From a virus: a stretch of 50,718 nt of DNA. The DNA is taken from IMG/VR virus record IMGVR_UViG_3300011114_000943, positions 1 to 50,718 of that record; one strand, given 5' to 3'. Positions 1 to 50,718 of this stretch are shown here, piece by piece (positions within the stretch are counted from its first letter, which is position 1; each line of letters starts with the position of its first letter). The notes beneath the pieces are model-generated. The model saw only the letters and a program-made list of their open reading frames with translations, did no database searches and was not told where the DNA came from. Position numbers and translations under genes: made by a program.

Positions 1-220
1 CCACGAGGGCGTAGTCGCACGATGCGACTTGAATGAGACGAACGCGATTCACCAGCGGATCGAGGCCCGTGGTCTCCGTGTCCACGCCCAGCGCCGCCCC
101 AGTCTCCCCGAGCTCGGCTACGCGCCGCTGTAGGAGCGCCGTGTGCTGGGGCCCCGCAATGAAGTCGAAATCGACATTTTCCAACGTCTTCTTGTGCTCC
201 AAAGTTTCAATTGACGGCAT
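1..220 (-). CDS. DNA polymerase I family protein, N-terminal part (cut by window edge)
   Basis: Only the first 73 codons lie in the window, from the ATG at 218-220 on the minus strand to the left edge. The segment reads LGVDTETTGLDPL followed by VRLIQVA, which is the Exo I motif region (D-x-E) of DEDD-type 3'-5' exonucleases as found at the N-terminus of phage family A DNA polymerases. The D and E metal ligands are present. It follows the primase-helicase on the same strand, so the two probably form a leftward replication operon. A free-standing exonuclease cannot be excluded because the polymerase domain would lie outside the window. Confidence 0.8.
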   Translation of the reverse strand, partial: MPSIETLEHKKTLENVDFDFIAGPQHTALLQRRVAELGETGAALGVDTETTGLDPLVNRVRLIQVASCDYALV

Positions 221-243
221 AATTGCTCAAATGCATTAAGTGG

Positions 244-453
244 ATGGACCAGCTTTCCCTTAGCTTTGCGCAAGAGGCAGCATTAAGGCAGGTTGATGAC
301 TGCACAAATATAGCAGAACTTAAGTCCCTAACAAAGACTTTAATGAAGACTCACTTTGAGTCTCGGTCTTTCATCGCACAACTGATGCTGCGCGACTTAC
401 CCAACATCCAAAACGTCAAGCCCCCCGGGCAGGCTCACCAGCCACCCGGGTAG
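244..453 (+). CDS. Small helical protein, NblA/Ycf18-like (tentative)
   Basis: A 69-residue protein on the strand opposite its two neighbours. I chose the ATG at 244; a TTG at 223 would add seven residues. It begins MDQLSLSFAQEAALRQVDD and then has a second amphipathic helix ending SRSFIAQLMLRDLP. This layout (LSxxF, charged helix, short turn, helix with a hydrophobic face) resembles NblA/Ycf18 and related small cyanobacterial proteins. NblA promotes phycobilisome breakdown, and some freshwater cyanophages carry it. The assignment rests on pattern only. The last 19 bases overlap the 3' end of the convergent primase-helicase gene. The gene is more A+T-rich than its surroundings. Confidence 0.5.
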   Translation: MDQLSLSFAQEAALRQVDDCTNIAELKSLTKTLMKTHFESRSFIAQLMLRDLPNIQNVKPPGQAHQPPG

Positions 454-3125
454 TCCTCAGCCTCCCAGCAGGTTGGCACCTCCTCCGGCTCCTCGCGCGC
501 GGGCGCGCGTGTAGTGCCTGTGGGGATGTCCGTTGGACGATGATCACCGAGATCGCCCTCGGTGACTCGATTTGCTTTACGGACAAAATCCGCCGTGTCC
601 GATAAAGATTCGCTCGGCGCTTCCTCGGCCGGAGGCTCCGCTTCCACGACCTCGTTTATCGGACACGCCGTTTCGGTGTCCGATGAAGATTCACTGCGCT
701 GGAAGAACTCTGGAGGTTCATCGACCAAAGGACATCCAATCAGAGACAACGCACGCGCGACCCTGTAGATGACGGGGTTCTTACCCCGTCCCTGCACAGC
801 CCGGTTATCCCGCTCCATCAACCCGTCCTCCACCCAGCGCTCCAGCCACCTACCCACCGTCCTCTGCGATGGCACCCGAGCCCGGTCTCCACGGGCCCCC
901 TGCATGAGCCCCAGGAGCTTCCGCCACACCTCCTCCCTAGTCAGCCCCACCCGAGCCCGTTCCTCGCCCTCCTGGGCCTTGCAGCCCTGCTTGACGATGT
1001 CCAGCACCTGGGTGAAGGGATCGGCATCTCCCTGCCCGTCGTCCTCCATGCGCACCGTGGGGGTGTAGTCGTCCACCGAGTACGCAAAGTTCTCGTCGCG
1101 CGACACCTTCAGCAGATCACCTTCGCGGCCAGCGCGGCTCTTCTTGATCTGAATCATCCGCACCGAGGCCGGGTTGGTACCGCGCTCCCGTAGCGCCTCG
1201 CGCTCCTCATCCTTGAGCTTGCGCAGATGCCACTGCTCGTCAACGGCATTGATCAGGTAGCGGTTACCCCGCACCTCCCCGTTGGCGTTGTCGTGGTGGA
1301 TCCAGATGATTGAGCACGCCGGGAAGCCATCCTCCGCCGGGCTGCCGTTGGCCTCGTTGTACCAATAGAGCGGGGTCGCAAAAGCCTTCTCGATCTCCGA
1401 GACCTGCATGCGGCTCGAGCATGACCCAATCGAATCGACGATCACCAGCACCGGCTTGTATTGCCGCACCCAATCCGCAAACTCCCGCATGTGGTTGAGC
1501 TGGAAACCGCGGATGACCCGGAAGTTGGGGTCCGACGGATCGATGTCGTTGTCCTGCAAATCCCGCTTCAGCTTCGCCAGCGTCTGGTCCGACTGAATCC
1601 ACAGCACCGGCCCCTGCACCACGTTCACGTCGATGCCCCGCACCCGCATAGGGCGGCCGCTTAGCACCGCCTTGGCCAGACCCAGGCACGCCGAAGTCTT
1701 CCCGACCCCGCCCGAGGCGTGCATGATCACCTGCCCGGGCCTGACCAGCAGGTTTGGAATCACATAATTCTGGTCGTCAACCTCGTCAAACCACCGCGCC
1801 GAAGTGTTTTGAGCATCCGCCGACTTCTTGTAGCGGTACTCCCCGAGGGCGGACTCACAGTCCTTGCCGTTCATCCGCCGGCCGGTCTCCACAGCCAGCT
1901 GCGCCATGCGGTCCGAGCGCACCGACGGGTTCCGCTCGCTGTCGTAGATCCGCCCCAGCTCCTCGAAGAACTCCACCGAGGACATCCGCACCTGCGGCAC
2001 CTCCTTCTGGACCTGCGCCCGGGCGTCTTCGGGGTAGTTCAAGCCCAGCTTCCCAGCTATCTCCGCCACATACCGCTCAAGGTCGGGCCCCTGCGGGCGC
2101 TCCGCATACAGATCCCCCACGGTGGTCTTGTGGACGAAATCGAGCACGTCTCCACCGACACCGCAGGCTTTGCAGTCCCAGCACCCCGTCGTCATGGAGT
2201 ACTGAAAACTGGTACCACTCTTCCCACCGTGCCACGGGCAGCCGCTCATGCCCTGCGGGTTGTCCCCACTGCGCTGCTTCCAGCCGTACTTGTCGAACGT
2301 CGGATGGGTGAACACCAAATCCGACAACCGAGGGCGCAGCAGCTTCTGCACCTCCTCTTTGAAGAACCAACCGCGTATCTGTCGGCTCGGGATCGCCGTC
2401 TCCCCGAGCTCGGCATCCAGCGCCTTCTGATCGGCGTCGCTTAGCCACTGCACCGGCTTGCGGAAGCTGCGCAGCACATCCAGCACCCACTCGGGCACCA
2501 GTGCAACCTCGCCGCCGTTGTAGTTCAGCCACTGATAGGGCCGCTTGGTGTCCGGGTGGGGGCTGCCTGGCACCACGCTCTGGCACTGGTTAAAGCGCAG
2601 CACGACCTCCTCGTAGGGCAGCTCGCTGGCTTCCCCCTGCTTCGTGTGGCGCTCCACGTCGCTGTGCCCCAGCCGCCACTCCCCCTCTTGCCGCAGGATC
2701 AGCGTCTTGACGTGCCGCAACTCGGGCACCACCGAGGCCGGAACCCTGTACAGCAACTGCCGGCGCCCGGGCTTGCCCGACGTCCACGACATGGTGCGCT
2801 CAGCGCCGTAGGCGTCGTAGCCCTCCGCCGCCGCTTCCGCGTAGCGCTTGTCGGCCTCGGGCCCATCGATGTCGAGTGCAATCAGCCCCCCGCTGAACTC
2901 GCCGGTGACCACCCCGAGCCCGTGGTACCCCGAGTTCGCCTTGTAGGCCTGCTCACAAAGGTCACGGCTGAGCGGTTTGGTGCTCCATTCCTTGACAAAG
3001 GTGGCTTTACCAGCTACCGGAACAAACGTCCACCAATCAGGGAATACGTTTTTCCGCAACAGTTCTATGGCTCGACCTTGGAGTTGGTCCGAACCATTTG
3101 CAATTCGCGTGTTTTCCATTAGCAT
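435..3125 (-). CDS. Primase-polymerase / RecA-like helicase fusion
   Basis: About 896 residues from the ATG at 3125; an ATG at 3119 and a TTG at 3149 are alternatives. Domains in order: a prim-pol domain with GLGVVTGEFSGG and the metal-binding LDIDG near residues 84-88; a zinc-binding region with C296, H299, C315 and C318; a RecA/RepA-like ATPase with Walker A GGVGKTS near 472-478 and Walker B VLVIVDS near 559-565, followed by a WIHHDN motif; and a C-terminal winged-helix-like region. It should prime and unwind DNA at the phage fork. It lies directly upstream of the polymerase gene on the same strand, which fits a replication operon. The acidic, low-complexity tail is of unknown role. Confidence 0.85.
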   Translation of the reverse strand: MLMENTRIANGSDQLQGRAIELLRKNVFPDWWTFVPVAGKATFVKEWSTKPLSRDLCEQAYKANSGYHGLGVVTGEFSGGLIALDIDGPEADKRYAEAAAEGYDAYGAERTMSWTSGKPGRRQLLYRVPASVVPELRHVKTLILRQEGEWRLGHSDVERHTKQGEASELPYEEVVLRFNQCQSVVPGSPHPDTKRPYQWLNYNGGEVALVPEWVLDVLRSFRKPVQWLSDADQKALDAELGETAIPSRQIRGWFFKEEVQKLLRPRLSDLVFTHPTFDKYGWKQRSGDNPQGMSGCPWHGGKSGTSFQYSMTTGCWDCKACGVGGDVLDFVHKTTVGDLYAERPQGPDLERYVAEIAGKLGLNYPEDARAQVQKEVPQVRMSSVEFFEELGRIYDSERNPSVRSDRMAQLAVETGRRMNGKDCESALGEYRYKKSADAQNTSARWFDEVDDQNYVIPNLLVRPGQVIMHASGGVGKTSACLGLAKAVLSGRPMRVRGIDVNVVQGPVLWIQSDQTLAKLKRDLQDNDIDPSDPNFRVIRGFQLNHMREFADWVRQYKPVLVIVDSIGSCSSRMQVSEIEKAFATPLYWYNEANGSPAEDGFPACSIIWIHHDNANGEVRGNRYLINAVDEQWHLRKLKDEEREALRERGTNPASVRMIQIKKSRAGREGDLLKVSRDENFAYSVDDYTPTVRMEDDGQGDADPFTQVLDIVKQGCKAQEGEERARVGLTREEVWRKLLGLMQGARGDRARVPSQRTVGRWLERWVEDGLMERDNRAVQGRGKNPVIYRVARALSLIGCPLVDEPPEFFQRSESSSDTETACPINEVVEAEPPAEEAPSESLSDTADFVRKANRVTEGDLGDHRPTDIPTGTTRAPAREEPEEVPTCWEAEDYPGGW

Positions 3126-3150
3126 TTGAGACAACAGAAGACCAACCAAC

Positions 3151-3176
3151 CCTCCGCCGACCAGCGGGGGGTTTTT
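3151..3176 (+). terminator. Intrinsic terminator-like hairpin (rightward)
   Basis: CCTCCGC at 3151-3157 pairs with GCGGGGG at 3164-3170 (one T-G wobble), loop of six bases, followed by TTTTT at 3172-3176. The T-run orientation fits rightward transcription. It sits in the 5' leader of the leftward primase gene, so it would stop transcripts running antisense through the replication genes before the 3.3-kb promoter. Confidence 0.5.
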
Positions 3177-3275
3177 CTTGGCCGTATCTCACGCTAGCCG
3201 GATCCCTCGGATGCTGCAACTCATCCACCCGAGCCCGGCAAAGCGCACGCACTTCTGCACGTCTGCGCGGTTTTC

Positions 3276-3304
3276 TTGACATGCCCCCACCACCTGTGTA
3301 GGAT
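3276..3304 (+). promoter_or_regulatory. Sigma70-type promoter for the ssDNA-binding-like gene
   Basis: TTGACA at 3276-3281, a 17-base spacer, and TAGGAT at 3299-3304. The -35 box is a perfect consensus and the -10 box matches at five of six positions. It is about 70 bases upstream of the start at 3374 and points into the rightward operon. Confidence 0.75.
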
Positions 3305-3373
3305 GCGCATGTGAGACCGAGCTAAATGCTCTGGTTTCCGGCACTACATCCACTACACAAGGGATTTCGCCAC

Positions 3374-3913
3374 ATGTCCGTTTCTGACTTCCTCTCCGCC
3401 GATCTCATCGATGAGATTGCAAAAGAGTCCTCCGGCTCCGGCCGCTACCTGACCCCCTCCAAGATCGACGGCGAAGTTCGCGTCCGCTTCTTCGGCGCCG
3501 GTATCACCGGCTTTGAAGCCTGGACCGACGACAACAAGCCCATCCGCTGGGAAACCAAGCCGGAAGAGCTCCCCGCCAACGTCCGCCAGCAGGAGGGCTA
3601 CCAAACGCTCAAGCGTTTCGTCGCCGGCCTGGTGTACGACTACAGCGCCAACGACTTCAAGATCCTCCAGATCACCCAGAAGACGTTGATGGACCAACTG
3701 TTCAAGTTTATCAAAGACGAGGACTACGGCGACCCCACCACCTACGACATCAAGATCGGCAAAACCGGTGAAGGCAAAAAGACCGAATACACCTTGGTCG
3801 CCGCCCCACCAAAGGCCGTCAAAGCGGATCTCAAAACCCGCTACGACGAACTGACTTGCGACCTTGCCCGCCTCTTTGACGGCGACGACCCCTTCGCCAC
3901 GGCCGCCGCCTGA
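3374..3913 (+). CDS. Putative single-stranded DNA-binding protein
   Basis: 179 residues from the ATG at 3374 (MSVSDFL), preceded by AAGGGA; a GTG/ATG further upstream would add a poorly conserved leader. The protein has an extended beta-rich core (VRVRFFGAGITGFEAW, then YDIKIGKTGEGKKTEYTLV) of the kind seen in phage OB-fold helix-destabilising proteins. The C-terminal end is acidic and reads LFDGDDPF, recalling the DDxPF tail through which bacterial SSB recruits partners, but followed by five more residues. It has a strong promoter and its own terminator, consistent with a highly expressed early protein. It lies next to the recombination/replication genes. Function is inferred from pattern and context. 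Confidence 0.6.
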   Translation: MSVSDFLSADLIDEIAKESSGSGRYLTPSKIDGEVRVRFFGAGITGFEAWTDDNKPIRWETKPEELPANVRQQEGYQTLKRFVAGLVYDYSANDFKILQITQKTLMDQLFKFIKDEDYGDPTTYDIKIGKTGEGKKTEYTLVAAPPKAVKADLKTRYDELTCDLARLFDGDDPFATAAA

Positions 3914-3923
3914 CCTAACTCCC

Positions 3924-3947
3924 GGGGGCGATCACGCCCCCTTTTTT
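3924..3947 (+). terminator. Rho-independent terminator after the ssDNA-binding-like gene
   Basis: GGGGGCG at 3924-3930, loop ATCA, CGCCCCC at 3935-3941, then six T at 3942-3947. The 7-bp stem is perfect. It begins 11 bases after the stop codon and would make the ssDNA-binding-like gene a separate high-level transcript, with read-through feeding the next genes. Confidence 0.85.
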
Positions 3948-3956
3948 ACGCACCTG

Positions 3957-4190
3957 ATGGACACCACCAAACTGCTCGGCCGCAACATCCGTTTCCACTT
4001 GTTTCGCACCGAGTCAACCCTGAAGGACGTAGCTGACGCCGCCGGCATGTCGACCTACTCGCTGGGCCGCCTGGCCAGCGGCAAAACCAAACTGATCGAC
4101 CCCAACGTTCTCGTCGATCTCATGCGAGTCTTCCGCTGCGACGCCAACGCCCTGCTGCTCCCCATCGATGGCGTCCCCTATGACGGCTAG
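3957..4190 (+). CDS. XRE/Cro-like helix-turn-helix regulator
   Basis: 77 residues from the ATG at 3957, immediately after the terminator. The sequence LKDVADAAGMSTYSLGRLAS followed by a short basic/polar helix is a Cro/C1-type HTH, with the usual helix after it (LVDLMRVFRCDANALLLP). The protein is little more than the DNA-binding domain, like Cro. Its stop overlaps the start of the following exonuclease gene by 11 bases, so the two are probably translated together. Its operator is unknown; the TGAGACTCA cluster at 7.9 kb is one candidate. Confidence 0.75.
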   Translation: MDTTKLLGRNIRFHLFRTESTLKDVADAAGMSTYSLGRLASGKTKLIDPNVLVDLMRVFRCDANALLLPIDGVPYDG

Positions 4191-4860
4191 CCGAATCCGC
4201 GGCCTCCCCAAATACGAGCCCGTCCGCTCCCACGCCAACGGCGACCGCACCTACGCCACCCCGCTCGGCTCCTGCAGCTCCGTCACCACAATCCTGTCCA
4301 ACACCCGCGACAGTTCCGGCCTCGAGCAATGGCGCGAGTCCGTCGGTGAAGCCCGCGCCGACTTCATCTGCTCCCTGGCCGCCTTCCGCGGCACCCGCCA
4401 CCACGACCACGTCGAACGCTTCCTGACCGACGGCACCGAGCCCGCTTTCGATTTCCTTAACACTCCCTACTGGAACAGCAGCCGCGACTTCCTGCGCCGC
4501 ATAGATCAGCCGCTGGTGATGGAGGGCGCCATTTATCACCCGCTCCGCTACGCCGGCACGTTCGATTGTATCGCGTACATGGATGATGACGGCGATCAGC
4601 CTACTTTGCTTGATTGGAAGACCGCGGATAAAATACGCAACCCAGCCAAGATGTACGAGTATTCTTTACAGGTAGCCGCTTACACCGCCGCCGCCAACTA
4701 CGTCTACAAGCCCCAAGGACTCAACATCATCCGAGCGCTAATCGTCGTGGCCATCCCCGACGAAGCCCCCCAGATCGAGGAGCTCAGCCCCCGCAAGCTG
4801 ACGCAGTACATGCAGCACTTCGAAGCCCGCATCAAACGATTCACCCGAGCACGTCACTAA
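4180..4860 (+). CDS. PD-(D/E)XK family exonuclease (RecB/Cas4-like)
   Basis: 226 residues from the ATG at 4180; an in-frame ATG at 4168 is also possible. Core motifs are GTFDCIAYM (acidic residue in the first core strand), LLDWKTA (the D-x-K of the nuclease) and LQVAAYTAAANY (the QxxxY helix). This arrangement is typical of RecB/Cas4/MGME1-type nucleases found in many phages, where they act in recombination or host DNA degradation. The upstream half contains the helical H region (RGTRHHDHVERF). It sits between an HTH regulator and an HNH gene in the early operon. Confidence 0.75.
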   Translation: MTASRIRGLPKYEPVRSHANGDRTYATPLGSCSSVTTILSNTRDSSGLEQWRESVGEARADFICSLAAFRGTRHHDHVERFLTDGTEPAFDFLNTPYWNSSRDFLRRIDQPLVMEGAIYHPLRYAGTFDCIAYMDDDGDQPTLLDWKTADKIRNPAKMYEYSLQVAAYTAAANYVYKPQGLNIIRALIVVAIPDEAPQIEELSPRKLTQYMQHFEARIKRFTRARH

Positions 4861-4871
4861 ACAAAAAAGTA

Positions 4872-5372
4872 ATGAGAAAGATCAAACCACTTCCTACCAA
4901 GGAACGACTCTACGAGCTTTTTACATATAGCTTTATAGAAGGTACACTTTATCGTAAAAGCTACCCTGAGACTAAACCAGTTGAGGCTACCGCTCGCTCC
5001 CGAGGATACGCTAGTACAAGGGTCGACGGGGTTCCATACCAACGGCATCGCCTAACATGGGCGTATTTTTACGATGACCCAGGTGCTACTAATGTTGATC
5101 ACATCAACCGCATTAGAGACGACAACCGCATTGAAAACCTACGACTAGCGACCGAGTCACAAAACAGGCGTAACTCTAAGATGTACTGTACGAACACTAC
5201 TGGCTTTAAGGGGGTGTACTACGACGCAAGACGCAACAAATGGCAGGCCATAATGTGCATGAACAACCGGAGAATCCACCTCGGTTACTACTCCACTAAG
5301 GAAGAAGCCGCAGCCGCCTACGCCGAAGCTGCTAACCGCCTACATGGCGACTTCGTGGGGGAGCTGCAATGA
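4872..5372 (+). CDS. Free-standing HNH endonuclease with AP2 domain
   Basis: 166 residues. The N-terminal half carries the HNH fold: VDHINRIRDDNRIENLRLAT, with the D-H pair, the Asn and the downstream N(L)R. The C-terminal part, TGFKGVYYDARRNKWQA then GYYSTKEEAAAAY, is an AP2 DNA-binding domain. This pairing is typical of phage homing endonucleases. Codon use is markedly A+T-richer than in the genes on either side, which suggests recent arrival. It fits between the exonuclease and the next gene with a 4-base overlap at its 3' end and so appears to be tolerated in the operon without harming neighbours. Confidence 0.88.
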   Translation: MRKIKPLPTKERLYELFTYSFIEGTLYRKSYPETKPVEATARSRGYASTRVDGVPYQRHRLTWAYFYDDPGATNVDHINRIRDDNRIENLRLATESQNRRNSKMYCTNTTGFKGVYYDARRNKWQAIMCMNNRRIHLGYYSTKEEAAAAYAEAANRLHGDFVGELQ

Positions 5373-5758
5373 CCCGACCCACCCCCGTCCACGCCTTCGT
5401 CAGCAACGTCATCGGCGGCGCCCTTCTCTACCAACGCGCCCACGCCCGCGGCATCGACCCCACCGAGCTGGAAGCTCCCGACAGCTACGCCACCATCGAG
5501 CTCTACAACGAGCTCACCGAAGAATTAGGCCTCAGCTTCGAGCACGCCAGCCACCATGTCCTAGCGAGCATGGCCCACCTCCTTTGCGAGGACTCGGTGC
5601 TGGCCGCCAACCAGAAACAGCTAGCCCGCATGCTCTGGGAAGTCCTAGGCGACCCCAAGAACAACGGCACCGAGCCCCCCGCCGTCTACACCGAGGCCGC
5701 CAAGGTCGTCTACGCCTGGATGCTCGTTTTCATCCACCCCACCTTCATCAACTCCTGA
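5369..5758 (+). CDS. Hypothetical protein, helical
   Basis: 129 residues, starting with an ATGA overlap on the HNH gene stop. Largely helical, with a hydrophobic C-terminal helix (KVVYAWMLVFIHPTF) that could be a buried or membrane helix. I do not recognise the family. Its position just before the dNMP kinase and its C-ending codons match the resident early genes. Confidence 0.7.
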   Translation: MTRPTPVHAFVSNVIGGALLYQRAHARGIDPTELEAPDSYATIELYNELTEELGLSFEHASHHVLASMAHLLCEDSVLAANQKQLARMLWEVLGDPKNNGTEPPAVYTEAAKVVYAWMLVFIHPTFINS

Positions 5759-5760
5759 CC

Positions 5761-6363
5761 ATGCTCATCGGCATCTACTCCCCCGCCGCCGGCTCCGGCA
5801 AATCCGCCATCGCCGACTACCTGATCGCCCACCACAACTTCGCGCGCCTCAGCTTCGCCGAACCCCTGAAGGACATGGTCCGCGTCCTCCTCGAGAACTT
5901 CGGCTACTCCCCCACCGACGCCCACGACCTAACCCACATCCACAAAAGCGCCCCGATCTACGAGATCGACCCCCGCATCGACTCCCGCCACCTGCTGCGC
6001 ACCATCGGCACCGAATGGGGCCGCGCCTGCATCCACACCGACATCTGGCTGCGCTGCTGGACGGCCCGCTATATGCGCCTCACCTCCGAGGGCTACGACC
6101 GTATTGTTGTGGACGACATGCGCTTCCTAAATGAGGCCAACCTGCTCGCCCGCTTAGACGCCCAACTCTGGGCCGTCGAGCGCACCGGCACCCCCCGCAC
6201 CACCGCCCACGCCTCCGAGGGCGGCCTCGACTCCTTGAAGCTCCTCAGCGATCCCACTAACGATTGTTCCCTCGGCTTCCACCATTTGATCAACAATGAT
6301 GGCACCTTGGGCGACCTTCACTTTCAAGTAAACGCCCTTCTAACTACGCCACAATCCCCCTAA
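5761..6363 (+). CDS. Deoxynucleoside monophosphate kinase
   Basis: 200 residues from the ATG at 5761, three bases after the previous stop. A P-loop lies at the N-terminus (GIYSPAAGSGKSAIADYL, residues 4-21), followed by LSFAEPLKDMVR, the substrate-proximal segment of phage dNMP kinases, then RHLLRTIGTEWGR and the Walker-B-like VVDDMRFLNEA. The order of motifs is that of T4 gene 1-type kinases, which phosphorylate dNMPs for phage DNA synthesis in the cytoplasm. The frame remains open upstream through the previous gene, but that part has no coding character. Confidence 0.82.
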   Translation: MLIGIYSPAAGSGKSAIADYLIAHHNFARLSFAEPLKDMVRVLLENFGYSPTDAHDLTHIHKSAPIYEIDPRIDSRHLLRTIGTEWGRACIHTDIWLRCWTARYMRLTSEGYDRIVVDDMRFLNEANLLARLDAQLWAVERTGTPRTTAHASEGGLDSLKLLSDPTNDCSLGFHHLINNDGTLGDLHFQVNALLTTPQSP

Positions 6364-6372
6364 CCTCCACCC

Positions 6373-6561
6373 GTGCCTCCAGAACCGCCAGTAGTAGACC
6401 CGGCCGCATTAGCCACCTCCCTACTACCCCCCGCGGAGCTGGGCCCCCTAATCAACAGCACATGGAGCAGCGATCGGACTATCAGCGCCAACCTCTACGC
6501 GGTTGTGTACACAGCCCTCGAACTCGCGCTATCTAGGCACTCCTCGGCGCCCCTCGCCTAA
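6373..6561 (+). CDS. Hypothetical small protein
   Basis: 62 residues with a GTG start, between the dNMP kinase and the sigma factor, ending three bases before the sigma gene start. Proline-rich N-terminus and one amphipathic helix (ISANLYAVVYTALELALSRH). No family recognised. It may be a small partner co-expressed with the sigma factor, but nothing in the sequence proves this. Confidence 0.5.
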   Translation: MPPEPPVVDPAALATSLLPPAELGPLINSTWSSDRTISANLYAVVYTALELALSRHSSAPLA

Positions 6562-6564
6562 GCC

Positions 6565-7455
6565 ATGTCCGACCTCATAAACCAGTACCTGACCAACATT
6601 TCGCGACACCCAATCCTGTCCCGCGAAGCCCAACTCCGCCACTCCCGCCGCATCCAAGCCTGGGTGCGCTACACACCCCCGGGCACCACCGAGCCCGACC
6701 GCAGCGCCGCCCCCACTTCCATCGTGCGCGCCGGCCGCCGCTCCCTGGACGTCATGGCTCAAAGCAACCTGCGCCTCGTGGTGCACATCGCCAAGCGCTA
6801 CCAGCACCGCGGCCTCGAGCTCGGCGACCTAATCCAAGAGGGCAGCATCGGCCTCATCCGCGGCATCGAACTCTTTGACCCCACCCGCGGCTACGCCTTC
6901 AGCACCTACAGCTACTGGTGGGTCCGTCAATCCATCACCCGCGCCCTGTACAACCACGCCCGCCTAATCCGCCTCCCCATAAACACGCAAGAAACCCTCT
7001 TCCAGATCCGCCGCTTCGTCAACCAATACACCGCCACCACTGGCGCCGCCCCCTCCGTCGACACCATCTCCACCGAGCTCGGCCTGCCGGCCGCCCGCAT
7101 CGCCGACACCCTCACCGTCTGCGCCGTCACCGACTGCGTCTCCCTCGACGGCCTCACCCCCAACTCCGACACCGACATCGCCGAGGTGATCAGCCACCCC
7201 AATCCCCCGCTGTCCGCCTCCCCCGAAGCCACCCTCTTCTCCACCGAGCGCGAAGACCTGGTGCTGGGCGCCCTCGCCGGCCTGCCCCCCGACGAAGCGC
7301 ACATCATTACCACCCTCTTCCTGCGCGGCGGCACAATGCAGCAACTCTCCACCGAGCTCGGCATCTCTCGCCACCGCGTCAAGACGGTCTACAAGCGCGC
7401 CACCCACCGCCTCCGCACCGAGCTCAACTGGAGCCACGAGATGTTCACCGACTAG
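6565..7455 (+). CDS. Sigma-70 family RNA polymerase sigma factor (group 2-like)
   Basis: 296 residues with the full group 1/2 sigma layout. A short region 1.2 (INQYLTNISRHPILSREAQ) is followed by region 2 (NLRLVVHIAKRYQHRGLELG, DLIQEGSIGLIRGIELFDP, then the aromatic-rich melting segment YAFSTYSYWWVRQSITRAL). Region 3 has LIRLPINTQETL, and region 4.2 has the HTH TMQQLSTELGISRHRVK. The strongly conserved region 2.4 W and R residues are present, so it should bind -10 elements and open promoters. A non-conserved stretch (about residues 37-60) separates regions 1.2 and 2. Codon use equals the other early phage genes, so it is not a recent host capture. It probably redirects host RNA polymerase to phage promoters. 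Confidence 0.9.
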   Translation: MSDLINQYLTNISRHPILSREAQLRHSRRIQAWVRYTPPGTTEPDRSAAPTSIVRAGRRSLDVMAQSNLRLVVHIAKRYQHRGLELGDLIQEGSIGLIRGIELFDPTRGYAFSTYSYWWVRQSITRALYNHARLIRLPINTQETLFQIRRFVNQYTATTGAAPSVDTISTELGLPAARIADTLTVCAVTDCVSLDGLTPNSDTDIAEVISHPNPPLSASPEATLFSTEREDLVLGALAGLPPDEAHIITTLFLRGGTMQQLSTELGISRHRVKTVYKRATHRLRTELNWSHEMFTD

Positions 7456-7457
7456 CC

Positions 7458-7631
7458 ATGGCCGCCCTGCCCCTGCGCCCCCTGCGCTTCTACGAAATCT
7501 GGATGCTGAAGTTCCTGTCGCGCAGCCCGCGCATCCACCAGATCATCGTGGTGCAGGACGCCCTACCCCCAACCCCCGCCTCCCCCGAGGTCGTCGACTA
7601 CCTGGACGCCTGCTACCAGGCGGAGCTCTAA
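7458..7631 (+). CDS. Hypothetical small protein
   Basis: 57 residues from the ATG at 7458, two bases after the sigma factor stop, so co-transcribed with it. Basic N-terminal half (IWMLKFLSRSPRIHQIIVVQ) and acidic C-terminus (SPEVVDYLDACYQAEL). No recognised family. It could be an accessory to the sigma factor, by position only. Confidence 0.55.
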   Translation: MAALPLRPLRFYEIWMLKFLSRSPRIHQIIVVQDALPPTPASPEVVDYLDACYQAEL

Positions 7632-7640
7632 GCGTCCGCG

Positions 7641-7775
7641 CTACCGGCTCAACCAGATTGCATGCCAGGTACCCACCAACAAAAGCGCCCCGACCACGCC
7701 ACTAATCGCCGCCACGCGGATCTCGTGGTCGCGTATCGCGCCCTCGATCAGCAGCCGCACCTGGTCTTCGTCCAT
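7641..7775 (-). CDS. Small single-pass membrane protein, minus strand
   Basis: 44 residues, convergent to the sigma operon. The N-terminal half is a charged helix (MDEDQVRLLIEGAIRDHEIR) and the C-terminal half is hydrophobic (AAISGVVGALLLVGTW, then HAIWLSR). The clean split between a charged helix and one membrane segment is unlikely by chance. No clear ribosome-binding site is visible. The function is unknown; a role at the host membrane, for example in lysis timing or exclusion, is possible. A longer plus-strand frame over the same DNA looks non-coding. Confidence 0.6.
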   Translation of the reverse strand: MDEDQVRLLIEGAIRDHEIRVAAISGVVGALLLVGTWHAIWLSR

Positions 7776-7916
7776 GGGCGGAGAGTAGCTACAGCCCCCG
7801 AGCGCGCAGGTAGGGAGTGTTACAAAGTGTGCGTACCTGGACTTATAGCTAACCGTAGGCGTGGATTCATATACATTTTTCCTGACGAGTTGGACGTGCC
7901 GTACGCATGTGTCCCA

Positions 7917-7994
7917 GTCTCACCTGAGACCCAGGGTTGGATTGCTGAGACTCAGATGAGACTCAGGCCATCTCGGTGAGACTCATGAGACTCA
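7917..7994. repeat. Operator-like cluster of TGAGACTCA boxes
   Basis: Four perfect copies of the palindromic 9-mer TGAGACTCA start at 7946, 7957, 7977 and 7986. A related inverted pair, GTCTCA-CC-TGAGAC, lies at 7917-7930. Steps between starts (21, 11, 20 and 9 bases counting the first TGAGAC at 7925) are near multiples of a helical turn, so the sites face the same side of the DNA. A promoter-like sequence begins 11 bases after the last box. This is the look of a repressor or activator array, or of replication iterons. Confidence 0.7.
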
Positions 7995-8004
7995 GCTGGG
8001 AGGC

Positions 8005-8033
8005 TTGACGGACCGGGCAAGGTATGCCATACT
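8005..8033 (+). promoter_or_regulatory. Putative sigma70-type promoter beside the operator cluster
   Basis: TTGACG at 8005-8010, 17-base spacer, CATACT at 8028-8033; five of six matches to each consensus box. It lies 11 bases after the last TGAGACTCA box, so a bound regulator would contact or block polymerase. The start of this segment (GCTTGACGGA, then GTATGC) is shared with the 55-bp repeats downstream. Confidence 0.55.
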
Positions 8034-8094
8034 GGCTCATGCGCGCGCATGCCGCGCGTTTCCGTCAACGGTTCCCGCGGTCCCCCCGCGGATC

Positions 8095-8149
8095 GCTTGA
8101 CAGACCCGCAGAGCGTATGCAATGCTTGATCCATCGAACGGGCCCCCGG
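8095..8149 (+). repeat. 55-bp direct repeat, copy 1
   Basis: Begins GCTTGACAGACCCGCAGAGC and continues through GTATGCAATGC to GGGCCCCCGG. It differs from copy 2 (8219-8273) at two positions only. Each copy opens with a TTGACA/TTGACG box, but no good -10 box lies 17 bases away, so promoter activity with the host sigma factor is doubtful. The conserved GTATGC block may be the relevant site for another factor. Confidence 0.75.
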
Positions 8150-8154
8150 CATGC

Positions 8155-8180
8155 GGAGCTCAACCCCTAGGGTTGGCTCC
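8155..8180 (+). other. Strong hairpin between the 55-bp repeats
   Basis: GGAGC at 8155-8159, one bulged T, CAACCC at 8161-8166, loop CTA, GGGTTG at 8170-8175 and GCTCC at 8176-8180: an 11-bp stem with one bulge. A second hairpin follows (CCCCCGC 8199-8205 with GCGGGGG 8212-8218). Neither has a T-run, so they are more likely structural or protein-binding elements than terminators. Confidence 0.55.
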
Positions 8181-8218
8181 CCCCGGGCCCCGATCGATCC
8201 CCCGCCCTCCCGCGGGGG

Positions 8219-8273
8219 GCTTGACGGATCCGCAGAGCGTATGCAATGCTTGATCCATCGAACGGGCCCCCGG
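8219..8273 (+). repeat. 55-bp direct repeat, copy 2
   Basis: Matches copy 1 at 53 of 55 positions, offset 124 bases. It carries TTGACG instead of TTGACA. The segment at 8003-8030 near the first promoter looks like a third, degenerate member (shared GCTTGACGGA and GTATGC). Confidence 0.75.
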
Positions 8274-8495
8274 GCCGGTTCGCAACCTTACCCCATTCTG
8301 TGACTTTATGCGCTAGGTAGCTTTCGACTGAGACGCGGCGGGATGCCGCGCAAACCTACTGATACAGGTGACGTGTGATCCATGGCCCCATCGCAAATCC
8401 CTCCGCCTATGGCGCCTGGTGACTAGCGAGCAAATCCCTAGGGGTGGGAAAGCACTGATCTGAATCGACCGATCCCCCCAGGGAAGGTAGCCAGA

Positions 8496-8699
8496 GTGTG
8501 GAGGGAGCTGCAATGCTCCTCCGTCAAAGGACGCGACGACGCCCTCGCAGGGAAAAAGCGCCCACACCAGCAGCCTCAGCCGTCAAAGCCAGTCACCCGT
8601 GAGGTGGCCAAGGTGGACTCGCTGTGCTCGCTCCTATTCCGTAAGGCCCTCGGCGATGCGTATCTTCAGTCTCTCCCCCCATCTCCGGGCAGTGCGTGA
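8496..8699 (+). CDS. Doubtful small ORF
   Basis: 67 residues with GTG start, preceded at about nine bases by GGAAGG. The predicted protein is basic and proline-rich in the middle, with one possible helix (VAKVDSLCSLLFRKALGDAY). It has no recognised domain and lacks the strong C-ending codon bias of the resident genes. It is listed because no other gene occupies this stretch; it may be chance. Confidence 0.25.
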   Translation: MWRELQCSSVKGRDDALAGKKRPHQQPQPSKPVTREVAKVDSLCSLLFRKALGDAYLQSLPPSPGSA

Positions 8700-8923
8700 G
8701 AACCTGAGAATCCCCTACGTCAATGCGTGATAGCTGTTTGTAACAGCCGGTAACGCAGTACCTCTACGGGCCAGGTTCATAGCGTTTCAGGTGGTACGGG
8801 TTAGACCAATACTGGGATACATACTCCCGGCTAGGTGATACCTAGCAGCGGTCGCTGTGTGTCGACCGTGGCAATGGGCATAAGGCTCTGCTCAACACAC
8901 CCAACCCATCTCCCCCAGAAGTT

Positions 8924-8954
8924 CCCCCTGGCGCACTGCGTCCGGGGGTCTTTT
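8924..8954 (+). terminator. Intrinsic terminator before the small-gene operon
   Basis: CCCCC 8924-8928, bulged T, GG, CGC, loop ACT, GCG, bulged T, CC and GGGGG 8944-8948, followed by TCTTTT at 8949-8954: a 10-bp stem with two single-base bulges. It ends transcripts from the regulatory interval 44 bases before the start at 8998. Confidence 0.75.
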
Positions 8955-8960
8955 GGCTGA

Positions 8961-8997
8961 GGTGCTTTGCACCTTCATCCACCAAGCTGTAACCAGC
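8961..8997 (+). promoter_or_regulatory. Covarying double-hairpin element, copy 1
   Basis: Hairpin GGTGC-TTT-GCACC (8961-8973), then TTCATCCACC (8974-8983), then GCTG-TAAC-CAGC (8986-8997), directly touching the ATG at 8998. The same order occurs before the gene at 10184, and its second part before the gene at 13919. No Shine-Dalgarno sequence lies between the element and the start codon. Likely a cis-regulatory RNA or DNA site. Confidence 0.55.
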
Positions 8998-9312
8998 ATG
9001 ATCACCCGTAAACAGTACCTGGCGGATTCCACCGCTTTGTTTCACCCCTATTACTTGCAATTTGCCGACAGCAAGCTGCGCTCTCGCGTAATGGGCGCCT
9101 TCGGACCTGAAGAGCTTGCCCATTCCACCGATCCCCATTTCAATGACATCTCCCTATCCCGCTGGGATGACCTAGCCCGCAGCTCCTACCCCTTCATACC
9201 TCATAAGCGCATAACGGCTGCCGGCGACTTCTACTCCCTGAGCTTTGGTGTCTGCCTGCTCAAAGCCATCGCTCGTGACATCAAGCAAAACCTCCCCAAG
9301 GTCGCCCAATGA
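8998..9312 (+). CDS. Hypothetical protein, first gene of the small-gene operon
   Basis: 104 residues from the ATG at 8998, chosen because it directly follows the conserved upstream element; the frame stays open 45 bases further upstream. Contains FHPYYLQFADSKLRSRVMGAF and a C-terminal helix (LLKAIARDIKQNLPKV). No family recognised. The next gene starts on its stop codon (ATGA). Confidence 0.7.
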   Translation: MITRKQYLADSTALFHPYYLQFADSKLRSRVMGAFGPEELAHSTDPHFNDISLSRWDDLARSSYPFIPHKRITAAGDFYSLSFGVCLLKAIARDIKQNLPKVAQ

Positions 9313-9548
9313 TCCAAGGTCACGCCACTGCCGAGCACTTTGCTCGCTGGGAGTCCCATGCCAAAACGCTGGACCAATACTCCCTCCGCTACATCATCAA
9401 GGACTGCCACCAAGCCGCCGCCGGCATGCGCGGCTGGAATCCCTCCCGTGAGGGCTATTACCTGGACCAAGCTGCCACCTATGGCATGGAGCTCACGCTC
9501 CGCAACCGCACCCTCCCCGCCGGACTGCGAGTCCGCCTCACCGCATGA
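9309..9548 (+). CDS. Hypothetical protein
   Basis: 79 residues, joined by ATGA overlaps to the genes on both sides, so translation is likely coupled. Rich in aromatic and charged residues (ARWESHAKTLDQYSLRYIIK, GWNPSREGYYLDQAATYGME), suggesting a compact soluble helical protein. Family not recognised. Confidence 0.7.
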   Translation: MIQGHATAEHFARWESHAKTLDQYSLRYIIKDCHQAAAGMRGWNPSREGYYLDQAATYGMELTLRNRTLPAGLRVRLTA

Positions 9549-9739
9549 GCTACCACTCCCCCATCCACCGCGCCCCCACGGAATCCTTCTCCGAGACCGT
9601 GACCTGGCTATGCGACCTCCTTTCAGTCGACCGCCGCATTGCCACATTCCTCGTCTGGGATGTGTGCACCAAGATCGGCACCGATCGCCACTACTGGATC
9701 AACACCGACCACGCCCACCGTTACATCGCTGATCTTTAA
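9545..9739 (+). CDS. Hypothetical protein
   Basis: 64 residues, starting by ATGA overlap. Contains SETVTWLCDLLSVDRRIATF and DRHYWINTDHAHRYIADL, with several His residues near the end that could bind metal. No recognised family. Confidence 0.65.
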   Translation: MSYHSPIHRAPTESFSETVTWLCDLLSVDRRIATFLVWDVCTKIGTDRHYWINTDHAHRYIADL

Positions 9740-9743
9740 TCCC

Positions 9744-9932
9744 ATGCGCAAAGCTCTCCCCTACCGCGTAGTGCGTAAAGGCACAACATTCACTGCCTAC
9801 GGCATGACTCCGGATTGCGTACTTTCTCAACACCGCACACTAGAAGCTGCGCAACGTGCCTTTGACCGGGTAACAGGCAGGGCCGTGCTTATCGGCCCCG
9901 AAGGCACCACCCTCAACCATCGCATCGTGTGA
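9744..9932 (+). CDS. Hypothetical protein
   Basis: 62 residues from the ATG at 9744, four bases after the previous stop; the frame is open upstream but only as a shadow of the preceding gene. Alternating basic and beta-prone residues (YRVVRKGTTFTAYG, RAVLIGPEGTTLNHRIV) suggest a small beta-rich fold. Family not recognised. Confidence 0.6.
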   Translation: MRKALPYRVVRKGTTFTAYGMTPDCVLSQHRTLEAAQRAFDRVTGRAVLIGPEGTTLNHRIV

Positions 9933-9936
9933 CCTC

Positions 9937-10107
9937 ATGACCCTTTCCCCATACGACAAAGCCACCGAAGTGTGGTTCTTGCTCCATAAAGCAGAGCAAC
10001 TTGTCATCAACGACAAGGCTTATCACCCCAATGTCCTGCAAATGCTCAACAACTGCATGGACGTTGTTGAGACCCTCCAGCACGACATAGAGGCATCCGG
10101 CAACTGA
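9937..10107 (+). CDS. Hypothetical small helical protein
   Basis: 56 residues from the ATG at 9937, four bases after the previous stop. It is wholly helical in appearance (YDKATEVWFLLHKAEQLV, then VLQMLNNCMDVVETLQHDIE). Codon pattern and spacing match the operon. Last gene before the 10.1-kb intergenic hairpins. Confidence 0.6.
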   Translation: MTLSPYDKATEVWFLLHKAEQLVINDKAYHPNVLQMLNNCMDVVETLQHDIEASGN

Positions 10108-10116
10108 AGCACCCCC

Positions 10117-10183
10117 GGAGCCGTTCCCCTGCGGCCGGCTCCCTGGGCGCCTCGCGCCTCATCCACCCAAGCTGTGATCAGCT
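10117..10183 (+). promoter_or_regulatory. Hairpin plus covarying element, copy 2
   Basis: GGAGCC (10117-10122) can pair with GGCTCC (10137-10142). Then GGCGC-CTC-GCGCC (10146-10158), TCATCCACCC (10159-10168) and GCTG-TGAT-CAGC (10171-10182), touching the ATG at 10184. Compared with copy 1, the first stem changes from GGTGC/GCACC to GGCGC/GCGCC, so pairing is kept by compensating changes. Confidence 0.55.
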
Positions 10184-10900
10184 ATGCCAACCAATCCCAA
10201 CGGACGGGTCCTCTACGAGGGTCCGTCGATGCTTGATGGCGCGCCCATTGTCGTTATCGCGACCGGCTTTGCCGAGTCCAGCGCCAACGACAAGACGGGC
10301 TCCATGATCCAAACCTGGATCCTCCGCGCCGACCTCCCGCCCCACCACGCCTTCAAGTCCCCCGAGGGCGCCTCCGTCTGCGGCGACTGCCCGCACCGCC
10401 TCAACCGCACCTGCTACGTCCTGTGGTACCAGGCGCCCCTAGCCGTCTGGAACTGCTGGCGCACCGGCGCGGGCTACGCCCCGGCCACCCCGGCCGACTT
10501 CGACGGCCGCGACCTACGCCTCGGCTCCGCCGGCGACCCGGCCGCCGTCCCCCGCTGGATCTGGGAGTCGATCCTCCCCCGAGTGCGCAAGCGCACCGGC
10601 TACACCCACCAATGGCGCCGCGGCGTTGGCGCCTGGCTCCGCGGCACGGTGCAAGCCAGCTGCGACTCCCTCACCGACCTGACCGACGCCCGCGGCGCCG
10701 GCTGGCGCACCTTCACGGTGCTCCCGCTGGGCGAAGCCGACCCCGCCGGCACCATCCACTGCGCCGCCTCCACCGAGCGCGGCAACAAAACCAACTGCGC
10801 CACATGCGGCCTCTGTGACGGCGCCTCCGCCGACGTCTCCATCTGGGCCCACGGCACCCGCGCCGCCCATGTCCAACCCTCTACCCCCGCCCTCGCATGA
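10184..10900 (+). CDS. Conserved phage protein with two Cys clusters
   Basis: 238 residues from the ATG directly after the regulatory element. The N-terminus (NPNGRVLYEGPSMLDGAPIV, then KTGSMIQTWILR) is of a type I associate with conserved phage and plasmid proteins of unknown function. Putative metal sites are CGDCPHR with a following TCYV, and a C-terminal run with C-x2-C-x2-C (CATCGLC). The C-terminal half has many Trp and Arg residues, suggesting nucleic-acid binding. The role is unknown. An ATGA overlap leads to the next gene. Confidence 0.75.
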   Translation: MPTNPNGRVLYEGPSMLDGAPIVVIATGFAESSANDKTGSMIQTWILRADLPPHHAFKSPEGASVCGDCPHRLNRTCYVLWYQAPLAVWNCWRTGAGYAPATPADFDGRDLRLGSAGDPAAVPRWIWESILPRVRKRTGYTHQWRRGVGAWLRGTVQASCDSLTDLTDARGAGWRTFTVLPLGEADPAGTIHCAASTERGNKTNCATCGLCDGASADVSIWAHGTRAAHVQPSTPALA

Positions 10901-11040
10901 ACCGCTACCTGCTACTCGGCCTCGCCTTTGGCCTCACCCTGGGCGCCGCCATCATCCTGAGCACCCGCTCCTCGGCGCCCTCCGCGCCTCCCTCCGCCCT
11001 AGCCGACCACCGCACCCTCACCACCTACCCCGGCCCATGA
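10897..11040 (+). CDS. Small membrane or secreted peptide
   Basis: 47 residues, ATGA-coupled at both ends. Begins MNRYLLLGLAFGLTLGAAII, a classic N-terminal hydrophobic helix after one Arg, followed by a short Ser/Ala/Pro-rich tail. There is no lipobox Cys. It is either an uncleaved N-terminal anchor or a signal peptide. Confidence 0.65.
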   Translation: MNRYLLLGLAFGLTLGAAIILSTRSSAPSAPPSALADHRTLTTYPGP

Positions 11041-11303
11041 ACCCCCGGCTCACCGTCGACTTCGTCGATCCCGCGCCCACTGTGGCGCCCCACCTCGTCC
11101 AATTCGCCTACAGCGAAGACCTCCGCGTCGCCGTCATCCACGCCGACGGCGCCGGCTACCGCGTCGTGTGGGACTCCCACGGCGACTACACCCCCCTAGC
11201 CGACTACATCTCCCACTCACTAGATGAGTGCCAAGCCCACATACAAGCGCACGCCCCCGCCTGGGCCGCAGCGCACGCGCAGCAAGTTGAGCTATCCGAC
11301 TAG
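11037..11303 (+). CDS. Hypothetical protein
   Basis: 88 residues from the ATGA at 11037. A predicted beta-rich part (VQFAYSEDLRVAVIHADGAG, YRVVWDSHGDYTPLADYISH) is followed by an Ala/His-rich helix. Family not recognised. The 54 bases after its stop, up to 11358, form a small gap with only a weak TTGCGC-N17-TACCTT promoter-like pair. Confidence 0.65.
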   Translation: MNPRLTVDFVDPAPTVAPHLVQFAYSEDLRVAVIHADGAGYRVVWDSHGDYTPLADYISHSLDECQAHIQAHAPAWAAAHAQQVELSD

Positions 11304-11357
11304 ATTGCTTGCGCTTCCCCCACATACCTGCTACCTTTCACTTACTTGCCCACCCCC

Positions 11358-11702
11358 ATGCAACTCAAGACCCGCAACACCCGCACCTACAGCCCCACGG
11401 GCACCATCGGCCGCCGCCTCTCCAAGGCCTACGCCACCCAACTCGAATCGCAGCGCCTCACCGCCGAGCTCACCGGCCACCGCCAATGGATCTGCACCCG
11501 CATGATCCAGCTCAACCTCGACCGCATCGAGCACGGCGACCTCCTCGTTGTGCGCAAGGTCCGCCACCGCTGGACCTACACCCCCGAAACCGAGGCCGCC
11601 ATGCTCGCCCTCCGCAAGATCCAGGACCGCGAGCAGGCCGAAGGCCTGGCCACCGACACCCCCACCGTCTACGTCTCCCTCTCCACCAACTTCGCCCCAT
11701 GA
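11358..11702 (+). CDS. Hypothetical basic protein
   Basis: 114 residues from the ATG at 11358; a TTG at 11346 would add four. Basic and helical (RRLSKAYATQLESQRLTAEL, WICTRMIQLNLDRIEHGD), with a beta-like LLVVRKVRHRWTYTPE in the middle. It could bind nucleic acid, but no motif proves this. ATGA overlap with the next gene. Confidence 0.65.
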   Translation: MQLKTRNTRTYSPTGTIGRRLSKAYATQLESQRLTAELTGHRQWICTRMIQLNLDRIEHGDLLVVRKVRHRWTYTPETEAAMLALRKIQDREQAEGLATDTPTVYVSLSTNFAP

Positions 11703-11902
11703 ACGCCACCACCCTCTCCCCCACCCAGCTCCACCGCACCTGGGTCGCCATCGAGCGCAACGGCGGCGGCTTCTGCGAGCGCCTGGCCAGCGCCTGGTTC
11801 CACGCCGACGACCGCAACAAGGCGCGCCTCGACCACGCCTTCGAGCACCTCCTCACCGAGTTCGGTCCCGGCTCCATCTACTACATCGACCGCCCCCTGT
11901 GA
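11699..11902 (+). CDS. Small conserved-looking phage protein
   Basis: 67 residues, ATGA-coupled. The sequence LHRTWVAIERNGGGFCERLA followed by FHADDRNKARLDHAFEHLL and EFGPGSIYY is compact and highly ordered, of a kind seen in many small phage proteins of unknown function. No catalytic motif is apparent. Confidence 0.65.
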   Translation: MNATTLSPTQLHRTWVAIERNGGGFCERLASAWFHADDRNKARLDHAFEHLLTEFGPGSIYYIDRPL

Positions 11903-12060
11903 TGTACCAGTTCACCTTCGCCCGCCAAACCCCCGGCCCCCGCGCCGCCCTCCTCCAACGCGTCACCGTCACCGCCCCCACCAGCGCCTACGCCTGGGCC
12001 CTATTCGAGGCCCTCTACCCACAGCGCCACTTCATAGCCTTCACCTGCACCCATGTCTGA
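11902..12060 (+). CDS. Hypothetical small protein
   Basis: 52 residues; its ATG shares one base with the previous stop (TGATG). Beta-prone N-terminal half (MYQFTFARQ, LLQRVTVTAPTSAYAWALFE) and an aromatic C-terminus ending FTCTHV. The next gene begins eight bases before its end. Family unknown. Confidence 0.55.
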   Translation: MYQFTFARQTPGPRAALLQRVTVTAPTSAYAWALFEALYPQRHFIAFTCTHV

Positions 12061-12310
12061 CCTCACCCTCCCCTCGATCCACCTCAACGGCTCCGGCCGC
12101 CGCATGCTCACCGAGGACTACACCACCGCGTACAACGCGCTCCAGGCTGCAATCCGCGCTTTCCAGAGCGTCGAGTTCAACGCCCGCGACTATTACACCC
12201 AAGGCGCGGACGCCTTCTACCAAGCGCGCAGCCAGCGCGACGTCCAGCTGCAACACCTAGCTGGCGTTCAGCACTACCTCGAAGCCCACCTCATCCACCT
12301 CAGCGAATGA
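12053..12310 (+). CDS. Small conserved-looking phage protein, helical
   Basis: 85 residues. The segments IHLNGSGRRMLTEDYTTAYN, FNARDYYTQG and ADAFYQARSQRDVQ recall small helical phage proteins in which LNGT and RDYY are recurrent. Function unknown. It is ATGA-coupled to the next gene. Confidence 0.65.
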   Translation: MSDLTLPSIHLNGSGRRMLTEDYTTAYNALQAAIRAFQSVEFNARDYYTQGADAFYQARSQRDVQLQHLAGVQHYLEAHLIHLSE

Positions 12311-12624
12311 ACGACCCCGCCTTCAACCTGGCCCAAGTTGCCATCCACCCCACCTGGTACGACCACCTCGACGCCGTCGAAGACGCCATGGCCGAGTGCG
12401 CTCGCGTCGAAGCCCTCCGCTACTCCGCCGGCTGGGAAGCCGACGAAGGCGGCTGGTATTCCCCCGACGGCACCCCCGAATCCGACTGGGCCGACGAGGG
12501 CCTCCCATTCCCCGAGGACGTCGACACCTACACCGCCTGGCACAGCGCCTACTACCACTACGAGGCCCTAGACGTGGGTATCCCGCAGCTAGACCCCTAC
12601 CCCAACGCCCCAGCCACCGCCTAA
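12307..12624 (+). CDS. Acidic hypothetical protein
   Basis: 105 residues, strongly acidic and Trp/Tyr-rich (GWEADEGGWYSPDGTPESDW, FPEDVDTYTAWHSAYYHYEA). Such charge is common in small phage proteins that bind and block host proteins, but there is no direct evidence here. It is the last gene before the hairpins at 12630. Confidence 0.6.
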   Translation: MNDPAFNLAQVAIHPTWYDHLDAVEDAMAECARVEALRYSAGWEADEGGWYSPDGTPESDWADEGLPFPEDVDTYTAWHSAYYHYEALDVGIPQLDPYPNAPATA

Positions 12625-12629
12625 TCCCC

Positions 12630-12675
12630 CGGAGGGCTGCGCCTCCGTCACCAACGCAGCCGGCCCCGCGCCGGC
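12630..12675 (+). other. Intergenic hairpins before DUF932 gene
   Basis: CGGAGG (12630-12635) pairs with CCTCCG (12642-12647), loop of six; then two GCCGGC blocks (12659-12664 and 12670-12675) able to pair. No T-run follows, so termination is uncertain. The next gene starts 21 bases later. Confidence 0.4.
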
Positions 12676-12696
12676 CCCCCTACCCCCTTCCGCACC

Positions 12697-13776
12697 ATGC
12701 GCGACTACTCGCCCAACGTTGTCTCCACCGCCTACGCCGCCAACGGCACCGGCCCGGCCGTCTACGGCCGCTACCGCGACCGCGGCTACGAGGTCAACCC
12801 CCTCACCGCCCGCGTCGGCACCCTCGTCCCCGAGAACGTCTCCGCCTCCGAGGCCTTCGCCATCGCCGGCCTGGACTGGACCGCCCAAAAGCAGCCGGTC
12901 TACTACCTCGGCGCCGACGGCCCGATCGTCTCCCCCGAACACTGCGCCATCGTCCGCAGCGACAACTCCTCCTGCCTAGGCATCCACGGCTCCGGCTACA
13001 CCCCCGTGCAGAACACCGCCCTGGTGAACCTGCTCGACTACCTCCGCGAGGACATCCGCCTCGAGAGCGTCCTCTCCATCCACAACGGCCGCCGCGTATT
13101 CGCCACCGCCACCATCGACACCGAGGACGAAGTAGTGCCCGGCGACAAGGTCCGCCGCTACCTCCACCTCTTCAACTCCCATGACGGGAGCACCGGCTTC
13201 GGCGTCTTCTTCTCCGATGTCCGCCTGGCCTGCGCCAACCAGCTCAACTACCTCACCGGCCGCGCCGCCTCCAACGCTGCCGCCGCCGGCGATGGCCTCC
13301 GCCGCAAACACACCTCCTCGGTGACCGCGTTCGCCTCCTCCCTGCCCCACCTAATCGACCTCGAGCGCCGCAGCTTCGCCTCCTCCATCGACGAACTGCG
13401 CGCCCTCACCAGCGTCAAGCTCACCACCGAGATCGCCCGCCGCGTCCTCGAGGCCACCTTCGCCGACAAGCTCGCCACCCCTATCCGCGACAAGACCACC
13501 GACACCAAGCGCCCCCGCACCCTGGCCGACCTCCCCGAGATCCTCACCATCCGCGAGCACTACGCCGGCAACACCGGCCTGGGCATCAACACCATCCCCG
13601 GCATCGCCGGCACGGCCTACGCCCTGTTCAACGCCATCACCCAACACGAAACCCACGACTCCGGCCGCGCCAAAGACGAAACCGACCGCGCCCGCACCCG
13701 CCTCATCAGCCTGTGGGGTGGCGAGAGCGCCAAGCGCATCGACCGAGCCCGCACCGCCGCCCTGGCGCTGGTCTGA
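12697..13776 (+). CDS. DUF932-type phage/plasmid protein
   Basis: 359 residues. The order is typical of DUF932 proteins: a segment YLGADGPIVSPEHCAIVRSD, then GIHGSGYTPVQNTALVNLLD, a beta stretch VFATATIDTEDEV, then LHLFNSHDGSTGFGVFFSDV and RLACANQLNYL. The C-terminal third is helical. DUF932 proteins are common on phages and plasmids near replication genes; their biochemical role is not established. It is the largest gene of the small-gene region and is bracketed by intergenic hairpins, so probably has its own transcript level. Confidence 0.82.
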   Translation: MRDYSPNVVSTAYAANGTGPAVYGRYRDRGYEVNPLTARVGTLVPENVSASEAFAIAGLDWTAQKQPVYYLGADGPIVSPEHCAIVRSDNSSCLGIHGSGYTPVQNTALVNLLDYLREDIRLESVLSIHNGRRVFATATIDTEDEVVPGDKVRRYLHLFNSHDGSTGFGVFFSDVRLACANQLNYLTGRAASNAAAAGDGLRRKHTSSVTAFASSLPHLIDLERRSFASSIDELRALTSVKLTTEIARRVLEATFADKLATPIRDKTTDTKRPRTLADLPEILTIREHYAGNTGLGINTIPGIAGTAYALFNAITQHETHDSGRAKDETDRARTRLISLWGGESAKRIDRARTAALALV

Positions 13777-13781
13777 GCCCC

Positions 13782-13850
13782 CACCAAGAAAGACCCCGGA
13801 GTTACCACGCCCCGGGGTTGGTGCCTTCATCCACCCAGTTGTTACCAACC
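13782..13850 (+). promoter_or_regulatory. Two-part hairpin plus covarying element, copy 3
   Basis: CACCAA (13782-13787) pairs with TTGGTG (13818-13823), enclosing CCCCGG (13794-13799) and CCGGGG (13812-13817). Directly after follow TTCATCCACCC (13826-13836) and GTTG-TTAC-CAAC (13838-13849). The last stem replaces the C-G pair of copies 1 and 2 by T-A, keeping complementarity. The following gene starts 69 bases later at 13919, further away than in the other copies. Confidence 0.5.
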
Positions 13851-13918
13851 GAGCCCCCGTAGCTTGCCATGCCCCCTTCACCGCCGCGCCCTACGCTGGC
13901 CCTAGGCGCCCCCGCTCG

Positions 13919-14317
13919 ATGCAAATCCCCGACACCCCCGAGGAGCTCTTCGAACGGCTCAGCGACAGCTCCGTCCGCGAGATCTTCGCTAACTACGACG
14001 AGCTCAAGCCCCGCCACCGCAAACTCGTCCACCTCTTCCACACCGAGCTCACCAAGGGCAGCCTCACCGACGCCGCCTTCCTCGACTCCCTGGCGTTCAT
14101 CACCGTCCTCTGGCGCTGCTTCAACGCCACCGCCCGCCACAACATCGAAGCGATCATCACCGAGAGCGACGACATCGACACGGCCTGGATCAGCGCCGCC
14201 GTCGACTACGGCAAGGTCGAGCAGTTCATCCATTCCATCCTCAACCTCTACGACGCCACCCCCGACCTCACCGAGATCGAAGACAGCACCACCTACCAGC
14301 TCCGCCCACGCACCTAG
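13919..14317 (+). CDS. Hypothetical helical protein
   Basis: 132 residues from the ATG at 13919 (MQIPDTPEELFERLSD); the frame is open upstream, but the conserved element makes a start there unlikely. Entirely helical by pattern, with acidic C-terminal half (EAIITESDDIDTAWISAAVD). No recognised family. Confidence 0.65.
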   Translation: MQIPDTPEELFERLSDSSVREIFANYDELKPRHRKLVHLFHTELTKGSLTDAAFLDSLAFITVLWRCFNATARHNIEAIITESDDIDTAWISAAVDYGKVEQFIHSILNLYDATPDLTEIEDSTTYQLRPRT

Positions 14318-14327
14318 CGCCCTTGCC

Positions 14328-14407
14328 AGACTGAAGCAGCCGGCCCATCCCCGGGCGCCCGCGCCAGCCGGCCCTCCCAGTCTTCACCCTCCCCACGGCT
14401 TAGCCGT
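14328..14407 (+). other. Intergenic hairpins
   Basis: AGACTG (14328-14333) pairs with CAGTCT (14378-14383), with inner GCCGGCC blocks at 14339 and 14367. A separate ACGGC-TTA-GCCGT hairpin lies at 14395-14407, ten bases before the next ATG. The 5-3-5 layout matches the first hairpin of the elements at 8961 and 10146, but TCATCCACC is absent. Confidence 0.4.
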
Positions 14408-14416
14408 TGCTCTGGC

Positions 14417-14605
14417 ATGTCTGTGCCCGCATTCGCCGCCTACGACCTGTTCAACGTGACCACAGGAATCGCGCTGTACCGCACCTTCGCAACTCCCACT
14501 GAGATTCTCGCCGCCAATGACAACCTCCGCAACCGCGGCTGCCCCAGCCGGTACTACCCCGCCGGCACCTTCCACGCACCTTCGCTACACCATCCCACCC
14601 CCTAA
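14417..14605 (+). CDS. Hypothetical small protein
   Basis: 62 residues. The layout AAYDLFNVTTGIALYRTFAT, PTEILAANDNLRNRG and RYYPAGTF suggests a small alpha/beta fold. Its stop shares one base with the next start. Family not recognised. Confidence 0.6.
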   Translation: MSVPAFAAYDLFNVTTGIALYRTFATPTEILAANDNLRNRGCPSRYYPAGTFHAPSLHHPTP

Positions 14606-14991
14606 TGGCCACCCTTGACATCGACACCTACGTCGACCTAATCGAACGCTGCGAGCGCCACTACGCCGCCCAAGGCTTCGTTAAGTGGACCGACCTCGCC
14701 ACCGAGCTCGGCGTCTCCCGCCAGCTCATCCTCCAGAAGCTCCAGCGCGCCGTCTGCCACGGCCTGGTCAGCCCCGCCGACCTCGACCGCTTCCGCTCAA
14801 CCGCGGCGCGCACCCGGCTGGGCCGCACCAACGAGGACATCCGTCGCGCCAACGACCGCTTCCGCGTCCAACTAACGCTGACCTCCGACAACCACCAGTG
14901 GCTCCGCGCCCAAGTGCAAAGCCGCCCCGGCGTCACCACCGCCGACCTCATCAACGGCCTCATCACCCGAGCGCGCGAATCCGCTCTCTAG
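14605..14991 (+). CDS. Putative DNA-binding protein (HTH plus RHH-like)
   Basis: 128 residues. An HTH-like segment lies near residues 28-50 (WTDLATELGVSRQLILQKLQ). The C-terminal part (RFRVQLTLTSDNHQWLRAQV, then TTADLINGLITRARE) looks like a ribbon-helix-helix domain: a short beta strand followed by two helices. A protein with both would bind DNA as a dimer. It is likely a regulator within the operon; its targets are unknown. Confidence 0.55.
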   Translation: MATLDIDTYVDLIERCERHYAAQGFVKWTDLATELGVSRQLILQKLQRAVCHGLVSPADLDRFRSTAARTRLGRTNEDIRRANDRFRVQLTLTSDNHQWLRAQVQSRPGVTTADLINGLITRARESAL

Positions 14992-15015
14992 CTGCCCCCA
15001 TCCGCCTCCACCACC

Positions 15016-15183
15016 ATGCAACCCACCATCTGGACCTCCCTGGCCCGCTACTGCTCCGAGCTGGCCCCCGTCGTTGGCCCCCTACTGGCGGCCACCTCCG
15101 AACTCGCCCAGGCTGTCGACCGCGCCGCCCTCCCCTCCGCCTCCACCCGCAACCTCATCACCACCGAGCTCGACAGCGAATGA
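15016..15183 (+). CDS. Hypothetical small protein
   Basis: 55 residues from the ATG at 15016. One Ala/Leu-rich helix (PVVGPLLAATSELAQAVDRA) that is amphipathic rather than fully hydrophobic. ATGA overlap with the following gene supports that it is translated. No family recognised. Confidence 0.5.
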   Translation: MQPTIWTSLARYCSELAPVVGPLLAATSELAQAVDRAALPSASTRNLITTELDSE

Positions 15184-15422
15184 TCCACAGCGACCCGCTG
15201 ACCCTCCCCGACGAAGCCTTCCTCACCCGAGCTCGCGCCATGTGCGCCACCAAGGTGTCCCACCCCAACCGCCAGGCGGCCACCGCCGCCATGCGACGCG
15301 GCAGCTTCAACGGCACCCCCTACCGGTGCCCCATCTGCGACACCTGGCACACCACCACCTACGACCGAGCCCGGTCCAAACAATTCTCCCGCCGCCTATC
15401 GCGCCTTTTGCGCGACCCTTAG
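15180..15422 (+). CDS. Small protein with one zinc-knuckle-like motif
   Basis: 80 residues. Contains YRCPICDTWHTTT, a C-x2-C-x2-H arrangement typical of short metal-binding motifs in phage proteins, followed by a basic tail (RARSKQFSRRLSRLLRD) suited to nucleic acid binding. The N-terminal half is helical. Function unknown. Confidence 0.6.
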   Translation: MIHSDPLTLPDEAFLTRARAMCATKVSHPNRQAATAAMRRGSFNGTPYRCPICDTWHTTTYDRARSKQFSRRLSRLLRDP

Positions 15423-15449
15423 CTCTACTCCTACCCATGAGTCTCCACC

Positions 15450-15530
15450 ATGATTACCTTCTTCGTTATTTGGTTCTTACTTGCGGTCCTAGCGCTCGTT
15501 GTTAACTACTACATCCACCACAATGACTGA
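15450..15530 (+). CDS. Tiny single-pass membrane peptide
   Basis: 26 residues, ATG at 15450, stop at 15528-15530. After MIT comes an uninterrupted hydrophobic helix (FFVIWFLLAVLALVVNYY) ending in a polar IHHND tail. Another start at 15437 in a different frame yields no sensible product. Too short to assign; comparable in size to small photosystem or lysis-associated membrane peptides. Confidence 0.5.
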   Translation: MITFFVIWFLLAVLALVVNYYIHHND

Positions 15531-15547
15531 CCCCCTACCCCGCACCA

Positions 15548-15835
15548 ATGCCTAGCCCCCGCACCCCGGCACAACGAGGCCGCAACTACACCGTCAACAT
15601 CCGCATGAGCCGCGATGAAATAGAAGCTGCCCGCAAGCTAGGCAGCGGCAATGTCAGCATGGGGTTCAGGCAAGCCATCAGGTACGCCATGGACCGCGAC
15701 ATGGAGCCGATCAAACTCAGCAGCCTGCTGCGCTCTGCCGCAGTAATGGCACAAGACACCGAAGATCAGTGCAAGCAGCTCAAAGCTGACGCTGCCTACG
15801 CCCTAAAGAAACGACGCGCCATCGCCAATGCCTGA
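15548..15835 (+). CDS. RHH-like protein, paralogue 1
   Basis: 95 residues. YTVNIRMSRDEIEAARKLGS followed by GNVSMGFRQAIRYAMDR is a ribbon-helix-helix-like pattern (beta strand, helix, turn with G-N, helix). The stretch KLSSLLRSAAVMAQDTEDQ is shared with the next gene, which overlaps it by eight bases. The two are tandem paralogues and may form a heterodimeric or paired regulator. Confidence 0.55.
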   Translation: MPSPRTPAQRGRNYTVNIRMSRDEIEAARKLGSGNVSMGFRQAIRYAMDRDMEPIKLSSLLRSAAVMAQDTEDQCKQLKADAAYALKKRRAIANA

Positions 15836-16034
15836 CCGCTCTGTGTCTACGGCAGGGGCTAGATTAGCACCCCAGGATCGACTAATTGCACTTGAGTTGG
15901 GCAACGGCAACCTATCTCAAGGCATTCGATTTGCACTGAGGCTTGCTGCCAAGCAGCAGGCCAAAGCCGCAAAGTTAAGCACAATCCTCAAATCCGCTGC
16001 CGTAATGGCAGCCCGCATGGAGCAACAATCATGA
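15828..16034 (+). CDS. RHH-like protein, paralogue 2
   Basis: 68 residues, a shorter copy of the previous protein: LAPQDRLIALELGNGNLSQG, IRFALRLAAKQ and KLSTILKSAAVMAARMEQQ align with it. It lacks the N-terminal beta strand of paralogue 1, so it may not bind DNA alone. Codon use is somewhat less C-biased than further upstream. Confidence 0.55.
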   Translation: MPDRSVSTAGARLAPQDRLIALELGNGNLSQGIRFALRLAAKQQAKAAKLSTILKSAAVMAARMEQQS

Positions 16035-16213
16035 CTGATCACCCGATCACCCCACCGCCGGAGCTGGTTCAGGAATGGTGGGATAAAGTACCCGGCACCT
16101 TCACAAGTTTGGCAGATGAGACGCATCTTGCCACCCAAGCCGCCCAATGGGGCTATCAACAGGCTATTGAAGAGCTTGAAGCGTTCTTGAGGAAAGGTAA
16201 TGACGCAAACTGA
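16031..16213 (+). CDS. Hypothetical small protein
   Basis: 60 residues, starting by overlap with the previous stop. PPPELVQEWWDKVPGTFTSL and AAQWGYQQAIEELEAFLRKG make a helical, Trp-rich protein. The following HNH gene starts 14 bases before its end. No recognised family. Confidence 0.6.
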   Translation: MTDHPITPPPELVQEWWDKVPGTFTSLADETHLATQAAQWGYQQAIEELEAFLRKGNDAN

Positions 16214-16691
16214 ACTTGAGATGCTGCGTGAGTATCTCCAACTTGACCCCACAATTCCCAGTGGGCTTTGTTGGATTAAATCAACCAATGGTCGCATTAA
16301 GCCGGGACAGACAGCCGGTTCCCCAAACTCTGACGGTTACTACCAGTTTCGACTGCACCGCAAGCACTACAAATGTCATCGCGTGATCCTGCTGCTTAAC
16401 GAAGTGCATCCCCCAGGAGAAGGGGCCGAGGTCGATCACATTGATCGAAATCCTGCGAACAATCTGATCTCAAACTTGCGTTGGGTTGATCGAGCAGCAA
16501 ATGTGCGCAACTGCGGGGTGAAAGGCCAGATTCCCTGGCGTTACGTCTCTACTGCCTTTGGACGGCTCAAGTCTCAGTACGTTCACCCAGTAACCAAAAA
16601 AAAGATTCACGTTGGAACCTATGACAATGCGTATGAAGCTCACTGCCAAGCGCTCGCCCACCGCCTTGAAAATCACTGGATCAACCAATGA
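16200..16691 (+). CDS. HNH endonuclease (homing type)
   Basis: 163 residues. HNH core VDHIDRNPANNLISNLRWV with upstream KCHRVILLLNE, as in NUMOD/HNH phage endonucleases. The C-terminal part (KSQYVHPVTKKKIHVGTYDN, then AYEAHCQALAHRLENH) resembles a degenerate AP2-type DNA-binding region. Codon use is A+T-richer than the core phage genes. It is inserted inside the small-gene operon with overlaps at both ends, so neighbouring translation is preserved. Confidence 0.85.
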   Translation: MTQTELEMLREYLQLDPTIPSGLCWIKSTNGRIKPGQTAGSPNSDGYYQFRLHRKHYKCHRVILLLNEVHPPGEGAEVDHIDRNPANNLISNLRWVDRAANVRNCGVKGQIPWRYVSTAFGRLKSQYVHPVTKKKIHVGTYDNAYEAHCQALAHRLENHWINQ

Positions 16692-16933
16692 AAACCGTAA
16701 CTGAACTTGCTCAACAGATTGCCGACCAAGAGCTGGAGGCATGTGTGGAGTGGCTGGACCGTAACAGTCCTGTTATTGGTGGGTTCCACCTCCGCATTGA
16801 TCGCCGCCCCAAATTGCCAAGCTTAAAAGAGCAGGCGCTGGAAGCATTGAACTCGTTGTCTACACCTACTGGTCTAAAGACATCAAATCGCTTCGACACC
16901 ATCCGCCGCGCACTGGAGGCCCTCGATGACTGA
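16688..16933 (+). CDS. Hypothetical protein with recurrent C-terminal module
   Basis: 81 residues, ATGA start on the HNH stop. N-terminal helix VTELAQQIADQELEACVEWL; the C-terminus FDTIRRALEALDD recurs in the middle of the next protein, and the DNA coding for it is repeated there with few changes (16897-16930 against 17125-17158). The gene appears to have been assembled from shared blocks. Function unknown. Confidence 0.6.
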   Translation: MKTVTELAQQIADQELEACVEWLDRNSPVIGGFHLRIDRRPKLPSLKEQALEALNSLSTPTGLKTSNRFDTIRRALEALDD

Positions 16934-17513
16934 CCCCTACCGCGCCATGTGCGCTGAGCTGACCGAGTACGTTTCTCTGTTAGATGAACCGCCCCATGGC
17001 CTGGTGATCCGCGCCCGCGCCCTGCTGGCCGAGCCGGAGGCCGAGGGGCCGAGATTGAAGGCGAAGGCGCTTCACGAGCTTAACGATGTCTACAACAGAG
17101 ACAAAATTGAAGACTCTACTTACGACACCATCCGCCGCGCACTAGAGGCCCTTGATGACCGGCGGCGGGCGGCGCGGAGGTTGTCTAGTGACACCCGCGC
17201 CCAGCGCCTTGTGGACGAATTTGAGGAAGGCGCCTCTCTCGACTTTGGCAAAGGCTTCAGCTTCCGCCACGGCATCGCAGCTGTGTTGCGCCACCTCGTC
17301 GCCATCGAGACCGACCCTGAGAGCTGGGGTGCGGTTCCCGCCAATCGGCTGGATGCGCTAGCCGACGCTCTCACCGCTCCTACCCTGCTGGAACGCGCCA
17401 TGGCCGGCGACGCCACCGCCGCCAAGCAGTTCCTGCACGAGGCCGGATTCACCGACAAGCATGGCCAGTGGCTGCCGCAGTATCAACCTATTCCCGAGAC
17501 CACCAATGGCTGA
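16926..17513 (+). CDS. Hypothetical modular protein
   Basis: 195 residues. Begins MTDPYRAMCAELTEYVSLLD and RARALLAEPEAEGP, a pattern I associate with cyanobacterial and cyanophage accessory proteins. YDTIRRALEALDD in the middle is shared with the preceding gene. The C-terminal half ends with an ankyrin-like helix pair (LERAMAGDATAAKQFLHEAG). No activity can be assigned. Confidence 0.6.
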   Translation: MTDPYRAMCAELTEYVSLLDEPPHGLVIRARALLAEPEAEGPRLKAKALHELNDVYNRDKIEDSTYDTIRRALEALDDRRRAARRLSSDTRAQRLVDEFEEGASLDFGKGFSFRHGIAAVLRHLVAIETDPESWGAVPANRLDALADALTAPTLLERAMAGDATAAKQFLHEAGFTDKHGQWLPQYQPIPETTNG

Positions 17514-17691
17514 CCTATCCCCCGCCGCGCAGGCAGTGCTGGATGCCTACAACGAAGACCGGCCCGTTGGTGATTCTCTGCCGCGTAACGCTCTGGTCGA
17601 AGCCTTCCGCGCCTTAGCAGAGCGCATCAACGGTGCCGACGCCATCCGCCAGGATGTGCTTGACATCGCCGCCGAGCTGGAGGGCCAGTGA
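17506..17691 (+). CDS. SPAAQAVLDAY-type small protein, paralogue 1
   Basis: 61 residues from the ATG at 17506, just before the previous stop. LSPAAQAVLDAYNEDRPVGD, then LVEAFRALAERINGADAIRQ and DVLDIAAELEGQ. The last 30 residues are nearly identical to those of the protein at 18371-18598. Such short helical proteins occur repeatedly in picocyanobacterial mobile DNA as I recall; the role is unknown. Confidence 0.6.
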   Translation: MADLSPAAQAVLDAYNEDRPVGDSLPRNALVEAFRALAERINGADAIRQDVLDIAAELEGQ

Positions 17692-17921
17692 CTAGCCCCC
17701 ATATATTCCAATGGGAAGGAACCGACAACCCTAACGATCCGTCAGGTGTTGCCACTTTTAAATGCGACAGCCGCAATGTTTCGGCAATTTTTCACGATTT
17801 CGTTACAGCTTCTAAGTTGTCAGGCCTTATTGGTGCTGCTTACGAACGTGGCAAGCATGACGCCATCAACAAGGCAAAGCTAACTATTCCAAAACTTCTA
17901 GATGAGCAACGTTATGACTGA
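17688..17921 (+). CDS. Hypothetical protein
   Basis: 77 residues with a GTG start overlapping the previous stop. Beta-rich first half (FQWEGTDNPNDPSGVATFKC) and helical second half (LSGLIGAAYERGKHDAINKA). More A+T-rich than its neighbours. Family unknown. Confidence 0.55.
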   Translation: MTSPHIFQWEGTDNPNDPSGVATFKCDSRNVSAIFHDFVTASKLSGLIGAAYERGKHDAINKAKLTIPKLLDEQRYD

Positions 17922-17985
17922 CTACCAAACAACGTTGCTGTTTGCTGTTGCTGTTCTTGCCGTTGTTGCTTGGGCGACCCGATGA
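17914..17985 (+). CDS. Tiny single-pass membrane peptide
   Basis: 23 residues from the ATG at 17914. MTDYQT is followed by a hydrophobic helix (TLLFAVAVLAVVAWATR) and the stop. It overlaps the previous gene by eight bases and the next by ATGA, the same coupling used by proven genes in this operon, which supports its being real. Confidence 0.5.
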   Translation: MTDYQTTLLFAVAVLAVVAWATR

Positions 17986-18374
17986 CTGCTCGCCGCCAAA
18001 ACCCTAGCCAACTTCAAATCTGCCCCAAATTAGACACAGCCATGATTGACCCCACACCCCTTCACGCCAACCCACCTCTGTGGCTAGACAAAGATGAACT
18101 CAACGACCTACCCGACGCCTTTACCGACAAGCGCGAGCTGTGGGAGATGGTAGCGACCTGCACGCCACGCTCTTGCATATCAGCGCACTACAGCTCGCTA
18201 AGCTTGCGCGTCGTTGCTGACTTCATAGAGCACCGCATGGAGCAGGCGGCCGCCAACGGTCGGAAGTACCAGCCATGGCGCATCGTCAACGACCTGCGAG
18301 TCGCTGCGATTACAGCAGACTTTGCAATCGAGGACGGCAAGTGCCTGCCCCGGCAGCTCGGGGAAATGCAATGA
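17982..18374 (+). CDS. Hypothetical protein
   Basis: 130 residues from the ATGA at 17982. A second possible start is the ATG at 18042 (MIDPTPLHANPPLWLDKDEL). The C-terminal part is helical with conserved-looking Trp and Arg (YQPWRIVNDLRVAAITADFA). No family recognised. Confidence 0.6.
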   Translation: MTARRQNPSQLQICPKLDTAMIDPTPLHANPPLWLDKDELNDLPDAFTDKRELWEMVATCTPRSCISAHYSSLSLRVVADFIEHRMEQAAANGRKYQPWRIVNDLRVAAITADFAIEDGKCLPRQLGEMQ

Positions 18375-18598
18375 CCTCTCAGTTTGAACAGGGCCACAGC
18401 CCCGCAGTACGCGCAATCCTCAACGCATACCGCGACGCATCATGGGCACCCGACACTGAAGACCCCAATAAGCACCACAAGTGGTCCCACAAGGCCGGTT
18501 TAGCCGCCGCCTTCCGTGAGTTAGCCGTCCGCATCAACGGTGCCGACGCCATCCGCCAGGACGTACTGGACATCGCCGATGAGCTGGAGGACCAGTGA
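18371..18598 (+). CDS. SPAAQAVLDAY-type small protein, paralogue 2
   Basis: 75 residues from the ATGA at 18371. HSPAVRAILNAYRDASW corresponds to LSPAAQAVLDAYNEDRP of the protein at 17506, and RINGADAIRQDVLDIADELE is shared almost exactly. The DNA of this shared end (from about 18534) matches that at 17628 at most positions, indicating a recent duplication or gene conversion. Confidence 0.6.
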   Translation: MTSQFEQGHSPAVRAILNAYRDASWAPDTEDPNKHHKWSHKAGLAAAFRELAVRINGADAIRQDVLDIADELEDQ

Positions 18599-18939
18599 CT
18601 GCGCCCTACACCTACAAAATCAACCAAGTGTTGCGCGTCATCGACGGCGACACGATGGTCGTCAGCATCGACCTCGGCTTCAACCTTGCCTTGACCCAGA
18701 CCATCCGCGTCAAGGGCATAAACGCTCCAGAGACTCGCACTGCTAACACGCAGGAGAAAGTCCGAGGCCTGGCCGCCAAGGCTTTCGCCGAAACCTGGCT
18801 GCAAGGCAAGAGCCTGCTTATCAAAACCACCCGGGACGACAAGTACGGCCGGATGCTGGGCGACTTCATCTGCACCGAGACCGGCACCACCTTCGCCGAA
18901 GCCATGCTCGTGGCCAACCACGCCGGCGTCTACGAATGA
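18595..18939 (+). CDS. Staphylococcal nuclease-like (SNase/TNase) protein
   Basis: 114 residues, GTG start overlapping the previous stop. Core motifs: VLRVIDGDTMVVSIDLGF (catalytic Asp and metal site), IRVKGINAPETR (catalytic Arg and Glu), and KTTRDDKYGRMLGDF (DKYGR). All expected residues of the Ca-dependent OB-fold nuclease are present. No signal peptide is seen, so it should act in the cytoplasm, perhaps on host DNA or RNA. Confidence 0.85.
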   Translation: MTAPYTYKINQVLRVIDGDTMVVSIDLGFNLALTQTIRVKGINAPETRTANTQEKVRGLAAKAFAETWLQGKSLLIKTTRDDKYGRMLGDFICTETGTTFAEAMLVANHAGVYE

Positions 18940-19307
18940 CCCTTGAGCAGCTCACCCCCCTCCAGATCGCCAACGCCAGCCGCCCCACCAACTGCTCCAC
19001 TTGCGGCGCCCGCGAAGTCCGCGTCATCGAAACCCGGGCCAACAACCAGGCCATCCGCCGCCGCAAGCAGTGCCTCGCCTGCAAACACCGCGAGACCACC
19101 TACGAAATCAGCCAGGCGCAGTACAACCAACTCCAAACCCTCGACAAACTCCGCGCCGTCCTCCTAGGCACCGACACCCCTCCGCCCACCCCCAAGCTCA
19201 GCTGCTTCAACTGCACCCACTGGAGCCGCGGCAAATGTGCCATGGGCTTCCCCGAGGCCGGCGGCAGCTTCGCCACCGACTGCTCCTGCTACTCCTTGGG
19301 CGCCTAG
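18936..19307 (+). CDS. Protein with NrdR-like zinc ribbon and second Cys cluster
   Basis: 123 residues. CSTCGAREVRVIETRANN then IRRRKQCLACKHRETTYEI matches the NrdR zinc ribbon, including the RRR-x2-C-x2-C and TTYE parts. The ATP cone that senses nucleotides in NrdR is absent. A second cluster follows: CFNCTHWSRGKCAMGF and DCSCY. NrdR represses ribonucleotide reductase genes; a cone-less version could act as an unregulated or competing binder. It is the last gene before the packaging operon. Confidence 0.7.
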   Translation: MTLEQLTPLQIANASRPTNCSTCGAREVRVIETRANNQAIRRRKQCLACKHRETTYEISQAQYNQLQTLDKLRAVLLGTDTPPPTPKLSCFNCTHWSRGKCAMGFPEAGGSFATDCSCYSLGA

Positions 19308-19326
19308 TACTGCTGCACTAGCCCCC

Positions 19327-19357
19327 TTCAATTCACCCCGTACTTTTACCCTATACT
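19327..19357 (+). promoter_or_regulatory. Putative promoter of the structural operon
   Basis: TATACT at 19352-19357 is a near-consensus -10 box. The best -35 candidate, TTCAAT at 19327-19332, is 19 bases upstream and weak. The region is A+T-rich compared with the flanks and lies 28 bases before the terminase small subunit start. It may depend on the phage sigma factor or an activator. Confidence 0.45.
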
Positions 19358-19384
19358 CTGAACCTATAACACCCAAAACGCCCC

Positions 19385-19891
19385 GTGGTTGATCGCATCT
19401 ACGGCTCTGATGGCCTCAACGAACGCCAGCGCATTGCTGCCAACTACTTAGCGCGCGGCACCACCATCCGCGAAACAGCGCGCAAGATCGGCGTCAGCGA
19501 AAAATCCGTCTATTCCTGGCGCCAACGCACCGCCGTCCAACAGGCCATCGCCCGCATCCAGCAGGAGCTCCTCTCCGAGACCGGGGGGATGAACATCAGT
19601 ACTATTCCCGACGCCATCAAGCTCCTCGACTCCATCATCAACGACACCGAAGCGCGCAATACTGACCGCATCGCCGCCGCCCGCACCCTGATGAGCGGCG
19701 CCCAGGCCTACCAAGAGCGCAAGATCCTCGAGCGCCAAATCAACGACCTCGAGCGCCAACTCCTGCGCTTCACCGCTACGCAAAACGCCGCCACCAACGC
19801 CACCCCCATCGACCCCACCGAGGACGACGAACTACTCCTCGACGCCGCCGACGACGACTCGCTACTGCTGAACACTCTCGATTCCGATTGA
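19385..19891 (+). CDS. terS: Terminase small subunit
   Basis: 168 residues with a GTG start. An N-terminal HTH (LNERQRIAANYLARGTTIRE, TARKIGVSEKSVYSWRQR) is followed by a long helical/coiled-coil region (YQERKILERQINDLERQLLR) and a very acidic C-terminus. This is the layout of small terminases that bind the packaging site and assemble into a ring. Its place directly before the large terminase confirms the call. Confidence 0.85.
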   Translation: MVDRIYGSDGLNERQRIAANYLARGTTIRETARKIGVSEKSVYSWRQRTAVQQAIARIQQELLSETGGMNISTIPDAIKLLDSIINDTEARNTDRIAAARTLMSGAQAYQERKILERQINDLERQLLRFTATQNAATNATPIDPTEDDELLLDAADDDSLLLNTLDSD

Positions 19892-19900
19892 CCCGGCGCA

Positions 19901-21307
19901 ATGTCCTCTGTCTCTTCGCTCCGCCGCCGCGTCGAACGCCTCCAACTTGAACTCGCCCAGCGCCAAGCCCGCGCCGCCACCTACGAATCGCATGGCCCCA
20001 TCTCCACCCTGCCCATGGTGGACAACTGGCCCGCCTTTGCCCGACGCACCTGGATCCGCACCACCGGCACGGTCGCCCCTTTCGACCCCTACAGCTATCA
20101 GGTCGACCTGGTCAACTCGATCAACGCCCACCCCAATACGATCGTCAACAAGTCGCGGCAGCTTGGCATCTCCGAGACCGTCTGCTCCTACCTCCTCAAC
20201 CGCGCCCTCACCGAACGCGGCTTCGCCGCCGTCATCTTCAGCAAAACGCAGTCCGACGCCTCCGAGCTCGGCCGCCGCGTGCGCTCCATGGCCAACAGCC
20301 TGCGCGGCGAGCAGGTGCGCTACCTGACGGACTCCACCACGCAGCTCGCCTTCGAAGGGCGCGGCACGCTGTACTTCCTCCCTGCCTCATCGCGCGCGGC
20401 CCGCGGCATCCCCAGCTGCTCCGTCCTCTTCATGGACGAAGCCGCCTTCCTCGAGAGTGCCGCCGAGATCTACCGCGGCGCCATGCCCACGCTGTCCATG
20501 GTGGGCGAGGCCGCCAAGGTCATCGTCGTATCAACCCCGGACACCGAGCTCGACTGGTTCGGCCAGCTCTGGCACGCGGACGCCGGCGACTGGAACCGCG
20601 TAGCCGTCCACTACTCGCAGCACCCCATCTACGGCTGCGACCCCGACTGGGCGCGGCGCACCCGCGAGTCGCGCCGCATGACGATGGCGGCATGGAACTC
20701 CGAGTACGAGCTGCAGTTCGGTGCCACCGACACCCAGATCTATCCGAACGACCTGATAGTCCGGGCCGCTCGCGGCCACTGGCGAGAATGCGGCACGGTA
20801 GATCGCAGCTACGTCATCGGCATCGACCCCAACGCCGGGGGCGACGACTACTTCATAGCAATGGTGCTGGACATCACGCGGCAACCGTATGAGGTCGTAG
20901 GTATGTACCGCGAAAATGGTAAAAGTACCGATTACAGCTTGAAACATGTTAAAGCCTTAATAGAGGACTACATGCCACAACGCGTAATTGTAGAAAAGCA
21001 GGCGATGGGGTCCGTGATCGCCGAAGCGCTACAGCATGTGCTACCAAACTACGCCATCGAGACCTTCAATACTACCCGCTCCTCCAAAACCGTCGCCACC
21101 GACCGCATCCTCTACCTGCTCGAGCGCGACGAACTTGTCATCCCCTCCGGCATCATCTGTGACGAGCTCCGCGCCTTCCAGCACAAAGAAAGCGGTGAGC
21201 GCAAAGCTGCCGGCGGCGCACACGATGACTGCGTAATGGCGCTCGCCTTTGCCTGCTCCCTCATTCCGGAAACGCCAGCAATCGCCAGCTTCTTCGACAA
21301 CATCTAA
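19901..21307 (+). CDS. terL: Terminase large subunit
   Basis: 468 residues. ATPase: the Walker A-like loop near residue 82 reads NKSRQLGISETV, a deviant form without a GKT, as in several phage terminases; Walker B is VLFMDEAAF near 176-184; the coupling motif is IVVSTP. Nuclease domain: GIDPNAGGDDYF near 306, IVEKQAMG, and HDDCVMALA near 440 supply the RNase H-fold acidic residues. It packages DNA into the prohead through the portal. The HNH gene downstream lies on the other strand. Confidence 0.92.
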   Translation: MSSVSSLRRRVERLQLELAQRQARAATYESHGPISTLPMVDNWPAFARRTWIRTTGTVAPFDPYSYQVDLVNSINAHPNTIVNKSRQLGISETVCSYLLNRALTERGFAAVIFSKTQSDASELGRRVRSMANSLRGEQVRYLTDSTTQLAFEGRGTLYFLPASSRAARGIPSCSVLFMDEAAFLESAAEIYRGAMPTLSMVGEAAKVIVVSTPDTELDWFGQLWHADAGDWNRVAVHYSQHPIYGCDPDWARRTRESRRMTMAAWNSEYELQFGATDTQIYPNDLIVRAARGHWRECGTVDRSYVIGIDPNAGGDDYFIAMVLDITRQPYEVVGMYRENGKSTDYSLKHVKALIEDYMPQRVIVEKQAMGSVIAEALQHVLPNYAIETFNTTRSSKTVATDRILYLLERDELVIPSGIICDELRAFQHKESGERKAAGGAHDDCVMALAFACSLIPETPAIASFFDNI

Positions 21308-21370
21308 TCAGCGCGCTAAACTACCAGCAGTCCGAGCGCGCAAGTTCCGTGCCGCCTCGGGGAGCGCAGC

Positions 21371-21700
21371 TCAGGAGACCCCCAGCTCCTGAGCCGCTTC
21401 ACTGACCCAGAGCTGAATACTGGTCTCGCGGTGCGGGGACCACCAGCTCTGCTGCCTGTACCAGTGCAACCAATCCCGCTCGCTCCCCTTGGCGCGGTTG
21501 CACCCCGCGCAGCAGCACACCAGGTTGGCCCAATCACTGCGCCCCCCTCTACACCGAGGGCGGACATGATCCAGCGTGTCCCCCGGACTACCGCAGTAAG
21601 CGCACAGCGATCCCCAGCTATTGAGGATCGACTCGCGGAATCTTTGCTTGGCTTGTCGCTTGGTGCATAGGCGGGACTCATCGATGTGATGGTCAACCAT
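21371..21700 (-). CDS. HNH endonuclease inserted between terL and portal
   Basis: 109 residues on the minus strand, opposite to all neighbouring structural genes. SLCAYCGSPGDTLDHVRPRC then GRSDWANLVCCCAGCNRAKG has the D-H pair, Asn and two C-x2-C zinc pairs of HNH nucleases. A 9-bp stem, GCTCAGGAG with CTCCTGAGC (21369-21394), lies at its 3' end. Phages of the HK97 type often have an HNH protein needed for packaging next to the terminase, but those are normally co-oriented; here a homing or selfish role is as likely. Confidence 0.85.
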   Translation of the reverse strand: MVDHHIDESRLCTKRQAKQRFRESILNSWGSLCAYCGSPGDTLDHVRPRCRGGRSDWANLVCCCAGCNRAKGSERDWLHWYRQQSWWSPHRETSIQLWVSEAAQELGVS

Positions 21701-21760
21701 GCGTGGCAGCGCCGTTGCTCCAAACTACCGGTGCCGCCCGCTGCGCCCCGCGCAAACTCC

Positions 21761-21908
21761 TCGCAGTAATGTCACACACCTCGCACTAATGTCACACACC
21801 TCGCTCGCAGCTAACACGAACCGCACTTATCTAACACAGCTCGCAGCACCTGCAACCTGTGTGACATTACTGCGACCTGTGTGAGTAACAGCTACACTTG
21901 TGTTAGCT
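21761..21908. repeat. Direct and inverted repeat block before the portal gene
   Basis: A 20-bp tandem repeat (21761-21780 and 21781-21800, one mismatch) contains TAATGTCACACACC. An 18-bp perfect inverted copy of its first part lies at 21858-21875 (TGTGTGACATTACTGCGA). A second inverted pair is AGCTAACAC (21810-21818) with GTGTTAGCT (21900-21908), which overlaps the portal start. It lies in the upstream region of the minus-strand HNH gene and of the portal, so it may be an operator, a promoter region, or a remnant of the HNH insertion. Confidence 0.75.
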
Positions 21909-23768
21909 CTATCGAGTCTGCTGCAAGCCGTGACTCTCGCCGCATCTGATACTTTCCGGAACGATGGTGCGCTAATTAACGCGCTAACAGGCCTAGGTGT
22001 GGGCAGTCGTGATAAAACAACAGCCACATCTGTCGGCTTTCAAACACTACTTGTCGAAGCAGAACTCGAATCTTTGTATACCAACGGCATCCCCCGCCGT
22101 TATGTCGACGCCATCGGCGACGAAATCCTGCGCCACCGCCCCACCATCACCCTGGGCGGCGACTCACCCGAGGACGACTCCGAAGTAGTCCGCAACTTCG
22201 AGCAATTCCTCCAGACCACGCAGTTCTTCCACTCCCTCGCTGAGGTCATCAAACTCCAGCGCCTCTACGGCGGCGCCGGCCTCGTCCTGCTTATCGACGA
22301 CGGCGGCCAACCTGACGACCCCGTCGAGCCCGCCCGCATCCGCGCCATCCGCGGCTACGTTCCCCTGTCCCGCCACGAGCTGATCCCCGAGGACTTCTCG
22401 ATCACGGACTACTCGCGTCCCAGCCACTACCGCATCACCACCAGCCAACGGATCACCCCCGAGCAGAACAGCAACTACGTCAACATCCGCATCCACCACA
22501 CGCGCGTCGCCCGCTTCGACGGCCTGTACCTGCCCTGGAACCTGCGCTCCCGCAACACCGGCTGGGGCCAGTCGGTACTCCAGCTCATGTGGAACGCCTT
22601 CAAGCGCTACGAGACCGCCATGTCCGGCCTCGAGACGATGACGTCCGACTCCGACATCTTCGTCCACAAGATCCCCGGCCTCTTCAACCGCGTCGCCGCC
22701 GGCAACGAGAGCGACCTGCGCAAGCGCCTGGAGGCCAACAACCTGAGCCGCTCCGTCTACGGCGGCATGGTCGTGGACAAGGAAGAAGAGATCAACTTCC
22801 TCAACCGCGCCCTGAGCAACATCGCCACCGCCACCGACCCCTTTATCAAGGACCTTCAGGCTTCTACCGGTTGGCCCGCGTCCATCCTGATGGGCGACTC
22901 CCCCGGCGGCCTCGGCAAGGAGGGCCGCTTCGAAGAGCGCGTCTGGTCCTCCCTGGTCGAGCAGTGGCAGGAGGTCTACTGCCGCACCCCGATCACCGAG
23001 GTCTTCACCTACATCCTGGCCAGCAAGGAGGGCCCCACCCGAGGCCGAATCCCCAAAAGCTGGACTGTCCACTTCCCCTCCTGTTTCACGCAGACCGACA
23101 AGGAGCGCGTCGAGATCCAGCAGCAGAAGGCCCTCTCTGACGCCCAGTACATCCAGCTCGGCGTCCTCAACCCCCTAGAAGTGCGCGAATCCCGTTTCGC
23201 CGGCACCGAATACTCGATCGAAACAAAACTTAACGAGGCCATTACGGAACAACTCGTCGCCACCACCGACGCCCAGTTCCAGTCCCAGATGTCCGGCTAC
23301 GAGGCGCAGCTGCAGGCCGCTCAAGCGCCCCCAGCCCCCACCGAGGGCGCACCCGCTGAAGGCGCCCCTGCGGAGGCCATCCTCCCCACCGAGGGCGAAG
23401 AAGCGCCCCCGCCCCGCGGTGACGCCCTCTACGCCGACGCCGAGGGCCTGCGCATCCGCATCACCTCCCACAACGGCGACGCCGTCGCTGGCCCGCTCGT
23501 CGGCCCCGACGGCCAACGCATCGACGCCAGCGCCTCCGCCCCACTCCTGCTGATCGGGCCGCACCGCACCCGAGCCCGCAAGCTCTACCGCGCCCGGTTC
23601 ACACTCGACGGCGCCCTCCACGACGGCCCCTACGCCACGGGCTTCAACTCAATGCGCGCCGCCAAGGCCGCTGTCCAACGCTTCTTCCCCGGTCAGAATG
23701 TCGCAGGGCTGTCCGCAGTGCCCGACGCCGAGGCCGATGCCTTCCGCGCCTACAACGAGGGGTATTAA
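21900..23768 (+). CDS. Portal protein (DUF1073-like) with tagged C-terminal extension
   Basis: 622 residues from a GTG at 21900; a GTG at 21930 is an alternative. NGIPRRYVDAIGDEILRHRP, YGGAGLVLLIDDG, ARFDGLYLPWNL, GWGQSVLQLMWNAFKRYE and STGWPASILMGDSPGGLGKE are typical of DUF1073 portals, which form the dodecameric DNA channel at the capsid vertex. After about residue 480 comes an Ala/Pro/Glu-rich linker and a separate C-terminal domain of about 110 residues with a HDGPYATGF motif near the end. The same PxAxGF motif ends several proteins downstream. That extension is not part of the portal core. Confidence 0.87.
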   Translation: MLALSSLLQAVTLAASDTFRNDGALINALTGLGVGSRDKTTATSVGFQTLLVEAELESLYTNGIPRRYVDAIGDEILRHRPTITLGGDSPEDDSEVVRNFEQFLQTTQFFHSLAEVIKLQRLYGGAGLVLLIDDGGQPDDPVEPARIRAIRGYVPLSRHELIPEDFSITDYSRPSHYRITTSQRITPEQNSNYVNIRIHHTRVARFDGLYLPWNLRSRNTGWGQSVLQLMWNAFKRYETAMSGLETMTSDSDIFVHKIPGLFNRVAAGNESDLRKRLEANNLSRSVYGGMVVDKEEEINFLNRALSNIATATDPFIKDLQASTGWPASILMGDSPGGLGKEGRFEERVWSSLVEQWQEVYCRTPITEVFTYILASKEGPTRGRIPKSWTVHFPSCFTQTDKERVEIQQQKALSDAQYIQLGVLNPLEVRESRFAGTEYSIETKLNEAITEQLVATTDAQFQSQMSGYEAQLQAAQAPPAPTEGAPAEGAPAEAILPTEGEEAPPPRGDALYADAEGLRIRITSHNGDAVAGPLVGPDGQRIDASASAPLLLIGPHRTRARKLYRARFTLDGALHDGPYATGFNSMRAAKAAVQRFFPGQNVAGLSAVPDAEADAFRAYNEGY

Positions 23769-23771
23769 CCG

Positions 23772-26657
23772 ATGACGCAGCTCACTACCACACCCGAAGG
23801 CTTCCGCACCGCCGCGTATCTCGCCACCCGAGCTCGTTTGGACGCCGCCCGCAGCCGCAGTGGTAAGACCAGCCGCAGCGTCGACTGCAACCCGCCCAAC
23901 GTCCGTTGTGGAGGCCGCTGCATCCCGCCCTCGTGGGACTGCCGCCTCAAGGGCGAAGGCCCCGATCCGCAGCTCCGCGCTGTAAAGACTGATCCGCTCA
24001 GCGGCTTCGCCAACATCCAACGGGGCATCGGGCGGATCAGCCGCGGCGTGACGCGCGGAAACTTCTCCGAGGTCGAGGGTGGCAAGCGCGCCATCATCCG
24101 TGGCGTGGTGAAGACCGTGCCGGGCGACATCCAGCAGAAGAAGCAACTCAAAACGACCCTCGAGAACCGCACCCGTGCCATCGGCATCGGCCTGGCTGTG
24201 GTGACCGGCGGCCTGGGCATGCACGCGATTCTGATGAAGTCCAACCTGTATGGGTACAACAAGGGTTGGGGGCAAAACATTAACCAGGCCACGCGAGCTG
24301 GCGTTTCCCGTGTTTTAGACAGCCTCCCGGTGCTTGGCGCTCAGCGCCGCGCCACCCGGGCCGCCGTGAGCGCCAACCTCGGTGCGGCCGCCGCCCGCGC
24401 TTCCGCTTCACCGGCGAGCGTCAGCGCCATCCCCGGCACCACAGTGCTGAGCGCCACCGACCGTGAAAGCCACAGTGCGCTGCAGCAGTCGCTGAACAAA
24501 ATCAACAGTGCGACAAGATCCGGTGCTGCAGGTACATCCGGCAACCTAGAGAACTGGAACCAAAAGCACAGCACCGCTTTTTGGAGCGCCACGCGTAAGT
24601 CCGACATCACAGGGCCCGGTGCACCGGCGCGCGTCAGCATCTACGCCGAGCCCACCGCGCAGGAGTATTTGGGTAAGCAATTCGGAGTGCCACCGGGCGA
24701 CCGCAGCTCCCGCTCGAGTGTCAAAGCTGTACTACAAGCGCGCTTTGACGAAGAGCGTCGCGGCCTAGTGTCCCTCGCCAAACAGCAGGGCCTTCGAGTG
24801 CGGAGTGGTCCTAACGGCGACACCATTGATAGCAAGGACATAAACGCTTTTGTCAGTGGTGTAATGCGCAGCCGCCCAATAGCAGATACTGCGGCGCGTC
24901 AAAGCGTAGAAGCTCACGTCCGTTCTGTACTTACTAAAGCGCCTAGCAGCTACACCAATGAAGTGTATAACGCAAGCGTATTGAGCTTCGACAGCTTCTA
25001 CAAAGCCACCAGCCGGGATATTCGTACGATTCCTGGCGCAGCCGCCACCACTGGCCGCCGCATAGCCACACCCCTGAGCACGGGCAGCAACGAGCTCCTG
25101 CGCAACACCAACACCTACCGCTCCACCTACCTGGCGGGCGAAATGCGCGCCCGCACCCAGATGGCAGGCCCAGCGCATGCCGAGCTCGTACAGGCCGCGT
25201 ACTACCACACCAAAGTGGTTGGCACCAACGCCAGCTCGTACACCATCCCCGATCGACTGGCGTTCAACGCCGCCTCCGAGCTCAGCGGGCGTTCCATTAC
25301 CTCCCGCAGCGAGGCCATCGGGATCATCAACCGCGAGACCGGCTTCAGTGGAGCGCGCGTAGCTACCACATCAGCGCCCCGAACTGCAGCACCCCGCACC
25401 ACCGGCCAAGCTCGCCAGGCTACCCGCCAGCTTCGCTCCCGTTCTGAGCTAATCAGCACGCTGACCAAAGGCGGCCTCTCCGCCGAAGCTGCCGCTGCCG
25501 AAGCGGATCGGATCATCGCCCGCCGCGGCGACTCCACCGATCTCCCCCCACGGGTGGCGGCCTACTTGCAGATGCAGCGCCGCGCCGACGCCGCCGGAGA
25601 GAAAGGCCTGGGAAAGCCCTGTGGGGCGTCGCACATCCCCAAAACGTATGAGTGCTCCAAGGGCGCCGCAGGCTCCTCTTCCGCTGGGAACAAGAAAGCA
25701 GCGATCATCGCCGCAGTCGTAGGTGGCGCCGTCGCCATTGGCGTTGCCGGTGCCGTCGCCTACAACGTCAAAACTATCAGCGATCCCAGCAAAACCCCCC
25801 GGGCCCCTAGCCCCAACATCCGCGACGTAGTCAAAGCCGCCAAAGCCGAGGCCGGCACAAAGTCAGCAAGTGAGGCCATGGGCCACTACTACGTCAACAA
25901 GTCAGGTCTCAAACCCGGTGACGTTGTTTACTTCCGCACCGCAAAGGATCCCTCCGCCCACTTCGGCGTCTACCTCGGCCCGGGTAAAGACGGCGTTGTC
26001 CGCGCCGTAATCGCCAACACCAAGGCCAGCCGTTTCAGTTGGGCGGATGTTATGGAGATCGGCGCTACCAAACCCGGTGTCAAAACCGCACAGGCCACCC
26101 TGCCACCCCTGGTCAAAGCCCCCACTCCTCAGTTCCTGCAAGGGGGCAAGGGCCCTTACACCCCTGAAGAGGTGGTGCGGCGCGCAATCCGCATCTCAAG
26201 TACAGACTATAAGTTCTCGGTAACACGCAACAACTGCGAAACACTGGCTAACACAATTGCCTACGGTGTACCTAAGTCCGAACAGCTAGATCGTTTCAAT
26301 CGCGTGTCTAAAACTATGGTTGACTTCACCGTAGGTCGCGGGCAAAGGCGCGAAGGCGAACGCGCCATCTTTGAAGGCAGAGCGCAGGGACGCAATTACA
26401 CCGCAGCCGACTTCTCTAAGTTCCTAGAAGGAGAGCGCGCTTTTAGTTCACCCGAAGGCAAGAACTTAGCCCGCCAATACGACGCATACTTCAAAGGCTA
26501 CAATCTCGATGCACAAAACGCACCAAATTACTTGGGGCTAATCTCGCCATCTGAACTGTGGAGCAGCATCAGCACTTACGAAGCCCCCGTGCGCGCCCAA
26601 GCCATGAGTAACTACCTCTTCGCAGCCCGCACCCTTAAAGAAATGGTGCAGCGCTGA
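23772..26657 (+). CDS. Large tagged virion protein with LRAT-like domain
   Basis: 961 residues. N-terminus with a TPEGFRTA / RARLDAARSR segment and the Cys motif CNPPNVRCGGRCIPPSWDC (23886-23942). A long Ala/Ser/Arg-rich helical part follows. Near residue 615 is a second Cys tag, GKPCGASHIPKTYEC, then a membrane helix (AAIIAAVVGGAVAIGVAGAV). The C-terminal part has an LRAT-like papain-fold domain: LKPGDVVYFRT, AHFGVYLG with His730, and NNCETLANTIAYG with Cys822, matching the H-x-G and NCE motifs of LRAT/NlpC-P60-type acyltransferases and hydrolases. It lies between portal and MuF, where internal or ejected head proteins are commonly encoded. Catalytic activity is inferred. Confidence 0.7.
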   Translation: MTQLTTTPEGFRTAAYLATRARLDAARSRSGKTSRSVDCNPPNVRCGGRCIPPSWDCRLKGEGPDPQLRAVKTDPLSGFANIQRGIGRISRGVTRGNFSEVEGGKRAIIRGVVKTVPGDIQQKKQLKTTLENRTRAIGIGLAVVTGGLGMHAILMKSNLYGYNKGWGQNINQATRAGVSRVLDSLPVLGAQRRATRAAVSANLGAAAARASASPASVSAIPGTTVLSATDRESHSALQQSLNKINSATRSGAAGTSGNLENWNQKHSTAFWSATRKSDITGPGAPARVSIYAEPTAQEYLGKQFGVPPGDRSSRSSVKAVLQARFDEERRGLVSLAKQQGLRVRSGPNGDTIDSKDINAFVSGVMRSRPIADTAARQSVEAHVRSVLTKAPSSYTNEVYNASVLSFDSFYKATSRDIRTIPGAAATTGRRIATPLSTGSNELLRNTNTYRSTYLAGEMRARTQMAGPAHAELVQAAYYHTKVVGTNASSYTIPDRLAFNAASELSGRSITSRSEAIGIINRETGFSGARVATTSAPRTAAPRTTGQARQATRQLRSRSELISTLTKGGLSAEAAAAEADRIIARRGDSTDLPPRVAAYLQMQRRADAAGEKGLGKPCGASHIPKTYECSKGAAGSSSAGNKKAAIIAAVVGGAVAIGVAGAVAYNVKTISDPSKTPRAPSPNIRDVVKAAKAEAGTKSASEAMGHYYVNKSGLKPGDVVYFRTAKDPSAHFGVYLGPGKDGVVRAVIANTKASRFSWADVMEIGATKPGVKTAQATLPPLVKAPTPQFLQGGKGPYTPEEVVRRAIRISSTDYKFSVTRNNCETLANTIAYGVPKSEQLDRFNRVSKTMVDFTVGRGQRREGERAIFEGRAQGRNYTAADFSKFLEGERAFSSPEGKNLARQYDAYFKGYNLDAQNAPNYLGLISPSELWSSISTYEAPVRAQAMSNYLFAARTLKEMVQR

Positions 26658-26660
26658 GCC

Positions 26661-27524
26661 ATGCGCCTCCTCGAGCAATACAACGACGCCCTCCGGCGCA
26701 CCGAGGACGTCTCTATCACCCAACTCAACCGCATCCTCGACGCCTCCTTCAACCGCCTGATCCGCCGCACTCGCGTCCAGATCCGCACTCCCCGCCCGGC
26801 CGTCGACCGCAACCTCTCACTCCTACAGGAGTTCCGCGAGCTCGTGCCCGCCTTTCGCCCCGACCGGGTCGACGGCTACGACCGTGTCCTACGCAGCTTG
26901 ATGCGCAGCGCCCAGGGCAACGGCATCTCCGTAGCGCGCGACCTCACCGAGATCGTCCGCCCGGGCCGGACGCGCATCGACGTATCAATTCCGCTTGATG
27001 CGACCGTGGCCGCCGCAGCCCAGGCCAAGAGCCACCTCCGCCGCCACGGCGAAACTTTCGCCACAACCGCCACCGAGACCGTCGCGCAAGCAATCGCCGC
27101 GGGCCTCCCCACCGACGACCTCGTAAACGACCTGCGCCTCCGCCTTGGCGTGGTCAAATCCCGCGCCGACGTGATCGCTCGCACCGAGGCGCTCCGCGCC
27201 TACGGCGACGCTTCCAACACTTACTACGCTGCGCAGGGCATTGACTTAGTCGTCTCGTACGCAACAGCAGACGATAGGACGTGCGCAATATGTAGCGCCA
27301 GAGCTGGTAAGGTGTACAAAAGAATGAACATTAAAACCCCCTACCATCCGCGCTGTCGTTGTTATTTGAGTCCTTGGGACTCTAACATAGCAGATATAGA
27401 TCCCGATTACGCAGCATTCCCCGAGCAACACCGCGCAGAAGTAGCAAAAACAGCTAAAGATCCACTGAGCGACGATCTATTGCGTTCGGTATTTGAAGCT
27501 CAAGCTCCAGTCCCTTTGCAATAG
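26661..27524 (+). CDS. MuF-like head morphogenesis protein (SPP1 gp7 type)
   Basis: 287 residues. Helical N-terminal half; C-terminal minor-head domain with IARTEALRAYGDASNTYYAA, VSYATADDRTCAICSARAGK and YHPRCRCYLSP, the Cys/His pattern of the Phage_Mu_F domain. In SPP1 and Mu this protein binds the portal and enters the capsid, and in other phages it carries toxin domains that may be ejected. The sequence after 27240 becomes A+T-rich compared with the first part, so the C-terminus may have been exchanged. Confidence 0.85.
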   Translation: MRLLEQYNDALRRTEDVSITQLNRILDASFNRLIRRTRVQIRTPRPAVDRNLSLLQEFRELVPAFRPDRVDGYDRVLRSLMRSAQGNGISVARDLTEIVRPGRTRIDVSIPLDATVAAAAQAKSHLRRHGETFATTATETVAQAIAAGLPTDDLVNDLRLRLGVVKSRADVIARTEALRAYGDASNTYYAAQGIDLVVSYATADDRTCAICSARAGKVYKRMNIKTPYHPRCRCYLSPWDSNIADIDPDYAAFPEQHRAEVAKTAKDPLSDDLLRSVFEAQAPVPLQ

Positions 27525-27530
27525 GCATCA

Positions 27531-27560
27531 CTGACCTTCGCGTTATAACGCCGCTACACT
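27531..27560 (+). promoter_or_regulatory. Putative promoter with 12-bp palindrome
   Basis: CTGACC at 27531-27536, 18-base spacer, TACACT at 27555-27560. Within the spacer is the perfect palindrome GCGTTATAACGC (27540-27551), a possible operator. It precedes the tagged-protein genes and could give them expression separate from the portal-MuF transcript. Confidence 0.4.
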
Positions 27561-27587
27561 GAGCGCAGTACTCTCGGCTGCCGAGCC

Positions 27588-28673
27588 ATGCCTGCAACCA
27601 CCGCCCGCAAAGGCTCTGCCGCCTACGAAGCAGGCATTCGCGAAGGCCGCGCCATGAGCGCCAAAGCCCGCCGCTCCCCCGAGCCCGATCCTGAGGAGTC
27701 CGAAGAACTCGAAGAGCCCGAGAACGAAGAGGAAATGGATATGGACATGGCTAAAAAACCCCATAGCCGCAAGCGCAGCGCCAAAAACGCCAACAACACC
27801 AAGGCGCCCATGGATGGCGGCATGTATGGCAAGAAGCCCATGGATGCCGAGTGCGGTTGCAAAGGCAAAAAGGGCGGCAAGTGCGATGGCAGCTGCGGTT
27901 CCATGAAAAAGGATCGCGCCGACTCCGCCCTGACCCCCCACGAGTACCTCGACGCCTGCGACCTGGGTATCCAGGACCGGAGTCGCTCCTATATCCGAGC
28001 TCGGCTCGACGCCGCCGAACGCCTCGACCTGAAGTGTGGCAAAGGCTCCATCTCCAAGGGCGAGAAGTGCACCAAAGGCGCCGCGACGCAGGCAGATCCC
28101 CGCGCAGCCGCTAAGGAAGAGTTTCGTAATATAATGAATAGCCCAGTAGCAGCGGTGCAGTTCAATAAAGCTAAAGGTTCCACAAAAGGCGTGGGTAACA
28201 AGATAAAAGCCTTTGGTGAGTTGGCAGCTCGTATAGGTGGTGGAGCAGCTATTGGTGCTGGGGCAGTACAAACATTCGAGGGCGCTATGAAAGGCAACCT
28301 TGGTGAAGTAAGCCGGGGTTACCGCAACATGCAACTTGGTGCCGCTGCTACCCAGGTCGCAGCCGCCAGCAAAGCAGGCCGCATGGGTAAAAAGCAGCTC
28401 TCCAAAGAGTTTCTCAAGAGTGCAGCTCGTAACGCCGCAATCGGCGTTGGCCAAGAAGCCGCAATCGGCGGTGTCGCGGGCTTCAATCGCTCTGGCGGTA
28501 TGGCAGGACTGCGGCGCCGCACTCGTGGTGCTTATCAGAGTGCTACTGGGATGCGTTCCACTCCTAGCGGCACTGGCTGGGCGTCCAGCGCATACGACAG
28601 GCCATTGCGTGGGCGCCGCGACTCCCCCTACGCCTCGGGCTTCCCCCTCGACAGCGCCGCCCTGGCGATCTGA
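27588..28673 (+). CDS. Tagged virion-module protein, Gly/Ala-rich
   Basis: 361 residues. Parts in order: a short leader; a very acidic stretch (EPDPEESEELEEPENEEEMD); a Lys/Cys-rich stretch (ECGCKGKKGGKCDGSCG); SALTPHEYLDACDLG; a RARLDAAERLD segment; the tag LKCGKGSISKGEKCTKGAA; a Gly/Ala-rich helical region (IGGGAAIGAGAV and later repeats) that could insert in or cross a membrane; and the end motif DSPYASGF near the C-terminus. The DNA for the region after the Cys tag (28120-28330) is visibly A+T-richer than the tags. Function unknown; membership of the tagged family is clear from the motifs. Confidence 0.65.
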   Translation: MPATTARKGSAAYEAGIREGRAMSAKARRSPEPDPEESEELEEPENEEEMDMDMAKKPHSRKRSAKNANNTKAPMDGGMYGKKPMDAECGCKGKKGGKCDGSCGSMKKDRADSALTPHEYLDACDLGIQDRSRSYIRARLDAAERLDLKCGKGSISKGEKCTKGAATQADPRAAAKEEFRNIMNSPVAAVQFNKAKGSTKGVGNKIKAFGELAARIGGGAAIGAGAVQTFEGAMKGNLGEVSRGYRNMQLGAAATQVAAASKAGRMGKKQLSKEFLKSAARNAAIGVGQEAAIGGVAGFNRSGGMAGLRRRTRGAYQSATGMRSTPSGTGWASSAYDRPLRGRRDSPYASGFPLDSAALAI

Positions 28674-28676
28674 GCC

Positions 28677-28907
28677 ATGACCCCCGCCTCCCTTCGCCTA
28701 GACCGCGCCGGCTCCAAAGTCGCCGCCATGGAAGCCGAGCTCGCTAAGCAAGCCGCCGCCAAAGGCCTCAAAGGCCCGCGCGCTGCGGCTTACATCTACG
28801 GCACCCTCAACAAGATGGGTTACAAGCAAGGCAGCGAAACCACCCGCAAGGGCGCGGCCAAAGCCAAACGCCGCGACTCGCCCTGGGCTATGGGTTTCGA
28901 GCCATGA
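28677..28907 (+). CDS. Small tagged protein without Cys motif
   Basis: 76 residues. N-terminal MTPASLRLDRAGSKVAAMEA, a Lys/Ala-rich middle (GLKGPRAAAYIYGTLNKMGY) and the C-terminal motif RRDSPWAMGFEP. It has both end tags of the family but no Cys pair and no payload domain, so it may be the minimal form. Its stop overlaps the next start by ATGA. Confidence 0.65.
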   Translation: MTPASLRLDRAGSKVAAMEAELAKQAAAKGLKGPRAAAYIYGTLNKMGYKQGSETTRKGAAKAKRRDSPWAMGFEP

Positions 28908-29281
28908 GCCTCACTCCCGCTACGCTCCGCCTCGACCTCAAATGTGGCGGAGGTTCCATCTCCGAGGGTGAGAAGTGCACCAAGGGGGCGGCGCAGCGAG
29001 TAAACCCAGCCCAGAAAACCTACAAGCTATCGGCAAACGAACGTGCTATTTATACAAGTGCGTTTGCACAAGGCAAGAGTGCGCACTTAAAAGAAGGCAT
29101 AAATAGGCATAAAAGTACTACTGACCCGGTTCAAGCAGCTATAAATAAGTTACGCAAGCGTGAATTGCGCAATCGTAGGATAAAAACTGTAGCAAGCGCC
29201 GCTTTAACTGCGGGCTTAATAGCTAGCGTAATTGACAACAGTAGGAGATCTACGCCCTGGGCCACCGGATTCGCCCCATGA
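28904..29281 (+). CDS. Tagged protein with short hydrophobic payload
   Basis: 125 residues. N-terminal MSLTPATLRLD, directly followed by the tag LKCGGGSISEGEKCTKGAA (28935-28994). The middle part is A+T-rich DNA coding for a basic helical region, a hydrophobic segment (TVASAALTAGLIASVI) and the C-terminal RRSTPWATGFAP. The two tags are GC-rich and the middle is not, which suggests a swapped cassette between fixed ends. ATGA overlap with the next gene. Confidence 0.65.
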   Translation: MSLTPATLRLDLKCGGGSISEGEKCTKGAAQRVNPAQKTYKLSANERAIYTSAFAQGKSAHLKEGINRHKSTTDPVQAAINKLRKRELRNRRIKTVASAALTAGLIASVIDNSRRSTPWATGFAP

Positions 29282-29988
29282 GCCTCACCCCCGCCTCCCT
29301 GCGCCTGCCCGCCCGGCGCCTTGACGCGGCCGTCTTCACCGACAAAAAGCTCCACGCCACCGTCAAAGCCGAAGCGCGCCGCAAGTTCAAGGTCTACCCC
29401 AGCGCCTACGCCAACGCCTGGATGGTCAAGGAGTACAAGCGCCGCGGCGGCAAGTTCCGTGGCGACGCCCTCGACACCTGGTTCAAGGAGAAGTGGGTGC
29501 GCATGAGCAGCTCCGGCCGCATCCTCGGCCCCTGCGGTGACCGCACCGAGGGCGAAGGCAAACCCAAGTGCCTCCCGGCCGCCAAGGCCCAGCGCCTCAC
29601 CGCCGCGCAACGCCGCACGCTGGTCGCGCGCAAGCGCCGCAACGACCCGCGCAAAGAGCGCAGCGGCGCCCCGGTGATGGTGAGCTCCAAAACGGACATC
29701 TGGGCCACGGGTTTTGATGCCGAGGACGGCAAGAAGTACACCAAGGTGGTCACCAACCCCGAAACCGGCCGCAAAAAGCGCATCCGCTACGGCGCCAAGG
29801 GCTACAAGATCGCCCCGGGCACCGACAAGGGCGACCGCTATTGCGCCCGCAGCTTCGGCGACATGAAGTCCCACGGCAAGAACTGCGCTGGCGCCGACCG
29901 CAACACGCCCCTGTGCCTGTCGCGCACCAAGTGGCGCTGCAGCGGCAAGGTGTCGCGGCGTGATGGAGCGCTCACGCCGGGAAAGTAG
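29278..29988 (+). CDS. Tagged basic protein; zero-frame product of a -1 frameshift pair
   Basis: 236 residues. N-terminal MSLTPASLRLPARRLD; then a basic domain with FKVYPSAYANAWMVKEYKRR and GPCGDRTEGEGKPKCLP (29527-29575), resembling the DUF5872 type of phage/virus proteins (from memory); then SSKTDIWATGF; then a second domain with RIRYGAKGYKIAPGTDKGD and CLSRTKWRCSGK. The last residues are DGALTPGK before TAG at 29986. The stop follows directly on the heptamer G-GGA-AAG, from which a -1 shift leads into the kinase-like frame. The unshifted protein would be the major form. Confidence 0.7.
   Translation: MSLTPASLRLPARRLDAAVFTDKKLHATVKAEARRKFKVYPSAYANAWMVKEYKRRGGKFRGDALDTWFKEKWVRMSSSGRILGPCGDRTEGEGKPKCLPAAKAQRLTAAQRRTLVARKRRNDPRKERSGAPVMVSSKTDIWATGFDAEDGKKYTKVVTNPETGRKKRIRYGAKGYKIAPGTDKGDRYCARSFGDMKSHGKNCAGADRNTPLCLSRTKWRCSGKVSRRDGALTPGK
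29979..29985 (+). other. -1 frameshift slippery heptamer GGGAAAG
   Basis: G-GGA-AAG in exact X-XXY-YYZ register with the frame of the upstream gene, followed immediately by its TAG stop. A shift by one base back reads GGG AAA GTA and enters the kinase-like frame, open without stop to 31580. GGGAAAG is the heptamer used by phage lambda G/GT. Downstream pairing options include GTAG/CTAC (29985-29997) and CAGGG/CCCTG near 30025. Confidence 0.7.
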
Positions 29989-31580
29989 CCGGCCTACCGC
30001 GCACCGACGCCCCCAAGGGCGCCCAGGGCAAGCCCTGCGGTGCTTCGCACATTCCGCGCGAACACAAATGCAACAAAAACACAGGCCCTTTAACCGCAGG
30101 AAACCTCAAAACTGCTGCTAAAGTCGCTCTTGCCGTTGGTGCACTAGCAGGAGGTGCTTACTTGACAAAACGCGGAATGATGAGCATGGAGGAGTGGCGC
30201 AAATCCCCTCAAAGTGCTCGCAACAACCCCAAGCTGAGCCCCGAAAGAGCCCAGCAGATCGCCGACGAAGCCATCGCCGGCGGCCAAAAGTGGGACGTCC
30301 AGGAGAAGATCAACGCCCGCCGCCAGGCAGAGCTCAACACCGAGTGCGGGCTTGGCCTGGGAAAGGTCCTGGCCCCGGCGAAGTTTGACGCGCTAGTTCC
30401 CAAGCCGCGTTGCCAAGCCGGGGAAGGTGCATTCGGCACCTACTTTGTTCACCCCTCCGAGAAGTACGGCGTCAAGCTCTTCCGCAACGGCGACGAAGAC
30501 GACGTCGGCTTTGAGTTTGACATGCTCGACCGAGCACGGGCGGCCGGCGTAAACGCCCCCGATCCGCTTTCCATGAAGGCTGTGCGCGACATCGATGGCG
30601 AAATCCGCTCTCAGACCTTGGTGTTGACCCACATGAAGGGCTACAGCACAATCAACAGCCTGGGCTGGTCGGACGGGCAGGGCCGCGCAAGCAGAGCACC
30701 TCTTATTACTAAGGTCAAGCTCGCCCGCGAGTTTAGGAAGCTCCACACAGAAGGTTTAGCCCATGGTGACATCCATTCGGGCAACATAATGGCGAGCGCT
30801 GTTAGCAAGAAACCCGCTCTAATCGATTTCGGCTACGCCACTAACTTGGACTCGTATCACCCCGGCCACGGACGCAGCGGCATCCAGAACCTGATGGTGG
30901 ACCTGAATCGTCTACCTGAGTTCCTGGGGCTCCCCGGTAACGGCAAGGAGTTCCGCGCGCGCTACAAGGGAGTCCTCGACAACATAAAAACCCAAGCCAC
31001 CAACTGGGATATGGGAGTCCAACGCAGCCAATCATGGGATCGCTTCGAGGTCGGCGTCAAGCGGTACCACGACGCCCTCGAGCGCGAACTGCTCGGGCAA
31101 GAAGGGCTCAATCTGCCCCGCTCTCGCTTCATCAGTGGTGCTGACCAACCCCGCATCCCCGGCCTGACGCGCGGCATCTTGACCGCCAACGTCAACACTG
31201 CCCAGCGCGAGGTTGTGGAGTTGCTGCTGGCCCGAGGGGACCGCCCCAGTTTCCTTAAACCAATGGCTAAGGGACTAGGGGTAAAACAGGCGAGCCTGCA
31301 GAGAGCCCTTCAACCCGAGCGCGATGCCCGCTTGGCTAAACAGCGCCGCCAACCTTTCGGCACTCCGCTTCGTCCAACAGCGGAGCCCCCACGTTTCGTA
31401 CAAAAGTTAAATTCAGCGGGTGTGCTGCGGTGGGTAACCAATACTGCGGCCCCTAAAGCCCGCAGGGCGCCACTCGGCAGTTTGTCCGCGCGGGCGCAAA
31501 GCATCCTGGATCGTTCCGGCAACGAAGACATGAGCATGGAGGCCGCTATGCGCTTAGCCCGCGCCGAACAGCGCGGCTGA
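29979..31580 (+). CDS. Protein-kinase-like domain protein, made by -1 frameshift fusion
   Basis: The frame is open from 29964, but the first ATG/GTG/TTG is a TTG at 30162. The stretch before it codes for the Cys tag GKPCGASHIPREHKCNKN (30027-30080) and a hydrophobic helix (AAKVALAVGALAGGAYL), so translation must enter from upstream, most simply by the frameshift; the fusion would have about 767 residues. Kinase features: Gly-rich loop GEGAFGTYFV, Lys in YGVKLFR (30474-30476), HGDIHSGN with Asp at 30768 and Asn at 30783, and IDFGYA with Asp at 30825. All catalytic positions of protein/small-molecule kinases are present. The C-terminal 150 residues are basic and of unknown role. Confidence 0.65.
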   Translation, partial: GKVAGLPRTDAPKGAQGKPCGASHIPREHKCNKNTGPLTAGNLKTAAKVALAVGALAGGAYLTKRGMMSMEEWRKSPQSARNNPKLSPERAQQIADEAIAGGQKWDVQEKINARRQAELNTECGLGLGKVLAPAKFDALVPKPRCQAGEGAFGTYFVHPSEKYGVKLFRNGDEDDVGFEFDMLDRARAAGVNAPDPLSMKAVRDIDGEIRSQTLVLTHMKGYSTINSLGWSDGQGRASRAPLITKVKLAREFRKLHTEGLAHGDIHSGNIMASAVSKKPALIDFGYATNLDSYHPGHGRSGIQNLMVDLNRLPEFLGLPGNGKEFRARYKGVLDNIKTQATNWDMGVQRSQSWDRFEVGVKRYHDALERELLGQEGLNLPRSRFISGADQPRIPGLTRGILTANVNTAQREVVELLLARGDRPSFLKPMAKGLGVKQASLQRALQPERDARLAKQRRQPFGTPLRPTAEPPRFVQKLNSAGVLRWVTNTAAPKARRAPLGSLSARAQSILDRSGNEDMSMEAAMRLARAEQRG

Positions 31581-31609
31581 GCAGCACCCCCAGCCCGGGC
31601 CACGCTTAA

Positions 31610-31627
31610 GCTGCTCTTATAAGCAGC
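31610..31627 (+). other. Small hairpin before the next structural gene
   Basis: GCTGCT (31610-31615), loop CTTATA, AGCAGC (31622-31627). No T-run follows. It lies 12 bases before the GTG start at 31639 and overlaps a TTATAA that might serve as a -10 box, though no -35 is seen. Confidence 0.3.
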
Positions 31628-31638
31628 ACATCAACAAC

Positions 31639-32904
31639 GTGAACCAGCGCATAGTTGACAACGACCGCTACGAAGTCTTCTACGTTCGTGGCGATACCGA
31701 TTACCCCACCCCTGTACTCACCAACACCGGCACCAGTGGTGACGCCTTTGGGCGGATGCGTGTCAGCAATCCCTTCACGCTATTCGACAGCCAGCACAGG
31801 TACCAGGAAAACGACAAGTGGGACACCGCGCTCAACGGTGGCGGCACCAAAACGTATGTAGCAAACGAAAGCGCAATAAACCTAATCCTCCCCGTAACAT
31901 CTGGCGCCTACGTCTACCGCGAAACCAAGCGCGTCTTCACTTACCAGCCAGGCAAATCCCTGCTGGTAATGAGCTCCTTCGCTTTTGCCGCCGCCAAAGC
32001 AAACCTGCGCCAGCGCGTCGGCTACTTCGGCGTCCAAAACGGAATCTACCTCGAGCAGGACGGCACTACCACCTACCTGGTATTGCGCAGCTACACCACC
32101 GGTAGCGTAGTTAACACCCGCATCGCACAATCCGACTGGAACGGCGACAAGCTCAACGGCACCGGCACCTCCGAGCGCACTTTAGACTTATCCAAAACAC
32201 AGATCTTCTGGGTAGACATTGAATGGCTAGGTGTAGGTGATGTGCGTTGTGGTGTTGTAATCGACGGCCGCATGGTAATTGCACACACCTTCCACGGAGA
32301 CAACGTCAATCCCACTGCCTACATGACCACGGCGGTACTACCCCTCCGCCAGGAGATCGAAAACACAGCCACAACCGCTTCCGGTTCCACCGCCAAACAG
32401 ATCTGCAACACCGTCATATCCGAGGGCGGCTACTCCGGTTTCAGCCGCCAGTACAACGTGGCCACCGGCTCCACCGCCGTAACCCTCGCAACCGTCGGCA
32501 CCGCGTACCCCATCGTGGCGCTGCGCCTCAACAGTTCGCGGCTGGACAGCGTCGTAGTCCCCTCCGAGATCGTCGCCGCGGTAGAGCAAACCACAAACAA
32601 CAAACTGGACATTGTGCAATACCAAATACTGCGCAACCCCTCCATAACAGGTGGTACATGGGTAACCGGTGACAGTGGCAACGTCGATTACAACATAACA
32701 ATAGCAAGCCACAGCTCCGGCACCGCTATATCCGGAGGATACCTAACAAGTTCATCCTCCCTACAACTTAGCGACGTCAACGACTTTAACTTTCAACTCG
32801 GACGCACCATGGCAGGTGTTAGCGACATATTCCTAATAACAGCAACACCCACGAACGCCGGCGCAAAACTGTTCCTAGACCTATCCTGGTACGAACTCGT
32901 GTAA
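31639..32904 (+). CDS. Conserved virion structural protein, beta-rich
   Basis: 421 residues, GTG start. DAFGRMRVSNPFTLFDSQHR near the N-terminus, then YQPGKSLLVMSSFAFAAAK, NGIYLEQDG, FWVDIEWLGVGDVRCGVVID and MTTAVLPLRQEIEN. I recall this combination from virion proteins of large phages, including cyanophages. The beta-rich composition and its position suggest a surface protein of head or tail, perhaps a decoration or fibre-type protein. Later parts of the gene are A+T-richer. It is separated from the capsid genes by the minus-strand HTH gene. Confidence 0.7.
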   Translation: MNQRIVDNDRYEVFYVRGDTDYPTPVLTNTGTSGDAFGRMRVSNPFTLFDSQHRYQENDKWDTALNGGGTKTYVANESAINLILPVTSGAYVYRETKRVFTYQPGKSLLVMSSFAFAAAKANLRQRVGYFGVQNGIYLEQDGTTTYLVLRSYTTGSVVNTRIAQSDWNGDKLNGTGTSERTLDLSKTQIFWVDIEWLGVGDVRCGVVIDGRMVIAHTFHGDNVNPTAYMTTAVLPLRQEIENTATTASGSTAKQICNTVISEGGYSGFSRQYNVATGSTAVTLATVGTAYPIVALRLNSSRLDSVVVPSEIVAAVEQTTNNKLDIVQYQILRNPSITGGTWVTGDSGNVDYNITIASHSSGTAISGGYLTSSSSLQLSDVNDFNFQLGRTMAGVSDIFLITATPTNAGAKLFLDLSWYELV

Positions 32905-32908
32905 CACC

Positions 32909-33124
32909 TCACACATTCGCCAACAATATCGCCATCGGCACACTATACAAGTCCGAAACAGCAATAAGTTTAGACAAGGCCATCTCTACCTCACCACTCT
33001 CAAACCTCGAATACGCCGCCTGGCTAATTCCCAGCTTGTCCGCAACAAACGCCTGCGAATACCCACTACTTTCTCTCAACCCCTTAATACGCCTACAAAG
33101 CGTGAGCTGCCGGTAAATCGCCAT
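32909..33124 (-). CDS. XRE-family HTH regulator, minus strand
   Basis: 71 residues from the ATG at 33124; a GTG at 33169 would add 15. LTLCRRIKGLRESSGYSQAF, VADKLGISQAAYSRFESGE and a third helix form a classic Cro/C1-type HTH, with little else. It is A+T-rich and lies against the direction of the structural operon, its stop five bases from the end of the upstream gene. The 33125-33226 gap is a divergent regulatory region. It may repress the downstream capsid operon or itself. Confidence 0.8.
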   Translation of the reverse strand: MAIYRQLTLCRRIKGLRESSGYSQAFVADKLGISQAAYSRFESGEVEMALSKLIAVSDLYSVPMAILLANV

Positions 33125-33226
33125 CCATTTATACGCTGACCGTTTAAGCCTACATATCCTCAGCACCACTCGCTCATTCCGCCCTAATCCCTAACATAAA
33201 GCGAGCACATGAAGTAACATTCCTGC

Positions 33227-34510
33227 ATGGACTCCTCAGTTCTGCGATACGACTTCGCGCCGATCACAGGCAGCGAAACCACACCCGAGGGCTACCTCCG
33301 GGTTTGGTGCCGCGCTGCCCGCACCGGCACACAGCTTTATCGCCGTGCTGATGGTTCTCAAACTCGCGAATACCGCCCTCCCGAAGAGGTCAGTAGTCCC
33401 GAATCCCTCTCCACGTTCGGCATGAAACCCGCAACGTGGGGCCATCCCCCCGTTCTTCTCGACGCCGCCAACACGAAGCAGTTCCAGGTCGGCTACTCCG
33501 GTAGCCAGGTCCGGTACAACGACGGCTTCGTCGAGGTCGCCCTTGTCGTAACTGACCAGGACGCCATCGAGAAGATCAAGCGCAAGGACGCCACCGAGGT
33601 GTCCGCCGGCTACAAAGTCGACTTCGACCCCACCCCCGGCTTCACCCCCGAGGGCGAGGAGTACGCCGGCATCCAGCGCAACATCCGGGTGAACCACATC
33701 GCCATTGTCCCCCGCGGCCGGGCTGGCCCGGAGGTACGACTCTTGCTCGATCGCATGGATGCAGCCGATGCTGTAGCCGAGTCTTCCGAGCACGAAATGG
33801 CGCCCCAGTCCAGTTCAACTGCATCTCCCGTTATGGCAACCGTCAAACTCGACGGCCTGGAGATCGATCTGCCCGCAGAAGCAGCCAGCGCGGTCCAGTC
33901 CTTTTCCCGGGACATGGGGCGCCAACTGCAAGCTCTCACCACCGAGCGCGATGAGCTTGCCACCAAGCTCGACTCTCTGCAGGCCGACTTCGACAACCTG
34001 GCCTACGAAAAGGAGGCCGCTGAAGGCCGCGCCGATGCTCTCGAAGAGCAACTGGCCGCCCCCAGCGACACCCGCATCGACACAGCCGAGCTCGACCAAC
34101 TGGTCGCCGCCCGCCTGGCCACGCTCCAACGCCTCGCCCCCGCCTTTGCCGAGGACTTCAAGTTCGACGGCATCGACGACAGCACCCTCTACGTCCAGGC
34201 TTTCGAAAACCTGACCGGTTCTGCCCCCCGCGAAGACGCCGAACCCGCCTACATCCAAGGCGTGGTTGAAGGCGTACTCGCTGCCCGGGCCGACACCGAG
34301 GACGAAGAAGGCGAAGACGCCCCCGAAGGTGACGAACCCGAGGAAGGCGACGAAACCCACGAGGACGCCGCTGACGACCGCACTGACAGCACCGTCGCCC
34401 TCCGCGACGCACTGAAGGGTGCCGGCCGCTCCGCTTCCACCGACTCCGTCTCTGCTTACCGCAGTAAGACGGCCGAAGCCTGGAAGCGCCCCCTCACCGC
34501 CACCAAGTAA
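33227..34510 (+). CDS. Prohead protease / scaffold fusion (DUF2213-like)
   Basis: 427 residues. The N-terminal half (GYLRVWCRAARTGTQLYRRA, STFGMKPATWGHPPVLLDAA, DATEVSAGYKVDFD, and RNIRVNHIAIVPRGRAGPEV) matches DUF2213, a serine-protease-like prohead maturation domain with the candidate catalytic His, Ser in EVSAGY and His in NHIA. The second half has a coiled coil (ERDELATKLDSLQADFDNLA), a low-complexity acidic stretch and a basic end, as in scaffold domains. The fused protease-scaffold would shape and then clear the prohead. Confidence 0.85.
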   Translation: MDSSVLRYDFAPITGSETTPEGYLRVWCRAARTGTQLYRRADGSQTREYRPPEEVSSPESLSTFGMKPATWGHPPVLLDAANTKQFQVGYSGSQVRYNDGFVEVALVVTDQDAIEKIKRKDATEVSAGYKVDFDPTPGFTPEGEEYAGIQRNIRVNHIAIVPRGRAGPEVRLLLDRMDAADAVAESSEHEMAPQSSSTASPVMATVKLDGLEIDLPAEAASAVQSFSRDMGRQLQALTTERDELATKLDSLQADFDNLAYEKEAAEGRADALEEQLAAPSDTRIDTAELDQLVAARLATLQRLAPAFAEDFKFDGIDDSTLYVQAFENLTGSAPREDAEPAYIQGVVEGVLAARADTEDEEGEDAPEGDEPEEGDETHEDAADDRTDSTVALRDALKGAGRSASTDSVSAYRSKTAEAWKRPLTATK

Positions 34511-34522
34511 GGAGTACCTTCC

Positions 34523-35143
34523 ATGGCCGTTTCTTTCACCCCCACCGTCGTCAGCAATCCCGCTGGCGCCCAAGGCAGCTACCCCCTGGAGCTGACCGTT
34601 GGTCACGAAGGCATGATTGCCGACCTGCAGGCCTATGTGTCCCGCAGCTACTACAACCAGTCCGGCGTCGCGATCCCCTTCGGCTCGCTCGTCGCCACTG
34701 ACAACGACCCCGCAGGCAACGACCCCTTTGCCGTGCTGCTGGCCCCCAGCGGCTCCGCAGTAGTCGGCCTCGCCGTCGACAGCCTCACCTTCGAGGGCGT
34801 CGGTGGCAGCTCCGCCTACACCCCCAACCCCACCAACGTCATTGGTGACGGGTCCCTCCGCGTGGGTTATCCCAACGGACAAGCACTCAACGTCGTCTCC
34901 AAAGGCGTCGTCTGGGTGTACAGCACGGCCGCCATCGCCCTCGGTGACGCTGTGCGCTTCTTTGGTGTTGATCACTCGGCCACCGTCACCAGTGCCTATG
35001 TGGGTCGCTTCACCAAAACCGCAGTAGCCAACAAAACGTTCGCCATGACTGGCGGCGTGCGCTGGCTGTCTGAAACCTCCGCCGCCGGGCTGGTTCTCCT
35101 GGAGATTGACATCCCTGGGATTACCTTCACCGCCGACGTCTGA
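34523..35143 (+). CDS. Head decoration / structural cement protein
   Basis: 206 residues, preceded by AAGGAG. Beta-rich with Gly/Ala/Val (AYVSRSYYNQSGVAIPFGSL, VIGDGSLRVGYPNG, GVVWVYSTAAIALGDAVRFF), resembling DUF2190/gp24-like cement proteins encoded next to the major capsid gene. It should bind the outer capsid and stabilise it. Adjacent to protease and capsid genes, as expected. Confidence 0.75.
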   Translation: MAVSFTPTVVSNPAGAQGSYPLELTVGHEGMIADLQAYVSRSYYNQSGVAIPFGSLVATDNDPAGNDPFAVLLAPSGSAVVGLAVDSLTFEGVGGSSAYTPNPTNVIGDGSLRVGYPNGQALNVVSKGVVWVYSTAAIALGDAVRFFGVDHSATVTSAYVGRFTKTAVANKTFAMTGGVRWLSETSAAGLVLLEIDIPGITFTADV

Positions 35144-35160
35144 TCACGGAGCCAATCCCC

Positions 35161-36078
35161 ATGACCACCGAAATCCGTAACGACACCGTCGGCATCTTCC
35201 TAGCCCGCGAGCTGGAGACCATTCTTGCTCGCGCCTTCGAGGTCGAGTATGCCGACATCAAGTACAGCACCGTCATCCCCGTCTCTTCCGAGGTCGGAAC
35301 CGGCGCTGATTCCTTCACCTACCGAGTCTTCGACAAGCAAGGCTCAATGAAGGTGATTGGCGACAAAGCCCAAGACCTGCCCCGCGCTGACGTGCTCCGC
35401 AAGGAAGTCACCCACCCGGTCCGCAGCCTCGGCGCTTCCTTCGCCTACACCGTCCAGGAAACCCGTGCCGCCGCCATGGTGCCCGGTATGAACCTCGAGC
35501 AGCGCCGGGCTAACGCCGTGCGCCGCGCCTACGAGGAGAAAGTGCAGGAGATCGCCTACTTCGGCGATGCCCCCTCCGGCATGAAGGGTTTCTTCAACAA
35601 CAACCAGGTGGACAAGCTGGTGCCGGACCACTGGTTCGACACCGCGGACATCACAACCGACGAGATGCTGCAACTGCTCAACGAGCCCGCCACGCGGATC
35701 GTGCAGAACAGCAACATGAAAGAGATGCCCAACACGATGCTGGTGCCTTACAACGCCTACCGCATCATCTCCACCACCCCGCGCAGCACCACCTCCGACA
35801 CCACGGTGATGGAGTTCTTCCTGCGCACCAACCCGATGATCACCGCCATCGAGCCCATCAACGAGCTCGAGGCCTCCAAGTCCGGCGGCGCCCTGTCTAA
35901 GGACCGGGTCATCTGCTACGACCGCAGCCCCGACAAGCTGCAGCTCCACGTCCCCCAGCCGCTCGAGTTCCTGCCGCCCCTGCGTCAGTCCCTTGAGTTC
36001 TCCGTTGCCGCCCACGCGCGCATCGGCGGCCTCGCGCTCTACTACCCCAAGAGCGCCATCGTGCTCGAGAAGGCCTGA
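35161..36078 (+). CDS. Major capsid protein (DUF2184-like, HK97 fold)
   Basis: 305 residues. An N-terminal helix (LARELETILARAFEVEYADI), the stretch SSEVGTGADSFTYRVFD, the P-domain with PGMNLEQRRANAVRRAYEEK and IAYFGDAPSGMKGFFNN, and the C-terminal LPPLRQSLEFSVAAHARIGG fit DUF2184 capsid proteins. The size and the place after protease and cement support it. Very strong C-ending codon bias suggests high expression. Confidence 0.87.
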   Translation: MTTEIRNDTVGIFLARELETILARAFEVEYADIKYSTVIPVSSEVGTGADSFTYRVFDKQGSMKVIGDKAQDLPRADVLRKEVTHPVRSLGASFAYTVQETRAAAMVPGMNLEQRRANAVRRAYEEKVQEIAYFGDAPSGMKGFFNNNQVDKLVPDHWFDTADITTDEMLQLLNEPATRIVQNSNMKEMPNTMLVPYNAYRIISTTPRSTTSDTTVMEFFLRTNPMITAIEPINELEASKSGGALSKDRVICYDRSPDKLQLHVPQPLEFLPPLRQSLEFSVAAHARIGGLALYYPKSAIVLEKA

Positions 36079-36086
36079 TTCAGGCC
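36072..36086 (+). terminator. Weak hairpin at the capsid gene end
   Basis: GGCCTG (36072-36077), loop ATT, CAGGCC (36081-36086), overlapping the stop codon. A T-rich stretch follows only about 20 bases later, so it is more likely a partial attenuator or RNA-end protector than a full terminator. Confidence 0.35.
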
Positions 36087-36130
36087 CTCAGCCTCGCGTT
36101 TGTTCTGTTGGCTCTTTCGCTTTTCTGATC

Positions 36131-36541
36131 ATGATCCTCGTCTACCGCCCCGAACTCGAAAATCCTCCTATGGATAAAGAGTGCACGATTGGTTTCTCCT
36201 TCGTGCAATCCAAGGGGCAGCCCGAAAACATCCAAGTGGAGTCCGGTGTCAACCGCGACTTCCCCGAGGACGTATGGGAGAAGATCCAGGATTACGACGT
36301 CGTCAAGAACATGCTCAAAGTCGGTGCCCTGCGCATCGAGACCGAGCAGAACCTTGTCCAAGATCTGCCCTCGGCCGCTGTCGACACCATCGCCGACATG
36401 CCAGTCAACCAAGCCATGCGCCTGGTTGAGGACAGCTTCGACATCACCCAGCTGCAACGCTGGGAGAAAGGCGAACAGCGGATTCGCATCCGCAACTCCA
36501 TCAGCAAGCGCATCGCCGCGATCACGGAGGGTAATGGCTGA
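36131..36541 (+). CDS. Hypothetical head/neck region protein
   Basis: 136 residues from the ATG at 36131. A second start at 36171 (MDKECTIGF) is possible. Contains SGVNRDFPEDVWEKIQDYDV and LEMLKVGALRIE-like helical and acidic stretches; no domain recognised. Its last base is the first base of the next gene, the connector, so it probably works in the head-neck assembly. Confidence 0.65.
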   Translation: MILVYRPELENPPMDKECTIGFSFVQSKGQPENIQVESGVNRDFPEDVWEKIQDYDVVKNMLKVGALRIETEQNLVQDLPSAAVDTIADMPVNQAMRLVEDSFDITQLQRWEKGEQRIRIRNSISKRIAAITEGNG

Positions 36542-36849
36542 TGACCGTTCCCACCTCTGTTGAGTTTCTCAACCGCTTCCCCGAGTTCGGCGAGCTTTCG
36601 CTCTCCGTAATCGATCGGTGTCTCGCAGAGGCCGGCCGGGTGACTGCATCCTCCGTGTGGCGTACAACCCACACCGAGGCCGTCAGCTACCTGACCGCAC
36701 ACATACTCTCCACCCGCGTAATGCAGGTGGGCCTCCAGGTCGGCGCTCAGTCCGGTCAGCCCTTGGGCACCGGACCCGACGCCAGCCTCTACGGCCAGGA
36801 GTACGAGCGGCTCAAAGGCACCCTGCCCATCTCAGGTTTCGCGCTGTAA
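36541..36849 (+). CDS. Head-tail connector (DUF4054-like)
   Basis: 102 residues. FLNRFPEFGELSLSVIDRCL, YLTAHILSTR and the C-terminal DASLYGQEYERLKGTL are typical of DUF4054 connector proteins, which form a ring under the portal. It starts on the last base of the previous gene. Length is normal for the family. Confidence 0.78.
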   Translation: MTVPTSVEFLNRFPEFGELSLSVIDRCLAEAGRVTASSVWRTTHTEAVSYLTAHILSTRVMQVGLQVGAQSGQPLGTGPDASLYGQEYERLKGTLPISGFAL

Positions 36850-36851
36850 CC

Positions 36852-37256
36852 ATGGCCATTCCTGCCTCGACTATCCGCAACTACGCCCCTTGGGGCAATG
36901 CACAGCTGTCATTCGAGGTTGGCGGCCCTGTACTCAGCACCGATCCCACGACCGGTAACCAAGTGCAGACCATCGAGTGCGTCGAGTACCTGGCCGCGCT
37001 AAACATCCAGGCCCCCGCCTGGAACGGCCAACCAGGTGTCGACAACTCGACCTACGCCTGCAGCGGTCGCCTGCTCAACCCGCCCCGCCTAGATCCTCGG
37101 ATCACCAATGGCAGCCAGGCGGAGGCCATCATCAACGGCTACCACGGCCGTTTCGAGGTCGTCTTCGATCTCGCGATGGACACCGCGGTCTACCGCGACA
37201 TCCGTCAGTCCCTCCAAGGCACATTCCGCGTCATTGGAGGCCCGATCGATGGCTAA
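36852..37256 (+). CDS. Neck protein (head closure-like)
   Basis: 134 residues from the ATG at 36852. Beta-rich (AQLSFEVGGPVLSTDPTTGN, CVEYLAALNIQAPAWNGQPG), ending FRVIGGPIDG. Size, beta character and position between connector and gp10-like protein suggest the head closure protein, though no exact family match can be claimed. Confidence 0.65.
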   Translation: MAIPASTIRNYAPWGNAQLSFEVGGPVLSTDPTTGNQVQTIECVEYLAALNIQAPAWNGQPGVDNSTYACSGRLLNPPRLDPRITNGSQAEAIINGYHGRFEVVFDLAMDTAVYRDIRQSLQGTFRVIGGPIDG

Positions 37257-37620
37257 CCGCCCCCTCGACGCCCAACTCAAAGCCGCCACCGCGAAAGCGA
37301 CCCAGCAGCTCTCCCGTTGGCTCGACACCCGCTTCACCGCGGAAATCTCCGCACCCAAATGGGACTACCCCACCCCACCACAGGTGCGCGACATCGTGGA
37401 CACCGGCCGCCTCCGCGCCAGCCAGACACGCACCGTCAACTCTGACGGCTCCGTGACCTTCACCTGGCCTGTCGAATACGCAGCCCAAGTTCACGAGGGC
37501 GGAGTAAGCCCCACCGGCCTCCGCTTTCCCGGCCGCCCCTGGACAAAGGTTCCCCTCGAGGAGGCCCCCGCCCAGTTCGACCGTTTCCTGCGCACCGCGC
37601 TAAGCGCTGAGCAGCGATGA
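37249..37620 (+). CDS. HK97 gp10-like neck/tail completion protein
   Basis: 123 residues from the ATG at 37249, overlapping the previous gene by eight bases. The motif VEYAAQVHEGG followed by FPGRPWTKVPLEEAPAQF is characteristic of the HK97 gp10 family, which sits between head and tail. ATGA overlap with the next gene. Confidence 0.75.
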   Translation: MANRPLDAQLKAATAKATQQLSRWLDTRFTAEISAPKWDYPTPPQVRDIVDTGRLRASQTRTVNSDGSVTFTWPVEYAAQVHEGGVSPTGLRFPGRPWTKVPLEEAPAQFDRFLRTALSAEQR

Positions 37621-38090
37621 CGATCTCAACCGCCTGCCCCAGTGTCCTCTCCCTGAGGACCACCATCGAGCGCTACATCCTCGACCTTTACCTGGCCGAC
37701 GGTGTAACCCTCCGCCCCGAGGCCGACTGGCCCGGGTACTACAGCTTGCCCGCCGGTAGCCGCATTCCCGCGGTCTACGTCGTCGGCGCAGCCATGGTGC
37801 CATCCGACTGGGCAGTCACCGGCATCGAGTGCACCCTCACCGATGTCCCCGAGATCGCCTCCCCCGGCTCCGTCGGAGCCATCCTGTCCTACGAGCGCTG
37901 GTCCGTTCGTTTCACGAACTACGGCGCCCACAAGGGCACAACCATGGGCACCACGCTGCTGGACATCAGCCGCCGCCTTGCCCGTGCATTCCCCCGGGAC
38001 AATGTCACGTACATGTCTCGGACCGAGGCCACCTACGAGGCCTTGACAGTGTCCATCCTGGGCGCTGTTTTGAACCCCCCGATCCCCTAA
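37617..38090 (+). CDS. Tail terminator-like protein
   Basis: 157 residues. Helix TTIERYILDLYLADGVTLR, then IPAVYVVGAAMVPSDW, ILSYERWSVRFTNYG and SRRLARAFPRDNVTYMSR. This alternating alpha/beta layout matches tail terminators of the gpU type by size and order. It comes immediately before the major tail gene. Confidence 0.65.
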   Translation: MTISTACPSVLSLRTTIERYILDLYLADGVTLRPEADWPGYYSLPAGSRIPAVYVVGAAMVPSDWAVTGIECTLTDVPEIASPGSVGAILSYERWSVRFTNYGAHKGTTMGTTLLDISRRLARAFPRDNVTYMSRTEATYEALTVSILGAVLNPPIP

Positions 38091-38102
38091 GGAGTCCCCA
38101 CC

Positions 38103-39113
38103 ATGGCTGACTACGCCATCGGGCTGTCGTTCCACAAGGCTCACCGGACCCTCGTCCGCGCCGTGGATCTGACCCCGCCCTGCCGCTACTTTGCAACCCG
38201 CGACACCGCGGGCCTGATCACGCTGCCCACCCTCGACGCTGGCGTCCGCTACGTGGAGATGCAGGGCATCACCAACACCACCTTCGCCATCAACGACAAC
38301 AACCAGGAGTTCCGCCTCCTGGGTGATGACGGCTGGATGGACAGTGTCATCACCGGCTCGTCGGTGCAGGCCTCGGTGACCGCGTACTTCCTGAAGAACG
38401 CCGAAATCCCCGCCGGCCAAAACTGCCCCCAGTTCCGCGGCGACTACGAAGAGGGTTTCGCCCTCATCGAGAAAGCCCGCTACAACAAGGACTTCGAGAT
38501 CTACATCGAGTTCCTTAAGGAGCTGGGCCAAGCCGAAGGCACCACCGGCGACTACATCTACGACTTCACCGGCTTTAACGCCGTCGTCTCCAACTACAAC
38601 GAGAACATCACAGCCGAAGGCCTCACCGAGGTCTCCTTCGACCTGATGTCGCGTGGCCGCCCGGTCTTCGGACGCTACGACGCTGGTTCCACCCCGCTGT
38701 CCTTCGGCGGCGTCCAAACCAGCCTCCTGTTCACCGCCCCGAGCTCGGGCACCCGCCGGTACGCCACCGTCCCTACTGCCAACGCTTCCGCGGTGGTAGT
38801 AAGCGCCGATCTGACCGTCACTTACACCAGCGACGGCACCGCCGCCCTGACCCAGCTATCCCTGGGCCAAACCAACGGCAGTGGCTTCCGCCTCGAGGTC
38901 GCCGACACCGGCGTCCTGGTACCGGCCACCGTCACGCTGGCCTCCAACGTGGTGACCATCAACCCCACTGCCAGCCTGGCTGCTGCCACCATCTTCCGCC
39001 TCCGTGTCGCCGACGGCGCCATCAAACAGGCAATCGATGGCAGCGGCGCCCCTTCGGCCTCGGGTGTGCGCACCTCCCTGGAGGGCTTCGAGACTCTCTT
39101 CCGTACGGCCTAA
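38103..39113 (+). CDS. Major tail protein with C-terminal Ig-like domain
   Basis: 336 residues, with a strong AAGGAG ribosome-binding site eight bases before the ATG. The first part (MADYAIGLSFHKAHRTLVRA, NNTTFAIND-type strands, FLKELGQAEGTTGDYIYDF, AEGLTEVSFDLMSRGRP) matches siphovirus tail tube proteins. The last 90 residues, Thr/Ser/Ala-rich with VTYTSDGTAALTQLSLGQTN, look like an Ig-like domain displayed on the tail surface. A terminator follows, typical of the most expressed tail gene. Confidence 0.82.
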   Translation: MADYAIGLSFHKAHRTLVRAVDLTPPCRYFATRDTAGLITLPTLDAGVRYVEMQGITNTTFAINDNNQEFRLLGDDGWMDSVITGSSVQASVTAYFLKNAEIPAGQNCPQFRGDYEEGFALIEKARYNKDFEIYIEFLKELGQAEGTTGDYIYDFTGFNAVVSNYNENITAEGLTEVSFDLMSRGRPVFGRYDAGSTPLSFGGVQTSLLFTAPSSGTRRYATVPTANASAVVVSADLTVTYTSDGTAALTQLSLGQTNGSGFRLEVADTGVLVPATVTLASNVVTINPTASLAAATIFRLRVADGAIKQAIDGSGAPSASGVRTSLEGFETLFRTA

Positions 39114-39147
39114 AGGTCAGACTGAGAACGAGCCAACACTCATCCTG

Positions 39148-39169
39148 CCCCGCACCTGCGGGGTTTTTT
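39148..39169 (+). terminator. Rho-independent terminator after major tail gene
   Basis: CCCCGC (39148-39153), loop ACCT, GCGGGG (39158-39163), six T (39164-39169). Perfect stem; placed 35 bases after the stop. It would set the capsid/tail tube genes apart from the lower-level tail assembly genes. Confidence 0.88.
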
Positions 39170-39176
39170 CTTACAT

Positions 39177-39410
39177 ATGCAGCACGATCTGTTAATGGAT
39201 GCCGCCCACACGGTATTCGCAATCAACTGCGTTGTAGAAGACACCACCCTTCACTGCGGTGCCTTGTACATGGAACCCCTGATCCCGTTCAAGTCTATAC
39301 GCTTAGCGTATGAAGCTGCTAGTGTAATGGTTGACCTACCCGATGAGCTGCTGAATCAACCCGAGCCCTTCCGGTTCTGGTCAATCGAGCTCCCCCTTGC
39401 TGATGGCTAA
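39177..39410 (+). CDS. Hypothetical protein upstream of the tail chaperone
   Basis: 77 residues from the ATG at 39177, eight bases after the terminator. Mostly beta-prone (HTVFAINCVVEDTTLHCGAL) with a short helical middle. The codon bias is weaker than in the tail tube gene. Family not recognised. It overlaps the chaperone start by eight bases, so they are probably coupled. Confidence 0.6.
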   Translation: MQHDLLMDAAHTVFAINCVVEDTTLHCGALYMEPLIPFKSIRLAYEAASVMVDLPDELLNQPEPFRFWSIELPLADG

Positions 39411-39939
39411 CTACGCGTCTTTACTTTTCGCCCCCGAGGAGTACCACCAAATCGGGCCCTTCCGCTTCCCCATTTACCACGACCTGGTACCAGGCGAAGC
39501 CAAAGGCATCGAGACCATCGGACGCAAACAGTCCAAATCGACCTTCCGCTCCATCAAGCTGGCGCAGCGCATCGCCAAGGACAAGGAGATCACCACCAAA
39601 GAGGCCGTCGACCTCCTGAGCGCCTCGGAAAACTCCGACCTCCTCTACGACTACGCCACCGAGCTCGAGGATCTACAGCGCGAATCCGTCGGCGCCGTTG
39701 AACAGCAAATCGCCCTGGTGACGCTGTTCATGCGCTACCGCGCCGAAGCCAAGCTGCCCAAGACCAAGGACTGGCAAAAGCTGAGCGACTGGACTGAAGA
39801 GGACACCGAGGCTATCCCCACCAAGCTCATGGAGGAAATCTTCCAGCTCATCACCTGGGAGCGTGACGGCTGGCCGAGCGCGGGGGGAAACGAACCGGAG
39901 GCGGAACCAGAGTTCAGCCCACCCCCGAACAAATCCTGA
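39403..39939 (+). CDS. Tail assembly chaperone, G-like product
   Basis: 178 residues from the ATG at 39403 (MANYASLL). Helical, with SKSTFRSIKLAQRIAKDKEI and LEDLQRESVGAVEQQIALVT; acidic near the end. The place between tail tube and tape measure, and the frameshift near its 3' end, identify it as the G component of the G/GT chaperone pair that keeps the tape measure protein soluble during tail assembly. Confidence 0.82.
   Translation: MANYASLLFAPEEYHQIGPFRFPIYHDLVPGEAKGIETIGRKQSKSTFRSIKLAQRIAKDKEITTKEAVDLLSASENSDLLYDYATELEDLQRESVGAVEQQIALVTLFMRYRAEAKLPKTKDWQKLSDWTEEDTEAIPTKLMEEIFQLITWERDGWPSAGGNEPEAEPEFSPPPNKS
39885..39891 (+). other. -1 frameshift slippery heptamer GGGAAAC
   Basis: G-GGA-AAC in X-XXY-YYZ register with the G frame. 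A -1 shift reads GGG AAA CGA and stays open to 40364. It is the same type of site as the one at 29979, and in the position where siphoviruses shift to make GT. Confidence 0.85.
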
Positions 39940-40364
39940 AGCAAGCGGAGGACACCCTCCGCACCCCCTTAACTGACTGGGATTCCCTGTACTTCCGAAT
40001 GCGGGCGTCCTCGGTGGGGGGCGACTTCACCCCCGAGCGCTTCGTCCGCACTCCAATTAGTACTATTCGATGGCTGCTGCGCCAGATCGACGACGACGAG
40101 CGCGGCCGCATGAACCTGGGCAGCCTGAGTACGGCGAAGATGACCGCGATTCTCATTCAAATCGCACACGGCTTCTCCGGCTCCAAGCGCTCCGCGCCAA
40201 AGGTAGCCCCCCGCGACTTCCTCCCCTTCCCCGAATGGAAACCGAGCACGGCTATCGCCGACGGCCCCTCCGCGCCCACAAAGTTCATCCTCACCGAGCT
40301 CGTGCGCACGCGGCGCCTCCCCATGCACGTCTATGCGGCACTCGCTACAGGGACCGACAGCTAG
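39885..40364 (+). CDS. T part of the tail assembly chaperone GT (by -1 frameshift)
   Basis: After the shift at 39885-39891 the frame gives TPEQILKQAEDTLRTPLTDW, then FVRTPISTIRWLLRQIDDDE, RGRMNLGSLSTAKMTAILIQ and a basic/hydrophobic end; about 157 residues, for a fusion of about 320. The region has no good ribosome-binding site of its own, and the first in-frame ATG at 39999 would cut off a helical part. The T part recruits the tail tube proteins to the chaperone-bound tape measure. Confidence 0.8.
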   Translation, partial: GKRTGGGTRVQPTPEQILKQAEDTLRTPLTDWDSLYFRMRASSVGGDFTPERFVRTPISTIRWLLRQIDDDERGRMNLGSLSTAKMTAILIQIAHGFSGSKRSAPKVAPRDFLPFPEWKPSTAIADGPSAPTKFILTELVRTRRLPMHVYAALATGTDS

Positions 40365-40394
40365 CCTTAACATACGGATAGCGCATAGCGGGCT

Positions 40395-43300
40395 GTGTCA
40401 GATTTTCGGTTAAAGGTAATAGCGGAGACTCAGGCCGCCGAAAGCAGCCTGAAGCAGGTGGATAAGGTAGCGAATGAAGCTACTAGAGCGCGCAATTTAA
40501 AAATTGAAATACCAAATTATTCAGATCTAAGCAAAAACTTTAGGGACTTAAACAAAGACATAAGCAGTGCAGCTAACGGCATAAAAGATTTCTACAAAGT
40601 AGCGTCAAAGCTACCAGTAGGACCTATAAACGACATAAATGAACTGGCAGGGCAGCTCAAACGAGTTGCTGTAACCGCCTCCGATACCGGCCGCAACGTA
40701 GGCGACGCCGGTGACGTTATCAAGGCCACATTTAATGCGACAAACAAAGCCGCCGAAACTTTAGTCTCGCGCTTAACAAAGATCGCGCTCGGTCTGTACG
40801 TAATCAAAGAAGCCGCGGGCCTAGTGCAAGGCGCCTTTGGCGGGATGTTCAACGAAACCATCGGCCGCGAGATCAAGCTCCGCGAGACGATTCTCAAGAC
40901 CCAAACAACCCTCGCCTCCACCAACAAGGTCTTCAAGGACGGCAAGGAGATCACCGATCCCTACCAGAAGATCGTCACCCTCACCGGCGCCGTCCGCAAG
41001 AACATCGACTCCATCCGAGAGCGGTCAATCGCCCTAGCCGGCGTCACCTCCGGTGAAGTCATCGAAGTCTTCGGGATGGTGGCCTCCCAGGTTGGCCAGA
41101 TCGGTGGCGGCCTCAAAGAAGCTGAAGACCTCGCCATCAACTTTGCCGCCGCCCTCGGCACCTTCGGCATCCCCCTCTACCAAGCTCGGCAGGAGATCGG
41201 CTCCATACTGCGCGGCGACATCACCACCGACTCCTACCTAGCCAAAGCGCTGGGTATTACCAACGAGGACATCGCCAAGGCGAAGACCGAGACCGGCGGT
41301 GTTGTTAAGTTTCTTGAAGAGCGCCTAGCCGCCGCTGTCGCCGGCCAACGCATCGCCGCTGAAGGCTTCTCCGGCGTTGTCTCCAACATCAAAGATCTCA
41401 GCGAGCTTGTAAGTCAGAACTTCGGCGCAGGCTTACTCGATCCGCTGCTCGATAGCTTAACAAAAGTCTTTAACTTTCTGTTTAGCATACGCAACGAGAT
41501 ATTTGCAATATCCAAATTAGCCGGTGAAAGCATCGGTACGGTCGCGGACACGGTCCTCAAACTGGTGGGTGGAGCTACCGGCGGCGCTAGGCAAACACAA
41601 CTCGAGGGTGGTGGAGGGGGAGGGCGCACAGGCGTCGGAGCACGCCCTGTAGTAAGCAAAGTAACAAGTGATTTCGGAGCCGATGATGCTCTTAACGCGG
41701 CTAAAGCTACAGTCAAATATGTACAGCTTGAGTTTAGCAAAGCCTTCTCAACTGTTTACTTACAAATAAGCACCCTGCTCGAGCGCGTTTCTTCTGCGTT
41801 TCTGGCTGTAGGCGGGGGCCTAGCTATGCTGGCCAAGGGCCTGTTAAGCATAAAAATAGAAACGTTTAAGGCATTGATAGGCGCAGTTGAGTCATTATCT
41901 CCCGCGCTACTGGTTGCAGCCAAGGGCTTGGGCGCTTTCTTAGCTTTATGGGGCAAGTTCATGGAACTGCCCCTGGTACAAGAGTTAGCCCAGATTGGCG
42001 TAGGGATGCGTGCGCTTGAAGCTACGGGTGTTATGGGTTTAGTTAGGAGTGGTTTTATACTTCAAGGTGTTATCTCTAATTGGGGCAAAATTATTGGTTT
42101 TGTTACAACACAGTTCAACGCATTGCGTTCGATTATAGGAGGCGTTATTGCTTGGGTCGGACAATTGATAGCCCAAGTTGGTAGAGCAGGTGTTGCGTTA
42201 CTAACAGCGTGGGCGCCCGCTAGCAAAGCACTACAAGCGTTAAGAGCTGAATTACTGAGTACAGTCGCGCAATTTGAAGTAGTAGGTAGCGCAGCTGAAA
42301 AAGCCGGCGGTAAAATAGGAGGGTTTGACACCAACGTCAAAAAAGCAGGAAGTGGCATACTCGGCCTTATAGGTGGCATGATTAAGTTTCAACTAATTAT
42401 GTTCGCCATCACGGCGGCCATAAGCCTCGCGATGGAGCGGTTCTCCGCTTACAAAGAAGCGCAAGACAAAATAGCAAATGACAAACGCGTACAAGAAGCC
42501 ATACGCCGACTTGCAACAACTTACAAAGACTTAGGCGAAAACGCAACTGAATCGCAGAAAAGAGCGAAAGCCTTTGAAGAGTCGCTTGTTAATCAGGACT
42601 ACGACAAAGCTATAGAAAATGTCGAAAAGCTAAAGAAAAAAATTGAAGAACTAAGAGCTACGTTTGAGAAGCCCACCGGATTTAATGCTACGCTGGTGGG
42701 CAAAGAGCTTAATAATTTGCTAGCGGCGCTTAACCCTAGCAACTTAGATGTATTGTTTGATTTCTCCAAACCCATAAAAGACGGATTTGGCAATGCGGTC
42801 AAAGACGCTGAAATAGAAAAGTTAAAAGCTGCTCAAATCGAAGCAAGCAAAAAAGCACGCGAAGTTGACAAAATTGCCGGCCAAGCGAACGTTGAGCTGG
42901 AGGCCCAAAAGCGCGTCGACCTCTCCAAGGAGTACGCCGAACTTCAACGTCAACAACAAAACGACCTCTTCCAGCAGCGCCAAACCCTCGCCCAGAAGGA
43001 AGTCGAGATCTTCCGCGCCGCCGGCGAGCTCCGCATCTTCCAGATGGAGCAGGCCAACGCCAAGCTCATCGAGGGCGAAGAAGGCGCCTCCCGCACCGCC
43101 CTCGAGGCCCTCAACAATTACCTGTCTGTGCGCGAGAACGGCGAGCTCGAGATCGAAGCCGCCAAGAAGGACATCGCCATTGAGGTGGCCAACCTCGAGA
43201 AAACAATCGCCGACTACCGCTTCGAGAACGAAAAGAAGATTGCCGAGATCCGCAAGCGCTCTGGCGAGAACGAGAAGGCTATGGCCGACGCCCAGCGCCA

Positions 43301-45350
43301 GGCGGCGGGGCAGGCTCCGGTACCGGGCGGCGCCGGACCACTGAGCCAACTAATTGGAGGTGTAGAAAGCTACGGCGGTAATTATGGCGCGTTTAACCGA
43401 GGAGGCTCTAACAAAGGTCGCACCGCTCATGGTAGTGGTATAGACCCAAACCTCACCAATATGACTATTGCGGAGATACAGCGTAGGCAGCTAGCTTCCG
43501 GTGTACCTAAAAACCAACAGTTACACGCTACTGGTAAGTATCAAATTATAGGCAGCACCCTAAAGAGTTTGATGGCCGGTAACTATGGAGATACTGGTGT
43601 TAAACCTACAGACAAGTATTCGCCTGAAAATCAAGAGAAGCTGTTTGCAGCGTTAGCTCGAAACCGCGTTGTACCCGGGAACGAAGCGGCAACAATGAAG
43701 GGTCTGCGCCAGGAATGGATAGGCCTGCAAAACGTACCTGACGCAAAGTTACGCTCCGCAGTTCAAGCGCTTATGACAGGTGGCGCTGCCCCCGGTGCCA
43801 CCGCCGCCGCCCCCACCCCCGCGCTGCAGTCCATCGACGTCGCTGGGCCCAGCATTGCCAAATACGAAGAGGCCGTACGCGGGCTGGCCGGCGCCATGGA
43901 GCGCCTGCGCACCCTGCAAGCTGCACTTACCAATGCGCAGACGGCGGCTGCATTTGAAAAGATTGCCGAAGTAGCTTTCCCTAAAGCTGCTATCGAGGGC
44001 TACCAGGATTCCCTGTACGAAGCGCAATTAACCTATGACGCTATCGCGGCTAGTTCGGCGGACGCCTTTAACCCCGAGCGCTCAGCCTTAGCTGTACAAA
44101 CAAACGTACAGATCAACAGGTCGGCTAAAGAGCTCGAGCAGATCATGGTCGAAGTTACCAAGCGCCAAAAGGCAGGACAGCTAACGGCGCAAGAAACAAA
44201 GAAAATCATAGAAGGACAAACCAAAGCTCAAGCCGAGTACGTAGCAAGGCTACGGCAAGCAGAGGCTATTCAAGCTACGACGCTAGCAATTAAACAAGCA
44301 AGTGAACTAGAACAGTCTCTTAAAGCAGGCACAAAAGCGATCTACGATGACATTGAAGCAATTGAGCGCCGCAACGAACTCACCGTAAGAGGTTATGCAC
44401 CTGAGGTCATTGAGGCTGAGCTGAATAAGCTGCAAATAGCTAAAGACATAGCAAAGCAAACGGAAACGCTCACCCAACTGCTAACAACTGAGCTCGCTCT
44501 GCGCGATAAACTCCAAAAACAGGTTGCCGCAGCTGCTCCGGGAGATAAAGCAAAACTACAAGCAGACTTAGACGCCGCACTAGCCCTGATCAGAACCCTG
44601 CAGGCTCAACTAGCCGGCCTACCCGCTGAAGGCGCGGCACGCGGCGCGGCCGAGGACGCCAAAGCCGCCGCGCTGGGCGACAAAGGCACAATCCGAGACC
44701 GGCTACAAATAGAAGCTAATAAGGTTAAAAAAGAACTAGAAGCGCTAACCGATCCAGTCAACGCAATCACCAAAGCCGCTGAAGGCATTGGTAACGCATT
44801 TAGCACATCCTTCAAAGGCGTCATCAGCGGCAGCATGACTGCCAAAGAAGCCCTGGCGAACTTCTTCACCAGCCTGGCGGACATGTTCCTCGACATGGCA
44901 GCGCAAATCATCGCCAAGATGATCACGATGGCCATCCTGAATGCCGTCCTCGGTGTGCTGCCAGGAGGCGGGGGCGGAGCAGGTGGCGGCCTTGCTAGTG
45001 GATTTAGCGCAGGCACGGCTTCCGCTATTCCGACAGACGCCGGCGGGTGGGCTCAATCCTTTGCCACCGTGTTGCCCGGCCGTGCCAAAGGTGGCCCCGT
45101 ATCCAGCGGGCAGACCTACATGGTGGGCGAGCGTGGGCCGGAGCTATTTGTACCCGGCCGCAGTGGCACCATCGTCGCTAACGATAAAATGGGCGCCGGC
45201 GACATCAACGTGGTCGTTAACGTGGATGCCAAAGGCAGTAGTGTAGAAGGCAACGACCAAAGCGCTAACCAACTTGGGCGCGTCATCAGCGCTGCAGTAC
45301 AGTCAGAGCTAATCAAGCAACAACGACCCGGCGGAATCCTGGCACGCTAA
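40395..45350 (+). CDS. Tape measure protein with internal lysozyme-like domain
   Basis: 1651 residues, GTG start. Long helical/coiled-coil regions, several hydrophobic segments in the middle (such as LALWGKFMELPLVQELAQIG and FQLIMFAITAAISLAM), and a Gly-rich C-terminus with SSGQTYMVGERGPELFVPGR, usual for tape measures. Near residues 983-1128 a lysozyme/transglycosylase-like domain is embedded: GGVESYGGNYGAFNRGGSN with the candidate catalytic Glu, and ATGKYQIIGSTLKSL. It would set tail length and cut host peptidoglycan during injection. Base composition alternates along the gene between GC-rich and A+T-rich blocks. Confidence 0.87.
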   Translation: MSDFRLKVIAETQAAESSLKQVDKVANEATRARNLKIEIPNYSDLSKNFRDLNKDISSAANGIKDFYKVASKLPVGPINDINELAGQLKRVAVTASDTGRNVGDAGDVIKATFNATNKAAETLVSRLTKIALGLYVIKEAAGLVQGAFGGMFNETIGREIKLRETILKTQTTLASTNKVFKDGKEITDPYQKIVTLTGAVRKNIDSIRERSIALAGVTSGEVIEVFGMVASQVGQIGGGLKEAEDLAINFAAALGTFGIPLYQARQEIGSILRGDITTDSYLAKALGITNEDIAKAKTETGGVVKFLEERLAAAVAGQRIAAEGFSGVVSNIKDLSELVSQNFGAGLLDPLLDSLTKVFNFLFSIRNEIFAISKLAGESIGTVADTVLKLVGGATGGARQTQLEGGGGGGRTGVGARPVVSKVTSDFGADDALNAAKATVKYVQLEFSKAFSTVYLQISTLLERVSSAFLAVGGGLAMLAKGLLSIKIETFKALIGAVESLSPALLVAAKGLGAFLALWGKFMELPLVQELAQIGVGMRALEATGVMGLVRSGFILQGVISNWGKIIGFVTTQFNALRSIIGGVIAWVGQLIAQVGRAGVALLTAWAPASKALQALRAELLSTVAQFEVVGSAAEKAGGKIGGFDTNVKKAGSGILGLIGGMIKFQLIMFAITAAISLAMERFSAYKEAQDKIANDKRVQEAIRRLATTYKDLGENATESQKRAKAFEESLVNQDYDKAIENVEKLKKKIEELRATFEKPTGFNATLVGKELNNLLAALNPSNLDVLFDFSKPIKDGFGNAVKDAEIEKLKAAQIEASKKAREVDKIAGQANVELEAQKRVDLSKEYAELQRQQQNDLFQQRQTLAQKEVEIFRAAGELRIFQMEQANAKLIEGEEGASRTALEALNNYLSVRENGELEIEAAKKDIAIEVANLEKTIADYRFENEKKIAEIRKRSGENEKAMADAQRQAAGQAPVPGGAGPLSQLIGGVESYGGNYGAFNRGGSNKGRTAHGSGIDPNLTNMTIAEIQRRQLASGVPKNQQLHATGKYQIIGSTLKSLMAGNYGDTGVKPTDKYSPENQEKLFAALARNRVVPGNEAATMKGLRQEWIGLQNVPDAKLRSAVQALMTGGAAPGATAAAPTPALQSIDVAGPSIAKYEEAVRGLAGAMERLRTLQAALTNAQTAAAFEKIAEVAFPKAAIEGYQDSLYEAQLTYDAIAASSADAFNPERSALAVQTNVQINRSAKELEQIMVEVTKRQKAGQLTAQETKKIIEGQTKAQAEYVARLRQAEAIQATTLAIKQASELEQSLKAGTKAIYDDIEAIERRNELTVRGYAPEVIEAELNKLQIAKDIAKQTETLTQLLTTELALRDKLQKQVAAAAPGDKAKLQADLDAALALIRTLQAQLAGLPAEGAARGAAEDAKAAALGDKGTIRDRLQIEANKVKKELEALTDPVNAITKAAEGIGNAFSTSFKGVISGSMTAKEALANFFTSLADMFLDMAAQIIAKMITMAILNAVLGVLPGGGGGAGGGLASGFSAGTASAIPTDAGGWAQSFATVLPGRAKGGPVSSGQTYMVGERGPELFVPGRSGTIVANDKMGAGDINVVVNVDAKGSSVEGNDQSANQLGRVISAAVQSELIKQQRPGGILAR

Positions 45351-45691
45351 TGGCTACCTTTCCTTCCATCGCTCCTGTTGTCAATGCTGTTAAAAGCAGT
45401 AAACCCGCCATTAAAACTACTAGGTTTGGCGACGGTTACGAACAACGTACAACTTTTGGACTTAATCAAAACCCTAAGGAATGGTCCCTCACTTTTATGG
45501 TGAATACGGCTAATGCTGCTACCATTGAAACTTTCCTTGATGCTCGCGCAGCGGATGCAGCTAGTTTTGATTGGACGCCGCCTGATGACACCACTAGTTA
45601 CAAGTGGAGGTGTGATCAATGGAGTAAAGACTTGCTGGGAGACAGCTTCTTTAAGATTAGTGCTACGTTCAAACAAGTGTTTGAGCCTTAG
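45350..45691 (+). CDS. Minor tail protein, lambda gpM-like
   Basis: 113 residues; its ATG shares one base with the tape measure stop. KTTRFGDGYEQRTTFGLNQN, EWSLTFMVNTANAATIETFL and FKISATFKQVFEP are typical of gpM-family proteins that attach the tape measure to the tail tip. Codon use is clearly different from the capsid genes. Confidence 0.8.
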   Translation: MATFPSIAPVVNAVKSSKPAIKTTRFGDGYEQRTTFGLNQNPKEWSLTFMVNTANAATIETFLDARAADAASFDWTPPDDTTSYKWRCDQWSKDLLGDSFFKISATFKQVFEP

Positions 45692-45693
45692 GG

Positions 45694-46671
45694 ATGAGCG
45701 CACCTTCTCCCTGGCAAAGCGTCACTGCGCAAAGCGTTGGTGATGTCGTTCAGGCATTCACTGATCCAGGCACGGGCTTCTTTTTCCGCTGCGTTGCTGC
45801 CGGAACCACTGGCAGCGCCGAGCCATTCTGGCCATCGTTTATCGGCAATGAAGTTGTAGATGGCACCGTCACATGGAAGGCGGTATCAATCATCTCCGGC
45901 GACTTCCAGGCGCCAGACCCTAGCGCCATCATCGAGCTATTTGAGCTGCAACTGTTCGCTAATATCCACGGCGTTAATGACATCTACCGATTCCATGCTG
46001 GCACCAACTTAGTCAACAATGGCGAAGTGGTATGGAAAGGCAATCCATATCTGCGGTTTCCTGTTGAGGCGGATGGCTTTGAATATACCGGACAAGGCAC
46101 ATTGCCACGGCCAAAGATTCGCATCAGCAACATCCTTGGCAGCATCACTGCAATCCTGCTGAGTATGCCGAATGGCCTAGAAGCGGCGAAGGTGACACGC
46201 ATCCGCACACTGGGGCGCTACCTAGATGCAGCAAACTTCCCAGTTAGTGGCGATATCTTGCTGACAGAAGATGGCGATGCACTGCTGCTGGAGGATGACA
46301 GCTCCATATTGCTGGAACCAATCAACCCAACCGAAGATTTTTCCGCTGAGTTCCCGCGTGAGATTTATTATATCGACCGCAAGAGCGCCGAGAATCGTGA
46401 GCTAGTAGAGTTCGAGCTGGCCAGTATATTCGATCTTGCCGGTGTCAGGGCACCCAAGCGCCAGTGCATTGCCAACATCTGCCAGTGGGTGTACCGTTCA
46501 GCCGAGTGCAGTTACATCGGCACCAACTACTTCGATGCCAACAACAATGCCGTAGGCAGCGCCAGCTTAGATGTATGCGGCAAGCGGCTTAGCAGTTGTC
46601 AGGTGCGGTTTGGCGCTAATGCTGAATTGCCATATGGCAGCTTCCCTGGCGTTGGATCGGCAGCATCATGA
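45694..46671 (+). CDS. Minor tail protein, lambda gpL-like, with N-terminal extension
   Basis: 325 residues. An N-terminal part of about 65 residues ([31 protein letters not shown]) is a carbohydrate-binding-like add-on. The gpL core follows ([49 protein letters not shown]). Cys residues in [19 protein letters not shown] and [10 protein letters not shown] fit the iron-sulfur site of gpL. A repeat, [20 protein letters not shown], sits in the middle. Places at the tail tip next to K. Confidence 0.82.
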
Positions 46672-47369
46672 CCTGGCGCGACGCTGCGTTAGCACATGCC
46701 AAGGCAGAAGACCCACGGGAGGCGTGTGGGTTGCTGCTGGTGGTGAAAGGCCGTGAGCGGTACTGGCCATGCCGGAACCTAGCCACCAGCCCCGATCAGT
46801 TCTTCGCTATGGCGCCTGATGACTGGGCCGCTGCTGAGGACGCAGGCGAGATCATCGCGGTGGTGCATAGCCATCCAGTCACACCGCCTACGCCATCACC
46901 TGCAGATCGCGCCGCCTGCGAGGCCAACGGACTCCCTTGGTACATCGTCAACCCCAAGACCGAAGCATGGGGCGACTGCAAGCCGTGCGGCTTTAAGGCG
47001 CCGTTAATAGGTCGCCAGTGGGTGTGGGCAGTGCATGACTGCTGGACGCTTGCTCGCGACTGGTATGCCGAGCAAGGCATCATGCTGCGCGACTGGGAGC
47101 GTTGCACCGATCCAGATCAGTTCCAGGCGAAGCCATACTTCGATGACTGCTGGAAGCAGACGGGCTTCCGCGAGCTGGAGCAGCACGAAGAGCTGGAGCC
47201 TGGCGATCTGCTGTTTATGAGCATCAGCAGCCCCGGCCTTAACCATTGCGCGGTGTATCTAGGCGATCAGATGGTGCTGCATCACATGCAAAGCCGGCTC
47301 AGTAGCCGCGACCTTTATGGCGGTTGGCTACTAAAATGTACAGGAAGGAGGTTGCGTCATGCTGCGTAA
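46668..47369 (+). CDS. Tail tip protease, lambda gpK-like (JAB + NlpC/P60)
   Basis: 233 residues, ATGA start on the gpL stop. The N-terminal JAB/Mov34 domain has the [16 protein letters not shown] metal motif near residue 65. The C-terminal NlpC/P60 domain has the catalytic Cys in [18 protein letters not shown] near 122 and His in NHCAVYLG near 192. Such proteins process tail tip parts and cut peptidoglycan during assembly or entry. Confidence 0.88.
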
Positions 47370-47964
47370 AATCAAGCTATACGGCAAGCTCGCAAAGTTC
47401 ATCGGCCACCGCGTGCTCGAAGCGGATGTGGCTACTGCCGCCGAAGCAGTGCGGTTTTTGCTGGCCAACTGGCCCGAGCTAGAGGCGCACATGAGTGACC
47501 AGCACTACCGCGTGAGCATCGGCACGTATGACTTGATAGCGGAGGAGTTGCATCACCCGGCTGGCGCGGCGCCTATTAGTTTCGTTCCGGTGGTGGCTGG
47601 TGCTGGCGCTGGTGGCAGAATTATTGCGGCCATTGCGTTAATTGCGGCATCATTCTTTTTCCCTGCCGCGGCGCCTGCTGCGGCAGCACTGGTAATTGGA
47701 GCAAGTACGTTCACTGCTGTTGGCGCAGCGATATTTTTTGCTGGTGTGAGCTTACTACTTACTGGCGTCGCCCAGCTCCTAACGCCTACGCCAAAGCTCA
47801 CGCAAGGCGCCGACAGCGAAAGCGACCCACGCAAATCGTATTCCTTCAGCGGCGTGCAGAATACCTCCCGCGCAGGTGTGCCGGTGCCCGTGGTCTATGG
47901 CGAAACGCTGGTCGGCAGTGTAGTAATCAGCGCCGGCATTGACATTGTGCAGGTGGCAGCGTGA
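47359..47964 (+). CDS. Tail assembly protein, lambda gpI-like
   Basis: 201 residues, overlapping gpK by 11 bases. The N-terminal ubiquitin-like part ([37 protein letters not shown]) is followed by a Gly/Ala-rich hydrophobic stretch ([20 protein letters not shown]) and an end with [20 protein letters not shown]. This is the usual layout of gpI. It is needed for tail tip assembly and not expected in the finished virion. Confidence 0.82.
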
Positions 47965-50718
47965 GTATCTTCGGCGCTGGTGGCATGGGCAAAAGCGGCG
48001 GTGGTGGCGGCCGTAAAGCTACAGAAGCCAAGGACAATTTAGACTCAACATCCTATGCAAAGATCATCGAGCTGCTAAGTGAAGGCGAAATCGAAGGCTT
48101 TGCTACACCATCAAAACTTGGCCTAACAAAAGGCACCACCGCGTACACCAACGCATCGCTTAAGGATGTCTTTTTCAACAAAACACGACTGCTGCGTGAA
48201 GGAGCAAGCAACACGTCGCCGCAGGACGCTGACTTTAACTTCTCAAACGTAAGCCTAGTGCCACGATTTGGCACGCAAGCGCAAGCCTATGTGCCAGGGT
48301 TTGATGCAGTTGAAGAGGAAGTGGCGGTAAATGCAGACGTGCTCGAAGGGTTGCCGATTACACGCACCATCAACGACACCAACGTAGATGCGGCGCGGGT
48401 CACGATTAACGTGCCGGCACTGCAAACTGTCAACGATACCGGCGACATATCAGGCGCAACAGTACGCCTGCAAATTGCAGTGCAATATAACTCCGGCGGC
48501 TTTACGACTGTCATTGATGACACCATATCTGGACGCACCTCCGACCTGTACCAGCGCGATTACGTCGTCAACATTACCGGCGCATTTCCTGTCGATCTGC
48601 GCATCACACGCATCACACCAGACAGCACCACCGTAAAACTAAGCAATGCGATCAACTGGTTCAGTTACACAGAGCTGATCTATCAAAAGCTGCGCTATCC
48701 CAACAGCGCCTACATCGCGCTGCGGATTGATGCGGAGCAGTTCAATAGCATCCCATCACGCAGCTACCGCATACGCGGTATCAAAGTACGCATCCCCAAC
48801 AATGCCACCGTAGACATCACCAATGGCCGCCTAACGTATGCCGGTATCTGGTCTGGTGTATTTGGCGCCGCAGCATGGACCACTGATCCTGCTTGGATAC
48901 TCTGGGACTTGTTGACCAGCTCACGCTTAGGACTGGGTGATCACATCCAAGAATCCACGCTAGATAAATGGAGCTTCTTTCAAGCCAGCAAGTATTGCAA
49001 TGAGCTGGTGCCAACTGGTATCAGCAGCCCAGCAGCAGAGGCACGCTTTAGCTGCAACGTAAACATCCAAACCCAGGAGGAAGCGTACAAGCTGATCAAT
49101 GACATGTGCAGCGTGTTCCGCTGTATGCCTTTCTGGGCGGCCGGATCACTCACCGTGATGCAGGATCGCCCGGCGGATTCAACGGCGCTATTCAGTCTGG
49201 CAAATGTCAGCACAGAAGGCTTCAGCTATGAAGGCAGCAGCCTTAAGACACGCGCCACGGTTGTCATCGTTAGCTGGCTGAATCTAGAGATTGGCGATAT
49301 TGACCGCGAAGTAGTTGAAGACTTTGAAGGCATCAGCAAATATGGCGTGGTAACAAAAGAAGTCAGCGCCTTTGCCTGTACCAGCAGATCACAAGCGCAT
49401 CGTATTGCTCGCTGGTTACTTTACACGGAACGGTATGAAGGCGAAATAGTTGCATTCACCACATCGCTGGAGAATGGCATCATCGTGCGGCCTGGTGCCA
49501 TCATTGAAATTGCGGATCCAGTGAAAGCTGGCGTGCGCCGCGCTGGCCGCATCAGCAGCGCCACCACGACCGTGTTGACAGTGGACAGCGACGTAGACCT
49601 GCCAACCAGCGGGACCGTGAGCGTGGTGCTGCCTGATGGCATCGTTGAAAACCGCACCATTGACAGTGTTGGTGGCACGGCCATAACAGTGACAGCAGCA
49701 TTCAGCGCAGCGCCGCAGAGTGGTGCAATGTGGCTGGTGGATGAAAGCACGGTGCGCCCGACTACTTGGCGCGTGCTTGGCATCAGCGAACAAGACGGCA
49801 CCAATTACAGCATCACTGCAATTAGTTATGACGCCGGCAAATATGCCAATGTCGAGAACGGCGAACCGCTGCAGCCGCGTAGCATCTCGGTGCTTAATAT
49901 CCCGCCCGAAACGCCTACGGATTTAACTTCTGAAGAGTTGTTCTATGTGCTCAATGGTCGCGTTGCAACTAAGTTATCGCTCACATGGAAAGGCGTCCGT
50001 GGCGTCAATGAATACCGCGTTAGATGGCGTGAAGCATTCAGCAACTGGACAGAAACTAAGGTGTATGGCCCGCTATATGACATAGAAGATGTAGTAGATA
50101 GCAACTATCAAATCGAAGTGTATGCCATCAGCGCTACGCAAATACTGAGCAGCGCACCAGCACAGCTAACTGTTGCCGTGCTAGGCGTTGGAGCAGCGCC
50201 GGCCAACGTAACCGGCGTCAGCTTGGTGCCGATCAACGAAAGCACCGCCATCATTCAATGGGACTTGGCGACCAACTTGGATGTGCTGGTCGGCGGTGAA
50301 GTGTTAATCCGCCATGACCCACGCCAGCTACCCACTGCAGAGTGGGCCACCAGTAATGCCATCGTGCAATCGGCAGCAGGCAACCAAACCCAGAAGCAAG
50401 TGCCGTTGCTAGAAGGCACCTACTTCATCGCATTCCGCGATCAATCTGGCGTGCGCTCACTTGCGCCTGTAGCAATCCCAGCAGTGCTACCCACGCCGCA
50501 ACCACGGTTGCTGGTGAAGACATGGGCGGAAGAAAACGAGAGCCCGCAGTTCAATGGCGCTGACACCAACTTGGGCTATGACGCTGGCTATGACGCCTTG
50601 TTCCTTGACCCTAGCGTGAGCCTAGTAGGCGAATACACCTACGAGGATGCGCTGGACCTGGGGCAGGTGTACGACATAAACGTGCGGCGCCGTCTCGTAA
50701 GTGGTGCCGTGACATTTG
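47961..50718 (+). CDS. Central tail tip / receptor-binding protein, lambda gpJ-like (cut by window edge)
   Basis: 919 codons in the window from the GTG at 47961. Begins with a Gly-rich [20 protein letters not shown], then STSYAKIIELLSEGEIEGFA, YIALRIDAEQFNSIPSRSYR, DPAWILWDLLTSSRLGLGDH and GLVTKE-like segments of the hub domain. Fibronectin type III-like domains follow (PPETPTDLTSEELFYVLNGR, AKLSLTWKGVRGVNEYRVRW). It forms the tail tip hub and probably contacts the host receptor with its C-terminal part, which lies outside the window. Codon use is less C-biased, like the rest of the tip module. Confidence 0.87.
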   Translation, partial: MSIFGAGGMGKSGGGGGRKATEAKDNLDSTSYAKIIELLSEGEIEGFATPSKLGLTKGTTAYTNASLKDVFFNKTRLLREGASNTSPQDADFNFSNVSLVPRFGTQAQAYVPGFDAVEEEVAVNADVLEGLPITRTINDTNVDAARVTINVPALQTVNDTGDISGATVRLQIAVQYNSGGFTTVIDDTISGRTSDLYQRDYVVNITGAFPVDLRITRITPDSTTVKLSNAINWFSYTELIYQKLRYPNSAYIALRIDAEQFNSIPSRSYRIRGIKVRIPNNATVDITNGRLTYAGIWSGVFGAAAWTTDPAWILWDLLTSSRLGLGDHIQESTLDKWSFFQASKYCNELVPTGISSPAAEARFSCNVNIQTQEEAYKLINDMCSVFRCMPFWAAGSLTVMQDRPADSTALFSLANVSTEGFSYEGSSLKTRATVVIVSWLNLEIGDIDREVVEDFEGISKYGVVTKEVSAFACTSRSQAHRIARWLLYTERYEGEIVAFTTSLENGIIVRPGAIIEIADPVKAGVRRAGRISSATTTVLTVDSDVDLPTSGTVSVVLPDGIVENRTIDSVGGTAITVTAAFSAAPQSGAMWLVDESTVRPTTWRVLGISEQDGTNYSITAISYDAGKYANVENGEPLQPRSISVLNIPPETPTDLTSEELFYVLNGRVATKLSLTWKGVRGVNEYRVRWREAFSNWTETKVYGPLYDIEDVVDSNYQIEVYAISATQILSSAPAQLTVAVLGVGAAPANVTGVSLVPINESTAIIQWDLATNLDVLVGGEVLIRHDPRQLPTAEWATSNAIVQSAAGNQTQKQVPLLEGTYFIAFRDQSGVRSLAPVAIPAVLPTPQPRLLVKTWAEENESPQFNGADTNLGYDAGYDALFLDPSVSLVGEYTYEDALDLGQVYDINVRRRLVSGAVTF

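Follow-up and report, generated by a model that had tools for sequence, protein, structure and literature searches.

A compact element of three hairpins, here called SL1, SL2 and SL3, stands in front of many short, mutually unrelated genes in a group of uncultured phages and is very probably an RNA structure. It is a real small RNA that belongs, in general terms, to a known kind (leaders or start-associated elements) and, judged by the open-access literature, in which no description of it was found, a new one; what is unusual is the combination of its position with the exchange of the genes behind it. The window, i.e., the whole stretch of DNA that was analysed, is a virus record of 50,718 bases. 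Its terminase was nearest to those of phages of Cylindrospermopsis (33% identity) and Nodularia (30%), and its sigma factor (6565-7455) to those of the Synechococcus phages S-CBS3 and S-CBS1 (34%); on sequence grounds, the hosts of this phage group are likely cyanobacteria. The window DNA had no named relative in the phage collection: positions 1-25000 gave no megablast match to a cultured relative among 50,697 phage records, and against the same number of records the site 1 leader gave only short matches at chance level. The single exact match in bacterial genomes, from a Hyphomicrobiales MAG, lacked the SL2 layout and was judged to be a chance occurrence.

Three copies in the window

The three copies listed in the initial annotation are present in the sequence (Table 1), and their SL3 stems (GCTG/CAGC at sites 1 and 2, GTTG/CAAC at site 3) as well as the stem before SL3 (GGTGC/GCACC at the first copy, GGCGC/GCGCC at the second) had been read correctly. 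Two copies had been said to touch the start codon; this holds for site 1, whereas at site 2 one nucleotide intervenes. The reported absence of a ribosome-binding sequence is likewise true, but ordinary in this genome, where an SD-like 4-mer is present at just 19 of the 87 ATG ORFs and the 4-mers tested are absent from the other 68. Directly upstream, site 1 is adjoined by noncoding DNA that contains a covarying pseudoknot.

Table 1. Coordinates of the element and its adjoining genes in the window
Feature	Position	Strand	Description
Site 1	8915-8997	+	Precedes ATG 8998
Site 1 SL1	8915-8956	+	CCAGAAG-TT-CCCCC-T-GGCGC-ACT-GCGTC-C-GGGGG-T-CTTTTGG; fold of 8915-9000
Site 1 SL2	8959-8975	+	GAGGTGC TTT GCACCTT; fold and aligned copies
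Site 1 linker	8976-8985	+	Unpaired, pyrimidine-rich, with CATCCACC
Site 1 SL3	8986-8997	+	GCTG TAAC CAGC; abuts ATG 8998
First gene after site 1	8998-9312	+	104 aa, phrog_25437 (no assigned function)
Site 2	10117-10182	+	Precedes ATG 10184
Site 2 SL1	10117-10142	+	GGAGCCG/CGGCTCC hairpin, without T tract
Site 2 SL2	10146-10158	+	GGCGC CTC GCGCC
Site 2 SL3	10171-10182	+	GCTG TGAT CAGC; 1 nt from ATG 10184
Gene after site 2	10184-10900	+	238 aa, phrog_2554 / DUF7227-like (no assigned function)
Site 3	13792-13849	+	Between DUF932 gene (12697-13776) and start 13919 common to relatives
Site 3 SL1	13792-13819	+	Hairpin ACCCCGG...CCGGGGT; fold
Site 3, remainder	13820-13849	+	GGTG/CACC hairpin, linker, SL3 GTTG TTAC CAAC (13838-13849); no adjoining start codon

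Compared with shuffled sequences, the folds had z scores of -4.04 at site 1 (8915-9000) and -2.6 at site 2, and site 3 was weaker (z -1.6). The motif TTCATCCACC, with at most one mismatch, occurred 12 times in the window as against 2.6 expected, a count reached by none of 100 shuffles, and a longer pattern that includes the hairpin matched at two sites in the window with 0.00 expected. A 4-bp hairpin abutting the ATG was found in 6 of 87 ATG ORFs vs. 6.4% of random positions; within the window alone the abutting hairpin is not remarkable, and it is the comparative evidence that decides. Since site 3 has no adjoining start codon (the nearest ATG lies 19 nt downstream), this third copy may be a remnant; copies of its type were seen only in the window and in the related locus L003, and site 3 falls below the threshold (E = 1) of the covariance model R1 introduced below.

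Relatives, stem variants and covariation

Relatives were gathered from viral contigs, which were searched by pattern and by protein, and model R1 was built from 42 distinct copies (alignment A2), leaving out site 3, L133, L135, L005, two rows without SL3, and sequence-identical rows. The covariance model search in related phages that the initial annotation had proposed as a check did recover further copies: R1 returned 127 hits with an E of 1 or below (81 of 138 collected sequences searched), and the hits down to E about 3e-5 represent 55 distinct virus records, the window included, many of them such close relatives that they cannot be counted as separate events. The 21 records that were searched over their full length had one or two hits apiece, and the hit coordinates place sites 1 and 2 about 0.6 to 2 kb apart. 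Among copies that had not been used to build R1, those of L003 (site 1), L005 (both sites), L027, L092 (site 2), L104 (site 2) and L133 all keep the layout, several of them with new stems; hits of this sort, L005 and L027 for instance, are the more independent support. Of the 127 hits 65 were examined; the second locus of any one record was left out, as were most copies that repeated a sequence already included. The copy table has 50 rows, with SL3 assigned in 47 (wrongly in L133) and in none of L003 site 1, L011 site 2 and L135; the last is a pattern match without the layout and was judged to be due to chance, as were the matches in L086 and L087, which lack the layout and stand in a different context.

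The unit consists of SL1, SL2, a mostly pyrimidine linker, SL3 and the ATG, in this order. Every full copy has SL2, linker and SL3, the latter usually in the form GCTG-T(N3-7)-CAGC with a loop of 4-8 nt, followed by the ATG; the linker measures 9-14 nt in most copies, and that of L005 site 2 carries an extra hairpin. The ATG lies 0-2 nt past SL3 in 58 of 65 copies (0 nt in 41, 1 nt in 16, 2 nt in one) and 3-10 nt past it in the other seven. The stems vary and remain paired: SL3 also appears as GCAG/CTGC (L039, L098, L104 site 1), GCTT/AAGC (L005 site 1) and GTTG/CAAC (window site 3, L003), and SL2 occurs in a GAG type (GAGGTGC/GCACCTC; GAGGTGC/GCATCTC with a G-U pair; GAGATGC/GCATCTC in L016; GAGGG/CCCTC in L012; GAGGGA/TCCCTC in L044) and in others (TGGAGC/GCTCCA in L005; GGCGC/GCGCC; GGCGT/ACGCC in L005 site 2; GGGCG/CGCCC; GCCCC/GGGGC in L085 and L027). 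The lower stem of site 1 SL1 keeps its pairing with other letters in L104, L133 and L005, and SL1 at site 2 is found, without a T tract, as GAGCCG/CGGCTC, GAGCTC/GAGCTC, GAGCCC/GGGCTC and GAGCCCG/CGGGCTC. Exceptions are one broken SL3 pair in L003 site 1 and the loss of most of SL3 in L011 site 2. SL1 has given way to a tRNA-like stretch in L085 and in L027; ARAGORN found no tRNA genes either in the window or across 27 loci.

In alignment A2, 92.6% of the cells were paired as compared with 86.6% in shuffles, and pairing fell to 28-57% when the partners were slid by 1-3 columns. Neither the covariation score (0.253 vs. 0.144 in shuffles) nor the number of cells changed on both sides (23 vs. 7.1) was reached by any of 500 shuffles; pairs in which both sides had changed numbered 4 vs. 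2.3, a count that was not exceptional, since 37 of 500 shuffles reached it. Three pairs were counted in SL3, two of which never vary. Among 50 distinct model-aligned copies, 31 cells were changed on both sides vs. 9.1, in an alignment that leans towards structure. As a caveat, a hairpin count of 40/40 is circular and was therefore not counted as evidence.

A conserved island before exchangeable genes

Mean pairwise identity, taken over site 1 contexts (n = 28), was 0.74 from SL2 to the ATG and 0.76 over the 40 nt that directly precede the SL1 core; upstream of this, to -40 from the core, it was 0.23-0.34 (0.34 for -100 to -40), and past the ATG 0.27-0.36 (0.30 in the next 60 nt). The identity of 0.987 in the SL1 core arises partly by construction, the 30 site 1 contexts having been found mostly with the exact core pattern; the SL2-to-ATG value is unaffected.

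The 65 genes behind the element form 15 clusters; ten were searched, of which four match PHROGs, none with an assigned function, and one matches Pfam DUF7227 above cut-off. A DUF7227-like cluster of 20 members stands behind site 2 in 18 cases and behind site 1 in two (L019, L100); in both of the latter no second site was found in the R1 search, as expected from loss of the cargo between the sites. L003 has an extra gene between site 2 and the phrog_2554 gene, and in L021 the phrog_2554 gene stands behind another gene; the phrog_2554 gene is without the element in both, so that the element marks the head of a gene block and not of one gene.

Known systems and putative function

The nearest parallel is found in cluster K mycobacteriophages, where, according to the portions of the source available, the SAS, a 13-bp sequence containing AGGAG, lies near the starts of some non-structural genes of different families and has a proposed role in initiation, and the ESAS has upstream inverted repeats with little support as RNA hairpins (PMC3203893). 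As far as these portions go, both systems place a conserved sequence by the starts of unrelated genes, here within 2 nt of the ATG in 58 of 65 copies, with 15 gene clusters behind it; in contrast to the SAS, with its SD core and no hairpin support, the present element is without an SD and its arms covary. The SAS sequence GGGATAGGAGCCC, with up to three mismatches, gave 10 matches in the window vs. 17.7 by chance and none at sites 1-3; the element is not a member of SAS/ESAS. Among the structured RNAs of cyanophages, manA has been assigned to potential 5' UTRs and a gene-regulatory role is presumed for wcaG, as stated in the part of the source that covers them together with PhotoRC-II (PMC2864571); in comparison with that account, the element abuts the AUG, precedes many unrelated short genes, and is without an Rfam match. 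Membership in an Rfam 15 family was rejected after searches of the window and 10 loci gave no match at the gathering threshold and close searches only matches far below it.

An intrinsic terminator would be a GC-rich hairpin with an unpaired T tract behind it. Site 1 has GGGGGTCTTTT, but its T run is paired in the fold; site 2 has no such tract, and a terminator scan flagged neither of these two sites. In phage T7, RNase III processing sites lie between early genes. These resemble the present element as hairpins between genes of a phage operon; in contrast, SL1 at site 2 has only seven outer pairs.

Of the two possibilities raised in the initial annotation, RNA structure or a palindromic protein site, the former is well supported by the copies in relatives and their covarying stems: because the loops vary in length and the stems change freely, to the point that the SL2 stem is wholly replaceable, the element is best read as RNA and not as a palindromic protein site. 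A DNA site for a phage regulator, or a promoter element overlapping the start codon, would fit inverted repeats at fixed places before genes in a genome that encodes a sigma factor; yet a dimeric DNA binder would not tolerate SL3 arms at such varying distances or SL2 arms unrelated in sequence, transcripts from a promoter with its start at the ATG would not include the hairpins, and a scan for promoter-like sites called none at sites 1-3, so that this reading is very unlikely. It is equally improbable that the element is only a recombination seam, a repeat kept by homologous exchange with no RNA function; the conserved island amid variable genes, the 27 identical bp that flank the cargo of L004, and the site-2-type gene directly behind site 1 in L019 and L100, as after a cargo deletion, are what a seam would leave, but homologous exchange would favour identity and not compensated stems.

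Less easily set aside, although still unlikely, is a mainly intercistronic role in processing or termination, in which SL1 would end or cut the upstream RNA while SL2 and SL3 would only stabilise the downstream 5' end, with no direct part in initiation. Such a unit would account for the covariation of SL1 at site 2, the position between genes, the heading of a block rather than of one gene in L021, and the replacement of SL1 in L085 and L027; it leaves the near-constant placement of SL3 directly before the ATG unexplained.

From the observed conservation, covariation, start-codon position, island pattern and variety of genes behind the element, we infer that it is probably a transcribed, structured RNA leader that heads exchangeable blocks of small genes and acts on translation start, on mRNA processing, or on both. 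Site 2 would be intercistronic and act as RNA, since the upstream ORF stops (10105-10107) 9 nt before SL1, the genes upstream differ among relatives, and there is little room for a promoter. Transcription would arrive there from upstream; SL1 would separate the message from the preceding RNA, SL2 would protect or define the new 5' part, and the linker and SL3 would set initiation at the AUG without a Shine-Dalgarno motif; in this way one leader could be used by whatever gene recombination places behind it. Predicted exposure of the AUG was 0.575 vs. 0.487 in shuffled leaders (higher in 26 of 40) and 0.492 for 50 other ATG ORFs, a rise over shuffled leaders too modest for AUG exposure to be the sole purpose; given this weak folding support, the shape may instead be recognised by a phage or host factor, or the element may affect the ends or the stability of the RNA. 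Also rejected was a switch based on pairing between an upstream GCTG and the CAGC of SL3, since L039, L098 and L104 have SL3 as GCAG/CTGC and yet keep the upstream GCTG unchanged.

More speculatively, and with a low probability, the leader could be a portable structural start signal, an RNA shape read by the ribosome or a trans factor that would permit SD-less initiation at the abutting AUG, such that incoming genes are expressed at once. According to the available parts of two studies, the starts of SD-less genes tend to be unstructured in a genome-wide search, which led its authors to argue that conserved structural signals are not involved (PMC3121790), and in cyanobacteria the 5' structure of genes without an SD is weaker (PMC6847405); by these accounts a hairpin at the AUG is unusual, and a structural start signal, if true, would be a counter-example to the former. 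If the leader works as proposed, it would provide a concrete, testable structural signal for starts without a Shine-Dalgarno sequence, and would account for the way in which small genes of unrelated families are fitted by phages into an expression slot that is already in place. The element itself marks two cargo sites that are fixed in this group of uncultured phages, and thus offers a handle for the systematic finding of accessory genes.

A covarying pseudoknot preceding site 1

The noncoding stretch preceding site 1, a copy of the element, folds into two interleaved helices, CGGTNN/NNACCG and GCGTG/CACGC, accompanied by an extra hairpin (GGGCA/TGCCY). Across the 15 sequences compared, pairing was retained in 99.2% of cells, and 23 cells were changed on both sides vs. 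6.7 in shuffles, a count that none of 500 shuffles reached (0/500); further pair types did not rise above shuffles in the same 15 sequences.

Features of the window
Feature	Window positions	Details
Phage-encoded sigma-70 family factor	6565-7455	closest: group 2 sigma, Synechococcus phages S-CBS1/3
75-nt repeat, two copies	8075-8149; 8199-8273	88% alike
Stretch of ~650 nt without convincing gene	8270-8914	from 75-nt repeats to site 1
Covarying pseudoknot	8849-8900	15 sequences compared
Direct repeat pair	17589-17693; 18496-18600	83% alike; ~907 nt apart
Direct repeat pair	28020-28085; 28928-28993	85% alike; ~907 nt apart

Other sequences near the element in relatives

In two related viral sequences, L085 and L027, a tRNA-like stretch with a GTTCAAATCC arm and a TATGTCGTA end replaces SL1, the first (5') hairpin, directly upstream of the element; ARAGORN called no tRNA in L085. 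A different start-associated sequence, CATCCACACCGCCGC-loop-GCGGCGCCTCTCAC, occurs at 9967 in both L032 and L039, also related viral sequences, where it lies 2 nt 5' of the ATG of the phrog_2554 gene.

Repeats and the stretch without convincing gene

The two direct-repeat pairs are possibly duplicated genes or domains. The 75-nt repeats contain TTGACA/TTGACG, and relatives carry their own paired repeats in the same place, at a spacing of about 119-125 nt; the repeats look like tandem promoters, but a promoter scan made no call at them. The adjoining stretch that reaches site 1 has an unexceptional minimum free energy (z -0.7, computed on the window sequence), and its counterpart in relatives is a mosaic of noncoding stretches that differ among them; it may represent a large noncoding RNA.

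What the first reader, a model, noticed from the sequence alone, without database searches (positions are those of the whole stretch)
29979..30165. A second lambda-type -1 frameshift site fuses a tagged protein to a kinase-like domain
GGGAAAG lies in exact -1 register directly before the TAG of the 29278 gene. The new frame is open for 531 residues. The first 59 codons after the shift contain no start codon but do encode a complete Cys tag and a membrane helix of the same type as in the 23772 gene, so the frame must be entered from upstream. The phage's tail chaperone uses GGGAAAC at 39885 in the same way. Programmed frameshifting outside the tail chaperone is rarely reported in siphoviruses.
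Basis: partly seen in the sequence, partly recalled or inferred. Interest (0 to 1): 0.9.

Follow-up and report, generated by a model that had tools for sequence, protein, structure and literature searches.

The report
Frameshift cassette fusing phage protein to kinase
A probable cyanobacterial virus, and about two dozen relatives, keep the same 7-letter ribosome-slipping signal at the end of a head-region gene, so that some copies of that protein should be made with an enzyme (usually a kinase, once a toxin-like ADP-ribosyltransferase) attached; this is probably a way to load a few enzyme molecules into each virus particle.

Summary
G_GGA_AAG (29979-29985) lies in exact -1 register directly before the TAG of the 29278 gene. 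The -1 frame is open for 531 codons, with no start in its first 59. IMG/VR relatives give 25 distinct junctions with the in-register heptamer and an open -1 frame of at least 107 codons; the 0-frame stop lies 7, 16 or 19 nt after the heptamer start. The heptamer's Gly codon is GGA in 18/18 loci, against 3/126 at neighbouring conserved Gly positions. The -1 frame before any start codon is under purifying selection (pN/pS 0.36). Five relatives carry the same fusion in one continuous frame, without a heptamer in slip register; sister phages without a -1 gene mostly lack the heptamer. The payload varies: kinase, ADP-ribosyltransferase, or both. Two loci about 98% identical up to the end of the Cys tag carry different enzymes. 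Best explanation: lambda-type -1 frameshifting used as a portable joint between a head-module carrier and swappable tagged effectors, giving a low-copy, Gag-Pol-like fusion, probably virion-packaged. The frameshift is inferred from comparison, not measured; packaging is inference. Frameshifted extensions of phage virion proteins are known; attaching catalytic effectors this way appears to be a new variant.

The parts
29278..29988 (+). 0-frame carrier gene, 236 aa, ends ...LTPGK-TAG
   Evidence: Pfam DUF5872
29338..29628 (+). DUF5872 domain (residues 21-117)
   Evidence: PF19197, E 9e-12
29716..29985 (+). Cys-rich C-terminal carrier domain (residues 147-236), shared by most but not all slip loci
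29979..29985 (+). slippery heptamer G_GGA_AAG
29986..29988 (+). 0-frame TAG stop directly after the heptamer (7, 16 or 19 nt from heptamer start in relatives)
29985..31580 (+). -1 frame extension, 531 codons, entered by slippage
   Evidence: purifying selection before first start codon
30027..30077 (+). Cys tag GKPCGASHIPREHKCNK in the -1 frame
30111..30167 (+). Gly/Ala-rich hydrophobic helix after the tag
   Evidence: hydropathy scan; helix in AF2 model
30432..31094 (+). kinase-like domain with VxxK, alphaC Glu, HGDIHxxN and DFG residues conserved
30149..30164 (+). possible internal start: AGGAGG (30149-30154), 7 nt, TTG (30162-30164); would give a tagless 472-aa kinase; not conserved in all relatives
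39885..39891 (+). second heptamer GGGAAAC of the likely tail assembly chaperone pair, for comparison

Best explanation
At GGGAAAG a minority of ribosomes slip back one base (tRNA-Gly and tRNA-Lys re-pair from GGA-AAG to GGG-AAA). Instead of ending at TAG they make a ~767-aa fusion: DUF5872/Cys-rich carrier, then Cys tag, hydrophobic helix and kinase. The rest of the ribosomes make the 236-aa carrier. The heptamer, with the conserved LTPGK / V.GL.R.DAP.G..GKPCG flanks, behaves as a portable joint: carriers vary on the 5' side and enzyme payloads on the 3' side. Shown by comparison: a conserved slip site, a translated -1 frame, an attested fusion, payload exchange. Inferred: the frameshift rate (low, as in lambda G-T), incorporation of carrier plus fusion into the virion head (the genes sit between MuF/portal and the head protease/capsid genes), and injection of the kinase to modify host proteins at the start of infection. 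In plain terms, a Gag-Pol-like trick for packaging a few effector molecules per particle.
For: Register, open frame and absence of starts. 25 distinct 120-nt junctions, window included, with in-register GGGAAAG, 0-frame stop at 7/16/19 nt and a -1 frame of 107-761 codons (individual loci). Loci were found by protein, not by heptamer, so the heptamer was not selected for. Gly codon of the slip is GGA in 18/18 unique loci versus 3/126 at seven other conserved Gly columns, and CCG-GGA-AAG is invariant where upstream pS is 0.41. -1-frame codons 3-34, upstream of any start codon in nearly all loci, have pN/pS 0.36 versus above 1.2 in the other two frames, 17 unique sequences. In-frame natural fusions without a heptamer in slip register: L010 (extra G), L133, L143 (heptamer replaced by CTCACC), L141, L142. 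No -1 gene and no GGGAAAG: L036, L039, L040 and others. Payload swap at the joint: L017 and L019 are about 98% identical up to 95 nt past the slip, then unrelated, kinase versus ADP-ribosyltransferase PF03496. Carrier swap: L139, L140, L145, L152, L150 and L003 keep the joint with other or almost deleted carriers. Kinase catalytic residues invariant. Position in the head module: portal, MuF-type minor head protein, head maturation protease, major head protein. G_GGA_AAG is highly shift-prone in E. coli (PMC5009743).
Against: No ribosome profiling, reporter or proteomic data. No conserved downstream RNA structure or upstream Shine-Dalgarno-like stimulator was found (folding z-scores scatter around zero), so efficiency is unknown. 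A possible internal start (AGGAGG then TTG 30162) could make a tagless kinase in this and some other phages. Virion packaging is inferred from gene position only: no homologue with proteomics was found, and the carrier's structure could not be modelled (pLDDT 44.5). In a few phages (L020 type) the heptamer remains although the -1 gene is gone, so its presence alone does not prove use.
Confidence: 0.88

Rival explanations
1. The kinase is a separate gene translated from the internal TTG at 30162 (or ATG 30177) with its own Shine-Dalgarno; the -1 frame before it is a relic.
For: AGGAGG sits 7 nt before TTG 30162; distant relatives L014 and L147 have a standalone tag-helix-kinase gene with its own ATG, without a slip site.
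Against: The 32 codons after the slip are under purifying selection in the -1 frame only. Several phages with the same arrangement have no ATG/GTG/TTG until codon 66-145 (L012, L017, L021, L028, L061) or later (L019, 179). The GGA codon at the slip is fixed. Internal initiation may coexist as a second product.
Confidence: 0.07
2. A sequencing/assembly error or recent indel broke a single long gene in this contig.
For: In-frame versions exist in relatives (L010, L133, L143).
Against: The same -1 break at the same heptamer occurs in 25 distinct junctions from many metagenomes with a 0-frame stop always 7-19 nt from the heptamer start; synonymous-site divergence around it is 0.4-0.5.
Confidence: 0.02
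3. Frameshifting occurs, but the fusion is not a packaged effector: it acts inside the infected cell during assembly (for example a head-assembly chaperone pair like lambda G/GT, absent from the virion).
For: lambda gpG and gpGT are made by the same kind of -1 frameshift and neither stays in the virion (PMC5009743); no virion data exist for these phages.
Against: Payloads are diverse enzymes (kinase, ADP-ribosyltransferase) and swap freely, which fits effectors better than an assembly factor; many relatives lack the payload altogether.
Confidence: 0.3

Closest known systems
Lambda gpG/gpGT tail assembly chaperone -1 frameshift (and this phage's own GGGAAAC site at 39885)
   Same: G_GGA_AAG-class heptamer, 3' end of gene, low-copy C-terminal fusion, no obvious strong stimulator found
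   Different: Here the carrier is a DUF5872/Cys protein in the head module and the extension is an enzyme, not a major-tail-protein-binding domain
Frameshifted C-terminal extensions of phage virion proteins (T7/T3 gene 10B, Lactobacillus phage A2, Listeria PSA/A118/A500; Ig-like domains)
   Same: A fraction of a structural protein carries an extra C-terminal domain by frameshift; homologous extensions occur in frame in other phages (PMC5009743)
   Different: Those extensions are Ig-like or short decorative domains; here they are exchangeable catalytic effectors with their own Cys tag and hydrophobic helix
MuF polymorphic toxins and polyvalent proteins of phages (Jamet et al. PMC5576092; Iyer et al. 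PMC5512222)
   Same: Head-module carrier joined to variable kinase, ADP-ribosyltransferase and other effector domains thought to be injected
   Different: Carrier is not MuF (a separate MuF-type gene lies at 26661), and the joint is a -1 frameshift site instead of an in-frame fusion; the polyvalent-protein paper does not mention frameshifting
Retroviral Gag-Pol
   Same: Frameshifting keeps the enzyme at a low ratio and lets the structural half carry it into the particle (PMC5009743)
   Different: Analogy only; no homology, packaging not shown here

Membership tests
-1 programmed ribosomal frameshifting (bacterial X_XXY_YYZ type) | Slippery heptamer in zero-frame register near the zero-frame stop | tested here: met
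-1 programmed ribosomal frameshifting (bacterial X_XXY_YYZ type) | Heptamer conserved beyond the encoded amino acids | tested here: met
   GGA 18/18 versus 3/126 elsewhere
-1 programmed ribosomal frameshifting (bacterial X_XXY_YYZ type) | -1 frame downstream is translated, without its own start | tested here: met
   pN/pS 0.36 before any start codon; in-frame homologous fusions
-1 programmed ribosomal frameshifting (bacterial X_XXY_YYZ type) | Stimulatory RNA structure or SD-like element (often but not always present) | tested here: not met
   no conserved structure, z-scores around zero; a common accompaniment, not a defining requirement
-1 programmed ribosomal frameshifting (bacterial X_XXY_YYZ type) | Measured frameshift product | not testable with these tools
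   needs reporter or proteomics
Frameshift-extended virion proteins (T7 10B / Ig-like type) | Base protein is a virion component | not testable with these tools
   only gene position in the head module supports it
Frameshift-extended virion proteins (T7 10B / Ig-like type) | Extension is an Ig-like or decoration domain | tested here: not met
   extension is a kinase or ADP-ribosyltransferase
MuF polymorphic toxins | N-terminal MuF domain | tested here: not met
   carrier hits DUF5872 only; the MuF-like protein is a separate gene, 26661-27524
MuF polymorphic toxins | Variable C-terminal effector domains on a constant carrier | tested here: met
   kinase versus ADP-ribosyltransferase at the same joint
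Protein-kinase-like phosphotransferases (APH/Kdo/RIO) | Catalytic Lys, alphaC Glu, HxDxxxxN, DFG | tested here: met
   invariant in 15 homologues; PF01636 7.7e-9; kinase-fold matches in PDB

The most novel reading that the evidence does not exclude
A transferable frameshift cassette: a conserved slip-site joint of roughly 100 nt (LTPGK slip, then V.GL.R.DAP.G..GKPCG tag) that recombines between different head-associated carriers and different tagged effectors in a group of cyanophage-like viruses, dosing virion-packaged, injected kinases and ADP-ribosyltransferases at Gag-Pol-like low stoichiometry.
Probability: 0.5. Interest if true: 0.85.

Novelty: new variant of a known kind. Interest (0 to 1): 0.74.

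Why it matters
It would show frameshifting used in tailed phages to set the dose of an enzyme attached to a probable head protein, the logic of retroviral Gag-Pol, and would show the slip site acting as a modular joint through which phages exchange effectors. It also gives a practical rule: -1 frame effectors behind GGGAAAG are missed by ordinary gene callers, which would start the kinase at an internal TTG or ATG and lose its tag. The prediction is directly testable by a reporter assay and by proteomics.

Tried and rejected
Downstream stimulatory structure: two small hairpins (CGCCC..GGGCG and AGGG..CCCT) recur but lie 20 nt or more from the slip, break in L008 and L038, and are not more stable than shuffles; rejected as a proven element. 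First frame-0 dN/dS estimate (upstream part) was misaligned by an indel and was replaced by the codon alignment. Structure of the carrier: AF2 model too poor to search; no PDB relative by profile. Virion evidence through isolates: S-TIM5, CRP-212 and Vibrio phage homologues of the Cys domain are annotated as hypothetical; the nearest isolate by capsid, Synechococcus phage S-CBS4 (55%), has no such genes listed between portal and protease. tblastn of the kinase in 50,697 phage records: no match. Cellular genomes: one distant kinase fragment only. The GGGTTTC at 28892 is an ATGA-overlap neighbour, most simply ordinary coupling. Transcriptional slippage was rejected from general knowledge: GGGAAA is too short a run.

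Full report
WHAT IS THERE. The window is a 50,718-bp IMG/VR virus record with a siphovirus-type gene order: terminase 19901, portal 21900, MuF-type minor head protein 26661, head maturation protease 33227 and major head protein 35161. The closest isolate by capsid protein is Synechococcus phage S-CBS4 (55% identity), so a picocyanobacterial host is likely but not shown. Between portal and protease lie several genes with a short Cys tag (KCGxGSIxxxxKCxK or GKPCGxSHIPxxxxCxK), often followed by a Gly/Ala-rich hydrophobic helix. The gene 29278-29988 codes for a DUF5872 domain and a Cys-rich C-terminal domain and ends CCG GGA AAG TAG. The heptamer G_GGA_AAG at 29979-29985 is exactly in -1 register. 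The -1 frame is open for 531 codons and encodes tag, helix and a kinase-like domain; its first possible start is codon 60 after the heptamer (TTG 30162).

IS IT MORE THAN CHANCE. With this window's codon use an in-register GGGAAAG at the last codon pair of any of 23 genes is expected about 0.001 times. Only two plus-strand sites of the GGG-AAA class combine a nearby stop with a long -1 frame: this one and the tail-chaperone site at 39885.

RELATIVES. Protein searches that ignore the heptamer and one exact pattern scan brought in the relatives. After removing duplicates there are 29 distinct 120-nt junctions. Of these, 25, window included, have the in-register heptamer followed by a 0-frame stop 7, 16 or 19 nt from the heptamer start and a -1 frame of 107 to 761 codons. 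The other four are L010 and L133 (in-frame fusions), L042 (truncated and frame-broken contig) and L053 (payload lost).

SELECTION. In a codon alignment of 18 unique loci the carrier C-terminus evolves under constraint (pS 0.41, pN/pS 0.29), yet the slip codons are fixed. The Gly codon is GGA in 18/18 loci, while at seven other conserved Gly columns GGA is used 3 times in 126. Three of these 18 loci (L093, L104, L107) came from the pattern scan; the rest were found by protein. The upstream ACGCC was required by the pattern used to collect the set, so its invariance is not counted; L139 and L140 show it can change (ATGCC, CCGCC) while GGGAAAG stays. In the -1 frame the 32 codons after the slip have pN/pS 0.36, against 1.28 and 1.72 when the same DNA is read in the other frames. 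That stretch precedes any ATG/GTG/TTG in nearly all loci (the one exception is L044, with a GTG at codon 6), so it must be translated from upstream.

NATURAL CONTROLS. Five relatives make the same fusion in one frame: L010 (one extra G, CCGGGGAAAGTT), L133 (DGKVVGL in frame), L143 (heptamer replaced by CTCACC), L141 and L142 (other linker). Relatives with a homologous carrier but no -1 gene usually end elsewhere or have lost the heptamer (L036, L039, L040, L059). In the L020 group the heptamer survives but the kinase has been deleted, apparently leaving a relic of its FGTPL end. Two distant relatives (L014, L147) have the tagged kinase as a standalone ATG gene. The picture is a kinase cassette that exists standalone, fused in frame, or, most often here, fused by a conserved slip site.

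MODULARITY. L017 and L019 are about 98% identical through the carrier and identical for about 95 nt past the slip, to the end of the Cys tag, then unrelated: one continues into a kinase, the other into an ADP-ribosyltransferase (PF03496, E 4e-6). L012 carries the ADP-ribosyltransferase-like region (46% identical to L019) and then a second tag and a kinase. L028 has a RIO-like kinase in the -1 frame and another kinase-like domain in frame 0. L107 adds a new N-terminal module before tag and kinase, and L093 ends in a region with only sub-threshold peptidase hits. On the 5' side the carrier can be DUF5872+Cys, another N-terminus+Cys, a protein without the Cys domain (L139, L140, L145, L152, L150) or just an 18-codon leader (L003), always ending in ...LTPGK or a close variant in the right frame.

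THE KINASE. Catalytic Lys164, Glu177, His260/Asp262/Asn267 and Asp281-Phe-Gly are invariant in 15 homologues. The model has mean pLDDT 66.8 with a confident core at about residues 150-370 and matches protein kinases in PDB and viral libraries, as does a profile search. The TM-scores are low because much of the model is uncertain. The best reading is an active protein-kinase-like phosphotransferase; its substrate is unknown.

HOW IT MOST LIKELY WORKS. Shown by comparison: slip site, -1 coding, fusion product, payload exchange. Inferred: a low frameshift rate, as for the lambda G/T pair; the review PMC5009743 reports G_GGA_AAG as highly shift-prone in E. coli and gives a 30:1 product ratio for lambda. 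Also inferred: assembly of the carrier, with a few extended copies, into the head. The genes sit in the head module, where MuF and polyvalent effector fusions are also found (PMC5512222). A Gag-Pol-like dosing of packaged effectors follows naturally, but no virion data were available, and a chaperone-like role without packaging remains possible (about 30%).

NOVELTY. Frameshifted C-terminal extensions of virion proteins are known (T3, T7, A2, PSA, A118, A500; PMC5009743), so the kind is known. PRFect's authors note that frameshift calls between MuF-like and VIP2 ADP-ribosyltransferase genes turned up among their 'false positives' and could be real (PMC10885494), which is the nearest hint in print that I found. 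I found no report of a conserved slip site joining head-module proteins to exchangeable kinases or ADP-ribosyltransferases; the library holds open-licence papers only, so this is not proof of absence.

LIMITS. No expression data. The relatives are metagenomic contigs, some from related samples. pN/pS values are simple pairwise counts (Nei-Gojobori style, no multiple-hit correction). No stimulatory structure was found, and efficiency cannot be predicted. The confidence of 0.88 is for the frameshift fusion; virion packaging alone I would put at roughly 0.5 to 0.6.

Noticed in passing
window 23772-26657: 961-aa protein with the same Cys tag and helix plus an LRAT/NlpC-P60-like domain (PF04970 8e-7): probably another tagged effector in the same array.
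   Followed up: partly
window 30149-30164: Strong Shine-Dalgarno-like AGGAGG seven bases before TTG 30162 inside the helix-coding part of the -1 frame; may give a second, tagless kinase in some phages.
   Followed up: partly
L003 5151-5951: Tagged protein carrying a DnaJ domain (PF00226, 4.5e-9) directly upstream of an 18-codon leader that keeps the slip site.
   Followed up: no
L020, L023, L033, L034, L035, L048 (between the slip and the 0-frame stop 46 nt on): Kinase deleted but heptamer and a PFGTPL-stop remnant remain; the PFGTP motif also ends or nearly ends most of the kinases, so it may be a functional C-terminal motif.
   Followed up: no
L093 7298-8737 (-): -1 frame payload whose C-terminal part has only sub-threshold hits to metallopeptidase families, not a kinase.
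   Followed up: no
window 28892: GGGTTTC in -1 register 13 nt before the stop of the 28677 gene; the next gene starts at the overlapping ATGA, so ordinary coupling is the simpler reading.
   Followed up: no
window 39885-40364: GGGAAAC site of the likely tail assembly chaperone pair confirmed in -1 register.
   Followed up: yes
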